This document shows, piece by piece, positions 1 to 58,358 of a DNA stretch of 58,358 nt. The position numbers and the translations under genes are program-made. How positions within the stretch are numbered: the stretch's first letter is position 1; every line of letters begins with the position of its first letter. The notes under the pieces are model-generated. The model was not told the origin of the DNA, made no database searches, and saw only the letters and a list, made by a program, of their open reading frames with translations. Source of the DNA: a virus; IMG/VR virus record IMGVR_UViG_3300034198_019339, positions 1 to 58,358 of that record, one strand, 5' to 3'.

Positions 1-2
1 AT

Positions 3-428
3 GAGGTAATAAGTGAAGACGCGGTAGAACCAAAGTATAATTATCCGTCTGATTCCGGATTTGATTTACATTCTACAAAGGAGATTACAATACCGGCTTT
101 TGGTAGGGCTTTGGTTCCAACAGGGTTAAAATTTGATATTCCTGATGGTACAGAGATTCAAGTAAGACCTAAAAGCGGGTTGTCCATCAAACAGGGGATT
201 ACGGTTTTAAACACGCCTGGAACTATTGATAGTGGATATAATGGTGAAGTACAAGTTATTGTTTTTAATACAAATAATTCTGAGTTTACAATTGAAAAAG
301 GGATGAAAGTTGCTCAAGCAGTGTTTTGTCCTGTAATTAATGGTAAATGGGTTAGTTTGGATAAAGTAGAATCTGTAGATGAAAAAGACAGAGGTAGTAA
401 TGGATTTGGTTCAACAGGAATAAAATAA
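3..428 (+). CDS. dut: dUTPase, 5' end cut by window edge
   Basis: Trimeric dUTPase, converting dUTP to dUMP and pyrophosphate; it supplies dTTP precursor and keeps uracil out of phage DNA. The open frame runs from the window edge. It shows motif 1 (DSGFDLHS), motif 2 (RPKSGLS), motif 3 (GTIDSGYNGEV) and the C-terminal arm with RGSNGFGSTG. The ATG at 111 lies after motif 1, so it is internal and the true start is outside the window. The next gene begins 1 nt after the stop. The family assignment is secure. Confidence 0.95.
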   Translation, partial: EVISEDAVEPKYNYPSDSGFDLHSTKEITIPAFGRALVPTGLKFDIPDGTEIQVRPKSGLSIKQGITVLNTPGTIDSGYNGEVQVIVFNTNNSEFTIEKGMKVAQAVFCPVINGKWVSLDKVESVDEKDRGSNGFGSTGIK

Positions 429-429
429 A

Positions 430-1941
430 ATGATTACAATAGTATATTCAACACATAAAGATAAAAATTATAACGAAAACTTTAAATCTCACTTAAAAAA
501 GACAATTGGGGTTAAAGATTTTCAAATTTTGGAGTATGAAAACTTCAATCAATATTCTCTGGCTCAAGTTTATAATAAAGGAATATCAGAATCTATTTAT
601 GATATTGTAGTATGTTGTCATAATGATATAAAATTAGAAAATGGTTGGGGTAAAAAATTAATCAACGACTTTGAAAACAATCCTGATTATGGAATAATTG
701 GTAAGGCCGGTAGTTGTTATTTTCCGGAATCTGGCATTTATTGGGAAAGAATGCAACAAACAATGGTTGGTCAGGTTTATCATCATCCACAAGGAAAATC
801 AAAATGGTTAAGTAGATACTCAGCAAAATTACCTTTTTTAATTCCTGTGGTAACAATAGATGGTCTTTTTATTTCATTCAATAAAAATAAAATTAATCAT
901 GTATTTGATGAGACAATAGGTAAATTCCACTTTTATGACCATTTATTTTGTTTACCTAATTATTTGGATGGAGTTAAAATTGGTGTTACATCGTCATTTG
1001 AGATAACTCATGAGTCAGTAGGACAACCAAATCAAGAATTTTTTGATTCTAAAGTAAAATTTTTAGAAAAATTTGGTAAAAATCTACCATTGGATTTGAA
1101 ACCTAATTTTGTATATAAAGAAGATATTAAAAAATCTGAATTTAAAAAAATAAAAAAAGTAGCAATTATAATTCCAACTAAAGGAAAAACACATTTACTA
1201 TTTAATTGTGTTAGTTCATTCATTGATAATTGCGACACTAAAAAGTTTGATTTTTTTATTGCAGATACGGGGTCAAATGAAGAAGAAAAAGATTCAATAA
1301 AAAAATTCATATCCGATAATAAAGATAAAACACATATTAATTTTATCGAATACGATTACTACAACTTTGCTAAAATTAATAACGATGTAGTTAAAAATCA
1401 TATCAATGACGAATATGAATTTATATTGTTTTGCAATAACGATATTGTAGTGTTAAATAATGTGGTCGATGAAATGTTATCTACGTTTAAAGACAAGGCA
1501 AACGCTGGAACTGTAGGATGTAGACTTCATTTTGAAGATAACACCATCCAACATGATGGGGTGTTTATGGGAATTCAACAAGGAAGATTATTGTTATCAC
1601 ATGTTGGATTTAAGAGTTACTACAACTATTCAACATCGATTAAAACCGTGATAGGTAATACTGCTGCTTTGATGATGGTCAGAAAAAATGTTTTTATAAG
1701 ATGTGGAATGTTTAATGAAGAATATGTTTCTTGTTTTGAAGATGTTGAATTAAATTTAAAATGTATTATAATTGGATTAGAGAATTATTTTTCAGGGAAA
1801 TCAGTCGCATATCATTTTGAATCTCAAACAAGAAAAGATGACCCTGAAACACAAATAAATCAATCTAAAGATTACATGAGGTTAGTACCTTTTGTTAATC
1901 AAAATATTGAAAAAATAAAAAGTAAAATTAATTTAATTTAA
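430..1941 (+). CDS. Two-domain GT-A glycosyltransferase
   Basis: 503 residues with two tandem GT-A (family 2-like) halves. The first (about 1-230) has a DxD-like CCHNDIKL. The second (about 243-480) starts with VAIIIPTKGK, has the metal-site region CNNDIVV near 337-343 and the acceptor-side ED in SCFEDVELNLK. Each half would transfer a sugar from a nucleotide donor; the acceptor is unknown. It opens a tightly packed cassette of sugar and modification genes, which suggests glycan assembly on virion, host surface or DNA. The two halves could have different donor specificities. Confidence 0.85.
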   Translation: MITIVYSTHKDKNYNENFKSHLKKTIGVKDFQILEYENFNQYSLAQVYNKGISESIYDIVVCCHNDIKLENGWGKKLINDFENNPDYGIIGKAGSCYFPESGIYWERMQQTMVGQVYHHPQGKSKWLSRYSAKLPFLIPVVTIDGLFISFNKNKINHVFDETIGKFHFYDHLFCLPNYLDGVKIGVTSSFEITHESVGQPNQEFFDSKVKFLEKFGKNLPLDLKPNFVYKEDIKKSEFKKIKKVAIIIPTKGKTHLLFNCVSSFIDNCDTKKFDFFIADTGSNEEEKDSIKKFISDNKDKTHINFIEYDYYNFAKINNDVVKNHINDEYEFILFCNNDIVVLNNVVDEMLSTFKDKANAGTVGCRLHFEDNTIQHDGVFMGIQQGRLLLSHVGFKSYYNYSTSIKTVIGNTAALMMVRKNVFIRCGMFNEEYVSCFEDVELNLKCIIIGLENYFSGKSVAYHFESQTRKDDPETQINQSKDYMRLVPFVNQNIEKIKSKINLI

Positions 1942-1942
1942 G

Positions 1943-2584
1943 ATGGCGGTTGGAGCACATAAAATTACAGAGGACTTTGAAAGTGCGTTGTCTAAATACA
2001 CAGGGGCACCATTTGTGGTAACAGTAGATAACCAAAGTAATGCGATTTTTTTGGCACTTATGTACGAAAAAGTAAAAGGCATGGAAATTGAAATTCCAAG
2101 TCGAACTTACCCTTCAGTACCTTGTGAAATAATACATGCCGGTGCTAAAGTAAAATTTAGAAAAGTTGATGGGAGTACTATAAAAGGGGCATATCAACTA
2201 ATCCCAACTAAAGTTTGGGATAGTGCATTAAGGTTTACTGTTGGTATGTATATACCAAACACTCATATGTGTGTATCGTTCACAGGCCCTTACAAACATT
2301 TAAAACTTGGTAAAGGTGGAGCAATACTAACTGATGACGAAAACGCGTATAAATGGTTTAAAAAAGCAAGATTTAGTGGGAGAGATGAATGTAGTTATCA
2401 TGAAGACAACTTTGATGTAAATCCTGTAGTTGGGTGGAATTTTTACATGATGCCAGAAATATCGGCTAGAGGGTTATTACTAATGACTCAGTTTTATAAT
2501 AGACAAGGTGAAGGATTGGAAAATGAAGATTTAGAATTACCATACCCTGATTTATCAAAATTTAAAATTTATACGGAACAATAA
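1943..2584 (+). CDS. DegT/DnrJ/EryC1-like PLP enzyme, short form
   Basis: Resembles the large domain of sugar aminotransferases that make amino sugars from nucleotide-linked keto sugars. A PLP-contacting Asp (D93 in VWDSALRF) and the probable Schiff-base Lys (K118 in SFTGPYKHLKLGKGG) are present. At 213 residues it is much shorter than the usual 360-400 and lacks the C-terminal small domain. It may work with a partner, be catalytically altered, or be a remnant. Its stop overlaps the start of the WbqC-like gene by 1 nt. Confidence 0.75.
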   Translation: MAVGAHKITEDFESALSKYTGAPFVVTVDNQSNAIFLALMYEKVKGMEIEIPSRTYPSVPCEIIHAGAKVKFRKVDGSTIKGAYQLIPTKVWDSALRFTVGMYIPNTHMCVSFTGPYKHLKLGKGGAILTDDENAYKWFKKARFSGRDECSYHEDNFDVNPVVGWNFYMMPEISARGLLLMTQFYNRQGEGLENEDLELPYPDLSKFKIYTEQ

Positions 2585-3288
2585 TGAAAAAAATTGCAAT
2601 TATGCAACCATATTTTTTTCCGTATATCGGATATTTCCAATTATTTAAGGAAATCGATGAGTTTATAATTTATGATAGAATAAAATACACAAAAAAAGGT
2701 TGGATAAACAGAAATAGGATTTTAACTACTAATGGGGTTGACCATATAAGTTTGCCAATAAAAAAAGATTCTGATTTTTTATATGTGTATGAGAGAAGTT
2801 TGAGTGATTCGTGGGAAAAAGAAAAAATAAAGTTAATCAATAAACTCAAAAATTCTTATAATAAAGCCCCGTTCTTTAAAGAGCATTTTCCAATCGTATT
2901 AGAATGTCTAAATCAAGAAGAAAAAAATTTATTTGAATTTATTTTTAATACAATAAAAATCATTAATTCTTTTTTAGACTTAAAAACACCAATAATAAAA
3001 TACTCTGAATTAAATATTAATGATGAATTAAAGGGCCAAGATAAGGTCATTGAAATTTGTAAAAAAGTTGACGCTAAGATTTATGTAAACCCAATTGGAG
3101 GGGTATCGTTATACTCAAAAGAAAATTTCAATAATGAAAACATTAAACTTAATTTTTTAAAAGTTAATAATGTTTTTTATAAACAAAGAAATAGTGATTT
3201 TATTGAGAGTCTTTCAATTATTGATGTTTTAATGTATAATTCATTATTTGATGTTAAAGAAATCTTAAAAAAATATATTTTAATATGA
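2584..3288 (+). CDS. WbqC-like family protein
   Basis: 234 residues beginning KIAIMQPYFFPYIGYFQLF, the diagnostic start of the WbqC-like family, followed by DEFIIYDRIKYTKKGWINRNRI. The family occurs in bacterial O-antigen and capsule clusters, often beside DegT aminotransferases as here. Its reaction is not firmly established; a role in modifying an amino sugar is inferred from context. It overlaps the next gene by 4 nt. Confidence 0.85.
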   Translation: MKKIAIMQPYFFPYIGYFQLFKEIDEFIIYDRIKYTKKGWINRNRILTTNGVDHISLPIKKDSDFLYVYERSLSDSWEKEKIKLINKLKNSYNKAPFFKEHFPIVLECLNQEEKNLFEFIFNTIKIINSFLDLKTPIIKYSELNINDELKGQDKVIEICKKVDAKIYVNPIGGVSLYSKENFNNENIKLNFLKVNNVFYKQRNSDFIESLSIIDVLMYNSLFDVKEILKKYILI

Positions 3289-4244
3289 AATGGAAAAAAT
3301 TAGGTAGGATTTATAATCCTGAAGAACACTATAGCCCGAATAAAGAATGGAGAAAACACTTTGCTCAGAGTGTTAGTACATTAGTTTTTGATGATTTTAT
3401 TAGAGTTTATTTTTCTTGTCGACCAGATAATGATTCTGAAGGACAGGCCAAATCATATACAACATACCTCGATTTAGATAAAAAAAATTTATTTAAAATT
3501 ATTAAAATATCAGATAACCCTGTTATGGATTTAGGGGGTATTGGTGATTTTGATGAGTTTGCAGTTTATCCTACCTCGGTTATTAAAGAAAACGACAAAA
3601 TCTTAATGTATTATGCGGGGTGGAGTCGATGTAAATCAGTACCATTTAATACTTCAATAGGTCTTGCAATAAGTGATGATAACGGTATGACCTTTAATCG
3701 AATAGGTAAAGGTCCAATTCTTTCTTCTTCTTTAAATGAACCATTTGTAATTAGTGGTCCTAAAATAAGAAAATTTAACGATAAATGGTATCTTTTTTAT
3801 TTGGCGGGAAAAAAATGGATTAAAGATAATGGTACTCCTGAAATAATATATAAAATAAGGATGGCAACTTCAACAGACGGCATTAATTGGGTTAGAGTTG
3901 ATAAAGACATAATATCTGACTTAATCGATGAAAATGAGTGTCAAGCAGGTCCTGATGTTTTTTATTTAGACGGACAATATCACATGTACTTTGTTTATAG
4001 ACATGGATTGAATTTTAGAAAAGAAAAAAATAGAGGATATAAAATAGGGTATGCAATATCTAAAGATTTAATTAATTGGGAAAGAAAAGACGATGAATGT
4101 GGTATTGGGTATTCTGAAGAAGGATGGGATAGTGAAATGCACCATTATCCACATGTTTTTTCTATTGGAGATGATTACTATATGTTATATAATGGAAATG
4201 AATTTGGAAAAAATGGATTTGGGATTGCAATTTTAGAAAAATAA
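3285..4244 (+). CDS. Five-bladed-propeller glycosidase-like protein (GH32/43/130 fold)
   Basis: 319 residues with repeated beta-propeller blades: VFDDFIRVYFSCR, DKILMYYAGWSR, DKWYLFYLAGKKW, GQYHMYFVYRHG, DDYYMLYNGNEFG, alternating with phrases such as ATSTDGINW and AISKDLINWER. This pattern typifies GH43/32/130-like enzymes. No signal peptide is seen, so it is probably cytoplasmic and acts within the glycan cassette, or binds sugar. Catalytic acids were not assigned. Confidence 0.75.
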   Translation: MKWKKLGRIYNPEEHYSPNKEWRKHFAQSVSTLVFDDFIRVYFSCRPDNDSEGQAKSYTTYLDLDKKNLFKIIKISDNPVMDLGGIGDFDEFAVYPTSVIKENDKILMYYAGWSRCKSVPFNTSIGLAISDDNGMTFNRIGKGPILSSSLNEPFVISGPKIRKFNDKWYLFYLAGKKWIKDNGTPEIIYKIRMATSTDGINWVRVDKDIISDLIDENECQAGPDVFYLDGQYHMYFVYRHGLNFRKEKNRGYKIGYAISKDLINWERKDDECGIGYSEEGWDSEMHHYPHVFSIGDDYYMLYNGNEFGKNGFGIAILEK

Positions 4245-5401
4245 TGGACATAACATATAAAATAAATGAATCAGATATCAACTTAATTAATAATCATTTA
4301 AATGAGTGTAATGACCATTTTATACCAAAATTAGAAAAGTACGTAAAAATATCTGAATACTCAGAAAAAATATTTAATAATTCTAAAAGATTTGAGTCTT
4401 ATCTTGGAAAAGAATTAATTGGTTTAATTGCGGTATACGAAAATAAAAATAATAAACTTTTCATTACAAATGTTAGTGTAATACCAACATTTCATGGAAA
4501 AGAAATTTCAAAAAAACTATTAGATTTTTGCGTCGAGTATTATAGACAACAAAAATTTTCAGAAATAGAACTAGAGGTTGATGAAAAAAATCTAAAAGCA
4601 ATAAAATTTTATGAAAAAAATAATTTTAAAATAAAAAAAATAGATAAAAAAATTTTAATGACTATGAATCTTAAAAGAGATTATAATGAAGAGTTTAAAG
4701 ATACTCAAGACCATAAATATTCTTATGATTTTGATTTTGATGTTATGCATGGATATATGATAGACTCCATGACACCATTTTTTAATGGGGATAATGTATT
4801 GGAATTAGGCAGTTATAAAGGTGATTTTACAAAAAGATTGATTCCATTATTCAATAATATTACATGTGTTGAGGCATCAGACGAAGCAATTAACATCTCT
4901 AAAACAAAATTACCAAACAATGTAAAAATCATTCATTCATTATTTGAAGATTTAAATTTAGATGAGAAATTTGATAATATATTATTAACACATGTTTTAG
5001 AACATATTGATGAACCAACTCAATTATTAAAAAAAATAAAAGATAATTGGATATCAGACAATGGATATCTCTTTATAATTTGTCCTAACGCTAATGCGGC
5101 TTCAAGACAAATTGCGGTTAAAATGGGTCTTATTGAAAATAATTTTTCAATAACTAATTCAGAAAAATTACATGGACATAGAATAACTTACTCTTTAGAT
5201 ACATTAGAAAAAGACGCGGTAAACGCAGGATTAAAGGTCGCATATCGAACTGGTATATTTTTTAAAGCGTTAGCTAACTTTCAGTGGGACGAAGTCATAA
5301 ATAAAAATGTAGTATCTAAAGAATATTTAGATGGATGCTATAAATTGGGACAACAATATCCTGATTTATGTTCAAGCATAATGATAATCTGTAAAAAATA
5401 A
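4244..5401 (+). CDS. GNAT acetyltransferase - class I methyltransferase fusion
   Basis: 385 residues in two domains. Residues about 1-140 are a GNAT N-acetyltransferase: VSVIPTFHGKEISKKLL is the acetyl-CoA loop and helix, and NLKAIKFYEKNNFK is the C-terminal motif. Residues about 160-385 are an SAM methyltransferase: VLELGSYKGDF is motif I, and HVLEHIDEP and LFIICPNANAASR follow. The fusion suggests sequential acetylation and methylation of one sugar substrate, in keeping with the cassette; the substrate is inferred only. Confidence 0.8.
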   Translation: MDITYKINESDINLINNHLNECNDHFIPKLEKYVKISEYSEKIFNNSKRFESYLGKELIGLIAVYENKNNKLFITNVSVIPTFHGKEISKKLLDFCVEYYRQQKFSEIELEVDEKNLKAIKFYEKNNFKIKKIDKKILMTMNLKRDYNEEFKDTQDHKYSYDFDFDVMHGYMIDSMTPFFNGDNVLELGSYKGDFTKRLIPLFNNITCVEASDEAINISKTKLPNNVKIIHSLFEDLNLDEKFDNILLTHVLEHIDEPTQLLKKIKDNWISDNGYLFIICPNANAASRQIAVKMGLIENNFSITNSEKLHGHRITYSLDTLEKDAVNAGLKVAYRTGIFFKALANFQWDEVINKNVVSKEYLDGCYKLGQQYPDLCSSIMIICKK

Positions 5402-5406
5402 ATTTT

Positions 5407-6117
5407 ATGAAAATTGGAATTATTATATCAACGTATCAAAGGGAAGACGGAAAAACCCCAGTGTATTTAAATAGGACTTTAGATTCTGTTTTAGCCCAAA
5501 CATATAAAAATTATAAAATATTTTTAATTGGGGATAGATATGAGAACAATGATGAGTTTGAATCTTATGTCAAAAAAATAAATCATGTCGAGCATTATTT
5601 TGAAAATTTACCTATTGCTCATGAAAGAGATGTTTATGGTAGTAATAAAAACGCATTATGGTCTTATGGAGGAACTAATGCAACTAATTACGCTATGGAC
5701 TTATGTGAAAAAGAAGGTATTGATTTTGTTGTAACTTTAAATCACGATGATTGGTGGTATGAAACACATTTAGAAGAGTTCTACAATTGTTATGAAATGT
5801 TTAAATGCGATTTTATGTGTACAAAATCCACATTTTTTAATCCAAATAATTTTTTACCGATTGTGAATTCTAAAGAATATTATAATAGTTTTTTCCCTAG
5901 CTATGGAGCGTTGATACATTCTTCGGCAATCATTAATATAAAAAACATACCATTAAGATATATTGATTTATTTAAAACAACGGGTAAAGTAGGATTACCC
6001 GGTGATGGAGAATATTGGAATAGGGCCACAAAATTTATGAGAGAAAATAAATTATGTGGAATTATGATTAACAAATTAACCTGTAGACACGATGAAGAAG
6101 GATATGTCAAAAGATAA
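5407..6117 (+). CDS. Family 2-like glycosyltransferase
   Basis: 236 residues starting IGIIISTYQRE, then LNRTLDSVLAQTYKNYKIFLIGD, the nucleotide-sugar-binding start of GT2 enzymes. TLNHDDWWYETH supplies the D-x-D-type metal site near residue 117. The short C-terminal part ends in a Cys-His stretch (LTCRHDEEG). It sits in the glycan cassette, and its end overlaps the next methyltransferase. Confidence 0.85.
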   Translation: MKIGIIISTYQREDGKTPVYLNRTLDSVLAQTYKNYKIFLIGDRYENNDEFESYVKKINHVEHYFENLPIAHERDVYGSNKNALWSYGGTNATNYAMDLCEKEGIDFVVTLNHDDWWYETHLEEFYNCYEMFKCDFMCTKSTFFNPNNFLPIVNSKEYYNSFFPSYGALIHSSAIINIKNIPLRYIDLFKTTGKVGLPGDGEYWNRATKFMRENKLCGIMINKLTCRHDEEGYVKR

Positions 6118-6757
6118 TAAAAAAATAACATTTGAAATTACTGAAGAATCAATTTCATTAGTAAATGAAATATCAAAAAATATGAATGGTAAAACATTCC
6201 ATAATCATTATCATATTTTGTACGATATTACAAATTCGATAAATAAAGATGATTTAATTTATTTAGAAATAGGTGCGTATGCTGGAGGTTCAGCATCATT
6301 AATGAGCTCAAATCATAAAATATCTAAATCATATAGTGTTGATATTGGTTATCCTATTAATAAAGAAACTGCAATTAATAATGTTTTAAAATTTAAACAC
6401 AAGGATTGTGAATATCATTATTTTCACGGTAGTTCCATGGATAAAAAAATAATTGAAGAAGTAAAATCGAAAATTAATTATGTAGATATTTTATTTATCG
6501 ATGGAGACCACGCTTACAATGCGGTATTATCTGATTTTAAAAATTACTCTGATTTAGTTGTTAAAGGAGGATATATTATTTTTGATGATTACTTAGATAA
6601 TGTTCATAGTCCTGGCGTAAAACCTGCAGTTGATTCGTTGTGTGAAACCATAAATGAAGAATATGAAATAATTGGCTCATTAAATTATGATTTATTAAAA
6701 AAAACCGATAATCCTAATTTAAATGGAAGTAATGAATTCATATTAAAAAAAAAATAA
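6104..6757 (+). CDS. Class I SAM methyltransferase
   Basis: Motif I is YLEIGAYAGGSASLM and the acidic motif II is SVDIGYPI; LFIDGDHAYNAVLSDFKNY and GGYIIFDDYLDN follow the layout of small methyltransferases found in sugar clusters (cephalosporin-hydroxylase/Methyltransf_24-like). I place the start at 6104 because GAAGGA lies just upstream; an alternative ATG at 6092 gives four more residues. Either start overlaps the preceding gene. Confidence 0.8.
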   Translation: MSKDNKKITFEITEESISLVNEISKNMNGKTFHNHYHILYDITNSINKDDLIYLEIGAYAGGSASLMSSNHKISKSYSVDIGYPINKETAINNVLKFKHKDCEYHYFHGSSMDKKIIEEVKSKINYVDILFIDGDHAYNAVLSDFKNYSDLVVKGGYIIFDDYLDNVHSPGVKPAVDSLCETINEEYEIIGSLNYDLLKKTDNPNLNGSNEFILKKK

Positions 6758-6762
6758 TTTAA

Positions 6763-7515
6763 ATGGGAATTAATCCTAATAATCTTAAAAGTGTTAACAA
6801 AAGTTTTCATTCTAATTCAGATTTAATAAAAGACATAGTCGATAAAAAAAATTCTGAATCTATTGTAAAAAATGATTCGTCACCTAATTTGGTTACGGAG
6901 TCAAAAAAAAGTAAAATTTTTGTTATAGGTCATAATAAAACCGCAACGACCAGTGTTATAAAAAACATTGCGGATTTTGGATTTAAAGTTGGTCATCAGA
7001 TGACTGGAGAACTTATGTTATATGAGTACTTAAATAATAATTTTAATCCAATAATTGAACATTGTAAAACCGCTGACGCTTTTAAAGATGTACCATTTTC
7101 ATTACATAACACATACAAACACTTAGATATCGCCTTCCCAAACTCTAAATTTATATTAACAATAAGAGATAATGAAGATGAATGGTATGATTCTATAGTT
7201 AGATTTCATACTAAAATTTTTAAGGGTAAACTTCCTGACGCAAAATCTTTAAAAGAGTCTAAATATATTAAAATTGGTTGGCAATACCTCGTTCACGCAA
7301 AAACATATAACGTAGAAGATAACGATTTATATAATAAAGAAAAATTAGTTATGTATTATAAAAAACATAACGAAGATGTTGAAAACTATTTTAAAGATAG
7401 ACCTAACGATTTACTCATATTAAATGTGAAAGAAATAAATGGATATAAAAAATTTTGTGTTTTTTTAGGAGTGGAAAAAAAAGGTAAATTTTATCATCTT
7501 ATGAGGTCAAAATAA
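6763..7515 (+). CDS. Sulfotransferase-like protein
   Basis: 250 residues. After about 50 polar residues comes a PAPS-binding P-loop (FVIGHNKTATTSV, about 53-65), then FKDVPF and FILTIRDNEDEWYDSIVRFH, equivalent to the 3'-phosphate-binding R/S region of sulfotransferases. Predicted to move sulfate from PAPS to a hydroxyl, presumably on the glycan built by the preceding genes. It closes the cassette; a 69-nt gap separates it from phoH. Sulfotransferase genes are unusual in phages. Confidence 0.8.
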   Translation: MGINPNNLKSVNKSFHSNSDLIKDIVDKKNSESIVKNDSSPNLVTESKKSKIFVIGHNKTATTSVIKNIADFGFKVGHQMTGELMLYEYLNNNFNPIIEHCKTADAFKDVPFSLHNTYKHLDIAFPNSKFILTIRDNEDEWYDSIVRFHTKIFKGKLPDAKSLKESKYIKIGWQYLVHAKTYNVEDNDLYNKEKLVMYYKKHNEDVENYFKDRPNDLLILNVKEINGYKKFCVFLGVEKKGKFYHLMRSK

Positions 7516-7584
7516 TCTAAAATAATAAAATCATTTCCATTTCACAATAAAAATGTATTATTAATATATAAAAACATTAATTAA

Positions 7585-8328
7585 ATGACGGATACTAAAA
7601 AAAGAAAACCTTCGACTCATCCCCAAAAGGAAAACGAGTACAGACCACAAATGAATAAAAAAGAATTAATATCACAAATTGTTAAGAAAAAGACAAAAGA
7701 TAAGTTTTTAAGTGAAAGTCAAAAAATATATTATGATATATTAAAATCAAATCAAATTACAATTTGTTCAGGGCCCGCAGGTGTTGGTAAAAGTTATGTT
7801 TCCATGAAAGCAGCGGTTGACTTATTAATTGACCCACTTACCCCATATGAAAAATTGATAATTGTTAGACCGGCAGTTGAGGCAGAAGAGAAATTAGGTT
7901 CATTACCCGGTAATGTTGAAGAAAAATTAGACCCATATATTTTCCCATCTTATTATCTGTTAAATAAAATTATAGGTAAAGAGGCAAGAGAAAAATTAAA
8001 AGAAATTGACGTTATAGAGGTTTTTGCGTTAGCATATATGAGAGGAATGAATATTGATAATTCAATATTAATTTTTGAAGAAGCTCAAAATTCTACGCCA
8101 AATCAAATGAAGTTATTGTTAACAAGAATTGGATATAATAGTAAGTTTTTTATTTCAGGTGATTTAGAACAATTTGATAGACATAAAGACAAGACACAGA
8201 CAGGTCTTTGGGATGTAATTAAAAAATTTGAAGGGTTAGATGATATTGGTATTTTTGAATTTAAAGATGGAGATGTAGTTAGAAATCCAATCATTAGTAA
8301 AATTTTAAGGAGGTACGAAGATAAATGA
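7585..8328 (+). CDS. phoH: PhoH-like ATPase
   Basis: 247 residues. Walker A is GPAGVGKS (63-70); LIIVRPAVEAEEKLGSLPG and the Walker B-type ILIFEEAQNSTPNQMKLLLTRIG (EEAQ 165-168; most relatives have DEAQ) are diagnostic. PhoH proteins are RNA/DNA-helicase-related ATPases widespread in large phages; their role during infection is not settled. The first 45 residues are basic and low in complexity. It overlaps the next gene by 4 nt, and its last codons form a strong Shine-Dalgarno for that gene. Confidence 0.92.
   Translation: MTDTKKRKPSTHPQKENEYRPQMNKKELISQIVKKKTKDKFLSESQKIYYDILKSNQITICSGPAGVGKSYVSMKAAVDLLIDPLTPYEKLIIVRPAVEAEEKLGSLPGNVEEKLDPYIFPSYYLLNKIIGKEAREKLKEIDVIEVFALAYMRGMNIDNSILIFEEAQNSTPNQMKLLLTRIGYNSKFFISGDLEQFDRHKDKTQTGLWDVIKKFEGLDDIGIFEFKDGDVVRNPIISKILRRYEDK
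8306..8314 (+). promoter_or_regulatory. Strong Shine-Dalgarno site
   Basis: TAAGGAGGT, fully complementary to the anti-SD, 10-11 nt before the ATG at 8325; most genes here have none. It also encodes two Arg codons (AGG AGG) of PhoH. Confidence 0.5.
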
Positions 8329-8921
8329 GGATTGGTGTTGAATTAAATGGTGTTTTAAGAAACACCATTGGTAAATTAGAACTAGTATATAATAAATACT
8401 TGATTGAAAAAACCGATGGTATTGAGTCAGATACTGACTTTGAATACAGAATGGACTTACCGGTTACAAGTTTACAATTAGAGAATCATTTTAAATTTAG
8501 AGATAAAGAAGAGATGTACTCTTTTTTATTTGAAGAATTCCCAATGGAGATTTTCGGACATGCAGGGTCAACCGAAACTATGACATTTAATGACTTAAAT
8601 GATTTTTACATTGACTTTAGAGACAATCACGATATATTAATCGTATCAGATGAAATTGGAAAATCTAAACCTGCGTCTTTGTTCTTTTTATCAAAATTTG
8701 GATGTCTTATTGAAAAAGTTAAATTTTATAGTCACTTAACAATAAATTCAATGTGGGATGAGGTAGACATTTTACTTACATCAAATCCTGACTTATTATT
8801 AAATTACCCTAAAAATAAAACAGTAATTAAATTTAATACTGAATATAATAAAAACATAAACTCACAATTTGAGATTTCATCAATCAAAGAATTAAAAGAA
8901 AAGATAAAAGAAATACTATGA
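8325..8921 (+). CDS. Degenerate HAD-fold protein
   Basis: 198 residues. The N terminus MRIGVELNGVLRNTIG aligns with HAD motif I of 5'-nucleotidase-like phosphatases, but the two catalytic Asp residues (DxD) are Glu and Asn. Later segments are consistent with HAD motifs: LIVSDEIGKSKPASLFFLSKF and EVDILLTSNPDLL. It is therefore probably not a phosphatase; it may be a binding or structural protein. A perfect-looking TAAGGAGGT lies 11 nt upstream of the ATG, inside phoH. Confidence 0.55.
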   Translation: MRIGVELNGVLRNTIGKLELVYNKYLIEKTDGIESDTDFEYRMDLPVTSLQLENHFKFRDKEEMYSFLFEEFPMEIFGHAGSTETMTFNDLNDFYIDFRDNHDILIVSDEIGKSKPASLFFLSKFGCLIEKVKFYSHLTINSMWDEVDILLTSNPDLLLNYPKNKTVIKFNTEYNKNINSQFEISSIKELKEKIKEIL

Positions 8922-9202
8922 CAAACATGCTTAAAATAATGAATGAACATTACTTTTTAGATTTAGATGAAATCGACAAGTATATTCAAATAGAACAAAC
9001 TCAGCCTACAACAGGTTCAACAGGGGATAATCATATAAGCATTGTTAAATATGAAACCGTAAAATTAATGTTAGAGGTATTAATGGACGAACATGAAGAT
9101 GTCGATGATGCACTTGGAGCTAAAGGAGCAAACCATTTATCAATACCATTTAAAATTGCATTCAATACTTTAGTAAGTAAAAAAATATTAAAATCATTCT
9201 AA
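8918..9202 (+). CDS. Hypothetical protein, 94 aa
   Basis: Not recognised. Acidic in the middle (DEHEDVDDALG), predicted mostly helical, no signal or membrane segment. It overlaps the preceding gene by 4 nt and is followed after 5 nt by a glycosyltransferase, so it is translated within the phoH-to-gp55 transcript. Confidence 0.7.
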   Translation: MTNMLKIMNEHYFLDLDEIDKYIQIEQTQPTTGSTGDNHISIVKYETVKLMLEVLMDEHEDVDDALGAKGANHLSIPFKIAFNTLVSKKILKSF

Positions 9203-9207
9203 AAAAT

Positions 9208-10266
9208 ATGGAACAAAATAGAATAGAAAAATTAGAAAAATCAGTAGAGAGCTTAAAAAATAAAAGTTCTAGAATTTACCTATTTGTACAAGACACAAAA
9301 GGTAATCCTAAAGCGGGCGTTAGATACATGTATCAAATGGGCCTTGCTTTAAAAAATAAAGGATATAACCCTGTTATATTACACGAAAAACCTGATTATA
9401 TTGGTGTTGAAGAATGGTTAGGTCCTGAGTATATGGAAATACCACACAAACCTATTGAAGGTCAAAATTTAGAAATTTCGCCAGATGATTTTTTAATTAT
9501 CCCTGAAATCTTTGGGTTTATTATGGAACAGGTAAAAGATTTACCGTGCGCAAAAATTGTATTGTGTCAAGCGTATGACCATATGATGGAAACATTACAA
9601 CCAGGTTATGGGTGGGCAAATTATGGATTTTTAAAATGTATAACTACTTCAGAATTCCAAAAAGAATATATCTCATCTGTAATGAGAAATGTAACATTTG
9701 ACATTTTACCTCCATACATCTCAAAAAGATTTACGAAGACGGAACAAACTCAAAAACCAATTGTTGCGGTTCACTCAAGAGACCAAAGAAAATCGGTTAA
9801 TTTTATTAAATCATTTTATCTAAAATTCCCACAGTATAGATGGATTACTTTTAGAGATATGAGAGGATTAAGTGAAGAACAATTTGCAAATAGTTTAAAA
9901 GAATGTTTTTTAAGTATTTGGATTGATGAAACTAGCGGATTTGGAACTTTCCCATTGGAATCAATGAAATCTGGCGTACCATGTATTGGAAAAGTCCCTT
10001 CATTATTTCCTCATTGGATGAACGAAGCTAATGGACTTTGGTTAGCAGAAGAAACTAAAATTGCGGATTTTGCGGCAGACTTTATCCAAAATTGGTTAGA
10101 AGATAACATTAAACCTGAGTTATACGAAGAGATGGACAAAACTTCTGACAGTCTATCAACCGAAGAACAATTTGTTGAGAACGTAACTGAAATATTTTCA
10201 AGATACTTTGAAACAAGATTAAACTCATTTGAAGAACAATTAAATAAATTAACACCTGTAGAATAA
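9208..10266 (+). CDS. GT-B glycosyltransferase (family 4-like)
   Basis: 352 residues. The N-terminal domain starts RIYLFVQDTKGNPKAGVRYMYQMGLAL. The C-terminal donor-binding domain holds VAVHSRDQRKS and the diagnostic SGFGTFPLESMKSGVPCIG, equivalent to the E-x7-E/G-x-P nucleotide-sugar motif of GT4 enzymes. A short coiled-coil-like start (about 1-18) precedes the domain. With the next gene it forms a second small glycosyltransferase pair downstream of phoH. The acceptor is unknown. Confidence 0.85.
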   Translation: MEQNRIEKLEKSVESLKNKSSRIYLFVQDTKGNPKAGVRYMYQMGLALKNKGYNPVILHEKPDYIGVEEWLGPEYMEIPHKPIEGQNLEISPDDFLIIPEIFGFIMEQVKDLPCAKIVLCQAYDHMMETLQPGYGWANYGFLKCITTSEFQKEYISSVMRNVTFDILPPYISKRFTKTEQTQKPIVAVHSRDQRKSVNFIKSFYLKFPQYRWITFRDMRGLSEEQFANSLKECFLSIWIDETSGFGTFPLESMKSGVPCIGKVPSLFPHWMNEANGLWLAEETKIADFAADFIQNWLEDNIKPELYEEMDKTSDSLSTEEQFVENVTEIFSRYFETRLNSFEEQLNKLTPVE

Positions 10267-10267
10267 T

Positions 10268-11071
10268 ATGGAAAATAAATTTGACGTTTCGGTAATATTA
10301 CCAATTAAAACAGCGACCGCAAAAGAATTTACTGAATATTTCACTAAATCAATTGCGTCGTTAAAAGAACAAAAAACTAGTATAAATGAATTAATTATCG
10401 TTCATACTGATGAAGAACTTCTTACATCAGTTTTAAATGAATTTGATTTTGGAACATTAAATGTTAAAAAATTAATTTGGACGGAAACTCCGAATTTTTC
10501 TGACCAAGTAAATTATGGAATTAAAAATTCATCGTCAGAATGGGTTTCAATTTTAGAATTTGATGATGAATATTCTAATATTTGGTTTAAAAATGTAAAA
10601 AAATATTCGGAAATATATAAAGATGTTTCAGCATTTATGCCAATTGTCGTTGATGTTGACGATAAGGGAATGTTTGCCGGATTTACGAACGAAGCAACAT
10701 TCGCCTCAAACTTTTCCCAAGAAATGGGTTATTTGAGTAACGAAACTCTTCACAATTTCCAAAATTTCCAAACTTCAGGTATGGCTTTCAAAAAATCTTT
10801 AGTGGATGATTTTGGAGGTATTAAATCAAATCTTAAACTGACATTTGTTTATGAATTTCTACTAAGACTGACATTCAATTCTGTAAAAATGATGACAATC
10901 CCTAAAATTGGGTATAAACACATTAACCTCAGAGAAGGGTCTATCTTTTGGAATCATAAATATGGTACAGACATATTATCCGAAAATGAGGTTAGATTTT
11001 GGATTGATTCTGCAAAGAAAGAATATTTCTTTAAAGATGAGAGACCAATTCATTTCGAACCAACTATTTAA
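10268..11071 (+). CDS. Family 2-like glycosyltransferase
   Basis: 267 residues, starting VSVILPIKTATAKEFTEYFTKSIASLKEQ, with a GT-A acidic site in WVSILEFDDEYSN near 98-103 and an ELLIVHTD-like strand. The C-terminal part (GYKHINLREGSIFWNHKY) is unique. It shares its last base with the first base of the sigma factor gene (ATAATG-type stop/start overlap). Probably works with the GT-B enzyme upstream. Confidence 0.75.
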   Translation: MENKFDVSVILPIKTATAKEFTEYFTKSIASLKEQKTSINELIIVHTDEELLTSVLNEFDFGTLNVKKLIWTETPNFSDQVNYGIKNSSSEWVSILEFDDEYSNIWFKNVKKYSEIYKDVSAFMPIVVDVDDKGMFAGFTNEATFASNFSQEMGYLSNETLHNFQNFQTSGMAFKKSLVDDFGGIKSNLKLTFVYEFLLRLTFNSVKMMTIPKIGYKHINLREGSIFWNHKYGTDILSENEVRFWIDSAKKEYFFKDERPIHFEPTI

Positions 11072-11823
11072 TGCTCGTTAAATCAGGTGTAACTTCAGAT
11101 GCGGGAAATATTGATTCAAGAAAAAGAGGAAGAAAGTCAAAACAAAAAAATTATTTTGATGTACGAGAAGAAAATGCGGTAAGAATGTTTCTTCTAGAAC
11201 CTTCCTGGGAAGAAAGGAATAAGATTTACAATCAATACTTAAGAGACCCTTTAGATAAAATGATATCGTCTATTATTAGACGATATAAACTTTATCGTAA
11301 AGATATGGATTTTGATGAAATCCATACGGATACCCATTCTTTTTTGATGACTAAAATTGAAAAATTTAAACCATCTAAAGAGAAAAAGGCTTATTCATAT
11401 TTTGGTACAATATGTAAAAATTATTTGATGGGACAAATAATTAAAGACCAAAAAGAGATGAATAGGAAAATATCATACGAAGATATTTCTTCTTCAATCG
11501 AAGAAAATATTGAATTTTCATATTCAATGGAAACCGATGATTTTGATGCGGATTCAGTAATTGATAGATTTAAATCTGAACTTAAAGAATTTGTTGAGTC
11601 TCAGAATCTAAACGATAATGAGAAAAAACTTGGTTTTGCTCTTTTAGAATTATTTGATAATTACGAAAACATATTCATGGGGGCTGATAATAATAAGTTT
11701 AATAAAAATGTAATTTTATTGTCACTTAGAGAGATGACGAATTTATCAACCAAAGAAATCAGAAATTCTATGAAAAAATACAAAAAATTATATGGTTCGG
11801 TAATAACATTAATTTTAAAATAA
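11071..11823 (+). CDS. 55: Late-transcription sigma factor, T4 gp55-like
   Basis: 250 residues. Residues about 45-135 resemble sigma region 2: YLRDPLDKMISSIIRRY, MDFDEIHTDTHSFLMTKIEKF and AYSYFGTICKNYLMGQI, the last matching the core-binding helix of T4 gp55 and other small sigma factors. Such proteins bind host core polymerase and open an A/T-rich late promoter with the phage sliding clamp. The C-terminal half is acidic then basic. Its likely target is the TATTTAT motif found upstream of 21 genes here. An alternative is an ordinary ECF-like sigma; the T4 context favours gp55. Confidence 0.75.
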   Translation: MLVKSGVTSDAGNIDSRKRGRKSKQKNYFDVREENAVRMFLLEPSWEERNKIYNQYLRDPLDKMISSIIRRYKLYRKDMDFDEIHTDTHSFLMTKIEKFKPSKEKKAYSYFGTICKNYLMGQIIKDQKEMNRKISYEDISSSIEENIEFSYSMETDDFDADSVIDRFKSELKEFVESQNLNDNEKKLGFALLELFDNYENIFMGADNNKFNKNVILLSLREMTNLSTKEIRNSMKKYKKLYGSVITLILK

Positions 11824-11833
11824 ACAAGATTAG

Positions 11834-11840
11834 TATTTAT
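11834..11840 (+). promoter_or_regulatory. Candidate late promoter TATTTAT (gene 11845)
   Basis: AGTATTTATAGTTATG: motif, 4 nt, ATG; leaderless transcript predicted. Directly after the gp55-like gene. Confidence 0.62.
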
Positions 11841-11844
11841 AGTT

Positions 11845-12213
11845 ATGAGCAGACCAAAGAAAAAAGAAATAAAATTTACTAAAGATTCAATACTAACAGT
11901 ATTACAAGAAGTTTACAACGAAATTGTAGAACAAAGAAATACTGCAATTAGAATTCAAAATAAAATGTTGGCAATGATGAAAGACCCCGAAGATATGCAA
12001 ACAATAGGTCCTGTAATCAAAGAACAACAAAAAATAATTAATGATTGTGTTGAAAAAAAACTATCTCTATCTAAATTACAATCTTCAATTTGGGAGAAGA
12101 CACAAAATGAAAAATCCGATTTTACATTAGATGATTTAGATGATGATTTAATTGATTCGTTAATGAATAAAGATGTTTCAAAAGTTGATGAAACATATAA
12201 AATAAAGAAATAA
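11845..12213 (+). CDS. Hypothetical coiled-coil protein, 122 aa
   Basis: Not recognised. Basic start (MSRPKKKEIKF), a long helical middle (residues about 12-85) and an acidic end (LDDLDDDLIDSLM). TATTTAT ends 4 nt before the ATG. Size and charge pattern would fit a small DNA-packaging or transcription accessory protein (gp16 or gp33 class), but no motif supports either. Confidence 0.65.
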   Translation: MSRPKKKEIKFTKDSILTVLQEVYNEIVEQRNTAIRIQNKMLAMMKDPEDMQTIGPVIKEQQKIINDCVEKKLSLSKLQSSIWEKTQNEKSDFTLDDLDDDLIDSLMNKDVSKVDETYKIKK

Positions 12214-12218
12214 TTTTC

Positions 12219-14114
12219 ATGGCAACTGATTTAAGTCAAAGTTACAATAACGTTGAGCAAAAAATTAAAGCATCTAGAACTTATTTAGAGGTTAAACAAG
12301 ATGCGAATAAAATTCAAAAAAATTTAGGGGATAATTTAGCTCAGGGTAAACAACTTGTAACGACAACAGTTGACCAATTAAAAGACCAACAAAAAAAATT
12401 TCAAAGACAAGTTAAGACTCAACTTGATGAGATGTTGAGTATGGTTCAATTTAATAGTGGCTCCGGTTCAGGAACTATGAGATATATTAAATCAAAGTTT
12501 ATTGAGGCGGCGTTAAGAGTAGAACCAAAAATTTTTGAGATTTTAAATAAGGAAACTATAAAAGCATTAGGTTGTTCTCAACAACAGGCATATAATGCTC
12601 AAACAATCTATATAAAAGTAAAAAGTACGGACTTACAAAGATTGTTAACTACAAGCCCTGAAGAACCATACGCGAGAGTTGCGTATGAAAAACTTCCACC
12701 GGTTACTAATCAAATACCATATAGTATGAATCGAGAGATGTGGGAAAGATTACAAAACTTAAATCAACCTGTTGATTTTTACGGTGCATCAGGACAAAAA
12801 CTTTTTACAATTACTTACGTACAATCTAACGGAGCTATTACAGGCGATTTTTATAAGATAGATTTAGTTGACAGAATTGTCGGACTAAATAAAGTTGCAA
12901 ATTTTATTGTAGATTATTATAGGTCGATAAAAGTTATTGATACAAGTAATTTATTTCAACAACTTATGGACCAAATAACCGGTGCGGTATCATTTGAGGC
13001 CAAAATTGGTTTTGGAGAACTAGACGATAAGAATAAATTTCTTTTATTATTACAAAGAATTTTAGGGTTATGTTTTGATAGTAAAAGAGAAATTGATGTT
13101 AGCGGTAACTCTAAGGTTGCGGAATTAGATGGGGTGGACGATAGTTTTTTTGAGTTTACTGACATGGACCTCAGATATATTGAACAAAAAATTTCTGACA
13201 CTCAAACAGGGGTTGTTGAGTTTGAAGATTGTCAAAATGTAAAGTTACCTGTAAATTCAAAATCAATTTTAGATTCATTAAATAAATTAAATGAAATTAT
13301 TAATGTCGAAGACCAACAGACCTTTGCTGAATCTTTAACGAGTTCTTTAACAGAAGACGAAAAATGGAAAATATTAATTCCAAACTCGGTAGACATTAAT
13401 CTATCAATTGATTTGAGTTTTTTAACTAATTTACCTAAAGCAATAATGATGGCGTTGTTGTCTCCTAAAATAGTATTACCATTATTAATAATGGCAAAGG
13501 CTATTGGTCAATTAGCCGGAGACGCAATTGAATCCTTGATGGATTTTATAAAGGCGTTTAAAAATTATGTATTAAATATAATGTCAAAAATTGGGGCTTT
13601 GTTTGTCCAAGAATTATTTGACATAATTAAAAAAGATATTAGAAATTTAATTCACCAAATCGCAGTTGACTTAGCAAAAGAAAAAGTATTAAAAAAATAT
13701 GCAATGATTTTGAAATTAGTCGAATTACTTTTGATTATTATAAAATTTGTCGATGATTGGAGAAAATGTAAAAGTGTTGTTGATGAAATATTAGCGTTAT
13801 TGAATTTAGCTCTTCCTGATATTGGTGGAGGTATACCCGCACCGCTTTTGGCGTTATCATCAATATTACCGGGGAGTTCTCCGACTAGGTCATTTATTAA
13901 TACTATTGAAGAATTTCAAAAATCAGGATTACCAACAGGACCTATGCCAGATGGAAGTCCTAATTTAATGTTACAGTCCATATTTGGACAAATGAAAGGA
14001 CAGGATAAAGAAGATGCTGAGAATGGAAAAGTACAAGTATTTGTACCTCCATTAACAGTACTTCCGGCCGGAGTGACTTTGCCTTCAGGTAGCGGAACAG
14101 GTAAAAAATCATAA
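12219..14114 (+). CDS. Large structural protein, probably baseplate or tail-associated
   Basis: 631 residues, not assigned to a family. Coiled-coil start (about 1-75), a globular middle, a strongly hydrophobic helical region at about 410-560 (LPKAIMMALLSPKIVLPLLIM, VLKKYAMILKLVELLLIII), then a Pro/Gly-rich tail ending SGTGKKS. It lies between the late sigma module and the gp5-type OB-fold gene, so a hub or wedge role is inferred. Hydrophobic helices in a virion protein could contact or penetrate the host membrane. Confidence 0.6.
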   Translation: MATDLSQSYNNVEQKIKASRTYLEVKQDANKIQKNLGDNLAQGKQLVTTTVDQLKDQQKKFQRQVKTQLDEMLSMVQFNSGSGSGTMRYIKSKFIEAALRVEPKIFEILNKETIKALGCSQQQAYNAQTIYIKVKSTDLQRLLTTSPEEPYARVAYEKLPPVTNQIPYSMNREMWERLQNLNQPVDFYGASGQKLFTITYVQSNGAITGDFYKIDLVDRIVGLNKVANFIVDYYRSIKVIDTSNLFQQLMDQITGAVSFEAKIGFGELDDKNKFLLLLQRILGLCFDSKREIDVSGNSKVAELDGVDDSFFEFTDMDLRYIEQKISDTQTGVVEFEDCQNVKLPVNSKSILDSLNKLNEIINVEDQQTFAESLTSSLTEDEKWKILIPNSVDINLSIDLSFLTNLPKAIMMALLSPKIVLPLLIMAKAIGQLAGDAIESLMDFIKAFKNYVLNIMSKIGALFVQELFDIIKKDIRNLIHQIAVDLAKEKVLKKYAMILKLVELLLIIIKFVDDWRKCKSVVDEILALLNLALPDIGGGIPAPLLALSSILPGSSPTRSFINTIEEFQKSGLPTGPMPDGSPNLMLQSIFGQMKGQDKEDAENGKVQVFVPPLTVLPAGVTLPSGSGTGKKS

Positions 14115-14115
14115 T

Positions 14116-14325
14116 ATGAACGATATTGAGAAAGTAAGAAAAATAATAAATGAGATTTCTGATAGTTCTAATAGTGAACTATTGTTTGCATTGAAATTCT
14201 TAAATGAAGATTATGAACAAACCAAGAAACAAATAATAGATTTAACTAAACGTTTAGATAATTTAGAAATTGTTTATAATAAAATTTTAAAAGAACAAGA
14301 AAAGAGATATAATGTCAATCGTTGA
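14116..14325 (+). CDS. Small coiled-coil protein, 69 aa
   Basis: Charged helical protein with a heptad-like C-terminal half (DLTKRLDNLEIVYNKILKEQEKR). It starts 1 nt after the previous stop and overlaps the next gene by 14 nt. Probably a small baseplate chaperone or linker; this rests on position only. Confidence 0.65.
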   Translation: MNDIEKVRKIINEISDSSNSELLFALKFLNEDYEQTKKQIIDLTKRLDNLEIVYNKILKEQEKRYNVNR

Positions 14326-15868
14326 TTCAAAAAGACATCTTTGGTTTGCACAGGTTGTAGATATTGAAGACCCTTTAATGTTAAATAGAGTTAGGGTTAA
14401 GTTCGATACCTTAAACAATATTGCAATATTAAATGCAATACCAAATAAAGTTAATGGGAAGGAGACAAAATCAGGGGATGATTTATTACCGGAATTTAAA
14501 TGGACAGAAATTGATTCATTTTGTTGTTTACCATTATTACCTATTTTTTTAAACATCACACCAAAAAGCGGAGAAACGGTTAATATTATATTTCCAAATA
14601 ATGAATATAAATTTGATGAACAATATTATATACAAGGAACATTAACTTCTCCTTTATCTTCATATCAAGAAAACTTTAATGCCCAAAGAATGTTTGCGGC
14701 AAAAAATAGGATTGAAAATCCAAAACTATTAAAAAATCCCACAAACAATGAATATTATATAACAAAAACAAAAGGTGTTTTCATTGAACCAAAAGATATG
14801 GGGATTGCTGGTAGAGGTACCGCAGATATTATAGTAAAAGATAGACACGTTTTATTGAGAGCCGGAAAAAGTACTACTCTACCTGACAACCCAAAAAAAG
14901 AAATAAATGTTAATCAAAAAAGAAGTTTTATACAACTCTCAGATTTTTCACAAAGAGAAACTGAAGAATCTCCAATAGAATCAGTTAGGTTACAACAGGA
15001 TATTCAATATGTTAAGAGTTTAGTTGAGTGGCACATAATTAATCCTGAAAATAATTTTAATAAGTTTGATTTTTTTATTTCTTTATATGGAATACCCCCA
15101 AGTAGTGCAACAACAAGTTCCACATTACAAATTGATAGTAATGTTCCTCAGTCAGATAAAAAATTAATTACAAGAATAAATTTTACAAATAAAAGTATTA
15201 CGGAAATAGGGATTGAGGTATCAAAATTTTTAAAACAATGTAATGATGGTGAAATAAATTTCCCACCTAATCCGATTGTTAATTTAGAAAGTGCTGGCCA
15301 AAGTCAATTTCCTTTATTTTTTAGACCTTCACCTGAAACTTACGCATATATTGAATCTCCCTCATCAGGAAAAGAGTATGTTAATGTAACCGCAGCTGCG
15401 TTATCAATTGATTATGGTACTCAAAAAAATGGTGTGGGGTTATTATGGTCTAAAAATAAGACAGGTCAACAATTTACATTAAGAAAAGATGTACTTAAAC
15501 AAAAAAGTATCGATAATAATTCTCCAATTACTTATAATATTCACGGTGGAGATAAAATATTATTATTATCACATGAAAGTAGAATTCCTTCAAAACCGAA
15601 AATTGATTTAAATGATAATACAGTATACGGTATTGAACAAAAATACATTGTTGATAATGTTTTACCCGGTACTGACCCTATGGTTAGAGGAGACGAACTT
15701 ATGAAATTTATGAATACGGTTGTACGATTTTTAATTTCTCACGTACATCCATTTCCTGGTCTACCTCCAGTACCTGTTTCTACCGATGGTACTAATGTCG
15801 CAGACATTCTTTCGCAATTACAAAATGCTTCAGAGACAATTCTAAATCAAAACATCAGAATTAACTAA
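14312..15868 (+). CDS. Baseplate hub protein with gp5/VgrG-type OB fold
   Basis: 518 residues. Residues 1-40 read LWFAQVVDIEDPLMLNRVRVKF, the OB-fold start shared by T4 gp5 and VgrG-like spike proteins, with a second OB strand pattern in SGETVNIIFPNN. The middle (about 250-400) and the C terminus (ISHVHPFPGLPPVP) are not recognised. No lysozyme motif is visible, unlike T4 gp5, so cell-wall digestion would be done by another protein. Expected at the centre of the baseplate. Confidence 0.65.
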   Translation: MSIVDSKRHLWFAQVVDIEDPLMLNRVRVKFDTLNNIAILNAIPNKVNGKETKSGDDLLPEFKWTEIDSFCCLPLLPIFLNITPKSGETVNIIFPNNEYKFDEQYYIQGTLTSPLSSYQENFNAQRMFAAKNRIENPKLLKNPTNNEYYITKTKGVFIEPKDMGIAGRGTADIIVKDRHVLLRAGKSTTLPDNPKKEINVNQKRSFIQLSDFSQRETEESPIESVRLQQDIQYVKSLVEWHIINPENNFNKFDFFISLYGIPPSSATTSSTLQIDSNVPQSDKKLITRINFTNKSITEIGIEVSKFLKQCNDGEINFPPNPIVNLESAGQSQFPLFFRPSPETYAYIESPSSGKEYVNVTAAALSIDYGTQKNGVGLLWSKNKTGQQFTLRKDVLKQKSIDNNSPITYNIHGGDKILLLSHESRIPSKPKIDLNDNTVYGIEQKYIVDNVLPGTDPMVRGDELMKFMNTVVRFLISHVHPFPGLPPVPVSTDGTNVADILSQLQNASETILNQNIRIN

Positions 15869-15875
15869 TTATTGA

Positions 15876-15882
15876 TATTTAT
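15876..15882 (+). promoter_or_regulatory. Candidate late promoter TATTTAT (gene 15898)
   Basis: GATATTTATTATTAAAAAG, 15 nt before the ATG. Confidence 0.62.
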
Positions 15883-15897
15883 TATTAAAAAGTAATA

Positions 15898-17514
15898 ATG
15901 TCAATACACAGGTCTTATTTCAGCAAGAATAATACGATATTTCTTGATTCAAATGTTAACACAGGAAGAAATCCTGTAGTTGACTTATATTTCGGAACAA
16001 ATATAAATGGATTATCTCAAAGTGGATACTCAAGATTTATTTTTGATTTGGACCTTCAACCTTTGTTAGATAAAATTTCAGATGGTACTATAACTACACA
16101 ATGTGTGAACAATATGACACACATATTAACAATGACAAATACAATCAGATTTGATGAAGATTTGTTAAACACTCTTAATTCTGATGAAAGGAAAAGAGCG
16201 AGTTCATTTGATTTAATTTTATTTAGGTTACCTAATATTGTTTGTTCTGCCGATACATCATTAGCTCCTTTACCACCTACTCCAACACCGACACCCGGAG
16301 GAAATCCTTGTGAAACAGTAACTACCACAATAGCGCCTGTAACAACAACTACAACTACATGTTACCCAGGATTACAAGAATGGGATGAAGGCGTGGGGTA
16401 TGATTATAGAAACCCTAAAAAAGGAATAACATTTTTAGATGGTGACGCAAAATACCAACCTCCTTTAATTGATAATAGTTACTCAACTAGACCATCTAAT
16501 TGGTTTCAAAACCAAAATATGGAATATTGGTCTGAGCCAGGAATCTATTCAAATACTAATACTTCCAATGCCGTTAATTTTACTGATTTGGTTATTGTTG
16601 ATATTCAACATTTTGACCACGGTAATGAAGATATAAATTTTGATATGACGAATGAAATCAACGGGATACTAAATGGTTCCATAACAAATGTTACAGGATG
16701 GGGTATTGCGTATAGACCTGAATTTGAGTTAGCAACAGGGCTGACTTCAAATTATAGTGTTTCATTTTTTTCTAGACATACTCAAACTTTCTATGAACCA
16801 TATCTATTAACAAACTATGATGATTTGATACAAGATGATAGAGACTTATTTGTACAGAATATACCTAATAAATTATACTTATTTGCATACGTGGATGGAG
16901 ATTTGGTTAATTTGGATTCAAATCCTATCGTATCAATTTTAGACCCTAATGGAGACCCAATTCCTTCATTAACAGGACTAACAACTTGTCCAAGGACAAA
17001 AGGAATATATGAAGTAGAAATACCATCATTAACAGGATATACGACTCCTTGTCAGTTTAACGATATATGGTCAAATTTAAGCTTAAACGGAGTTCCTTTA
17101 CCGGATGTTGAAAATGAATTTGTGTTACAACCATATAAGAATAGAATAATGGTCGGACCTCAATCAAAAGAACCTTCAATTTTTGGTTTTGATTTTTACG
17201 GTATAAAACAAGATGAGAAAATTTTAAATACAGACGTTAGAAAGGTTGGGGTTGTAATTAAAAAGGCTTATACCACAAAACAACTACTACAAAATGTTGA
17301 TGGATATTATAGAATTTATGTAAGAGAAGGTACAACAGAAGTACAAATACAAGATTGGACCAAACTTAACAGAACACCTAATGAGTATTATTTTATTTTT
17401 GACACTAGAGATAAAATCCCTAACGAATATTTTATAGATATAAGGGTAAATACTAGTGGTGAAAAAGATACCTATAAAAGAACTGTTAAGTTTTTAATAG
17501 TTAACAAAAAATAA
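15898..17514 (+). CDS. Virion structural protein with Thr/Pro linker
   Basis: 538 residues, not recognised. An N-terminal beta-rich domain (about 1-118) is joined by a low-complexity linker (PTPTPTPGG, then TTTIAPVTTTTTT, about 120-155) to a larger beta-rich region. Such linkers are frequent in tail and fibre proteins of Bacteroidota phages. It has its own TATTTAT motif and precedes the fibre gene. Likely an outer baseplate or fibre-attachment protein. Confidence 0.6.
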   Translation: MSIHRSYFSKNNTIFLDSNVNTGRNPVVDLYFGTNINGLSQSGYSRFIFDLDLQPLLDKISDGTITTQCVNNMTHILTMTNTIRFDEDLLNTLNSDERKRASSFDLILFRLPNIVCSADTSLAPLPPTPTPTPGGNPCETVTTTIAPVTTTTTTCYPGLQEWDEGVGYDYRNPKKGITFLDGDAKYQPPLIDNSYSTRPSNWFQNQNMEYWSEPGIYSNTNTSNAVNFTDLVIVDIQHFDHGNEDINFDMTNEINGILNGSITNVTGWGIAYRPEFELATGLTSNYSVSFFSRHTQTFYEPYLLTNYDDLIQDDRDLFVQNIPNKLYLFAYVDGDLVNLDSNPIVSILDPNGDPIPSLTGLTTCPRTKGIYEVEIPSLTGYTTPCQFNDIWSNLSLNGVPLPDVENEFVLQPYKNRIMVGPQSKEPSIFGFDFYGIKQDEKILNTDVRKVGVVIKKAYTTKQLLQNVDGYYRIYVREGTTEVQIQDWTKLNRTPNEYYFIFDTRDKIPNEYFIDIRVNTSGEKDTYKRTVKFLIVNKK

Positions 17515-17517
17515 AAA

Positions 17518-17524
17518 TATTTAT
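17518..17524 (+). promoter_or_regulatory. Candidate late promoter TATTTAT (fibre gene)
   Basis: AATATTTATATATAAAAAA, 16 nt before the ATG of the 1543-aa fibre. Confidence 0.62.
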
Positions 17525-17540
17525 ATATAAAAAATACAAA

Positions 17541-20500
17541 ATGGGAAATTTAAAAAAAGATAGCAATAATTTTTGGTCAGGAAAAACCAAATCTTTTATT
17601 GAAACGATTTTTGGTGGAAAAACCATCGAAGAAATAAAATCTATGTCGATAGAAGATAGAAAATCTCTTTTAATAAAAAAAGAAACTCCTACGACAGGAC
17701 ATACTTCAAGTATGAGCGGTCGTACATCATTTGATGTTCCAAAAAGAATGTCAAATGATAAACACAGGAGTGTAAGTCTTTCGGGAAAAACAACTTCTAA
17801 TGTTAAACCAAAATCGGCACCAGAACCATTAAGGATAAAACCTTCAAATCTAAAAAAAGAGGCTCACGAATATAGAAAATCCACTCCGACAAAATATAGT
17901 GGTTCTACCTCAAATAATATAAAAAGTTTAAACACACTTAGTTTTAATAACAATATAAACTCAAACCCAAATTCAGTGGCAGGAACTGTAGATTATAGTT
18001 TTCCTGCAGGAGTAAATTTTATTGGCTCAATTTATGGATTTGATGGTGAGGTATATGCAATTGAAATACAAAAAGACGGTAAAATATTAGTAGGGGGTGA
18101 TTTTGGTACTTACTATAGTTATGATTATCCTGAAGGTTATAGTGCAGCGTATTTAATCAGATTGAACTCTGATGGAACTGTTGATGATACATTCTCGACA
18201 GGTAATATAAATGGAGATGTTTTCACAATTGCAATACAACCGGATGGTAAAATATTATTAGGTGGTAATTTTGGTTATTATGATGGATTAAATCCTAATA
18301 ATATTATAAGAATTAACCCTGATGGTAGTCCTGATTATTCATTTGTGTATGGTTCAGGATTTAACGCACCGGTTAATGTAATTACATTACAGTCTGATGG
18401 TAAAATATTAGTTGGTGGTATCTTTGGTCAATATAATAGTAATACCGCATATTATTTGATTAGATTAAACTCTAATGGTTCAATTGATAATTCATTCGTA
18501 TATGGTAACGATGTCGTATCGTTTAATGGCGCGGTTAATGACATCAAAGTACAATCAGATGGAAAAATATTAGTTGTTGGTGAATTTAGTACTTATGCAG
18601 AGAATAGTTCAAATTATATAATTAGATTAAATAGCGATGGTACAAGAGATACTACATTTGTTATTGGTACAGGATTTAGTAACATAGTATATTCAATTGA
18701 TTTACAATCAGACGGAAAAATAATTGTTGGTGGTGATTTTTACGATTATGGTTATTATAACGGAAATTTATGTAATTCCATCGTTAGATTAAATACTGAC
18801 GGTTCCTTAGATAGTACATTTGGATATGGTGTTTATGGAGGAGTTTATAAAGTTAAAGTTCAATCTGATGATAAAATTTTAATTGGGGGATATTTTTATG
18901 ATTATTACCCATATTTTAATGATTGGACCTCATTTAATGTTGACAAATTAATAAGATTTAATCCTGACACAACTTTTGATTATAACTTTTATTATAAAGA
19001 CATAATTAATTATGATACATATGCGATAAATTTACAATCAGATGGTAAAATATTAGTTGGGGGAAGTTTTTATAATGATGGGGATGCTTCGACATACCCT
19101 TTAAATCGTTTTGGTAGATTAAACAATACTATCTCTTTATACAAATATGTTTATTCAATACTTAGTGATTGTTATGAAAACCCAAAAACATATTCAATGG
19201 GTTCAAATACTCTTCTAACTGAAGATGATTACTATAATGAGTGTGTTGTTTCGGCAACTGAATTAGGGGGTGCGTCTAATACCATTACAGGATATATTAT
19301 ATTAGATGGAGACAATCCTTTATTCACAAAATCAAAACCTGATTGTGAATTTGTTAAAAAATATAATAGTTGTTCTGAATCTATTTTAGATAACTACAAA
19401 TATGTTGTTGCGTATTCATTACTTGAAAATGAATGGGATTATTTTACAGTCGATAGCAGATATGAAGTTGGAGACATATTCTTCATTAACGAAAAATTTG
19501 AGGCAGATGAATTTGAAGTTAGGTCTTGTTTTAGAATAACAGAAATAATAACAAATGATTATGGTAATTATTACCAACCAATAAAATACATTCCTTATAA
19601 AACTTGTGAGGAATGCGTTAGAGCAAATGGAGTTCCTTATCGATTATATTCTTACACAAATGACTCTACACAAAAAGTTATAAGTTATCAATATTTTAAC
19701 TATGATGGATATGTTAATGACTTTTTTGTAAAAACTAGCTTTTTATTAACACCAAGTTCTTATGATTATATTAATTTCGTAAGTGATAGTCCGGCATTTC
19801 CAAACATGTATGAATATGGATTAGTTCCAAAAATTTATAGTACGGTATCAATAGATAGTAATAATAATTTTTTTGGTACTGCGGCAGAATTAATGTCTAA
19901 AAAAGGAAGTGGTGAGTATGACTACCGATTTAATCCATATTACGGTTCTTACCAAGGATTTAACGATTATGTGTTTTCAACATATGAATTAAAAAATGGT
20001 CAAATTTTAGTTGGTGGAACTTTTGATTATTATAATAACGAACCATTAAATTCATATGGAATTGCAAAATTAAATGTAGATGGATTATTGGATAATAAAT
20101 TTCAACCAAATTTATTTGGTGTTAATTCTATTTATACATTTGCAGAACAATCAGATGGAAAAATTTTAATTGGTGGCAATTTTGAAGGGGCAGGTAATTT
20201 AGAATCATATTATTTAGTTAGAGTAGATAAAAATGGTATTTTAGATTCAGAATTCACCAATAACATAATGAAAGATGGAGGATTAGATGGTTCTGTACAT
20301 AAAATCGTGATTTTACCTTCAGGAAAAATTTTACTTGCAGGTGAATTCTACCAATTAGGTAATGAAGTGGTCTATGGATTTGTAATGTTAAATTCTGACG
20401 GCACAATAAATCAAAAATTCTTACAAACTAAAGTACAACCTGATTGGTATTCTTACGAAATTTGTTTAGACTCAAACGGTAAAATACTTTTAGGAGGTGG

Positions 20501-22172
20501 ATTTCAGTATGTGTATAACCCAAAAGAAGATAGTAATTATGAAATAACAAGTATTATTAGATTAAATTCTGATGGTAGTCTTGATACCGATTTTAGTTTT
20601 GGAGCGGGGTTATACAATGATGAGTTTGAAACTTTTGTAACAAGAATAGTAAAAGACAATAATGGTAAAATCTTAGTTTCAGGAGCGTTTAATTATTATA
20701 ATGGTGACTATGTGGGATTTGGTCTTGTAAGGATAAACCCAGATGGAACTTGGGATGATAGTTTATCTATCGGAAATGGATTTAACTATCAACCTGTATA
20801 TTCTGTAGTAGTCCAACCTGATGATAAAATTATTGCGGGAGGGTTCTTTAGTTATTATGCGGCTTATGACGGATATAACGCACCATATATATTTAGATTG
20901 AATAATGATGGTACCCCTGATTTAACGTTTTTCCCTGTTAAATTTGGGTCTGGTTTTAATGACCCAGTAACAACTTTAAACACATCAAAAGACGGTGAAT
21001 TAATTGTTGGTGGATTTTTTACTTCTTATTTGTGGTTTGCGTTTGGAAGTGACGGAGCGGTTGTGAAATTATTCATAGCAAATGATTATGATTCTTATGA
21101 TTTTAACACATGTTCAACATCTGAATCTTCTTTAATTTATTTACCAAGTAGTGTAAACACATCAGATGATTTTTTAAAAGGTAATGTCAATAATTCTCCT
21201 TCAGTTTGCGGACAATATGGTAATGTTGTTTCAGGTTCAAGTGTTGAATCAGGTAGCAATTATTTTAGTGGTGATGATTATTTAGTTGTTTCCGACTCAA
21301 CAGATGAAGACTTTTTATTAGCAGATGAAGATTTTACAATAGAATGGTATCAAAACTATAATTATGATGGACAAAGTCCTATTGTATTCTCAAAAGGTGT
21401 TGAGAATGATGTTGACATTATGTTTTCAATAGAAAATGGTAATAGGATATATCTTTGGATTAAAAATTATTATTATGATTTTGGTTATTTTTATGGTTTA
21501 GATTATTGGAATCATTTTGCAATAACCAGAAACAATAATATTATAAGATTATTTAAAAATGGAACTGAATTGAAAGCTATTGGTTCAAGTAACGATAATT
21601 TTTGGGCAGGACAAGATATATTATTCCAAGGAAGTTTAGTAAGCACGGGTTATCCTCTCATAATCGGTAATGCAGGTTCTTCAAGTAGTAATAGACAATA
21701 TTATGGTGCGATAACAAACTTTAGATGGATTAAAGGAACTTGTTTATATGACGCTAATTTTGATGTTTCTACCTCACCTTTGAAAAACTTACCTAATACA
21801 AAATTATTATTACTTTCTAAAAATGAAACAGATTTATTGTTAGACTCTAGTTCAGAAAATAAAACAGTTACCCAAGGAGGTTCAGGACCTACTGATTGGA
21901 GTGATGATTCTCCTTTTGTAGGAGGTAATGCTCTCTACTCTTTATTTAATTCTGATGCGACAATAACATATTCATCTTGTAATTCATGTTCAGAAACTGA
22001 ATATTTAAACGTTACAACATTCGCATTTAATGGAGTTAAATCTGTGGTTGAATCAACCCAAATGAAATGGTCTACAATACAAAATGTATTACTTAATGGA
22101 CCGTATTTTAACACCACAATGGCAGGTGAAGTAAGTCCATATATTTATGGAATAATGAATTATTACAGATAA
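17541..22172 (+). CDS. Giant tail fibre: two delta-60 repeat propellers plus LamG-like domain
   Basis: 1543 residues. Residues 1-150 are basic, Ser/Thr-rich and probably attach to the tail. Seven delta-60 repeats follow (about 170-525; each has GKILVGGxF ... IRLNSDGTxDxxF, spacing about 54). A Cys-containing insert (about 530-810) comes next, then a second block of seven repeats (about 810-1180). A LamG/jellyroll-like domain (DFTIEWYQ near 1264; WNHFAITRN) and a short C-terminal region end the protein. Seven repeats per block fits two seven-bladed propellers, and the LamG-like fold suggests sugar binding. Expected receptor-binding adhesin. Confidence 0.85.
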   Translation: MGNLKKDSNNFWSGKTKSFIETIFGGKTIEEIKSMSIEDRKSLLIKKETPTTGHTSSMSGRTSFDVPKRMSNDKHRSVSLSGKTTSNVKPKSAPEPLRIKPSNLKKEAHEYRKSTPTKYSGSTSNNIKSLNTLSFNNNINSNPNSVAGTVDYSFPAGVNFIGSIYGFDGEVYAIEIQKDGKILVGGDFGTYYSYDYPEGYSAAYLIRLNSDGTVDDTFSTGNINGDVFTIAIQPDGKILLGGNFGYYDGLNPNNIIRINPDGSPDYSFVYGSGFNAPVNVITLQSDGKILVGGIFGQYNSNTAYYLIRLNSNGSIDNSFVYGNDVVSFNGAVNDIKVQSDGKILVVGEFSTYAENSSNYIIRLNSDGTRDTTFVIGTGFSNIVYSIDLQSDGKIIVGGDFYDYGYYNGNLCNSIVRLNTDGSLDSTFGYGVYGGVYKVKVQSDDKILIGGYFYDYYPYFNDWTSFNVDKLIRFNPDTTFDYNFYYKDIINYDTYAINLQSDGKILVGGSFYNDGDASTYPLNRFGRLNNTISLYKYVYSILSDCYENPKTYSMGSNTLLTEDDYYNECVVSATELGGASNTITGYIILDGDNPLFTKSKPDCEFVKKYNSCSESILDNYKYVVAYSLLENEWDYFTVDSRYEVGDIFFINEKFEADEFEVRSCFRITEIITNDYGNYYQPIKYIPYKTCEECVRANGVPYRLYSYTNDSTQKVISYQYFNYDGYVNDFFVKTSFLLTPSSYDYINFVSDSPAFPNMYEYGLVPKIYSTVSIDSNNNFFGTAAELMSKKGSGEYDYRFNPYYGSYQGFNDYVFSTYELKNGQILVGGTFDYYNNEPLNSYGIAKLNVDGLLDNKFQPNLFGVNSIYTFAEQSDGKILIGGNFEGAGNLESYYLVRVDKNGILDSEFTNNIMKDGGLDGSVHKIVILPSGKILLAGEFYQLGNEVVYGFVMLNSDGTINQKFLQTKVQPDWYSYEICLDSNGKILLGGGFQYVYNPKEDSNYEITSIIRLNSDGSLDTDFSFGAGLYNDEFETFVTRIVKDNNGKILVSGAFNYYNGDYVGFGLVRINPDGTWDDSLSIGNGFNYQPVYSVVVQPDDKIIAGGFFSYYAAYDGYNAPYIFRLNNDGTPDLTFFPVKFGSGFNDPVTTLNTSKDGELIVGGFFTSYLWFAFGSDGAVVKLFIANDYDSYDFNTCSTSESSLIYLPSSVNTSDDFLKGNVNNSPSVCGQYGNVVSGSSVESGSNYFSGDDYLVVSDSTDEDFLLADEDFTIEWYQNYNYDGQSPIVFSKGVENDVDIMFSIENGNRIYLWIKNYYYDFGYFYGLDYWNHFAITRNNNIIRLFKNGTELKAIGSSNDNFWAGQDILFQGSLVSTGYPLIIGNAGSSSSNRQYYGAITNFRWIKGTCLYDANFDVSTSPLKNLPNTKLLLLSKNETDLLLDSSSENKTVTQGGSGPTDWSDDSPFVGGNALYSLFNSDATITYSSCNSCSETEYLNVTTFAFNGVKSVVESTQMKWSTIQNVLLNGPYFNTTMAGEVSPYIYGIMNYYR

Positions 22173-22197
22173 ACAAATTAAAAAAAAAAATAATACA

Positions 22198-22422
22198 ATG
22201 ATACCAAATAACTTATTCCCCAATTTAGCAAGAGGTTTAGCCCCGTTATCGGCAGGAACCTTTGTATCTTACATTTGTGTTGTATGTCAATTACCTGATG
22301 GTTCTTGGGAAGCAGTACAAGCACAAGACACTCCTCATCCTGTTTATACAAATGGGTTAGGAAAAGATATAGTTCAAACACAAATGGTAACAATCGGAGG
22401 GATTGACGGATTAAATAATTAA
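22198..22422 (+). CDS. Small protein, 74 aa, downstream of fibre
   Basis: Residues include ICVVCQLPDGSWEAVQAQD and end in GGIDGLNN. Not recognised. It lies 25 nt after the fibre gene and 4 nt before the next gene, on the same strand, and may be a fibre-associated cap or chaperone. An antisense frame at 22178-22393 is rejected because it would be convergent with the fibre and has no start context. Confidence 0.55.
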   Translation: MIPNNLFPNLARGLAPLSAGTFVSYICVVCQLPDGSWEAVQAQDTPHPVYTNGLGKDIVQTQMVTIGGIDGLNN

Positions 22423-22426
22423 AGAT

Positions 22427-22876
22427 ATGAAAAAGATAGTAAAACTTACAGAAAGAGATATTAACGTTATCTTAAATAAAGTTATCCAAGAACAAAAAAC
22501 CGACCGATATATGTTCTTTTCTAATTTAGAACAAATTAAAAGACAATGTGATTTGTTGTTAGAAATGGATGAGGAAGCTATACATAATGTTTTAGAAAAT
22601 GGGCATGATTGGGCTCAAGACCATATTGCAACGGCCAAAGAATCAATTGACCAAGTTTTTGATTTTTTAATGAATGAATCAAAAACTGATTATGATATGA
22701 TGAGTGAAGGTAAAAAGAAATCAGGAACAAAACTATGTTCAAGAGGTAAGGCGGCAGCAAAGGCTAAATTTAAAGTCTATCCAAGTGCATACGCTAATGG
22801 ATATGCGGTACAAGTATGTAAAGGTCGGATGCCAGGTTCTGATGGGGAAAAAAGATGTTCACCACCTTATTGTTAA
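22427..22876 (+). CDS. Candidate packaged protein with KFKVYPSAYAN cysteine module
   Basis: 149 residues. The N terminus KLTERDINVIL fits a motif shared with two other proteins here. The middle is acidic and helical. The C terminus is a basic Cys module (LCSRGKAAAKAKFKVYPSAYAN, then QVCKGR and a final SPPYC) of a type I have seen in uncharacterised T4-like phage proteins. The IQE at 20-22 fits the gp21 cleavage rule (L/I)xE. An internal head protein is my inference. A bidirectional terminator follows immediately. Confidence 0.65.
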   Translation: MKKIVKLTERDINVILNKVIQEQKTDRYMFFSNLEQIKRQCDLLLEMDEEAIHNVLENGHDWAQDHIATAKESIDQVFDFLMNESKTDYDMMSEGKKKSGTKLCSRGKAAAKAKFKVYPSAYANGYAVQVCKGRMPGSDGEKRCSPPYC

Positions 22877-22882
22877 AAAACA

Positions 22883-22908
22883 AAAAACCCCTCATAAGAG
22901 GGGTTTTT
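22883..22908. terminator. Bidirectional terminator
   Basis: AAAAACCCCTC-ATAA-GAGGGGTTTTT; flanked by A and T runs, it serves both the + genes ending at 22876 and the - FKBP gene ending at 22911. Confidence 0.9.
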
Positions 22909-22910
22909 AA

Positions 22911-23360
22911 TTACTTACTTTCTTCGTTTACTTCTTCGTCTATGGATAAAAGTTCCAATTCAAAAGTCAAATTTTTACCTGCCATAGGATGATTGTGGTC
23001 AAGTTTAGCCGTCTCTTCTCCAATTTCCAATACTTTTACCAAAAACATTCCTTGAGGTCCCGAACCTTGTAACGTCTGACCTACTTCAAGGTCAGCTGGT
23101 AGTTGTGATTTAGGTACGTCAACAATCGCTTCAGGATTAATTTCTCCGTATCCTTCAGATGGATTAAGAGTGATTGTCTTTTTTTCTCCTACGGACATAT
23201 CAATTAATCCGTTTTCAAAACCTTTAATTAATTGTCCTTTACCTAAAGTTGCCTTTAATGGTTCTCTACCTTCGTTTAAAGAACTATCGAAAACTGTTCC
23301 GTCTTCAAATTTACCTGTGTAGTGAACAGATATTGTATCACCGTTTTTAACTTTGCTCAT
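22911..23360 (-). CDS. FKBP-type peptidyl-prolyl isomerase (SlyD-like)
   Basis: 149 residues. ISVHYTGKFEDGTVFDSS and LIKGFENGLIDMSVGEKKTI are FKBP-core signatures, with a SlyD-type insert-in-flap region (about 75-125; NPEAIVDVPKSQLP) and LTFELELLSI at the end. No His-rich metal tail. It would isomerise Xaa-Pro bonds and chaperone folding in the cytoplasm. A host-like promoter lies upstream, so it is probably made early. FKBPs are rare in phages; probably acquired from a host. Confidence 0.92.
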   Translation of the reverse strand: MSKVKNGDTISVHYTGKFEDGTVFDSSLNEGREPLKATLGKGQLIKGFENGLIDMSVGEKKTITLNPSEGYGEINPEAIVDVPKSQLPADLEVGQTLQGSGPQGMFLVKVLEIGEETAKLDHNHPMAGKNLTFELELLSIDEEVNEESK

Positions 23361-23378
23361 TTTTTATTTGTTTTGATT

Positions 23379-23409
23379 AAAAGATACCAATATATTTTAT
23401 TAATATCAA
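23379..23409 (-). promoter_or_regulatory. Host-like promoter for FKBP gene
   Basis: On the - strand TTG-N20-TATCTTTT, close to the Bacteroidota TTTG/TAnnTTTG consensus (last base T). Confidence 0.6.
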
Positions 23410-23438
23410 TACATCATAAAAAAAATTTTTTAATAAAG

Positions 23439-23470
23439 TTTGTATTAATTATGAATTAATCTTATCTTTG
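23439..23470 (+). promoter_or_regulatory. Host-like (Bacteroidota) promoter
   Basis: TTTG-N20-TATCTTTG, an exact match to the Bacteroidota primary-sigma consensus, 22 nt before the ATG at 23492. Divergent from the FKBP promoter. Confidence 0.8.
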
Positions 23471-23491
23471 TCAAAACAAAAAAAAATAAAT

Positions 23492-23905
23492 ATGAGTTTA
23501 TTTAAAAACCTAACGTCTAAAAGAATACCCGTTTTATTTCGTAAATTCAAAAATAGATTGGCAAAAAAGATTGATGATGCCAAAAATTTAGATGAGATTC
23601 AAATACAAACTATTAAAAACATTAGGATTATGATGTCAAAAAAAGATGCAATCCTATTAATCGCTCCAATTTCAGGAGTTTGTCATATTGAATGGGAACA
23701 CTATTTTGTTAAGATTGGAGATTCTTCAATCACCATAACCAACGGTAAATTTTCATATTATATATGGTTACCAGTTACTTCTATGACATACCTAAAAGAT
23801 ATGTTCTACAGACAAGTAGAACACCGTAGGAAGACGCTTGAGTCTAAGTATGATGAATCTACCTTAAGTAACCTAAAATCGATTTATACCCAACTTATGC
23901 CGTAA
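23492..23905 (+). CDS. Hypothetical protein, 137 aa
   Basis: Not recognised. Basic N terminus (MSLFKNLTSKRIPVLFRKFKNRLAKK), then a beta-rich region (LIAPISGVCHIEWEHYFVKIGDSSITI) and a basic helical end. I start at ATG 23492, downstream of an exact host-like promoter; the upstream TTG at 23468 overlaps the -7 box and is not used. The 3' end overlaps the convergent gene by 11 nt. Promoter class suggests early expression. Confidence 0.75.
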   Translation: MSLFKNLTSKRIPVLFRKFKNRLAKKIDDAKNLDEIQIQTIKNIRIMMSKKDAILLIAPISGVCHIEWEHYFVKIGDSSITITNGKFSYYIWLPVTSMTYLKDMFYRQVEHRRKTLESKYDESTLSNLKSIYTQLMP

Positions 23906-24827
23906 TATCCCTATTTGATACTACCTCAATTAAAATATCAAGTAATCTATCTTTAAACGACTCATTCTTTTTCTTTTTTGGTTCATAATGAACCATTTTC
24001 GGAGAGTTTCCTGTTCCTGTTTTTGAATGAGTTTTTTCTGCCTTTCTTTTTTGTTGACACGCAGCTCTTTTCTGAGAGTCACTCATTTTCCCCGCAACTC
24101 CTGCTGCACGACATTTTGGATACCCTCTATCTGAAGCTTCAGGTCTTCCGCAAGGTGGATGTTTTCCATTGACTTTACGACAAATATTCACCCAAGGACC
24201 TTTTGGTTGTTTACTCCCCTTTGGTTTTTTTTTAGTTCCAAACCAAACTGCTAAATCTTCATTTAATTTATTTTTGGTCAATTTTTTTAATGTCTGTATA
24301 TCCTCAATAAATTTATCTTTATACATCCCCCCACAATAAATGGTTAAAAAATCAAAAACATCTTCATCACCATTTTTTATTTTATGTAATATGTCTTTTT
24401 TTGCATCATCGACTGAAAAATATTTCCCACTTCTAAACTGAATTTTTGACGCTTTAATAATAATTGGATAAATATCTTTAATTAACTGACCTATGTTTGC
24501 TTTGTCTGATTCAACAATTTTACCGACACCCTGATTTAAGATATCCCCATCATCATCATTTCCTGATGGATGTTTTTCAATAAATTTAGATATTTTCAAT
24601 GCTTTTTTTTCAATTTTTTGTGCAGTTTTTTTAGACACATCCAACTTACCATCATAACTATCATAAGCAAGTTCAGCGTCATTATATTTTGAAACATTGA
24701 CTATAAATGGGTCTAATTCCTTCTTTTTAAATATTCTTACACCTGGAGATAATGGAACTGTAAATCTACCTGAAGACATTCCTGCTCCTGTGGCTTCATT
24801 TATATTGTTGGGAGTTTCTATAGACAT
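23895..24827 (-). CDS. Candidate packaged protein with paired-Cys basic module
   Basis: 310 residues. Near the start NNINEATGAG contains a possible gp21 cleavage site (INE11), followed by GRFTVPLSPGVRIF and KKELDPFIVNVSKYNDAELAYDSYDGKLD. The C-terminal third has GPWVNICRKVNGKHPPCG, YPKCRAAGVAGKMSD and ACQQKRKAEK, a Cys/Lys-rich module of a type recurrent in T4-like phages, then an amphipathic tail. Function unknown; prohead core or internal protein is inferred. TATTTAT lies upstream. Confidence 0.65.
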   Translation of the reverse strand: MSIETPNNINEATGAGMSSGRFTVPLSPGVRIFKKKELDPFIVNVSKYNDAELAYDSYDGKLDVSKKTAQKIEKKALKISKFIEKHPSGNDDDGDILNQGVGKIVESDKANIGQLIKDIYPIIIKASKIQFRSGKYFSVDDAKKDILHKIKNGDEDVFDFLTIYCGGMYKDKFIEDIQTLKKLTKNKLNEDLAVWFGTKKKPKGSKQPKGPWVNICRKVNGKHPPCGRPEASDRGYPKCRAAGVAGKMSDSQKRAACQQKRKAEKTHSKTGTGNSPKMVHYEPKKKKNESFKDRLLDILIEVVSNRDITA

Positions 24828-24853
24828 TTTAAAATAAAACAGTTATTTTTATT

Positions 24854-24860
24854 ATAAATA
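24854..24860 (-). promoter_or_regulatory. Candidate late promoter TATTTAT (gene 24827)
   Basis: Coding-strand GGTATTTATAATAAAA, 26 nt upstream of the start. The same bases read TATAAATA on the + strand, 8 nt before the ATG at 24869, so the site could serve both genes. Confidence 0.55.
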
Positions 24861-24868
24861 CCTTGTAA

Positions 24869-25111
24869 ATGGAAAATAATCAGTCACAAAACCCAATAGG
24901 TTCTTTATTTGATACCGTTAATTATTATAACTTAGATGATTTAGATAAGTTTATTACATCTATGAGTTATGAGCAGGCTATGTATTTTTTGGTGGAGGCG
25001 GTTCAATCGGCATACAGAAGAAACTCATTTACAATGGCCGAGTCAGAAGTGATTTCAAAATCAATAAGAACTCTGTCAAAACCTATTACACCAAAAGAAC
25101 CCACTGAATAA
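24869..25111 (+). CDS. Hypothetical protein, 80 aa
   Basis: Acidic helical protein (NLDDLDKFITSMSYEQAMYFLVEAVQ). Not recognised; no signal peptide. It stands alone between divergent and downstream + strand genes, with the lipoprotein promoter starting 13 nt after its stop. Confidence 0.65.
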   Translation: MENNQSQNPIGSLFDTVNYYNLDDLDKFITSMSYEQAMYFLVEAVQSAYRRNSFTMAESEVISKSIRTLSKPITPKEPTE

Positions 25112-25124
25112 TTTTTTAAAAAAG

Positions 25125-25155
25125 TTTGTAGATTTAATTTTTATATGTATCTTTG
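25125..25155 (+). promoter_or_regulatory. Host-like (Bacteroidota) promoter
   Basis: TTTG-N19-TATCTTTG, exact consensus, 22 nt upstream of the lipoprotein ATG at 25178. Confidence 0.8.
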
Positions 25156-25177
25156 TAGAACAAAATCAAATAAATCT

Positions 25178-25402
25178 ATGAAAAATCTATTGTCTATCGT
25201 AATTGTAATTTGTTTTATGACCTCTTGTGCTCCAAAAGTAGTTCAACTAACCGATGGAAGAATGATTACAAAGAAAAAAGAGACAAGGATGATTCATAAA
25301 GCGATGAAAACCGCGTATAAAAGTTTGTCAAAAGACCAAAAACAACTTTTATTTGAAGATGTTAATATTACTGTTGATACGCTTCATGTATCAGGAAATT
25401 AA
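25178..25402 (+). CDS. Small lipoprotein, 74 aa
   Basis: MKNLLSIVIVICFMTSCAPK is a lipoprotein signal peptide with the lipobox Cys at 17. The mature part is basic then acidic and ends DVNITVDTLHVSGN; not recognised. The ATG at 25178 is chosen because it starts the signal peptide and follows an exact host-like promoter; an upstream in-frame ATG at 25145 lies inside the -7 region. A phage lipoprotein made early suggests a role in the host envelope, such as superinfection exclusion. This is inference. Confidence 0.8.
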   Translation: MKNLLSIVIVICFMTSCAPKVVQLTDGRMITKKKETRMIHKAMKTAYKSLSKDQKQLLFEDVNITVDTLHVSGN

Positions 25403-26628
25403 ATTAATTTGAATATTTCGTCTTTCTTAACTCTAGTTGATTGTTTATTAAAGTAAAAGTCAATTGGCATTAAAGCTTTAAGAGACCCATCATTATTTTT
25501 TATTACTTTCTTTTTCTCAATAAGATAATTAATATATCCATCTAAAGTTCCTGTACCTGTTGTAGAGTAGTATTTTATTTGTTTTATACTCCCTGTTGTT
25601 CCACTTGTGGTTCCACTTGTAGTTTGTCCTGCGGCATTTGGTTCTTCATCACCGGCATTCGCCTTTTCTGTTCCTTTTAGTATTGGGTTTCCGCATGGGT
25701 CTAAAACTAAAATAACTTTAGGTCCGTGTTCACCTCTATCCGCTCTAATTTCAGGGGTACATCCATCATATAAAACAGTACTTCCTTTTGATACTTTAAC
25801 CCTTGGAGTACTAGAATGGCAATCACCTTCTTTATTTTGACAAACTGTTATTATTTCAATGTTTCTTGGGGTTTCTCCTATAACTTGCTTTGCCAATTCA
25901 TTACTAACTTGTAATGGACCACTTGTTCTTGCACCGCCATCTTTCTTGTTGTTTAAATTTGCGATACCAATTTTTGTTTGATTTAAATATACATCAAATA
26001 GGGCCGCATCACAAATATGTCGTTTACCACAAAGTTGTTTTGGGTCATAATAAACCTCAATTGTTAGTCCAACAATACATTCTGCGGGCGCTTGTATTTT
26101 TAATTCGACCTTAACAAATCTTTCTGTACTATATTGTTGTGATTTTGTAGGGTCATTCAAATCTTGAGGTCCCTTATATTCTGTTTGTCCTATTACAATC
26201 TCAGGAGCTTCGAATATTGGCATCTTGTCAATGTTTTTATTTGTAATCAAAGTTTCAAAATATTTTGACAAATATTGTTTCATAGTCTCAGCTCGTTTTT
26301 GAGACAAATATCCTTGACCTACTTGTACTTTTGGTGATACTTCAGTATCATAATTTGTAACCTGTGATTCTCCTGCGGTTATTTTAATATAAACCACACT
26401 ACCTTTATTTGCAATTAAAAATCTTGCGGCATTTTCAAGTTGTGGATTTATTTCATTTAATCCTTGTTGTGATATACTTTTCCATTTACCATTATCAAAA
26501 AAAGTTTGTCCTTGTATGGTTATTTCTTGTCGAGCCCCAGTAGGTTCATCTTCTTTTAATAACCCATACATAGAAAGAATATCATTTCTTTCCTCTTCAG
26601 TTATTAAAAATCTTTTATTTTTCATCAC
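25399..26628 (-). CDS. Candidate packaged protein with OmpA-like segment, 409 aa
   Basis: The N terminus FLITEEERNDILSMYGLLKED matches the motif shared with the proteins at 22427 and 37874 and contains LKE26, a possible gp21 site. SQKRAETMKQYLSKYF (about 112-127) resembles the OmpA/MotB helix that packs against peptidoglycan-binding loops. Later, Cys-containing beta-rich segments and a Gly/Thr linker (TTSGTTSGTTG) are seen. No signal peptide. A virion-packaged or baseplate peptidoglycan-binding role is possible. M1 or M2 may be the start. Confidence 0.6.
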   Translation of the reverse strand: MMKNKRFLITEEERNDILSMYGLLKEDEPTGARQEITIQGQTFFDNGKWKSISQQGLNEINPQLENAARFLIANKGSVVYIKITAGESQVTNYDTEVSPKVQVGQGYLSQKRAETMKQYLSKYFETLITNKNIDKMPIFEAPEIVIGQTEYKGPQDLNDPTKSQQYSTERFVKVELKIQAPAECIVGLTIEVYYDPKQLCGKRHICDAALFDVYLNQTKIGIANLNNKKDGGARTSGPLQVSNELAKQVIGETPRNIEIITVCQNKEGDCHSSTPRVKVSKGSTVLYDGCTPEIRADRGEHGPKVILVLDPCGNPILKGTEKANAGDEEPNAAGQTTSGTTSGTTGSIKQIKYYSTTGTGTLDGYINYLIEKKKVIKNNDGSLKALMPIDFYFNKQSTRVKKDEIFKLI

Positions 26629-26635
26629 TTAATAT

Positions 26636-26642
26636 ATAAATA
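26636..26642 (-). promoter_or_regulatory. Candidate late promoter TATTTAT (gene 26628)
   Basis: Coding-strand GATATTTATATATTAA, 7 nt upstream of the first ATG. Confidence 0.6.
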
Positions 26643-26670
26643 TCAAGATTTATTAAAATACGTAAAAAAA

Positions 26671-26695
26671 AAAGGAGACAATTTCTTGTCTCCTT
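26671..26695 (-). terminator. Terminator after major capsid gene
   Basis: AAAGGAGACA / TGTCTCCTTT with a 5-nt loop, followed by a long T run on the - strand. Confidence 0.9.
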
Positions 26696-26716
26696 TGTTA
26701 TGATTTTAAGAATTAA

Positions 26717-28537
26717 TTATCTTAACTCTCTTAAATCGAATGTACGAACACCGTCCACTTGAATACGTCCATAGAACCTGTTGTTCACCATTTTCTTAGC
26801 GTATCTAGTCATGATACCTTTGATTGGTGTAAAGTTAAATGGATTGTACATTGTAGGTGTTAATTGTAGAGGTACATACGGAGCGTAGATGTAACCTGTG
26901 TCTAACAATGACGTACCTTTGTGTCCCATTAACACTGTGTTAGGTGGGAAATAAGGGTCACGATAAACTTGGTAACGACCAGCTAAAGTACCTACTCTCT
27001 CAATACCCATGTTGTATTGGTCTTGCTCAGGTGAAGCGTTAGAAACGTGGAAGTATTCTAAGTCATCAAAGATAGCACTAATTTCAGATGATACAACAAT
27101 CCAGTTAGCTCCACCACGAAGTGTTGACTTGTGAATTTGAGCAGATACTTGGTTGATTGCAGTAATCAATGTCTGATTCCAATCCTTCTGAGTATAAGAA
27201 GTTGTTTGAGATAATCTCTTCCATCCGTTGTAATCCCAACGTAATGTCCAAGCTGCACCTTTACGTAAGTCACGTAAAATTTCACGGTCGATTTCAGCCG
27301 CCACTTGTTCAGACAATAAAGCCGTTAATTCAGCCTCAGCGTCGATGTTGTGGAATGCCGCAACGTCCTGTGCTAATTCAGGTGACCATTGTGCTCTAAG
27401 TTTTCTTTCTGTAACAGAAACTGTTACTGACTCAAGGTCAAAAGAAACCTCACCAATTTTATCTTCAAACTCAAGTTCTTCATAACGTCTGTAAACAGCC
27501 GTGAAAGAACCTGTAGTTGCTACCGATGTTACACTTGTTCCAGTGTATCCGTCTAAAGAATCTGCTCCACAAGAAGCACATACAGGACACTGTAAATCTA
27601 CTTCAAGGTAGATACATCCATCAGCTCCACAGATGTCGTAGAATTTACCACCATTTCCTGTAGAAGCGAAGTTAGTTTGATTCCATTGTCCATACTGAAC
27701 AATACCTTTACCATATTGTTGTGTAACAACACGGAAAGGAAGTGCCGATGCAGTAAGGTCAGTACATCCTGTTGCTGCATCTAATCCTGATGCCGCAATG
27801 ATATAAAGGTCAGAAAGAAAAGCTTCAGAATCCATTTCATTACCGTCAGGTCCGATTAATTTACCAGCACCTGTGTCAGCAAATCCACACATTTTGATAA
27901 GGATTTTTCTTACGTTTTTACCATCATATTCACCATCAGCATCAACTAATGAACCACCACTCCAAACCATAACAGTTGTATCAGAAGTGATAGCTGACCA
28001 ACGACCTTTTGAATAATCAAAAAGACCTGCTGGGTCTAATGTAGGTTCAGCACCTTCATAGAATAAATCATAAAGATTTTTCTTGTAATAGTTAGAACCA
28101 CCGCCTGCAGGATATCCAGCATCTGGGTCTCCAGGGTAGTTACCAGGAGAACCTACAGGAGCGTAATGTTCACCTGAATAGTAAGTGTCAGCACTTACAT
28201 AACCTTGGATACGTGGAACGAAGTAGAACAATTTACCGATAGGTAAGTTCATAGCTTGTACCGATACGATATCGTTAGCTAAAAGTTTAGAGAATACCCT
28301 TCTTACGATAGGGAAAACTACTGTTTCAAACGAACCAGATGAATCTGTCGCTGAAGCTTCGTTGATTAAGAACGATGCTTGGTTTTCATATAACTGAGCA
28401 ATGTTCTCTTTTAAGTGACCTTTAAGACCCTCAAGGAATCCTAATCTGTCCCATTTGTTAATTGTGTCTTCTTTGATAACCTTAAGGTGTTTCAAACCTA
28501 TATTACCAACAAGACCGCTTTCTAATAATGCACCCAT
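26717..28537 (-). CDS. 23: Major capsid protein, T4 gp23-like
   Basis: 606 residues, HK97-fold capsid protein of the T4 type. Residues about 70-115 (FETVVFPIVRRVFSKLLANDIVSVQAMNLPIGKLFYFVPRIQGY) closely follow gp23, and VYRDPYFPPNTVLMGHKG lies near the C terminus. It ends GVRTFDLRELR. FLINE60-A61 fits the gp21 cleavage rule at about the position where T4 gp23 is cut (65). It is somewhat longer than T4 gp23 (521); the extra lies in a Cys-rich insertion (about 305-325). Preceded by the scaffold gene at 23 nt. Confidence 0.95.
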   Translation of the reverse strand: MGALLESGLVGNIGLKHLKVIKEDTINKWDRLGFLEGLKGHLKENIAQLYENQASFLINEASATDSSGSFETVVFPIVRRVFSKLLANDIVSVQAMNLPIGKLFYFVPRIQGYVSADTYYSGEHYAPVGSPGNYPGDPDAGYPAGGGSNYYKKNLYDLFYEGAEPTLDPAGLFDYSKGRWSAITSDTTVMVWSGGSLVDADGEYDGKNVRKILIKMCGFADTGAGKLIGPDGNEMDSEAFLSDLYIIAASGLDAATGCTDLTASALPFRVVTQQYGKGIVQYGQWNQTNFASTGNGGKFYDICGADGCIYLEVDLQCPVCASCGADSLDGYTGTSVTSVATTGSFTAVYRRYEELEFEDKIGEVSFDLESVTVSVTERKLRAQWSPELAQDVAAFHNIDAEAELTALLSEQVAAEIDREILRDLRKGAAWTLRWDYNGWKRLSQTTSYTQKDWNQTLITAINQVSAQIHKSTLRGGANWIVVSSEISAIFDDLEYFHVSNASPEQDQYNMGIERVGTLAGRYQVYRDPYFPPNTVLMGHKGTSLLDTGYIYAPYVPLQLTPTMYNPFNFTPIKGIMTRYAKKMVNNRFYGRIQVDGVRTFDLRELR

Positions 28538-28560
28538 TGTGTATTTTTTTTTAGTTTAGT

Positions 28561-30192
28561 TTATTTAATCATTTTAGACATTAAGTCTTTCATTCTCATG
28601 AATTGAGGATTTTCGTATGTTTTTGACTCAATTAAATTAGCAGCTGAACCTGAAGATGGAGTTCTTTCCATTTTTTCTTGAAGTGACTCCTTCACTACAG
28701 TTGCACTGCCCTGAGATGATAACTCGTCTTTTATTGTTTTGTAAAGAGATTTAGACTCTTTTAAAGATTCAACCGAATCAAATCTTCTTAAGATGTTGAT
28801 TTTTTCTTGCTTAGTTGTAGAATGTTCAGTAAACAATCTTGTTGCATATGCAAGATTTGAGTTAAATACCGCAACTTCAGTCAATTTATCTCTGAAAACA
28901 TTTAATGCTTTTCTATATTCCTCATTTCTTTCTCTTAGAATATTTAATTCATTATCAACATTTTCAACACGTAAATGACGTGGAGCTGCTTTTGGTTTTG
29001 GTAAACCTTTCTTTCCAAAGAATTTGCCTGAACCTAGAGTTCTTGAAGCCTCAGCAGTTTCACCACCTTTTTTAACTGGTTTCATTGTCATTTTCTTAAC
29101 CTCTTTGTATTCGAATTTTGGTTTACCCATTCCAACACCTTTTGGTTTAATAGACTTCATTCCTTCTTTAGTTTCAATCTTTTTGGATTCTGTGGTTTCT
29201 TTTTCAGTAACTCCGTGTTTTAAAGTTTTAGGATATACCTTTTTAGGTTTACCCATTCCAACACCTTTTGGTTTGAATCCTTCTTTTGTTTCAAATTTTA
29301 TCGCTTCGGCGACCCTTGACCACGTTTCGTCCATGTCTTCATCCATTTCTTCGTCCATGTCTTCATCCATTTCTTCGTCCATGTCTTCATCCATTTCTTC
29401 GTCCATATCTTCGTCCATATCTTCACCTAATTCGATTTCATAAACGATTTCGTCATCGTCAAACATTTCGTTATCATCATCGGATGTGAAAATATCAGAG
29501 AAATCAACTGTCTCTCTGCTCCAAGGTTTCATTTTTTTAGAGTCTTTGCCTAAAGGTTCGTCACCATCTTCATAATATTGTTCATCCATGTCTTCTTCTA
29601 ATTCAGAATTTTCCATGTACTCTTCTAAACCTTCTTCAGTTGGTTCAGAATCATTAGCAAGACCACCCTCAGCAGAAGGTAGACTTTCGCCCAATGAAAT
29701 TTTATAATGAACATCTTCATTTTCATCGTCTAAATCGATTGTGTCTCCGTCTTTTGTAACAATGATTCCGTCCTCATCTTTCATTCGTTTGAAAACTTTT
29801 AATACTTCTTCAGGAGAAGCATTTCTCAAATCAACATAAGAATCGTCATCATCAGACATCATACCCATATCTGACATATCCATGTCAGACATATCGGACA
29901 AATCATCTTCATCATCGGATGGTAATTCATCATCTGTATCCTCTAAATCAGTATCCTCTAAGTCTTCGTCACCGATTTCGGTTTCGTCCTCATCTTCTTC
30001 AAGAGAGTTATAAGAGTTATCCAATTCAAGGTCAGAATCTTCTTCAGTTTCAGTCAATGACTCTTTTACTAGTTCGCCGATTTCTTCCTTCATAGTTGAA
30101 GCAAGTATTCCTTTTGCATTTTCAGCAACTACTGTTTCCAAACTTTTCATTTGGATTAGTGCCTCTTCTACAAGATTTTGTTTTTCTGCCAT
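28561..30192 (-). CDS. 22: Prohead scaffold core protein, gp22-like
   Basis: 543 residues, extremely acidic in the first 300, with Asp/Glu/Met/Ser tracts and tandem EDMDEEMD repeats. Two copies of KPKGVGMGKPK are in the basic middle, and a helical C-terminal third (about 410-543; NELNILRERNEEYRKALNVFRDKLTEVAVFNSNLAYATRLF) resembles scaffold helices of T4-like phages. Its position between protease gp21 and capsid gp23 is that of T4 gene 22. It would fill the prohead and be degraded by gp21. Twice the length of T4 gp22 (269). Confidence 0.8.
   Translation of the reverse strand: MAEKQNLVEEALIQMKSLETVVAENAKGILASTMKEEIGELVKESLTETEEDSDLELDNSYNSLEEDEDETEIGDEDLEDTDLEDTDDELPSDDEDDLSDMSDMDMSDMGMMSDDDDSYVDLRNASPEEVLKVFKRMKDEDGIIVTKDGDTIDLDDENEDVHYKISLGESLPSAEGGLANDSEPTEEGLEEYMENSELEEDMDEQYYEDGDEPLGKDSKKMKPWSRETVDFSDIFTSDDDNEMFDDDEIVYEIELGEDMDEDMDEEMDEDMDEEMDEDMDEEMDEDMDETWSRVAEAIKFETKEGFKPKGVGMGKPKKVYPKTLKHGVTEKETTESKKIETKEGMKSIKPKGVGMGKPKFEYKEVKKMTMKPVKKGGETAEASRTLGSGKFFGKKGLPKPKAAPRHLRVENVDNELNILRERNEEYRKALNVFRDKLTEVAVFNSNLAYATRLFTEHSTTKQEKINILRRFDSVESLKESKSLYKTIKDELSSQGSATVVKESLQEKMERTPSSGSAANLIESKTYENPQFMRMKDLMSKMIK
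29327..29422 (-). repeat. 24-bp tandem repeat in scaffold gene
   Basis: Three identical 24-bp units plus two 12-bp half-units encoding alternating MDEDMDEE; all in frame. Likely to vary in copy number. Confidence 0.9.
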
Positions 30193-30212
30193 TTTTGGTT
30201 TTTATTTTTTAT

Positions 30213-30219
30213 ATAAATA
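30213..30219 (-). promoter_or_regulatory. Candidate late promoter TATTTAT (gp22-gp23)
   Basis: Coding-strand AATATTTATATAAAAA, 20 nt upstream of the scaffold start; probably also drives the capsid gene, which has no own motif. Confidence 0.65.
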
Positions 30220-30360
30220 TTTCCAAATAACAAAAAAGTATGATTTTTGCATATTTGCAATCAAAACTTTTTTATTACCTCATTTATTTTGAAATTTTTG
30301 AACTTTTTATATATAAAAAAAATTCATAGTTTCTAATAGAATAAATATTACTGAAAATAA

Positions 30361-30386
30361 AAAAGGAGGGTTATGACCCTCCTTTT
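30361..30386 (-). terminator. Terminator after DUF4494-like gene
   Basis: AAAAGGAGGGT-TATG-ACCCTCCTTTT with A/T runs on both sides. Confidence 0.9.
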
Positions 30387-30406
30387 GTTAAAAAATATAT
30401 AATTTT

Positions 30407-30616
30407 TTATTCTATGACCTCATCGATTTTACTTTCAGATACTGATGTTATTCTCCATTCTTGGGAGAACCCTTCATATCTTTTTGTGATTTTAGCCTCA
30501 ACATCAGTTACAGAATATCCTTTAACTAATTTTTCTTCTCTAATTTTTTTTATTTTTCCAGAATCTTCATCTGGCATGGTGTACATGATTTTTGCGATAA
30601 AATATTTTTCGTCCAT
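30407..30616 (-). CDS. DUF4494-like protein, 69 aa
   Basis: Pattern KYFIAKIMYT ... KLVKGYSVTDVEAKITKRYEGFSQEWRITSVSESKIDEVI matches the short DUF4494 family known from Bacteroidota and their phages (family recalled, not searched). Function unknown. It has its own host-like promoter and terminator, so it is an independent, probably early, unit inside the late head module. Confidence 0.75.
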   Translation of the reverse strand: MDEKYFIAKIMYTMPDEDSGKIKKIREEKLVKGYSVTDVEAKITKRYEGFSQEWRITSVSESKIDEVIE

Positions 30617-30629
30617 AGTTTTTTATTTT

Positions 30630-30661
30630 AAATATAAAATAACCAAACTTAAAAGTCAAAT
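30630..30661 (-). promoter_or_regulatory. Host-like promoter for DUF4494-like gene
   Basis: On the - strand TTTG-N20-TATATTTA (last base A instead of G), 13 nt before the ATG. Confidence 0.65.
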
Positions 30662-30664
30662 ATC

Positions 30665-31393
30665 TTATTTACCTAAATAATCAGTTAATCTTTTCATTAA
30701 GTCAACGGACTTATCTATCGACTTAGATTCCATACCTGTTGTACGAGACATTTTAAATTTATTTTCTTCTTCTAAATTCTCATCATATTTTACTCTGTCA
30801 TCAGGATTTAAAAACAAATAAGCACCAGGAGTAGACGGAGAAGAAACCAAGTCAAAACAAATTAACTCAAAATCATCCTGTACTTCATTTTGGTCGCCTT
30901 TTTTCGCTAAAGAACCAACACCTCTTGAAGATATACCTAATGTAACTCCTTGTCTTAAATAGTTCGCAGCCATATCACCTTTACATGATATAACACCTCT
31001 TTCATGAAACCCTGGTGAAGTTAAAAGTTTTAATTTTCCCATTAAAACATTTCCTTCCCACCATACGTCTGTAATAACATGAGAAACTCTATCCAAATCA
31101 ATCAATGAAGATTCAGGGTGATTTAATTCGGATAGAGCGGTTCCTTTCTTTATTGCATTTTTATAATTTTCCGCCTCTCTTTTTAATATTTTTTCAGGGT
31201 ATACCCTTCCATTTCTATTTGGAGTATTATATTTTTGTAGAACTGCGTAAAACTCAAATGGTTTTGAGTAATCTAAAAAATTTTTAGATTCTTTAATTAC
31301 TTTAGAATTTAATTCATCGTTTGGTGATACATACCCTGCATCCCATTCAATTAACAAACCTTTTCCTATATCGTTTGGACCTAGTATATTCAT
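30665..31393 (-). CDS. 21: Prohead protease, T4 gp21-like
   Basis: 242 residues. The catalytic layout of gp21-type serine proteases is visible: ALSELNHPES (H92), LGISSRGVGSL (S155/S156) and FDLVSSPSTPGA. NTPNRNGRVYPEKIL near 56-70 is typical of T4-like prohead proteases. It processes the capsid, scaffold and internal proteins after (L/I)xE in the prohead. C-terminal extension about 200-242. TATTTAT motifs lie 12-22 nt upstream. Confidence 0.92.
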   Translation of the reverse strand: MNILGPNDIGKGLLIEWDAGYVSPNDELNSKVIKESKNFLDYSKPFEFYAVLQKYNTPNRNGRVYPEKILKREAENYKNAIKKGTALSELNHPESSLIDLDRVSHVITDVWWEGNVLMGKLKLLTSPGFHERGVISCKGDMAANYLRQGVTLGISSRGVGSLAKKGDQNEVQDDFELICFDLVSSPSTPGAYLFLNPDDRVKYDENLEEENKFKMSRTTGMESKSIDKSVDLMKRLTDYLGK

Positions 31394-31408
31394 TATTTTT
31401 CTTTATAA

Positions 31409-31415
31409 ATAAATA
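31409..31415 (-). promoter_or_regulatory. Candidate late promoter TATTTAT (gp21)
   Basis: Coding-strand TATATTTATTTATAAA; a second overlapping copy at 31405-31411. Confidence 0.6.
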
Positions 31416-31443
31416 TACCTAATGTGGAGTATTGTAACTTATT

Positions 31444-31884
31444 TTAAACGATTTGTTTTTTTGTTAATGAAAATGTGAAATTTTGGTTTCCTCTAAATAT
31501 ATTTTTTACGACACCTGTGGTTATTTTTTTTATTGATGATTTAATTTCCTTTGACTTAAAATCTAATTTTGGATTCTTTACATAAAAATAGCATTCCAAA
31601 TTTAAAAATGATTTTTTTCCTTTTTGTATCCCACTAGACCTTAAATCCAAATCTACTATAAAATTTTCATCAAAAATTTCTTTATCTATATAATCTAAAA
31701 TTGATATTTTTATTAATCTTGATAAATTATTTACAACTCTATTTGCGTTCTCTATTTCGTGTTTTGGCTCTGCCCAAGTTTGTATATTTAAATAAATTGA
31801 TTTTAAATTTTTGGAATCGACTGTTCCATAATTAACTTTGTAAGTGCGATATCCTGATAGTTTCGAGCTCTTCCCTTTTTTCAT
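31444..31884 (-). CDS. Hypothetical protein, 146 aa, in gp68 position
   Basis: Not recognised. Basic beta-rich protein (YRTYKVNYGTVDSKNLKSIYLNIQTWAEP). It lies between portal and protease, where T4 has the small core genes 67 and 68 (gp68 is 141 aa), but I see no sequence motif to link them. A host-like promoter lies upstream, unlike the neighbouring late genes, which argues against a core protein. Confidence 0.65.
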   Translation of the reverse strand: MKKGKSSKLSGYRTYKVNYGTVDSKNLKSIYLNIQTWAEPKHEIENANRVVNNLSRLIKISILDYIDKEIFDENFIVDLDLRSSGIQKGKKSFLNLECYFYVKNPKLDFKSKEIKSSIKKITTGVVKNIFRGNQNFTFSLTKKQIV

Positions 31885-31915
31885 GCTTTTTCATATTGTT
31901 CACGTTTATTTTTTA

Positions 31916-31947
31916 AAAAAATAATCAATAAATGTTATCTTGTCAAA
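31916..31947 (-). promoter_or_regulatory. Host-like promoter for gene 31884
   Basis: On the - strand TTTG-N20-TATTTTTT (7 of 8 in the -7 box). Confidence 0.5.
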
Positions 31948-31982
31948 AAAATTTTGTAATATTGCCTATATAGGTATACAAT

Positions 31983-32171
31983 ATGTTAATAGTAAAAATA
32001 GAAAACAAACAGACTTTAGAAAAAGTCTTAAAAAATTTAAAAGGTAAGGTAATTAAAACTAAGCAAAATGAACAGCTTAAGGAAAGAAAAAATTATACTC
32101 CTAAATCCGTAAAAAAAAGAAACAATAAATTAAAATCGATTTATAGACAAAAATTTATAGATTTTCATTAA
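31983..32171 (+). CDS. rpsU: Ribosomal protein bS21
   Basis: 62 residues, basic; MLIVKIENKQTLEKVLKNLKGKV and LKERKNYTPKSVKKRNNKLKSIYRQ follow the bS21 family and specifically the Bacteroidota form. bS21 sits by the 16S 3' end; in Flavobacterium it helps hide the anti-Shine-Dalgarno, and an IY near residue 54 is part of that site as I recall (IY at 53-54 here). A phage copy may replace host bS21 and change which mRNAs are translated. It is isolated, opposite to its neighbours, with no strong SD and no clear promoter. Tail-to-tail overlap of 17 nt with the next gene. Confidence 0.85.
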   Translation: MLIVKIENKQTLEKVLKNLKGKVIKTKQNEQLKERKNYTPKSVKKRNNKLKSIYRQKFIDFH

Positions 32172-32865
32172 GTCCTTTTAATTTTAATAAAGATAATGAA
32201 TCTACCTTATCAGATTTGATTTTAGTAACAGTTTCTTGAATTCTATTTTTAACTTCTAATTCAGATTCATTAGATATTTTTTCCAATTTTTCAATGACCA
32301 TTTCACTTAAAAATTCATATCTTTGATTTAAATCATCTTGACTTAAAGTTGCATATTTTTGTATCTCCTTTAATTCAGACTCATTAAGATTAGATAAATA
32401 ATTTTTTAAAGTAGTATTTGCCACCTCAACCATTTTATTCAATGGAATTTTAATTGGTTCCGATTTAGATTCTTTTTTTGTTAAATTTGAAATTATATTA
32501 TTTTTTGCCGAAATAATATTTTCAACTATAAATGTATTCTTAGAAAACACTGTATCAATATCTTTATATTGGTTTTCACATTTAATTCCTTTTACCCAAT
32601 TTTCAAGTCTTAATATTTTTTTTGGATTAACTTTAACTAAGTTATATAAACTTATTGATTCGTCTAAAAAGTCTTCAGCAAAAGATTCTTTAAATCCTTT
32701 TTCTTTGCTTAGCTCATTATAGAGATGATAAATTTTACTAATTTCTTTATCTTCTAAAACTAACTTTTTAAAAGTTTTAATTTCTTTGTTGAAAGTTTTA
32801 TTTTTATAAGATTCAACAAGTCTTGTCTCTATTTTTGATTTTAATAATCCGAATTCCATAGTCAT
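32155..32865 (-). CDS. Hypothetical helical protein between portal and protease
   Basis: About 236 residues, lysine- and glutamate-rich, almost wholly helical (TTLKNYLSNLNESELKEIQKYATLSQDDLNQRYEFLSEMVIEKL). A prohead core protein (gp67/68 position) is plausible from place and composition. I start at 32865 (or 32859) rather than the upstream 32886 because a TATTTAT motif occupies 32876-32882. Confidence 0.65.
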   Translation of the reverse strand: MTMEFGLLKSKIETRLVESYKNKTFNKEIKTFKKLVLEDKEISKIYHLYNELSKEKGFKESFAEDFLDESISLYNLVKVNPKKILRLENWVKGIKCENQYKDIDTVFSKNTFIVENIISAKNNIISNLTKKESKSEPIKIPLNKMVEVANTTLKNYLSNLNESELKEIQKYATLSQDDLNQRYEFLSEMVIEKLEKISNESELEVKNRIQETVTKIKSDKVDSLSLLKLKGLNENL

Positions 32866-32875
32866 AAGTTTAATA

Positions 32876-32882
32876 ATAAATA
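32876..32882 (-). promoter_or_regulatory. Candidate late promoter TATTTAT (gene 32865)
   Basis: Coding-strand GATATTTATTATTAAA, abutting the stop of the portal gene; 10 nt before the chosen ATG. Confidence 0.6.
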
Positions 32883-34706
32883 TCAACTTCTGAGTATTTT
32901 ATTCAATTGTTCTTCCATATCGCCTAAAGAAGTTCTTGCTTTTGATAAATCGATATAAGAATCCTCTTCTAACATATCGTTAGACTCTAATAAAATATTC
33001 AAATCTCTCTTTGAAATTGACTCAGGGGTTACTCCCGCTTCACCTCCTGGAGGGGTTTCTCCTCCCGCTGGCGGGGTAGGACCTGAAGATGTTGGTGTTG
33101 CACCTGCAGGCTCACTTTCTCCTCCAACTGAGGTTTCTCCACCCGTTGTGCCTGATGTACTTCCATATAGTTTATCTATATTTGCAAATATTCCTGTTTT
33201 TTGAATAACATTAGGAGTATTCTCAAGTTCTTTAGCAACCGCTCTTTCTATTCTTTGTTGTTGTAAATCAAGTTTAATTTCTTCATCAGAAAATCCTAAA
33301 ACATGTTTTTTAGCCCACGATGTAGATACAGGTGCGATTCCTTCAATTGCGGTAACTGCGTCTTTGTATAATAATATTTTTTCTTTCCAAACGTCAACTT
33401 TTAATAAATCTGCCTGAGTTGAAGGATTTGTTAATGATAATGTAAAGTTTGATAGTTCATCCTCAAATCCTAATAAGAATAAATGAATGATGGCAATCTT
33501 ATTTAATTCTGCCAACATACTTTTTTGAATTCTATTTATAGTTCTTGCAAATCTAATATCTTGTAATGATAAATTTTTTCCATCTCCGGTTGTTTCTTCA
33601 AAACCTAAAAACGCCTTTGGTACTCTTAACGCGGTTAATAATTTCTTTTGAATGTATTCTATATCGGCAATCTCAGATAAATTTTGAGCGCCAGGAAGAG
33701 TATCAATTGGGTTTGGTTGTGCCGGGTCTCTAACGGGAACAAAGTAGTCTTGGTCTACCGCCATTTGATTAAACCTCAAATCAACATTACCTGTTTTATT
33801 GTCAACAACTTGGTCTCTCTTAAATTTATTTGCAACACGTTGTACATACGCTTCAACATCTTTGTCGTCCATATTTCCAACAAACACTTTAAAGATTCTT
33901 CTTTCAGGAGCTCTTGATGTTCTATAAATCAACATGGCGTCTTCCGAGAGTAACAATTGTTTCCAAATTCTTCTCGCCTTTTCTAGCATTGAAGTTCCAT
34001 ATGGAAGTTTTCTATCATCACCTAACAAACGGAAATGAGCGATTTCCCATGTGTTAAAATCCATATCTCTATTTTTCCACGCAAATTTTAACGCCTTTTG
34101 TTCGGATTCATTTTTTTCCATATTGGTTTTACCCTTCATTCCTCTCTCAATCCTTTCTATCTCAATGTTAGGTAATTGCATACATCCGACAACACCTTTT
34201 TCAGGGTCTAATTTTAAGTAGACAAAGTTGTCACCATATTTACAAGTATTTCTTGTCCACATGGCTAAATTTGTATTAATATCTAATGAATTATTAAATA
34301 AGTCAGTTAAAACTGATTTAATACGTTTTGACTCTGAATATATCTGTAAAATATAACCATTTTGGTCTGCCGTTGTTGATTCCTCTGCGTATATATCCAA
34401 AGCAGCTGAAATCTCAGGAGTATATTCCATAGATTCATAATCATAATAAGATGCCAATCTTGTTGGCTCAAAATAAACACCTTGGGTATATAGATTATTT
34501 TCTACTTTAGTCCATTGATTCGCTAAATAAAAGGTTTGTTGAGCCTGTAATTTGGACTTTTCATACTCTTGTTTGTTTGTGGTTTTAAGTAACTCTTTTC
34601 TATCGTATTTAAAAACAGGATAATCTTGTCCGAGTAAAGAATTTGGGCCAAAAGTTTGCGATAACCTTTGCCAAATCGTTAAATTATTTTTATTATCTTC
34701 AGCCAT
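32883..34706 (-). CDS. 20: Portal vertex protein, T4 gp20-like
   Basis: 607 residues. YDYESMEYTPEISAALDIYAEESTT, NTCKYGDNFVYLKLDPEKGVVGCMQLPNIEIERIERG and PYGTSMLEKARRIWKQLLLSEDAMLIYRTSRAPERRIF are core portal segments of T4-like phages. A Gly/Thr/Pro-rich linker (about 515-565) precedes a helical tail. It forms the dodecameric DNA channel and docks the terminase encoded just upstream. Confidence 0.95.
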   Translation of the reverse strand: MAEDNKNNLTIWQRLSQTFGPNSLLGQDYPVFKYDRKELLKTTNKQEYEKSKLQAQQTFYLANQWTKVENNLYTQGVYFEPTRLASYYDYESMEYTPEISAALDIYAEESTTADQNGYILQIYSESKRIKSVLTDLFNNSLDINTNLAMWTRNTCKYGDNFVYLKLDPEKGVVGCMQLPNIEIERIERGMKGKTNMEKNESEQKALKFAWKNRDMDFNTWEIAHFRLLGDDRKLPYGTSMLEKARRIWKQLLLSEDAMLIYRTSRAPERRIFKVFVGNMDDKDVEAYVQRVANKFKRDQVVDNKTGNVDLRFNQMAVDQDYFVPVRDPAQPNPIDTLPGAQNLSEIADIEYIQKKLLTALRVPKAFLGFEETTGDGKNLSLQDIRFARTINRIQKSMLAELNKIAIIHLFLLGFEDELSNFTLSLTNPSTQADLLKVDVWKEKILLYKDAVTAIEGIAPVSTSWAKKHVLGFSDEEIKLDLQQQRIERAVAKELENTPNVIQKTGIFANIDKLYGSTSGTTGGETSVGGESEPAGATPTSSGPTPPAGGETPPGGEAGVTPESISKRDLNILLESNDMLEEDSYIDLSKARTSLGDMEEQLNKILRS

Positions 34707-34742
34707 ATTGTAATTTTAATCAAATATTATTATTTATAAAGG

Positions 34743-36512
34743 TTATCTTGGTTTTCCGAATAACCATAAATACTTTTGGTAATCACTTTTTGTTGATTCA
34801 TTTTGTGTTGATATGTTTCTTGTTATTCCCGCTGGTAATACAGGGTTAAAACCTATATTTTTTGAAACATTTTCATTATTATTTACCTGCCAAGAATCAA
34901 TCATTGCTTTAGTTTGTTCAGTGACTTTATTTAATTGAGTAAACGAATTTTCCCCAACATAAATCGCCATACCAATCGCCATTATTAAATCATCATGATG
35001 TCCTTTTTGGTGGTCAGGTCTTCCATTAATATAAATAAAAGTATTCATCTCATTAAACAATCTATTACTATAGATTTTAAATCCATGTCTCATTGCTTCT
35101 TCAAATGAAGAAATAATCTGAACTCTTTTATTATTAAAATTTATACCCGGTATTTTATCTAACGCTTTTGCATCATATTTCCATTTATTTCCTAACTCAA
35201 TTCCATCGACATATAAGTTTTTATACCCCATCTCTTGTAGTTTTCTTGATGTGGAAACCCCCATTCCTCCTGTTATATCAACAACAATAAATGAATTATA
35301 CATCATACCCCACTTGTATGCGACCTCTGCCGCAACATCAGGAGGGATTTTACCGACATATTCGGCAACCTGTTCTCTCTCATCAAAATCCACAATAATA
35401 AAAGACGTAAAGTCTTCAGAATCCCCTCTTGAAACATCGACTCCCATAATGTATTTGTGACCCGGTATTGGCTCTTTCCAAATCCATAATGAACCTCCCA
35501 TCATTTTATTAACGGGTTCTTTTAACATATTATGATGTATAGACTGTAATTGTTTTGAATCAAAAACATTATCTCCCGAACCTAAAAAATTACACTCCAA
35601 CTCTTGAGAAACTTTTCGTTTATCAAACTTTAATTTTTTAACCATCCCCTCAAACCAAGATGAAGTTGGTTTATATCCGTTTGCAATATGGTTTTTTATT
35701 TCATCAAAATTTCTTTCTCTTGGGTTAGTGTCGGCATAGTCTATGGTCTCAATGACACCATAATCTTCTCGATTAAGATAATAATGAATCAAATCTTCAA
35801 CTTTAATTAATTTTAAATCTTTTGTATATCTAGGGTCTTTAAACCAATAAAATTCAGATATTTTAAATTCATTCATACCTCTTAAGGCTTGGTCATATAT
35901 TTCATAGTAGATTGGGTCGTATCCATTTGGAGTAGAAACAACAATAACTTTACCTCCTGTTGATAATGATGCCATACATGCTGACCAAAAATCACTATCG
36001 GCCTCAATATAGGCAGCCTCATCAAAAATTAATATTGTTGGAGTATATCCTCGTAAAGCATCTTTAGATGTTGCAACGGCTTTTACTTCACATCCATTAC
36101 TTAATTTATAATGTCTTTGTGAGTTTTTTTCTTTTGAAAATTCTACACCAGTCCAAGATGGCCATTGTTCAGTAAATCCTCTTATTTTATTAGCCATCTC
36201 AACTGCCGTGTCTAATTTGTTGGCAATAATCAATATTTTTTCAGGTTTCTTTTTTGACGCAAAAACTATTTTCTTTGATGCCCAAGCCGCGGTTACGGTT
36301 GATACTCCCGCTTGTCGGTATTTCAATGCAATGTTTTCATTGTATTTTTCGTAATCTTCCAATAGATTAATTTGGTCATCAAAAAGGTCTAACGGAACAT
36401 ATCTTGATACTAAGTTGTCATATGTTTGCAAGTATGTTCTAAGAGCATATGGCGTATTTAATATACATTTTTTATACTCTAATATTAATTGTTCTTTAGT
36501 TAAGCTCATCAT
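34743..36512 (-). CDS. 17: Terminase large subunit, T4 gp17-like
   Basis: 589 residues. The ATPase domain has Walker A KYRQAGVST (64-72), LIFDEAAYIE (DE 164-165) and the coupling motif VVSTPNG. The nuclease domain starts MGVDVSRGDSEDFTS (D359) and includes NGRPDHQKGHHDDLIMAIGMA near 530. It cuts concatemers and pumps DNA through the portal. No small-terminase gene is recognised nearby. Two ATGs (36512, 36509) are possible. Confidence 0.96.
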   Translation of the reverse strand: MMSLTKEQLILEYKKCILNTPYALRTYLQTYDNLVSRYVPLDLFDDQINLLEDYEKYNENIALKYRQAGVSTVTAAWASKKIVFASKKKPEKILIIANKLDTAVEMANKIRGFTEQWPSWTGVEFSKEKNSQRHYKLSNGCEVKAVATSKDALRGYTPTILIFDEAAYIEADSDFWSACMASLSTGGKVIVVSTPNGYDPIYYEIYDQALRGMNEFKISEFYWFKDPRYTKDLKLIKVEDLIHYYLNREDYGVIETIDYADTNPRERNFDEIKNHIANGYKPTSSWFEGMVKKLKFDKRKVSQELECNFLGSGDNVFDSKQLQSIHHNMLKEPVNKMMGGSLWIWKEPIPGHKYIMGVDVSRGDSEDFTSFIIVDFDEREQVAEYVGKIPPDVAAEVAYKWGMMYNSFIVVDITGGMGVSTSRKLQEMGYKNLYVDGIELGNKWKYDAKALDKIPGINFNNKRVQIISSFEEAMRHGFKIYSNRLFNEMNTFIYINGRPDHQKGHHDDLIMAIGMAIYVGENSFTQLNKVTEQTKAMIDSWQVNNNENVSKNIGFNPVLPAGITRNISTQNESTKSDYQKYLWLFGKPR

Positions 36513-36514
36513 AT

Positions 36515-36521
36515 ATAAATA
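36515..36521 (-). promoter_or_regulatory. Candidate late promoter TATTTAT (gp17)
   Basis: Coding-strand ACTATTTATATATGATG; only 2-5 nt before the possible ATGs, so mRNA would be nearly leaderless. Confidence 0.6.
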
Positions 36522-36523
36522 GT

Positions 36524-36557
36524 AAACCCCTCCTGAATATTACTAAAGGAGGGGTTT
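36524..36557 (-). terminator. Terminator after gene 36576-37874
   Basis: AAACCCCTCC / GGAGGGGTTT with a 14-nt loop, just upstream of the gp17 promoter. Confidence 0.85.
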
Positions 36558-36575
36558 AAGTAAATAAGTTGTTTT

Positions 36576-37874
36576 TTATCTAGGTTTTTGTATACCTAAT
36601 CTTGTAAAAAAGTCATCATCATCGTCATCGTCTCCTCCATCATCGCCACCACCATCATCCTCGTTCGGGTTAAAGTTTTCATAATCTTCCTTCATTTTTT
36701 TAGCTTCTTTCATAATAAGATTAAACTTAGACTTAACTCTATTTTCTTTCGATGCGTCACCAGACATTAAATCACCCATAATTTCTAAAAATATTTTAGC
36801 CTCAGTCTTATAAAGAACCATTTCAAACCAATTAATTAAACCTTTATTTTCAGGTTCAAAAATTTCATCAGGTAGTAACAATCTTAATTTCTCAACAATT
36901 TCAGGTCCAATTCTCAATTGCATTGGTTCATTTGATAATATATCAGTTTGTCCTAAAACTTTTTGCGCCATTTCTTCATCTTCAGGGTATCCATGTCTAG
37001 AATTTGCTTCTTTAACACCCTTAACTAATTCATGACATAGTATTGGAAAAATTAATCCGTATGCTTTAATTACAGTATCAGATTCTTCCGAACTAGGTTC
37101 ATCTTCATCTTCTTCAGGGTCTTGTGTTGGATACTGGCCTAATTGTACTTTACCTGCAACACCGTTACCTGTTGCACTCATTTGTTCAATCATTTGTTCC
37201 ATCGTAAAATAAAGAAAGTCATTTGTTGCCATTATTTTAAGATATGCAGGATATAAACGAGGGTCAATTGCGTCTAATTTAGACTTAATTTCAGGTTTTT
37301 GAAAAAGATAATGTGATTTTTTTGCAGAACCTTGTACAATCGCATTAATTAAATTTCTTTTATGTTTTTCTAATTCAAACTGTTCTTCATCGGTTAAATC
37401 TTCAATATCAAAAGACATTTGTGGAGAGATTTTAGGTTGTTCTTTTTTTTCTTTTTCTGGTTTAAATTTAAAATTAGAAATATCTATTGGAGCTCTATTT
37501 AAGTAAGCCTCTAATTTAAACCAATTTTCAGGAACTTCAGTTTCTTCTAATGCCGCCTCAATTGCCAATTGTTCAAGTTCGTCTTTATGCCTTGATTCTA
37601 TATTCACAATCGATGGAACCATTCCAAAACTTTCTTGCATTATCATAGATTGGACTTGTCTTGAACTTAAATTTTGAATTCCACTAACCTCTCTTAGTTT
37701 GTCCACAACTTTTTTAAATCTTGTTGAAACAAGTCTTTCGACATCCGCAGGACCTTTTCTCATTGCAGGGTTCTTACCATACAAATTTTCAGGACTTCCT
37801 AATTTTCGTTCTAAATTAGGGTCCATCCTTTCTGGGTAATTACCGTAATCTATTTGTTCTCTAATTTTTTTCAT
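36576..37874 (-). CDS. Hypothetical protein, 432 aa, acidic tail
   Basis: Not recognised. Helical; segments LVSTRFKKVVDKLREVSGIQ, SAKKSHYLFQKPEIKSKLDAIDPRLYPAYLKIMATNDFLYFTMEQ and GLIFPILCHELVKGVKE, then an Asp/Gly-rich tail (DDGGGDDGGDDDDDDDFF). A similar size and position suggests a conserved late structural or packaging protein. Shares one base with the next gene. Confidence 0.65.
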   Translation of the reverse strand: MKKIREQIDYGNYPERMDPNLERKLGSPENLYGKNPAMRKGPADVERLVSTRFKKVVDKLREVSGIQNLSSRQVQSMIMQESFGMVPSIVNIESRHKDELEQLAIEAALEETEVPENWFKLEAYLNRAPIDISNFKFKPEKEKKEQPKISPQMSFDIEDLTDEEQFELEKHKRNLINAIVQGSAKKSHYLFQKPEIKSKLDAIDPRLYPAYLKIMATNDFLYFTMEQMIEQMSATGNGVAGKVQLGQYPTQDPEEDEDEPSSEESDTVIKAYGLIFPILCHELVKGVKEANSRHGYPEDEEMAQKVLGQTDILSNEPMQLRIGPEIVEKLRLLLPDEIFEPENKGLINWFEMVLYKTEAKIFLEIMGDLMSGDASKENRVKSKFNLIMKEAKKMKEDYENFNPNEDDGGGDDGGDDDDDDDFFTRLGIQKPR

Positions 37875-38752
37875 TATTTATTATTTATAACATTCATTAT
37901 TGATTTTATCATATCAGATTTCACATTTTCGGGAGATTTTGCTTTTGGAACAGGGTTTACTCCCGGATTCGGATTTTTACCTGGATGTGAGGGTCTTGTT
38001 TTTGGAGGAGTTTTTGTGCCCGGTTTTGTACCCGGTTTTGTTGTTGGAGCGTCAATAACATCTTCGTTTGCAACTCCAATAGAACCTAATTTACCAATAG
38101 GGTAATTCATTTTCTTTTTCCCAATTAAATCCATTAATTCTCCTTTTTTCATTTTTGGTTTTGTGTATTTTTCAACCAAAGATAAAATTTTATTTTCTAA
38201 AAGAACAGCGTAAGGGTTCTTTCCTTCTGAAATAGATTTTTTAACTTGTTTAACACATCTTTCAAATTTTGCGGTTTTTTTAGGTCCTAATTGTGAATGG
38301 CAAACCGCCCAAGGATTAACTTCAGTTTTTTTTGATTTCTTTTTTTCTTCTTTAACTTCTCCTGTGGTTAAATTCATTTTCCTTGTTGTAGGATTTATTT
38401 CGGCATTTAAACCTTTATCCATCATCGCCTTATTTGCCGCTTGAGCATCTGCAACGTTAGTTAAATCAAAAGTAGTTGTTGTAGATGTTTTTGTTACCGC
38501 TTCTTTTGTTTCTTCTTTCTTTTTTGCCTTTGCGGGGGCAGGACTTACTCCCGGATTCGGATTTTTACCTGGATGTGAGGGTCTTGTTTTTGGAGGTGTT
38601 TTTGTGCCCGGTTTAGTTTTTGGGGCAGTCTTTGTTTGTTCTCCCTCAATTAAATTTTTGTGTAAAACATTAATCTCAGACTCACTCAAAGATAGTAATG
38701 TTTTTTGACTTAATCCAAACTTAATTAAATCAGAATATTTATTAGTTTTCAT
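37874..38752 (-). CDS. Candidate packaged protein with repeated Pro/Lys linker
   Basis: About 292 residues from the ATG at 38752, which overlaps the preceding gene by 11 nt; a longer frame to 38830 lies wholly within that gene. N terminus SLSESEINVL fits the motif shared with proteins at 22427 and 25399. It carries two near-identical linkers (PPKTRPSHPGKNPNPGV) and, in between, NPWAVCHSQLGPKKTAKFERCVKQVKK, a paired-Cys basic module common in T4-like phage proteins. Internal head protein is inferred. Confidence 0.65.
   Translation of the reverse strand: MKTNKYSDLIKFGLSQKTLLSLSESEINVLHKNLIEGEQTKTAPKTKPGTKTPPKTRPSHPGKNPNPGVSPAPAKAKKKEETKEAVTKTSTTTTFDLTNVADAQAANKAMMDKGLNAEINPTTRKMNLTTGEVKEEKKKSKKTEVNPWAVCHSQLGPKKTAKFERCVKQVKKSISEGKNPYAVLLENKILSLVEKYTKPKMKKGELMDLIGKKKMNYPIGKLGSIGVANEDVIDAPTTKPGTKPGTKTPPKTRPSHPGKNPNPGVNPVPKAKSPENVKSDMIKSIMNVINNK
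37957..38026. repeat. 70-bp direct repeat, copy A
   Basis: Identical to 38545-38614 except one base; 588 bp apart, in frame in the same gene, encoding the Pro/Lys/Gly linker. Confidence 0.95.
38545..38614. repeat. 70-bp direct repeat, copy B
   Basis: Partner of 37957-38026 (one mismatch in 70). Confidence 0.95.
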
Positions 38753-39152
38753 ATATAACGTTTTTTTCAAATTCAAGAACGATATCTCGTTCATATAGTT
38801 TATCTTTAACTTGTTGTTCTGTTTCTCCAAATCTAAACACTAATCTTTTTGTTGTAGTAAAATCAATGGTATCATTTTCTTTTTCCCATCCTAATGCGAT
38901 GACATCATCCATACTATCCATAAAACTAAAAAAATCAGAGTTTTGAATTAGTTCCAACTCTAACGAGGTGTTTTTCAATACTCCAACTTTTTTAATATAC
39001 TCCAAACTAGGAGGTTTCGGATATCCGTTTGATGGTTTTGACTCCCAACTTTCATCCCATATGTCTTTTATGTCATCAGAGAAAATGAATTCATACATAT
39101 TATCCCCTTTATAGTTAGGACCCAATCCATTTATAAAGACTAAATGGTTCAT
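38742..39152 (-). CDS. Hypothetical protein, 136 aa
   Basis: Not recognised. Begins MNHLVFINGLGPNYKGDNMYEFIFSD, with SNGYPKPPSLEYIKKVGVLKN and acidic segments; alpha/beta composition, no signal. Overlaps both neighbours (4 nt upstream, 11 nt downstream), so it belongs to a translationally coupled operon of structural genes. Confidence 0.65.
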   Translation of the reverse strand: MNHLVFINGLGPNYKGDNMYEFIFSDDIKDIWDESWESKPSNGYPKPPSLEYIKKVGVLKNTSLELELIQNSDFFSFMDSMDDVIALGWEKENDTIDFTTTKRLVFRFGETEQQVKDKLYERDIVLEFEKNVIYEN

Positions 39153-40465
39153 AGAATACTTCCAAAAGGAGAAATTTTATATTGTTTATTTCCAACTTCA
39201 AACACTAAATTTTTCTTATTTGTTTTTCCAACAAATCTTGAATTTATGTTTTCTTTAAAGAATTTTTTTGCGTTTACTTCTTGTTGAATTGATTCTGAAA
39301 GTCTTTTTATTTCAGAAAAAATTTCAGATTTTTTTATTTTTCTTTTATTTTCTCTCTCTTGATTAATTTTTTGATTAAATTTTTTCTCATCTTCAGATAC
39401 TATAAAATATTTTAATAAAACATCTTCAATTTTAGATTCTTTAAAAACAGAGTCAGCAATATTACCTAAATGAGTCATATCATCATCTTCACTTTCTCCA
39501 AATCTAGCAGTAGTTGCTTTAAGAGCGGTTCTTTTAGCAATTTCATCTCCAAGTTCAGGCCAAGTACCTTCTCCTAATTCACTTTCTTTTGGTTCCATTT
39601 CAGGAGACATTTCTCCTTCTTCAGATGAAGTCTCATCTTCTTCTGATGGTGACTCTTCCTCAGAACCAAATGTTTCTTCAGGATTAAATTCTTCTTCAGT
39701 ACCCTCAAGTTTATTCATTACATCTTCTCTATCATCTTCATCTAACAAATTTAAATCAAGTGCCGATAAGATTGAATTTATAACATACTTAACATCTTTT
39801 GAAGACATTTGTTCCTCTTCATTTGATTTTAACGCTCTTAATTTTTGACCTAATTTTCCTGTAAGTTTTTGAATGGTTTTGAAAGTAACAACTTCGTCTC
39901 TTTCTTCGTTTGAACCCATCTCATCTTCAGGAACCTCCATATCCCCTTCTTCAGAAGGCATTTCGCTTTCTTCTTCGTCTGATGGTGGAACAGGTGGTGG
40001 AGTTGGTTCTCCCCCCATCGGGGGTGCCGGTGGTGGAGGTACATTTTCTACCTCATCAGTCGGTTCAGGATTTTTTTTTTCTAAATTTGTGGTTTTTAAA
40101 ACGAATTTTTTTTGTTCAGAAAATAAAGAAACTCCTTCTTTATTTTCAAAAAGTTCATTCATTTCTTTCGCCATTAAATTTAATCTTTTTAATGCTTGTG
40201 AATATGAACTATAATATTTTCTATCTTGCATAGGTGATATATAATCAACATTAGATTCTGAAATTGTTTTTTTAATTACATATCCTGATTTTTCTCTAAT
40301 GATTTGATACTCATTTCCATCAGCAAGAGTTAATTTATATTCGCTTTTTGAAGTTTCGTTAATATTTGAAGGAGTAGACTCTTTATATCTTGCAATTTCT
40401 AAAATTCTTGAAATTTTATCAACTCCTGTCAATTTTTCACTTCCTAGTGGGTTTAAATTGGCCAT
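39149..40465 (-). CDS. Acidic structural protein with Pro-rich linker, 438 aa
   Basis: N-terminal 130 residues are mixed alpha/beta; SNINE37-T fits the gp21 cleavage rule. A Pro-rich stretch (VPPPPAPPMGGEPTPPPVPP) and a Glu/Ser-rich low-complexity region (about 145-310) follow, then a basic C-terminal domain (QYKISPFGSIL end). Composition is like prohead core proteins. Not a recognised family. Confidence 0.6.
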   Translation of the reverse strand: MANLNPLGSEKLTGVDKISRILEIARYKESTPSNINETSKSEYKLTLADGNEYQIIREKSGYVIKKTISESNVDYISPMQDRKYYSSYSQALKRLNLMAKEMNELFENKEGVSLFSEQKKFVLKTTNLEKKNPEPTDEVENVPPPPAPPMGGEPTPPPVPPSDEEESEMPSEEGDMEVPEDEMGSNEERDEVVTFKTIQKLTGKLGQKLRALKSNEEEQMSSKDVKYVINSILSALDLNLLDEDDREDVMNKLEGTEEEFNPEETFGSEEESPSEEDETSSEEGEMSPEMEPKESELGEGTWPELGDEIAKRTALKATTARFGESEDDDMTHLGNIADSVFKESKIEDVLLKYFIVSEDEKKFNQKINQERENKRKIKKSEIFSEIKRLSESIQQEVNAKKFFKENINSRFVGKTNKKNLVFEVGNKQYKISPFGSIL

Positions 40466-40525
40466 TTTATATTTTATTTAATTTTTTTATTTTTAATGAC
40501 AAAAATCCAATTAGATTTTTTCTTT

Positions 40526-40532
40526 ATAAATA
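40526..40532 (-). promoter_or_regulatory. Candidate late promoter TATTTAT (operon 40465-36576)
   Basis: Coding-strand TATATTTATAAAGAAA, 60 nt upstream of the ATG; the four overlapping genes to 36576 would follow from it. Confidence 0.5.
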
Positions 40533-40551
40533 TATCGAACTATTGATTATT

Positions 40552-41313
40552 TCAAGACAAACGGTTTAATTCCTTTAAAGAAAGAAGATTATCCATCATT
40601 TTATTTTCAAAATCATACAGTTTTTGGATATACCCGTTTCTTCTCAATACTTTAAACACAAGATTTTCAATAGCGTATTCTCCCCCACTTTCTAATCCTG
40701 TCTTTCTAAATTTTTTTATTTTTTCTTTAAACTTACTTATTATTTTTTTTGCCTCATCTAAATCTTCATCGGACGCATTTTTAATAACCTCATCAATCAT
40801 ATTCATCCAAGACTTGCTTTTCTTATCAACTTCTTTAAAATTAATATCAATATCTTCTTTTTTTGGTTTTTTAATCCATTCATCAAAAAGTACGGAATAA
40901 ACACCTGAACTTTCATGAGGTTCACTTTCATCTTGAGCGTAAAGTTCAACCTCATAATTTTTTATGGTAATATCATGATTAGAATTAAATAATAGTTTTT
41001 TTAAATTAAAAAGTTTTTGGTACAGTTCTAAAGTTTCTTTAGGAAACTGTCCATAATCAATAATCAAGTGTAAATCAAAGTCAGAATATTTTGACCAGTT
41101 AAAATTAGATAAAGACCCTGTTAATACTATATCTTTTACAAAAACGGGTACATCTAAAAACTCAATAAATTCGTATGCAATCTCTAATAGTCTTTCTCGT
41201 ATTTCAGGTTTAATTTTTTCATCACCATCTGATTTTTTTGGAGTGTACCAAACATCAGGGTTCAAATTATCCTGTAATGCAAAACTTTTTAGAATATCGA
41301 TATTTTTATCCAT
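40552..41313 (-). CDS. Nucleotidyltransferase-fold protein
   Basis: 253 residues. DIVLTGSLSNFNWSKYSDFDLHLIIDY holds the pol-beta-superfamily signature: GS (66-67) followed by DxD (D78, D80). A third acidic residue probably lies in VELYAQDESEP. Such proteins add nucleotides to proteins, RNA or antibiotics. The partner and substrate are unknown; the helical C-terminal half is unique. TATTTAT lies 5 nt upstream of the ATG. Confidence 0.75.
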   Translation of the reverse strand: MDKNIDILKSFALQDNLNPDVWYTPKKSDGDEKIKPEIRERLLEIAYEFIEFLDVPVFVKDIVLTGSLSNFNWSKYSDFDLHLIIDYGQFPKETLELYQKLFNLKKLLFNSNHDITIKNYEVELYAQDESEPHESSGVYSVLFDEWIKKPKKEDIDINFKEVDKKSKSWMNMIDEVIKNASDEDLDEAKKIISKFKEKIKKFRKTGLESGGEYAIENLVFKVLRRNGYIQKLYDFENKMMDNLLSLKELNRLS

Positions 41314-41318
41314 TATAG

Positions 41319-41325
41319 ATAAATA
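41319..41325 (-). promoter_or_regulatory. Candidate late promoter TATTTAT (gene 41313)
   Basis: Coding-strand AGTATTTATCTATAATG; 5 nt from motif to ATG. Confidence 0.6.
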
Positions 41326-41343
41326 CTCGATAAATAAAGTTTT

Positions 41344-41586
41344 TTATACTTTTTTATATTTAAAAACTTTTGAAATGTTAGAATTAAAGTATTTTCCTTG
41401 GGATTCGGCCATCCTAAATTCTGTATAAGTCCTGTGAGGTACTTTTTCGTACTCATATTTAGAACCATTTTTAAACTCAACAATTAAAGAATTGCTTTCA
41501 ACATCGTATTCAGTTTTAACCAAATTTGATGAATCAATTTCATTTATTATTTTAGTCCCTTGTATTGTTTCTTTTTTTATTCCCAT
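41344..41586 (-). CDS. KTSC-domain protein, 80 aa
   Basis: SNLVKTEYDVESNSLIVEFKNGSKYEYEKVPHRTYTEFRMAESQGKYFNSNI follows the KTSC domain, named for its conserved Lys-Thr-Ser-Cys residues and found alone or fused in phage and bacterial proteins; nucleic-acid binding has been suggested. Here SQGKYFNSNI stands at the usual GKYFN-x-I end. Overlaps the upstream gene by 35 nt. Confidence 0.8.
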   Translation of the reverse strand: MGIKKETIQGTKIINEIDSSNLVKTEYDVESNSLIVEFKNGSKYEYEKVPHRTYTEFRMAESQGKYFNSNISKVFKYKKV

Positions 41587-41887
41587 TTTTTTTGTTATTT
41601 GTATTTAATGGAGTTTCGTCATTAATACGACTCATCTCTTTTCTAAGATAAACAACAAAATCATTGTGGTCAATATCAAAAAAAGATTTAACTTCATTAA
41701 ATAACTTACTATGTTCATTACTATACTCTTGGAAATATTTCATAATATCTTGTGGATAATATGGTGGATTTTCTAACTGTTCTTCAGTCCATCCTTCTCT
41801 TTGGAAACATTGCCTTAATTTACGATATATTGACATTAGATTCTTATCCGCGTCAAGTTGTTTAATAAATTTTTCAAATGGTTTCAT
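41552..41887 (-). CDS. Hypothetical protein, 111 aa
   Basis: Not recognised. Helical, with CFQREGWTEEQLENPPYYPQDIMKYFQEY and a basic Asn/Lys-rich tail. I start at ATG 41887 (MKPFEKF) because TATTTAT lies at 41892-41898 and covers the upstream ATG at 41893; spacing motif-N4-ATG equals that of three other genes. Confidence 0.65.
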   Translation of the reverse strand: MKPFEKFIKQLDADKNLMSIYRKLRQCFQREGWTEEQLENPPYYPQDIMKYFQEYSNEHSKLFNEVKSFFDIDHNDFVVYLRKEMSRINDETPLNTNNKKNGNKKRNNTRD

Positions 41888-41891
41888 ATTC

Positions 41892-41898
41892 ATAAATA
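41892..41898 (-). promoter_or_regulatory. Candidate late promoter TATTTAT (gene 41887)
   Basis: Coding-strand TGTATTTATGAATATG: motif, 4 nt, ATG; predicts a leaderless transcript. Confidence 0.6.
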
Positions 41899-41912
41899 CA
41901 TCTTAAATAAAA

Positions 41913-41937
41913 AACCCCCAATTAATGGGGGCCTTTT
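41913..41937 (-). terminator. Terminator after UVR-domain gene
   Basis: AACCCCCA / TGGGGG with a T run on the - strand, 1 nt from the stop region of the gene ending at 41938. Confidence 0.85.
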
Positions 41938-42387
41938 TTAAGATTTTAATTTTTTAAGTTCGTCTCGAATCTCAATTGCTTTTTCAAAATTATGTTCTTT
42001 AATCGCCAATTTTAAATCACTCTCAAGTGAATCAATCTTTTCTTTGTTTTTTTCCAAACTTTTTATTTGGTCTCTTAGTTTAACAGCCGACTCAAAATCT
42101 TCATTTTCTATCGCCATTTCAAGTTGGTAATTTAACATGTCAATTTTATTACCACCTTTTTTAATTCTTTGGTTTGGTTGTCGGTCATTAGTTCTAATAA
42201 AATTAGTTATGACGGTTTCACCATCTTCTGACTTATAGGTTTCTTTAATCCAATTACCTTGTTCGTCAGAACCTTCCTCAATTGTTCTGTTTAGGTTTAA
42301 ATGATTGTTAAACATAGAGTCGAATTGATTGAACATCGCATCAAAATCTCTAAAAAAATCGTTAAAATTTCTTTTTCTTCCAAACAT
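41938..42387 (-). CDS. UVR-domain protein, McsA-like partner of ClpC
   Basis: 149 residues. The N-terminal 75 residues are low-complexity Phe/Asn-rich then beta-rich (WIKETYKSEDGETVITNFI). The C terminus has two UVR motifs: LEMAIENEDFESAVKLRDQI and LKLAIKEHNFEKAIEIRDEL. Such motifs in McsA and in the ClpC middle domain mediate contact with ClpC. It is divergent from the phage ClpC-like gene, which itself has a UVR segment, so it may be its adaptor. No McsA zinc-binding Cys pairs are present. Confidence 0.75.
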   Translation of the reverse strand: MFGRKRNFNDFFRDFDAMFNQFDSMFNNHLNLNRTIEEGSDEQGNWIKETYKSEDGETVITNFIRTNDRQPNQRIKKGGNKIDMLNYQLEMAIENEDFESAVKLRDQIKSLEKNKEKIDSLESDLKLAIKEHNFEKAIEIRDELKKLKS

Positions 42388-42488
42388 AATGTTTTTTTTT
42401 ATTTTAGTTTATTTATTTTTTTTTCGTTAAAGAACGAATCCCGTGCCAAAGTAATAACATTATAATTATTGTCATAATATAATAAATA

Positions 42489-42509
42489 TTAATGACAAAA
42501 AGTCATTAA
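42489..42509. promoter_or_regulatory. Inverted repeat, possible operator
   Basis: TTAATGAC-AAAAA-GTCATTAA, a perfect 8-bp palindrome 19 nt upstream of the ClpC -33 box, in the divergent region; a further half-like TGTCATTTTG follows near 42523. Could be an operator for either gene. Confidence 0.45.
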
Positions 42510-42528
42510 CTTATTTTAAATATGTCAT

Positions 42529-42560
42529 TTTGTCAATATTGGATTTTTAATTTAATTTTT
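42529..42560 (+). promoter_or_regulatory. Host-like promoter for ClpC-like gene
   Basis: TTTG-N20-TAATTTTT (7 of 8 in the -7 box), 24 nt before the ATG. Confidence 0.55.
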
Positions 42561-42584
42561 TTATTATTATAAAAAAGTAATGTT

Positions 42585-49963: not shown

Positions 49964-51019
49964 ATGAGATTAAAACTTTTTGAAGAAGTTAATGAAGATT
50001 GGCTCTATATGCAATTGCATATGTTTAAAAGAGGTATTGTTTCTGAAACACAAATTAAACGTGCGGATGATTTGATTTATGATATTAAAAAAAATGGAAT
50101 CATAACTTTAAAATTTGATAATAATAATGACTATTTTAAATTATTTAAAAATAAACTTAGTAATGATGACATTTTTATTATGGACCAAATTTTTAATTCA
50201 TACTATGGAAGTATGGAATTTTTTGATAGTTATAGAGCAAATGAAGATTGGGAGTGTGGGTACATTGTAAGTACATTTAATGAATCTAACATGGATAAAG
50301 TAAAAGAAATTTCCATGATAATATCACCTGGAATAGATTTTGAAGATTACGCATCCACTCCAAGGGAAGATTTTTCTCAAAAATTAAATAATTTTTTTCC
50401 AAGAATTGTAGAAGATATAATTAATGAATATTCTTCATCCATAGATACCGCAATAAAAGACTATATTTCAAATTACATAGAAAAAGATATTTGTGACGCT
50501 TTTTATAATTATGGAATTTATAATTCAAATTATTGTTTTTACAAATATCACACAACAGTTGATAATCTTATAAAATTGTATGATACTTTTGGTGAAAAAA
50601 GTAAGCCTTTGGTGAACTTATTAAAAAAAATTGCCGATTTAACCGATATTGAAGGTAATTATTGGGAAGAATATATTGATGCAACAAGTAGCGTAAATTT
50701 TGATAGTGACTCTTTTAATAACTATGTTGGAAGAAAGTTAGATGATATTATAGAGCGATTAGAAGAGGATTCTGAAATGTTTTTATCTATTAATGAATAC
50801 AAAAACATAGTAAAAAAATTATCAAAAAAATATAATTTTAATAGATGGTATGATTTACCAAAGGATAAAAAAATAATGTTTAAGATTACTCATATTGACC
50901 CCGGAACAAACAAGATTAATTTTGAAGTTAAAAACCAAAATGGTTTTTATCGTAACTCATTAAACTTGGAAAATTTTAATTTATTTTTACATCATCCTGA
51001 AATAAAATTTGAGGATTAA
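49964..51019 (+). CDS. Hypothetical protein, 351 aa
   Basis: Not recognised. Acidic, Asn/Tyr/Asp-rich, mainly helical (SSIDTAIKDYISNYIEKDICDAFYNYGIYNSNYCFYKY), with a beta-rich C terminus (KIMFKITHIDPGTNKINFEVKNQNGFY). No signal or membrane segment. Its TATTTAT motif places it in the late class. Confidence 0.65.
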   Translation: MRLKLFEEVNEDWLYMQLHMFKRGIVSETQIKRADDLIYDIKKNGIITLKFDNNNDYFKLFKNKLSNDDIFIMDQIFNSYYGSMEFFDSYRANEDWECGYIVSTFNESNMDKVKEISMIISPGIDFEDYASTPREDFSQKLNNFFPRIVEDIINEYSSSIDTAIKDYISNYIEKDICDAFYNYGIYNSNYCFYKYHTTVDNLIKLYDTFGEKSKPLVNLLKKIADLTDIEGNYWEEYIDATSSVNFDSDSFNNYVGRKLDDIIERLEEDSEMFLSINEYKNIVKKLSKKYNFNRWYDLPKDKKIMFKITHIDPGTNKINFEVKNQNGFYRNSLNLENFNLFLHHPEIKFED

Positions 51020-51039
51020 AAAATTATTTATTATCTTTG
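51008..51039 (+). promoter_or_regulatory. Host-like promoter for M20 peptidase
   Basis: TTTG-N20-TATCTTTG, exact consensus, overlapping the end of the previous gene; 16 nt before the ATG. Confidence 0.82.
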
Positions 51040-51055
51040 TGTAAAAGATATAAAA

Positions 51056-51880
51056 ATGTCAAGAGACCTTAATTTATTAAAAGAAGTTCTTTCAGTTCCA
51101 ACTCACACATATGAAGAGGATTTGATGGTTCAATTCATTTCTGATTGGTTGAGAAAAAATAATATAGACCATTACGTAGATGAACACTTAAATGTTTATG
51201 CGACCAAACAAACTGGTGTGTTATCAGACGATTTTATGTTTCCTTGTGTTGTATCTCATACCGATACTGTACACAGACTTGACACTATCAATGTTGTAGA
51301 AGAAATGTTACCTAATTCACACGGTGAATTAAAATTATCACTTAAGGCGTATAATAATGATGGAGAACCGACAGGAATTGGTGGTGATGATAAATGCGGT
51401 GTATTTGCATGTTTAGAACTTTTAAAAGAATTACCTAATTTAAAAGCGGCATTTTTTGTTTCAGAAGAAACGGGGTGTCACGGCTCAAAAAAAGCAAACG
51501 AATCATTTTTTTCAAACGTAGGTTATGCAATTCAATTTGATGCACCAGAAAATTGGATGGTGACTGAAACTTGTTTTGGAACAAGGTTGTTTGATAGAAA
51601 AAGTGAGTTTTTTGAGAAGTGTGATATCATTTTAAATGAAAACATGAATGATAAACTCAAGTATATGACACATCCTTATACCGATGTTTATGCGCTTAAA
51701 AACAAATTTAATTTTTCATGTATTAACTTCTCAATCGGATATTATCGATATCATACAAGAAATGAATATGTTGTTGTGGAAGATACATTTAATGGAATTG
51801 AGATGGGTAAAAAAATGATTGAGTCCTTGGGATATCAAAAATACGAGTACAAACAAACTAAGAAAGAATACTTTTTTTAA
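51056..51880 (+). CDS. M20-family zinc peptidase (PepT-like)
   Basis: 274 residues. Di-zinc ligands are visible: VSHTDT (H68, D70), GIGGDDKCG (D111/112), SEETGCHGS (E137 catalytic, E138), FDAPEN (D162) and the late His in YYRYHTRNEY (H233). It is shorter than usual (about 400) because the dimerisation (lid) domain is nearly absent. Predicted aminopeptidase or amidohydrolase acting on small peptides, cytoplasmic. It could recycle peptides from ClpC/ClpP activity; that link is inferred from the shared host-like promoter class. Confidence 0.85.
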   Translation: MSRDLNLLKEVLSVPTHTYEEDLMVQFISDWLRKNNIDHYVDEHLNVYATKQTGVLSDDFMFPCVVSHTDTVHRLDTINVVEEMLPNSHGELKLSLKAYNNDGEPTGIGGDDKCGVFACLELLKELPNLKAAFFVSEETGCHGSKKANESFFSNVGYAIQFDAPENWMVTETCFGTRLFDRKSEFFEKCDIILNENMNDKLKYMTHPYTDVYALKNKFNFSCINFSIGYYRYHTRNEYVVVEDTFNGIEMGKKMIESLGYQKYEYKQTKKEYFF

Positions 51881-51885
51881 CTCAA

Positions 51886-52866
51886 TTATTGTGGAGGTAT
51901 TGCGTAATAACAATATCTTTTGGTGAACCATACAAATCCTTTAAGATTAATCCATTGTTTTTGGAATGTAGTCATTCCTCCATATATGTTGTTATACGCT
52001 TGTTGTTCAATATAAAAATATGGGTTGGGGTAGTTTATAGCTGACGCTAAAGCAGGACCTGTAAAAGTATTATTAGCTCCCCAGGCTGTATTCTCAACAG
52101 ATATAATAATGTATAAATCAATTCTTCTATTATTTTGTCTCGCACCTTTTGCGATAATATCCAATCTGCCACCGGTGGCACCAGCACTTTGAGCATTAGC
52201 ATAACTATAAGTAGGAATCCCATTTTGATAACAATGTAATAATATTCTGTCAGAATATCGAACTTGGTCTTTTGCTGCAATAGTATCTATTGTTGGAGAC
52301 ATGTTTTTATACCACCCTTCATAAAAATCATTGTCTTGTATTGATTCTCTTGATATTTGGGAATTTATAGTATCCCAAGTAGTCCAAGAACAAGCATTAT
52401 TCCACCATTCTAATTCTAAATTAGCTCTGTTTATTTTTTTTAAATTATCTGTTTGGGAATTATTATACCTTGTAATATTACCTGTAGACTTAAATGTTGT
52501 TGCACTTCCTGATACAACGCCCTTATATATTACTCCACTATCATTTAACTGTTTTAAAAATATTGAAAAATTAGTATAGTTACTTGTTGATGAAACTATA
52601 CTTGAGGTACTATATAGGTACACGCCATTAAATCCGTACTTTTTTAAGTATTTTGATAATGTCGAACGACCATTTAAATTATTGTATATCGTATCTGTCT
52701 TATCGATATACATATATCTTTCCCAACTATATTCATAAGGTATTAATGGTCTTGATTTTTCGGTTTTTGAGTTTAAATCAAACTCAGTTACTTCCTCTTT
52801 TTTACAGTTAGTAATTAACAAGATTAACAAAAATAAAAAACCACTTAAGATAGATTTTATTTTCAT
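51886..52866 (-). CDS. Lipoprotein with possible TIM-barrel-like domain, 326 aa
   Basis: MKIKSILSGFLFLLILLITNCKK is a lipoprotein signal with Cys at 21. The mature region has KYGFNGVYLYSTSSIV, FLKQLNDSGVIYKGVVSGS and RIDLYIIISVENTAWG, suggestive of a beta/alpha glycosidase-like barrel, but no catalytic motif is recognised. It looks like a host outer-membrane lipoprotein acquired by the phage. TATTTAT lies upstream. Convergent with the peptidase gene. Confidence 0.7.
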   Translation of the reverse strand: MKIKSILSGFLFLLILLITNCKKEEVTEFDLNSKTEKSRPLIPYEYSWERYMYIDKTDTIYNNLNGRSTLSKYLKKYGFNGVYLYSTSSIVSSTSNYTNFSIFLKQLNDSGVIYKGVVSGSATTFKSTGNITRYNNSQTDNLKKINRANLELEWWNNACSWTTWDTINSQISRESIQDNDFYEGWYKNMSPTIDTIAAKDQVRYSDRILLHCYQNGIPTYSYANAQSAGATGGRLDIIAKGARQNNRRIDLYIIISVENTAWGANNTFTGPALASAINYPNPYFYIEQQAYNNIYGGMTTFQKQWINLKGFVWFTKRYCYYAIPPQ

Positions 52867-52881
52867 ATTATATCTTTTTAT

Positions 52882-52888
52882 ATAAATA
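52882..52888 (-). promoter_or_regulatory. Candidate late promoter TATTTAT (gene 52866)
   Basis: Coding-strand TATATTTATATAAAAAG, 15 nt before the ATG. Confidence 0.6.
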
Positions 52889-52945
52889 TAAAAATAGATT
52901 ACCTAAAGTGGCTAGTTAAAACCTAATTTCATTTTGTATCCAAAA

Positions 52946-53521
52946 TTAAGTTAAAAAAGAGATGATTTTTTCTTTAATCCCTAATTGTTTAATCCCTTCA
53001 TTTTCTTTAATAGTATGGACAAAATTATTTAAACCAAAACTTTCAAATCCTCTTTTATTAAAAAATTCCTCAGACATATTTAAATCATCAATTGCGACCC
53101 AATTAGTTACACTTTTATGTTCAGATAACCAATGAGATATCTCTTTCGCTCTTTCAAATTCTAATTCGGCTCTAAACCTTAGAGATGACCATTCTTTAGG
53201 AAAAATATCCTTAAACATCTCTGTTGTTGCAATTGGTTTTTTGATTATACCTTGATTGGTGTAATATTCCCTTAATTCTTCAAGAGTAGCGTGGTATCTC
53301 CAATCAGATGTGATTACAATTTCCGCATCAGTTTCAGAAATAATTTCGTTTAAAAGTTTAATCGCCTTTTTGTCAAAATCATCAAATCTAACATCAACAG
53401 GTACTTGTTCAATATCGGAAGAAGGATTTTTCTTTAAATATTTTTGGCGTTTTTTAGTTCTGTTTCCCCAATTATTGGACAAACAAATTACTCCATCATG
53501 GTCTAAAAAAATAATTTTCAT
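52946..53521 (-). CDS. HAD-fold hydrolase (Swiss-army-knife type)
   Basis: 191 residues from ATG 53521. MKIIFLDHDGVICLSN is motif I with both Asp (7, 9); VITSDWR is motif II; WVAIDDLNM is motif IV with two Asp. The pattern matches HAD domains named from RNA-repair proteins and common in phages; possible role in end repair or dephosphorylation of nucleic acid. A longer frame to 53602 reads through tRNA-Cys and is rejected. It is the last gene of a tRNA-containing operon. Confidence 0.85.
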   Translation of the reverse strand: MKIIFLDHDGVICLSNNWGNRTKKRQKYLKKNPSSDIEQVPVDVRFDDFDKKAIKLLNEIISETDAEIVITSDWRYHATLEELREYYTNQGIIKKPIATTEMFKDIFPKEWSSLRFRAELEFERAKEISHWLSEHKSVTNWVAIDDLNMSEEFFNKRGFESFGLNNFVHTIKENEGIKQLGIKEKIISFLT

Positions 53522-53537
53522 TTTAGTTTTTTTTTTG

Positions 53538-53608
53538 AGGTCAGAGGTGGATTCGAACCACCGTATATGGTTTTGCAGACCACCGCCTAACCACTCGGAC
53601 ATCTGACC
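53538..53608 (-). tRNA. tRNA-Cys (GCA)
   Basis: 71 nt. Acceptor GGTCAGA / TCTGACC, anticodon loop CTGCAAA, T arm GGTGG TTCGAAT CCACC, discriminator U73 as expected for Cys. CCA not encoded. Confidence 0.93.
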
Positions 53609-53625
53609 AATAATTATAAAAAATG

Positions 53626-53699
53626 TACTACCACCAGGACTCGAACCTGGAACCTTGACGATATAAGCGTCCTGCTCTCACCTATTGAGCTATGGTAGC
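53626..53699 (-). tRNA. tRNA-Ile (UAU)
   Basis: 74 nt. Acceptor GCTACCA / TGGTAGT (G1-U72), D stem GCTC/GAGC, anticodon loop CTTATAT, T stem CCAGG/CCTGG, discriminator A. Reads AUA codons directly, which most bacteria do with a lysidine-modified CAU tRNA. CCA not encoded. Confidence 0.88.
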
Positions 53700-53705
53700 G
53701 TGTCG

Positions 53706-53927
53706 TTACCAATGTACTATATCTCCTTGGTGATTATCCCACTCATCATCATTTTTAATCGAGTCTATAAACTCTTTAGAATTTTCCACATTCGCAGGAT
53801 ATACCTCACGTATAGTTTCAACATTATTTAGATTGTTTAGACCTAATTTAATGTTATCTGAAGCAGGTGCAGATGGAGACTCATCCATTAATGTAAATTT
53901 CTTGAAGTCATCAAATTGTTTGCTCAT
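53706..53927 (-). CDS. Hypothetical protein, 73 aa
   Basis: Polar, acidic (MSKQFDDFKKFTLMDESPSAP ... NDDEWDNHQGDIVHW). Not recognised. It overlaps the upstream lipoprotein gene by 4 nt and is followed after 6 nt by tRNA-Ile, so tRNA and mRNA are transcribed together. Confidence 0.65.
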   Translation of the reverse strand: MSKQFDDFKKFTLMDESPSAPASDNIKLGLNNLNNVETIREVYPANVENSKEFIDSIKNDDEWDNHQGDIVHW

Positions 53928-54214
53928 TTTTTTTGTTTTTTATATACGTAAGTTATAGTATCTCCTATTTTGTAAACATCATTCCTATTTGTTGTTATTC
54001 TATTTCCACAATCAGTTATATAAACATATGTTGGGTCTATTTGCAATGTAGACTCAGGTTGTTTTGAATATTGGCTATCAATCACACATTTTACAATCTT
54101 ATCACCGTCTTCAATTGTGTGATTTTTACCATTACAACTTGTAATGAAAACCGAGAACAAAGTTATAAAAATAAACCATAAGACAATACCAATAATTGTA
54201 GAATTTTTTTTCAT
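53924..54214 (-). CDS. Small lipoprotein, 96 aa
   Basis: MKKNSTIIGIVLWFIFITLF then SVFITSCNGK: lipoprotein signal with Cys at 27. The mature part is polar and beta-rich (PTYVYITDCGNRITTNRNDVYKIGDTITYVYKKQKK). Start at 54214 is chosen for the signal peptide; the longer frame to 54298 lies within the preceding gene. Envelope function unknown. Confidence 0.78.
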   Translation of the reverse strand: MKKNSTIIGIVLWFIFITLFSVFITSCNGKNHTIEDGDKIVKCVIDSQYSKQPESTLQIDPTYVYITDCGNRITTNRNDVYKIGDTITYVYKKQKK

Positions 54215-54215
54215 A

Positions 54216-54473
54216 TTAATAATTATTTTTTTTACAGTATGTTTTTGATTGCGATTCAATCCAATTTTCATCATTTTTAAATTCCTTCCAAGTATCAAAA
54301 TCTTTCAATGATTCCAAAACTTCTGTTGGAATTAAAATAAATCCATCAGGCGCAATTCCCGAATATTTGTAATAGTGGGAATTTTCCAATTTTTCTTTCA
54401 TCATTTGACAAAATAACTCGTCTTTGATGAATTCATTATGTTCATCTTCTAAATAATTGTCTTGACTTCCCAT
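54216..54473 (-). CDS. Hypothetical protein, 85 aa
   Basis: Acidic and aromatic (MGSQDNYLEDEHNEFIKDELFCQMMKEKLENSHYYKYSGIAPDGFILIPTEVLESL). Not recognised. First gene of an operon with the lipoprotein, the 73-aa gene, tRNA-Ile, tRNA-Cys and HAD. A TATATTTG box at 54490-54497 lies upstream but without a clear -33 TTTG. Confidence 0.65.
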   Translation of the reverse strand: MGSQDNYLEDEHNEFIKDELFCQMMKEKLENSHYYKYSGIAPDGFILIPTEVLESLKDFDTWKEFKNDENWIESQSKTYCKKNNY

Positions 54474-54529
54474 ATTGATAATCTTTTTACAAATATAGAA
54501 TATTTTTTTATTAATAAAAAGTAAAAAAA

Positions 54530-55120
54530 TTAATTTTTTTGTTTTAAATATCTATTTTTTCTTGCGGAATTTTTATTACGAGATTTGAAAGTACTTAATT
54601 GAGAATCACAATTAGGACAAACCAATCTTAAATTATTTCTATTGTTATTGGACGCATCTCCATCTATATGGTCTAGAACAAATACTAGAATTTTTCCCAT
54701 CCATTCATCATCCATATTACAAATAGCACATTTATGATTTTGTTCTTCTAAAAATTTTTTTTTAAAACTTCTTGGATTAAAATTTTCTCTACAATATTCT
54801 TGATTATTGTTGAGGAAATGTTCATATTTTTTTTTACTTAAATCTTTATGTTGACAATCTAAAGAACAATATTTTTTAGAAAAAAGATTACATTCTTTTT
54901 CACAATACACACATTTAATTATTTCGTATTTTTTACATTTACCATAATTGTGAGGCTTATATCCTTCAGGTATTTTTTTTCTGATTTTTAATTCAATTCC
55001 TAATTTTTTTGCAATTTTTTTTATGTAAGTATCAGAAACATTATATTTTTTTGCAATTTCAGTATAAGGTAAATTTTTATTAAAGATTAAATCTTCTAAA
55101 TCTTCTTTTATATATTTCAT
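54530..55120 (-). CDS. HNH endonuclease with HTH start
   Basis: 196 residues. N-terminal helix-turn-helix (YTEIAKKYNVSDTYIKKIAKKLGI), a Cys-pair zinc region (CVYCEKECNLFSKKYCSLDC) and an HNH fold (HKCAICNMDDEW ... FVLDHIDGDASNNNRNNLRLVCPNCDSQL). Such free-standing enzymes act in homing. It lies 81 nt beyond the tRNA-Arg gene, whose intron has no ORF. TATTTAT lies upstream. Confidence 0.88.
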   Translation of the reverse strand: MKYIKEDLEDLIFNKNLPYTEIAKKYNVSDTYIKKIAKKLGIELKIRKKIPEGYKPHNYGKCKKYEIIKCVYCEKECNLFSKKYCSLDCQHKDLSKKKYEHFLNNNQEYCRENFNPRSFKKKFLEEQNHKCAICNMDDEWMGKILVFVLDHIDGDASNNNRNNLRLVCPNCDSQLSTFKSRNKNSARKNRYLKQKN

Positions 55121-55134
55121 ATCTATATTTTACT

Positions 55135-55141
55135 ATAAATA
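55135..55141 (-). promoter_or_regulatory. Candidate late promoter TATTTAT (HNH 55120)
   Basis: Coding-strand AATATTTATAGTAAAAT, 14 nt before the ATG. Confidence 0.6.
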
Positions 55142-55157
55142 TTACTATCGAACTGAA

Positions 55158-55201
55158 AATCAAAACGAACTACAATTTTTATTTTATAGTTCGTTTTGAT
55201 T
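55158..55201 (-). terminator. Hairpin after tRNA-Arg
   Basis: Perfect 15-bp inverted repeat (AATCAAAACGAACTA / TAGTTCGTTTTGATT) with a 14-nt loop, directly after the CCA of tRNA-Arg. Confidence 0.75.
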
Positions 55202-55484
55202 TGGTGGTCCCGGGGCGATTCGAACGCCCGACCGACTGCTTAGACATACCACTATGACTTTCGTCACCCTTTTGGTTTGTGGTCTGGACTATATCATCAT
55301 CCATTTTTAGGATGCTTCCCCCTTAGTCTCTACACACTTTCCTATTTGATAGGAGTTGGCTCGGTATTACCATCAGCATTATCTGTTAAGGTTTCACCGA
55401 ATTCGAGAAGTTCTATATATGAATTACTTCATATACGCCCCCTTTACTTGAGGCAGTTGCTCTATCCAGCTGAGCTACAGGACC
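55202..55484 (-). tRNA. tRNA-Arg (UCU), split by group I intron
   Basis: 5' exon 55484-55451 (GGTCCTG acceptor, D stem GCTC/GAGC, ACTGC of the anticodon stem, CT). 3' exon 55244-55202 (TCTAA, GCAGT, T arm CGGGC/GCCCG-like, CGGGACC, A, encoded CCA). Joined they give a normal cloverleaf with loop CTTCTAA, anticodon UCU. The intron lies between U33 and 34. It reads AGA/AGG codons, frequent in this AT-rich genome. Confidence 0.9.
55245..55450 (-). other. Group I intron in tRNA-Arg, no ORF
   Basis: 206 nt. The 5' exon end GCCU can pair with an internal GGGC about 10 nt into the intron, with U-G at the splice site. The intron ends in G. Core segments AATTCGGTGAAACC ... ACCGAGCCAA ... GTAGAGACTA ... 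ATAGTCCAGACCACAA match the P3-P8 core of group I introns, and match the Leu intron closely. Confidence 0.88.
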
Positions 55485-55489
55485 ATTTT

Positions 55490-55633
55490 TTAAATAATTT
55501 TATAACACAAATATACTAAAAGAAATATTAAAAATCCAATAAAACTTATTACCCAATAACCAACAATTTTATTTGTCGTTTTAACGTTTTCTTCTGAACG
55601 TCCTTGCCACTTATCAGGATTCCAATTATCCAT
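55490..55633 (-). CDS. Single-span membrane protein, 47 aa
   Basis: Short gene: MDNWNPDKWQGRSEENVKTT, then a hydrophobic helix (IVGYWVISFIGFLIFLLVYL) to the end. It starts 1 nt after the upstream 85-aa gene, between tRNA-Glu and tRNA-Arg. Type and size resemble small phage membrane effectors; function unknown. Confidence 0.7.
   Translation of the reverse strand: MDNWNPDKWQGRSEENVKTTNKIVGYWVISFIGFLIFLLVYLCYKII
55508..55539 (-). promoter_or_regulatory. Host-like promoter for tRNA-Arg
   Basis: On the - strand ATTG-N21-TATATTTG, inside the end of the 47-aa gene, 23 nt before the tRNA. Confidence 0.55.
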
Positions 55634-55634
55634 T

Positions 55635-55892
55635 TTATTTATATTTTTTTACAATGTTACTAATGATTTGTTCCTCTTCAGCAGAAATTCGATAATAATT
55701 TTCAATTAGAAATATACAATTATCTCTATGATTTTCTTCATGCAAAGACATACGGTCATTTTTTTTAAATTTGTCCAAATGACCCTCTTCATCAAGAGTA
55801 TGAATAATTTCTTTTATATCATCAGATTCACACATTGATATAAATTCATTTACTGAAATGTATTCTTCTGTTTCTATTGTTATGTATGGCAT
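55635..55892 (-). CDS. Hypothetical protein, 85 aa
   Basis: Acidic (MPYITIETEEYISVNEFISMCESDDIKEIIHTLDEEGHL). Not recognised. Lies between tRNA-Glu and the 47-aa membrane gene in the same transcript. Confidence 0.65.
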   Translation of the reverse strand: MPYITIETEEYISVNEFISMCESDDIKEIIHTLDEEGHLDKFKKNDRMSLHEENHRDNCIFLIENYYRISAEEEQIISNIVKKYK

Positions 55893-55911
55893 TGTTTTAT
55901 TTATTTTATTG

Positions 55912-55984
55912 TAGTCCGTACGGGAATCGAACCCGTGTTTCCTCCGTGAAAGGGAGATGTCCTAGACCCCTAGACGAACGGACC
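55912..55984 (-). tRNA. tRNA-Glu (UUC)
   Basis: 73 nt. Acceptor GGTCCGT / ACGGACT, anticodon arm TCTCC-CTTTCAC-GGAGG region with anticodon TTC, T arm CGGGT TCGATTC CCG, discriminator A. CCA not encoded. Confidence 0.92.
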
Positions 55985-56156
55985 ATTAAAAAATTCGTCT
56001 CTAACCTGTCGGTTTAATTTACTTTTTCACCACCAATCGCGATAAAGATGGCCGAAACCGAAAAACTTATAGGATACATTACCTACCTAAGTTGAGCTAA
56101 ACCCTCATACCCCATTTTAGACTCGTGCACAAGATTGGAGTTGGGACCGAATTTAG
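55985..56156 (-). other. 172-nt non-coding stretch with tRNA-like segments
   Basis: No ORF. On the - strand TTTAGCTCAACTTAGGTAGG resembles a D arm and CGGTTTCGG a T loop, but no full cloverleaf closes. Could be a decayed tRNA, a structured RNA or a processing spacer. Confidence 0.35.
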
Positions 56157-56228
56157 AGCGGATAGTCAGAATCGAACTGACATCTTCAGATTGGAAGTCT
56201 GAAGTAATGGCCGTTATACGATACCCGC
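56157..56228 (-). tRNA. tRNA-Gly (UCC)
   Basis: 72 nt. Acceptor GCGGGTA / TATCCGC, anticodon arm TCAGA-CTTCCAA-TCTGA, T arm GTCAG TTCGATT CTGAC, discriminator U. CCA not encoded. Starts 7 nt after the coding gene upstream. Confidence 0.93.
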
Positions 56229-56235
56229 ACCTTAC

Positions 56236-56568
56236 TTATTCATCATCGTCTTCGTCATCTTCTTTGGATTCGTGGAACTCAAGTTCATACGTCTCATCAA
56301 GAACTTTGTCCTTACCATAATCGGCATCCATAAGTTGGTCCCACAGATTATCGTAATACTCAGTATCTACCGAAGCCATAGTCTGAGCATTCTCTTTAAC
56401 ATAATTCTCAATCTCTTCTTTAGACATTCCTTTTAGTTCAGGATGTGTATCTTCATTTACTGTAATCGGACCCCTCCAACAAACGTAGTAATGACCATCG
56501 GCCATATAAACATCAAGAGATACTTTTTCGTCTTTAACTGCACTCATTTTTTTGACTTTTTTTGACAT
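56236..56568 (-). CDS. Hypothetical acidic protein, 110 aa
   Basis: KVSLDVYMADGHYYVCWRGPITVNEDTHPELKGMSKEEIENYVKEN, then a strongly acidic tail (KEDDEDDDE). Not recognised. Embedded between tRNA-fMet and tRNA-Gly and probably cut out of the same primary transcript. Two ATGs (56568, 56547) are possible. Confidence 0.7.
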   Translation of the reverse strand: MSKKVKKMSAVKDEKVSLDVYMADGHYYVCWRGPITVNEDTHPELKGMSKEEIENYVKENAQTMASVDTEYYDNLWDQLMDADYGKDKVLDETYELEFHESKEDDEDDDE

Positions 56569-56593
56569 GACTTTTAAGGTTTAAGGTTTTTAG

Positions 56594-56666
56594 TAGCGGG
56601 AGAAGGAATCGAACCTCCGACCTCCAGGTTATGAGCCTGGCGAGCTACCTCTGCTACCATCCCGCG
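56594..56666 (-). tRNA. tRNA-Met (CAU), initiator-like
   Basis: 73 nt. Anticodon arm CCAGG-CTCATAA-CCTGG. The first base C1 faces U72, an unpaired end typical of bacterial initiators; the D-arm region and the 3' end CCCGCTACTA look like Bacteroidota initiators. Of the three G-C pairs below the initiator anticodon loop only two are kept (A29-U41). CCA not encoded. Confidence 0.85.
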
Positions 56667-56677
56667 ATTTTGTTACA

Positions 56678-56709
56678 CAAAGATAATATGTTTTATCTTA
56701 ACTATCAAA
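56678..56709 (-). promoter_or_regulatory. Host-like promoter for tRNA operon
   Basis: On the - strand TTTG-N20-TATCTTTG, exact consensus, 11 nt before tRNA-fMet; drives fMet, 110-aa gene, Gly and Glu and probably beyond. Confidence 0.85.
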
Positions 56710-56817
56710 TAAAAAAAATATTTTTTTTCTATTAGATTAAATATACTTTAGGATGAATTTATCTTATTTTTTAGTATAAAAACAATCTAAAGTAGACTTC
56801 ATTTGACTATTTTAAGA

Positions 56818-56824
56818 TATTTAT
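56818..56824 (+). promoter_or_regulatory. Candidate late promoter TATTTAT (gene 56847)
   Basis: GATATTTATAGAATAG, 22 nt before the ATG. Confidence 0.55.
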
Positions 56825-56846
56825 AGAATAGAAAAACCGTAAAATT

Positions 56847-56951
56847 ATGAAAACAACAGATAATATGATAGGTCTTTTGGTACAGGATATTCTATTGGCA
56901 TCATTACGTGTTCATAAACTGACCTTACGAAGTTTAGATAAACAAAATTAA
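56847..56951 (+). CDS. Mini-protein, 34 aa
   Basis: MKTTDNMIGLLVQDILLASL then RVHKLTLRSLDKQN: a possible amphipathic helix followed by a basic tail. It is framed by its own TATTTAT motif and a strong terminator, which is the main reason to believe in it. No function suggested. Confidence 0.55.
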   Translation: MKTTDNMIGLLVQDILLASLRVHKLTLRSLDKQN

Positions 56952-56965
56952 ATCAACTAATTTAT

Positions 56966-56993
56966 AAAAGGTCACAAGAAATTGTGACCTTTT
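56966..56993 (+). terminator. Terminator after mini-gene
   Basis: AAAAGGTCACAA-GAAA-TTGTGACCTTTT, then T run. Confidence 0.92.
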
Positions 56994-57024
56994 TTGATTT
57001 TATATAATAAAAATTATATATTTA
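56993..57024 (+). promoter_or_regulatory. Host-like promoter for HNH 57030
   Basis: TTTG-N20-TATATTTA; its -33 box uses the T run of the terminator; only 5 nt to the ATG. Confidence 0.6.
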
Positions 57025-57029
57025 ACCCC

Positions 57030-57524
57030 ATGAACAAAGTATTAGTTTTAAATTATGATTATACCCCACTCAATGTGACCTCTTTTACAAAAGGTTTTAA
57101 ATTGGTTTATAAGGGTAAAGCAGAGGTTCTGAAAGAGTCTGACACTCCCATATATACTGAGTATCAAAAATTTGTAAGACCTCTTATAATTCGTTTATTA
57201 AAGTATGTGAAGTTTCGTATTAAAAGTATTAAAGTTAATCGTTATAGAATTTACAGAAGAGATGGAGGAAAATGTGTTTATTGTGGGTCTCAAAAACAAT
57301 TAACCATTGACCACGTAATTCCTAAATCAAGGGGAGGTAAAAATAGTTGGACAAATCTTGTTACTTGTTGTCATAAGTGTAATCTTAATAAAGCAGATAG
57401 GACACCATCCGAAGCTAATATGTCATTTATAATTAATCCGTATGAACCTGATATTTTTTCAGATATTCTAAATAATTCCATTGAGACTATATGGAAAGAA
57501 TATAAATTATCGATAGGGATTTGA
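57030..57524 (+). CDS. HNH endonuclease
   Basis: 164 residues from ATG 57030. MNKVLVLNYDYTPLNVTSFTKG is the usual start of a widespread HNH family, with RRDGGKCVYCGSQKQLTIDHVIPKSRGGKNSWTNLVTCCHKCNLNKADR giving the two CxxC zinc pairs and the DHV-N-H active site. Fits both bacterial and phage free-standing enzymes. It lies just before the split tRNA-Leu gene. The frame open to 56994 is not used, because the promoter occupies it. Confidence 0.9.
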   Translation: MNKVLVLNYDYTPLNVTSFTKGFKLVYKGKAEVLKESDTPIYTEYQKFVRPLIIRLLKYVKFRIKSIKVNRYRIYRRDGGKCVYCGSQKQLTIDHVIPKSRGGKNSWTNLVTCCHKCNLNKADRTPSEANMSFIINPYEPDIFSDILNNSIETIWKEYKLSIGI

Positions 57525-57551
57525 TTATATATAAAAAATTATATATATTTG
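57520..57551 (+). promoter_or_regulatory. Host-like promoter for tRNA-Leu
   Basis: TTTG-N20-TATATTTG, exact consensus, 23 nt before the tRNA 5' end. Confidence 0.82.
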
Positions 57552-57625
57552 TATTGTTGTTCTTTGAAAGAAATGCTCGGGTGATGAAATTGGTATACAT
57601 GAGAGACTTTATTCTGTTTCGTTTG

Positions 57626-57632
57626 TATTTAT
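57626..57632 (+). promoter_or_regulatory. Candidate late promoter TATTTAT inside the intron
   Basis: TGTATTTATAAGTATG: motif, 4 nt, ATG of the intron HNH gene. Would allow late expression independent of the tRNA promoter. Confidence 0.6.
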
Positions 57633-57636
57633 AAGT

Positions 57637-58116
57637 ATGAATACAAAATATACGAAAGAATCTCTTGAACCTATAGTTAAAAGATGTGGCTCAATTAGAC
57701 AAGTTTTAAAAGAACTTGGACTAAAAGAATCAGGTGGTAACTACAAAAATATCAAAACAAGAATTAAATTGTTAGATATTGACACATCTCACTTCCACGG
57801 CATGTTATGGAATAAAGGTAAAACTTGGTCAAAAACTAAAGACCTTTCGTCCAAATTAGTTGAGTATTCAACATATAGTACAGGATTACCTGTATCAACT
57901 TATGTGTTGAAAAATCAACTATTAAAACTTGGTTATAAGGTGCACATTTGTGAAATGTGTAATAATACCAAATGGATGGAAAAAAAGATACCTTTAGAAC
58001 TTCATCATGTAAATGGAAATAGATTCGACAATAGGATTGAAAATATTCAATTATTATGTCCTAATTGTCACGCTTTGACTGATAACTATAGGGGAAAGAA
58101 TATGAGTGCTAGATAA
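57637..58116 (+). CDS. Intron-encoded HNH homing endonuclease
   Basis: 159 residues. N-terminal HTH-like DNA-binding part (SIRQVLKELGLKESGGNYKNIKTRI). HICEMCNNTKWMEKKIPLELHHVNGNRFDNRIENIQLLCPNCHALTDNYRGKN supplies the zinc Cys pairs and the HH...N...H site. It would cut intronless tRNA-Leu genes and spread the intron. Its own TATTTAT motif suggests late expression. Confidence 0.92.
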   Translation: MNTKYTKESLEPIVKRCGSIRQVLKELGLKESGGNYKNIKTRIKLLDIDTSHFHGMLWNKGKTWSKTKDLSSKLVEYSTYSTGLPVSTYVLKNQLLKLGYKVHICEMCNNTKWMEKKIPLELHHVNGNRFDNRIENIQLLCPNCHALTDNYRGKNMSAR

Positions 58117-58358
58117 GAAATTATCTAAGTAGAATTCCGTAAATTCGGTGAACCCTTTAGACTGGGAACGCCGAGCCAAGCCTTACAATAAGGAAGGTGT
58201 AGAGACTAGACACGGAACATCTAAGTCGAAAGATATGATGAAGGCATAGTCCAGACTACAAACTCAAATGAGGTGGTGAAAACCATAGTAGTAAGAAAAT
58301 CTCTTGGTCATTGCGACCGTGCGGGTTCGACCCCCGCCCCGAGTTCCAAAAAAATACC

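What the first reader, a model, noticed from the sequence alone, without database searches (positions are those of the whole stretch)
57575..58348. tRNA-Leu(UAA) split at U34/A35 by a group I intron with its own HNH gene and late promoter
The insertion site is the one used by the ancient cyanobacterial/plastid tRNA-Leu intron. The intron carries an HNH gene preceded by TATTTAT-N4-ATG, parallel to T4 introns whose endonuclease genes have late promoters, although the tRNA itself has a host-like promoter. Phage tRNA introns with an ORF are rare.
Basis: partly seen in the sequence, partly recalled or inferred. Interest (0 to 1): 0.72.

Follow-up and report, generated by a model that had tools for sequence, protein, structure and literature searches.

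The report
HNH-carrying intron in phage tRNA-Leu gene
A virus of bacteria carries a leucine tRNA gene cut in half by a self-splicing RNA whose outermost loop holds a DNA-cutting enzyme gene, and relatives of that enzyme sit beside or inside leucine tRNA genes in many other phages, which suggests how this ancient-looking intron keeps moving.

Summary
In a T4-type phage fragment, tRNA-Leu(UAA) (57575-58348) is split between U34 and A35 by a 686-nt group I intron (57610-58295). Removing it gives an 88-nt tRNA-Leu(UAA). The core folds as IC3-like, with strong covariation over 35 phage tRNA-Leu introns.

Relatives show more. Phage tRNA-Leu(UAA) introns are common and mostly ORF-less (about 200 nt). 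In 11 of 58 clean cases an HNH ORF fills the P1 loop; in W its last codons encode the internal guide and half of P2. None of 46 sampled bacterial tRNA-Leu(UAA) introns has an ORF. W's clade (0.998) mixes ORF+ and ORF-less introns and different HNHs. Free-standing homologs sit in phage tRNA arrays, 15 of 25 abutting tRNA-Leu; in Dulem virus 42 one splits a tRNA-Leu anticodon loop without any ribozyme.

Best reading: a tRNA-Leu-targeting homing endonuclease captured by a self-splicing tRNA-Leu intron (collaborative homing), with T4-like control (start-codon hairpin, TATTTAT motif). Splicing, cleavage and homing are inferred. The cyanobacterial link rests on the shared site and was not tested by phylogeny.

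Prior art: Lak-phage tRNA introns (2019), which score here as group I. A second intron splits tRNA-Arg(UCU).

The parts
57521..57551 (+). host-like (Bacteroidetes -33/-7 type) promoter TTG-N20-TATATTTG of the tRNA
   Evidence: pattern scan; the same pattern precedes tRNA-Met, tRNA-Arg and tmRNA in this window; the consensus itself is from general knowledge
57575..57609 (+). tRNA-Leu(UAA) 5' exon, ending at U34
   Evidence: ARAGORN with introns and on the joined exons
57610..58295 (+). group I (IC3-like) intron, 686 nt, last base G58295
57606..57615 (+). P1 5' side: exon ACUU (57606-57609) and extension UAUUCU (57610-57615)
   Evidence: pairs with 58097-58107, U57609.G58104 at the splice site; U.G kept in 35 of 35 introns
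57611..57661 (+). hairpin enclosing TATTTAT and the HNH start codon
   Evidence: z -3.1 in W, -4.0 in L005, -3.2 in L069, -4.1 in L078; compensatory, synonymous changes among W, L003, L004, L005, L069
57626..57633 (+). TATTTATA promoter-like (late-type) motif
57637..58116 (+). HNH endonuclease ORF, 159 aa, in the P1 loop; 3' codons overlap P1, the guide and P2
58097..58109 (+). P1 3' side and internal guide (AGAAUA-U-GAGUGC), inside the HNH ORF
58110..58127 (+). P2 hairpin UAGAUAA-GAAA-UUAUCUA; the HNH stop codon is 58114-58116
   Evidence: all 7 pairs of P2 have double-sided changes across 35 introns
58135..58217 (+). P3 (58135-58140/58212-58217), P4 (58145-58150/58169-58174), P5, P6, P6a, P7 5' side (58204-58208)
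58218..58295 (+). P8 (58218-58221/58237-58240), P7 3' side (58247-58251), P9 region, 3' terminal G
58296..58348 (+). tRNA-Leu(UAA) 3' exon with encoded CCA (discriminator U73)
   Evidence: sequence
57030..57524 (+). second, unrelated free-standing HNH gene just upstream of the tRNA
   Evidence: PHROG 16726 / Pfam HNH_5
55451..55484 (-). tRNA-Arg(UCU) 5' exon, ending at U33
   Evidence: sequence; intron-aware ARAGORN gives Arg(tct)
55245..55450 (-). second group I intron, 206 nt, no ORF, between U33 and U34 of tRNA-Arg
   Evidence: RF00028 70.7 bits; model R1 133 bits; a separate lineage from the Leu intron
55202..55244 (-). tRNA-Arg(UCU) 3' exon with CCA
54530..55120 (-). free-standing HNH gene downstream of tRNA-Arg, same PHROG 10822 as the intronic HNH

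Best explanation
A mobile group I intron in a phage tRNA. SHOWN by sequence: tRNA-Leu(UAA) is interrupted between U34 and A35 by an IC3-like group I core; an HNH gene fills the P1 loop, so its last codons are also the internal guide and half of P2; the HNH is under purifying selection; it carries the phage's enriched TATTTAT motif inside a conserved hairpin that includes the start codon. INFERRED: the precursor made from the host-like promoter self-splices to give working tRNA-Leu, while the hairpin hides the HNH start; late transcripts starting near TATTTAT lack the 5' arm and are translated, nearly leaderless; the HNH nicks or cuts intronless tRNA-Leu genes of co-infecting phages near the anticodon, and repair copies the intron in. 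Origin: collaborative homing. An endonuclease lineage that already lived in tRNA arrays next to tRNA-Leu genes entered the P1 loop of ORF-less tRNA-Leu introns.
For: Clean spliced tRNA. Core with 95.7% of pair cells standard, 421 double-sided changes against 140 in shuffles and 31-69 in slid controls; P1 U.G in 35 of 35. ORF always between the 5' splice site and the guide in the 11 long introns of the strict set. Nearest ORF-less kin L072/L152 inside the same 0.998 clade. Free-standing homologs: 15 of 25 abut tRNA-Leu, against 14 of 111 Leu among the other tRNAs of those arrays. Dulem virus 42: homologous HNH inside the anticodon loop of tRNA-Leu with no core. LR756511: same HNH family in P6 of a tRNA-Leu(UAA) intron. 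At least 34 viral contigs with the uninterrupted site GAGAGACTTAAAATCTCTYGG. Promoter motif and hairpin. dN well below dS.
Against: No splicing, cleavage or homing experiment exists. RF00028 misses its gathering score by 0.1 bit. The discriminator of this tRNA is U73, not the A73 seen in 45 of 47 other phage cases, so the spliced tRNA may be poorly charged. TATTTAT lies only 4 nt before ATG, so a T4-like start would make a nearly leaderless mRNA. Adjacency to tRNA-Leu is not phylogenetically independent, and 10 of 25 homologs do not abut Leu.
Confidence: 0.8

Rival explanations
1. A splicing-competent tRNA intron inherited with the tRNA, in which the HNH ORF is a passenger with no present role in homing.
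For: Most phage tRNA-Leu introns have no ORF (47 of 58); L010 is a remnant with only the HNH C-terminus and PNYH in place of PNCH, so ORFs decay.
Against: W's ORF is intact, keeps C-x2-C and HNH residues and shows dN 0.14-0.21 against near-saturated synonymous sites; ORF types differ between sister introns (W and L084), which means turnover, not simple inheritance.
Confidence: 0.12
2. The tRNA-Leu gene is dead or is spliced poorly, and the element survives as a DNA parasite of a redundant tRNA.
For: U73 in W against A73 in 45 of 47 other phage tRNA-Leu; in W the 5' exon anticodon strand can pair with a UCUCU copy inside the ORF (z -3.9); in Dulem virus 42 the HNH splits tRNA-Leu with no ribozyme at all.
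Against: All catalytic helices are intact in W and fit the family consensus; both exons form a full cloverleaf.
Confidence: 0.15
3. TATTTAT in the intron is chance AT-rich sequence, and the HNH is expressed only from the tRNA promoter.
For: The spacing of 4 nt to ATG is too short for a T4-like leader; the whole-window excess of TATTTATA over shuffles is modest (23 against 15.4, 4 of 100 shuffles reach it).
Against: The motif is concentrated upstream of genes on the sense strand (16 of 53 against shuffle mean 2.4), lies equally close to the starts of the terminase gene and others, and is kept at the same place in L003, L004, L005, L068 and L069.
Confidence: 0.2
4. Chance: two tRNA halves around an unrelated gene.
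For: None beyond the sub-threshold Rfam score.
Against: The same arrangement in at least ten other phage contigs with covarying core.
Confidence: 0.01

Closest known systems
Cyanobacterial/plastid tRNA-Leu(UAA) (trnL) group I intron
   Same: Same gene and same site (U34/A35, from the literature and general knowledge); IC3-type.
   Different: 242 trnL intron entries, none with an ORF (PMC1995217); the phage form has an HNH ORF in the P1 loop.
ORF-less tRNA-Leu(UAA) introns of phages (e.g. L072, L152; Agrobacterium phage Atu_ph07; LR756501)
   Same: Same tRNA, same site, same core; L072 and L152 are in the same 0.998 clade.
   Different: No ORF; P1 loop of about 8-12 nt instead of about 490.
Lak megaphage tRNA introns (Devoto 2019, PMC6784885)
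   Same: Introns in phage tRNAs; L289 (Lak-C1, tRNA-Leu) and L320 (Lak-B1) match model R1 (E about 1e-10 and 1e-11).
   Different: Described there as enigmatic, with no class given in the main text; the two loci read here show no HNH ORF.
T4 td, nrdB and nrdD introns with I-TevI, I-TevII, I-TevIII (PMC2988022)
   Same: Endonuclease gene inside a phage group I intron, 3' end of the ORF overlapping core structure, late promoter next to the ORF, hairpin over the translation start.
   Different: Protein-coding host genes; ORFs in other loops; GIY-YIG in two of three; other intron subgroup (general knowledge).
I-Ssp6803I intron in tRNA-fMet of Synechocystis (PMC1995217)
   Same: Endonuclease gene in a tRNA group I intron.
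   Different: PD-(D/E)XK enzyme, another tRNA, a cellular genome.
SegB of T4/T6 (PMC13096335)
   Same: Homing endonuclease living in phage tRNA arrays and cutting tRNA genes.
   Different: GIY-YIG, free-standing only.

Membership tests
Group I intron | P3-P9 core with P7 and P3/P7 pseudoknot | tested here: met
   P7 is invariant, P3 has double-sided changes in all 6 pairs
Group I intron | U.G pair at the 5' splice site in P1 and 3'-terminal G | tested here: met
   U.G in 35 of 35 aligned introns; 3'-terminal G in W and in the listed introns
Group I intron | guanosine-dependent self-splicing | not testable with these tools
   needs transcription in vitro
Subgroup IC3 | short P2, no P7.1/P7.2, small P5, similarity to bacterial tRNA introns | tested here: met
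   J7/3 of 3 nt and no P7.1/7.2 in the fold; the core pattern also hits tRNA-Leu and tRNA-Arg introns of many bacteria. The defining list is from general knowledge.
Cyanobacterial/plastid tRNA-Leu(UAA) intron lineage | insertion between U34 and A35 | tested here: met
   the cyanobacterial site is from the literature
Cyanobacterial/plastid tRNA-Leu(UAA) intron lineage | common descent with cyanobacterial introns | not tested
Mobile (homing) group I intron | intron-encoded endonuclease with intact active site | tested here: met
   HNH residues and zinc cysteines kept; AF2 model pLDDT 83 with a beta-beta-alpha arrangement; PDB fold matches only weak
Mobile (homing) group I intron | intronless alleles with the intact target | tested here: met
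   at least 34 viral contigs with the uninterrupted anticodon arm
Mobile (homing) group I intron | cleavage of the intronless allele and co-conversion | not testable with these tools
   needs enzyme and crosses
T4-style regulated intron ORF | late promoter next to the ORF | tested here: inconclusive
   motif enriched, start sites unmapped, spacing short
T4-style regulated intron ORF | RNA hairpin over the translation start on long transcripts | tested here: met
   functional effect untested

The most novel reading that the evidence does not exclude
Probability: 0.25. Interest if true: 0.85.

Novelty: new variant of a known kind. Interest (0 to 1): 0.66.

Why it matters
The tRNA-Leu(UAA) intron is a classic case of an ancient, apparently immobile intron; compilations list hundreds of trnL copies without any ORF (PMC1995217), and a 2014 review stated that all phage introns then known were in protein-coding genes (PMC3984707). 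Here is an ORF-bearing phage form, with the endonuclease's free-living relatives next to tRNA-Leu genes, one relative inside a tRNA-Leu anticodon loop without ribozyme, and one inside another loop of the same intron type. That makes collaborative homing directly testable. Ribozyme guide and protein C-terminus share the same bases, so translation and splicing must be kept apart, and the sequence shows how that may be done. A cultured phage (Agrobacterium phage Atu_ph07) carries an ORF-less member, so splicing can be tested at once.

Tried and rejected
Alternative guide at 57659 (AAUCUCUU, inside the ORF): pairs with the exon but is found only in W; the guide GAGUGC before P2 is kept in nearly all introns. 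Automatic guide extraction failed for W and several loci at first and was corrected. One row (L078) used a mistyped sequence and is ignored; the right one is. Local origin of the Leu intron from the tRNA-Arg intron in the same genome: rejected, separate places in the tree. Syntenic intronless relatives through the neighbouring 110-aa gene: none found. Trans-splicing for L010, which lacks the 5' exon: no matching 5' half found in its contig, so a remnant or assembly edge. L049 (tRNA-Met, 792 nt) looks like a false tRNA call. Searches were errors of input.

Full report
CHECK. The window is a 58,358-base virus record with T4-type major capsid, portal and terminase genes; the capsid's best named relatives include Flavobacterium phages. 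ARAGORN sees no tRNA at 57575 unless introns are allowed; then tRNA-Leu(UAA) spans 57575-58348 with a 686-nt intron, and the joined exons give a complete 88-nt tRNA. RF00028 matches at 49.9 bits, 0.1 under its gathering score.

STRUCTURE. Thirty-five distinct phage tRNA-Leu(UAA) introns (exon ends, guide to 3' splice site) were aligned and a P1-P9 structure counted on them: 95.7% of cells paired, 39 of 62 pairs with double-sided changes, 421 double-sided cells against 140 in shuffles and 31-69 in slid controls. The structure was drawn on W, which favours it somewhat over the slid versions, but the double-sided changes in P2, P3, P5, P8 and P9 do not follow from that. The U.G pair at the 5' splice site is kept in all 35. 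A covariance model from this alignment finds held-out introns, the second intron of the window, and nothing in the loci that only hold free-standing HNH genes.

WHERE THE ORF SITS. In W the HNH ORF starts 27 nt into the intron and ends in P2. P1 is ACUU|UAUUCU pairing with AGAAUA-U-GAGU, so the whole gene is the P1 loop, the guide is read in the last codons (N-M-S-A-R-stop), and the stop codon is in P2. ORF-less phage introns have a loop of about 8-12 nt at the same place. In the strict set of 58 tRNA-Leu introns, 11 are longer than 400 nt and all of these have the ORF in P1. Three kinds of HNH occur there: the W type (W, L003, L004, L005, L006, L068, L069, L078), an HTH-HNH kin (L045, L084) and an AP2/HNH-like one (L122). 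The families were named from the sequences; only W's was searched in the libraries.

EVOLUTION. In a tree of 191 cores W lies in a 0.998 clade of 12 phage introns which holds both ORF-bearing and ORF-less members; its sister L084 (0.945) has a different HNH. ORFs therefore come and go or are exchanged. The tRNA-Arg(UCU) intron of the same window is a separate lineage at another site (U33/U34). The tree rests on 133 columns; deep nodes are weak.

THE ENDONUCLEASE. The closest non-intron homologs are in phage tRNA arrays. Of 25 such places read, 15 have tRNA-Leu within 150 nt, mostly tRNA-Leu(UAG), often with the last codons running into the tRNA; among the other tRNAs of those arrays 14 of 111 are Leu (annotations). 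Several are related phages, so the count is not independent. L007 and L008 have the gene beside an intronless tRNA-Leu(UAA). In Dulem virus 42 the homolog lies inside the anticodon loop of tRNA-Leu, with both exons intact and no group I core. In huge phage LR756511 a homolog sits in P6 of a tRNA-Leu(UAA) intron. Together these point to an enzyme lineage pre-adapted to tRNA-Leu genes, as the collaborative-homing idea asks (described in PMC2988022). The protein keeps the HNH and zinc residues and evolves under purifying selection.

CONTROL OF EXPRESSION. TATTTAT is concentrated just upstream of genes in this phage and occurs 4 nt before the HNH start and 14 nt before the free-standing HNH at 55120. 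Around the start codon W, L003, L004, L005, L069 and L078 can form a hairpin stronger than shuffles (z -1.8 to -4.1). In the outer stem CGU/ACG (W, L005) alternates with UGU/ACA (L003, L004, L069), and GUAU/AUAC with GUGU/ACAC (L069); on the coding side these are synonymous Thr and Tyr codons. This is the arrangement known for I-TevI (PMC2988022). The tRNA itself has a Bacteroidetes-type promoter shared with the other structural RNAs. All functional steps are inferred.

KNOWN OR NEW. A 2014 review stated that phage introns had been seen only in protein-coding genes (PMC3984707). In 2019 introns were reported in tRNAs of Lak megaphages, called enigmatic (PMC6784885); two of those loci match the model made here, so at least these are group I. 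No paper was found on HNH-bearing tRNA-Leu introns, but the searchable library is open-access only and ten searches were made. The claim of kinship with cyanobacterial introns rests on site and subgroup and could not be tested.

VERDICT. A real, probably mobile, group I intron; a new variant of a known kind, with unusually good comparative evidence for how an intron and an endonuclease come together at a tRNA gene.

Noticed in passing
L006:2489-3346 and L314:1871-2734: In two other phage contigs the HNH frame does not stop in P2 but runs through guide, P2 and P3-P8 of the ribozyme into a zinc-finger/HTH domain inserted in P8, ending at UAG in the 3' strand of P7 (285-287 aa). Indels between the two are 9 and 15 nt, and third-position changes dominate in the P8 domain (27 against 11 and 7), so the catalytic core seems to be translated.
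   Followed up: partly
window 55202-55484 (-): Second group I intron, 206 nt, between U33 and U34 of tRNA-Arg(UCU), with a free-standing HNH of the same PHROG just downstream.
   Followed up: partly
L289 (Prevotella phage Lak-C1), 860-1640: tRNA-Leu(UAA) that seems to hold two group I introns, one in the D arm region and one at U34/A35; the enigmatic Lak tRNA introns match the group I model.
   Followed up: partly
L292 (Dulem virus 42), 1392-2009: tRNA-Leu split in the anticodon loop by an HNH gene with no ribozyme core; the ORF's stop codon falls in the loop.
   Followed up: partly
L288 (Agrobacterium phage Atu_ph07), about 1253-1614: A cultured phage with an unannotated 278-nt group I intron in tRNA-Leu(UAA).
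   Followed up: partly
L009, L300, L301, L302, L309 and others: Free-standing HNH genes end within a few bases of, or inside, the 5' end of the following tRNA gene, and may use its conserved U8-A9-G10 as stop codon (L009).
   Followed up: no
L155 and L190: IC3 introns in other tRNAs with a different HNH gene in the P1 loop in antisense orientation, so the P1 loop looks like a repeated landing place.
   Followed up: no
window 58345: Discriminator base of the tRNA-Leu is U73; 45 of 47 other phage intron-bearing tRNA-Leu have A73.
   Followed up: no
window 57659-57667 and 58298-58306: AATCTCTTG of the 3' exon is repeated inside the start of the HNH ORF and can pair with the 5' exon; seen only in W, possibly chance.
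   Followed up: partly
L010, 1042-1400: Remnant: C-terminus of the HNH with a mutated PNYH, intron core and 3' exon, without 5' exon.
   Followed up: partly
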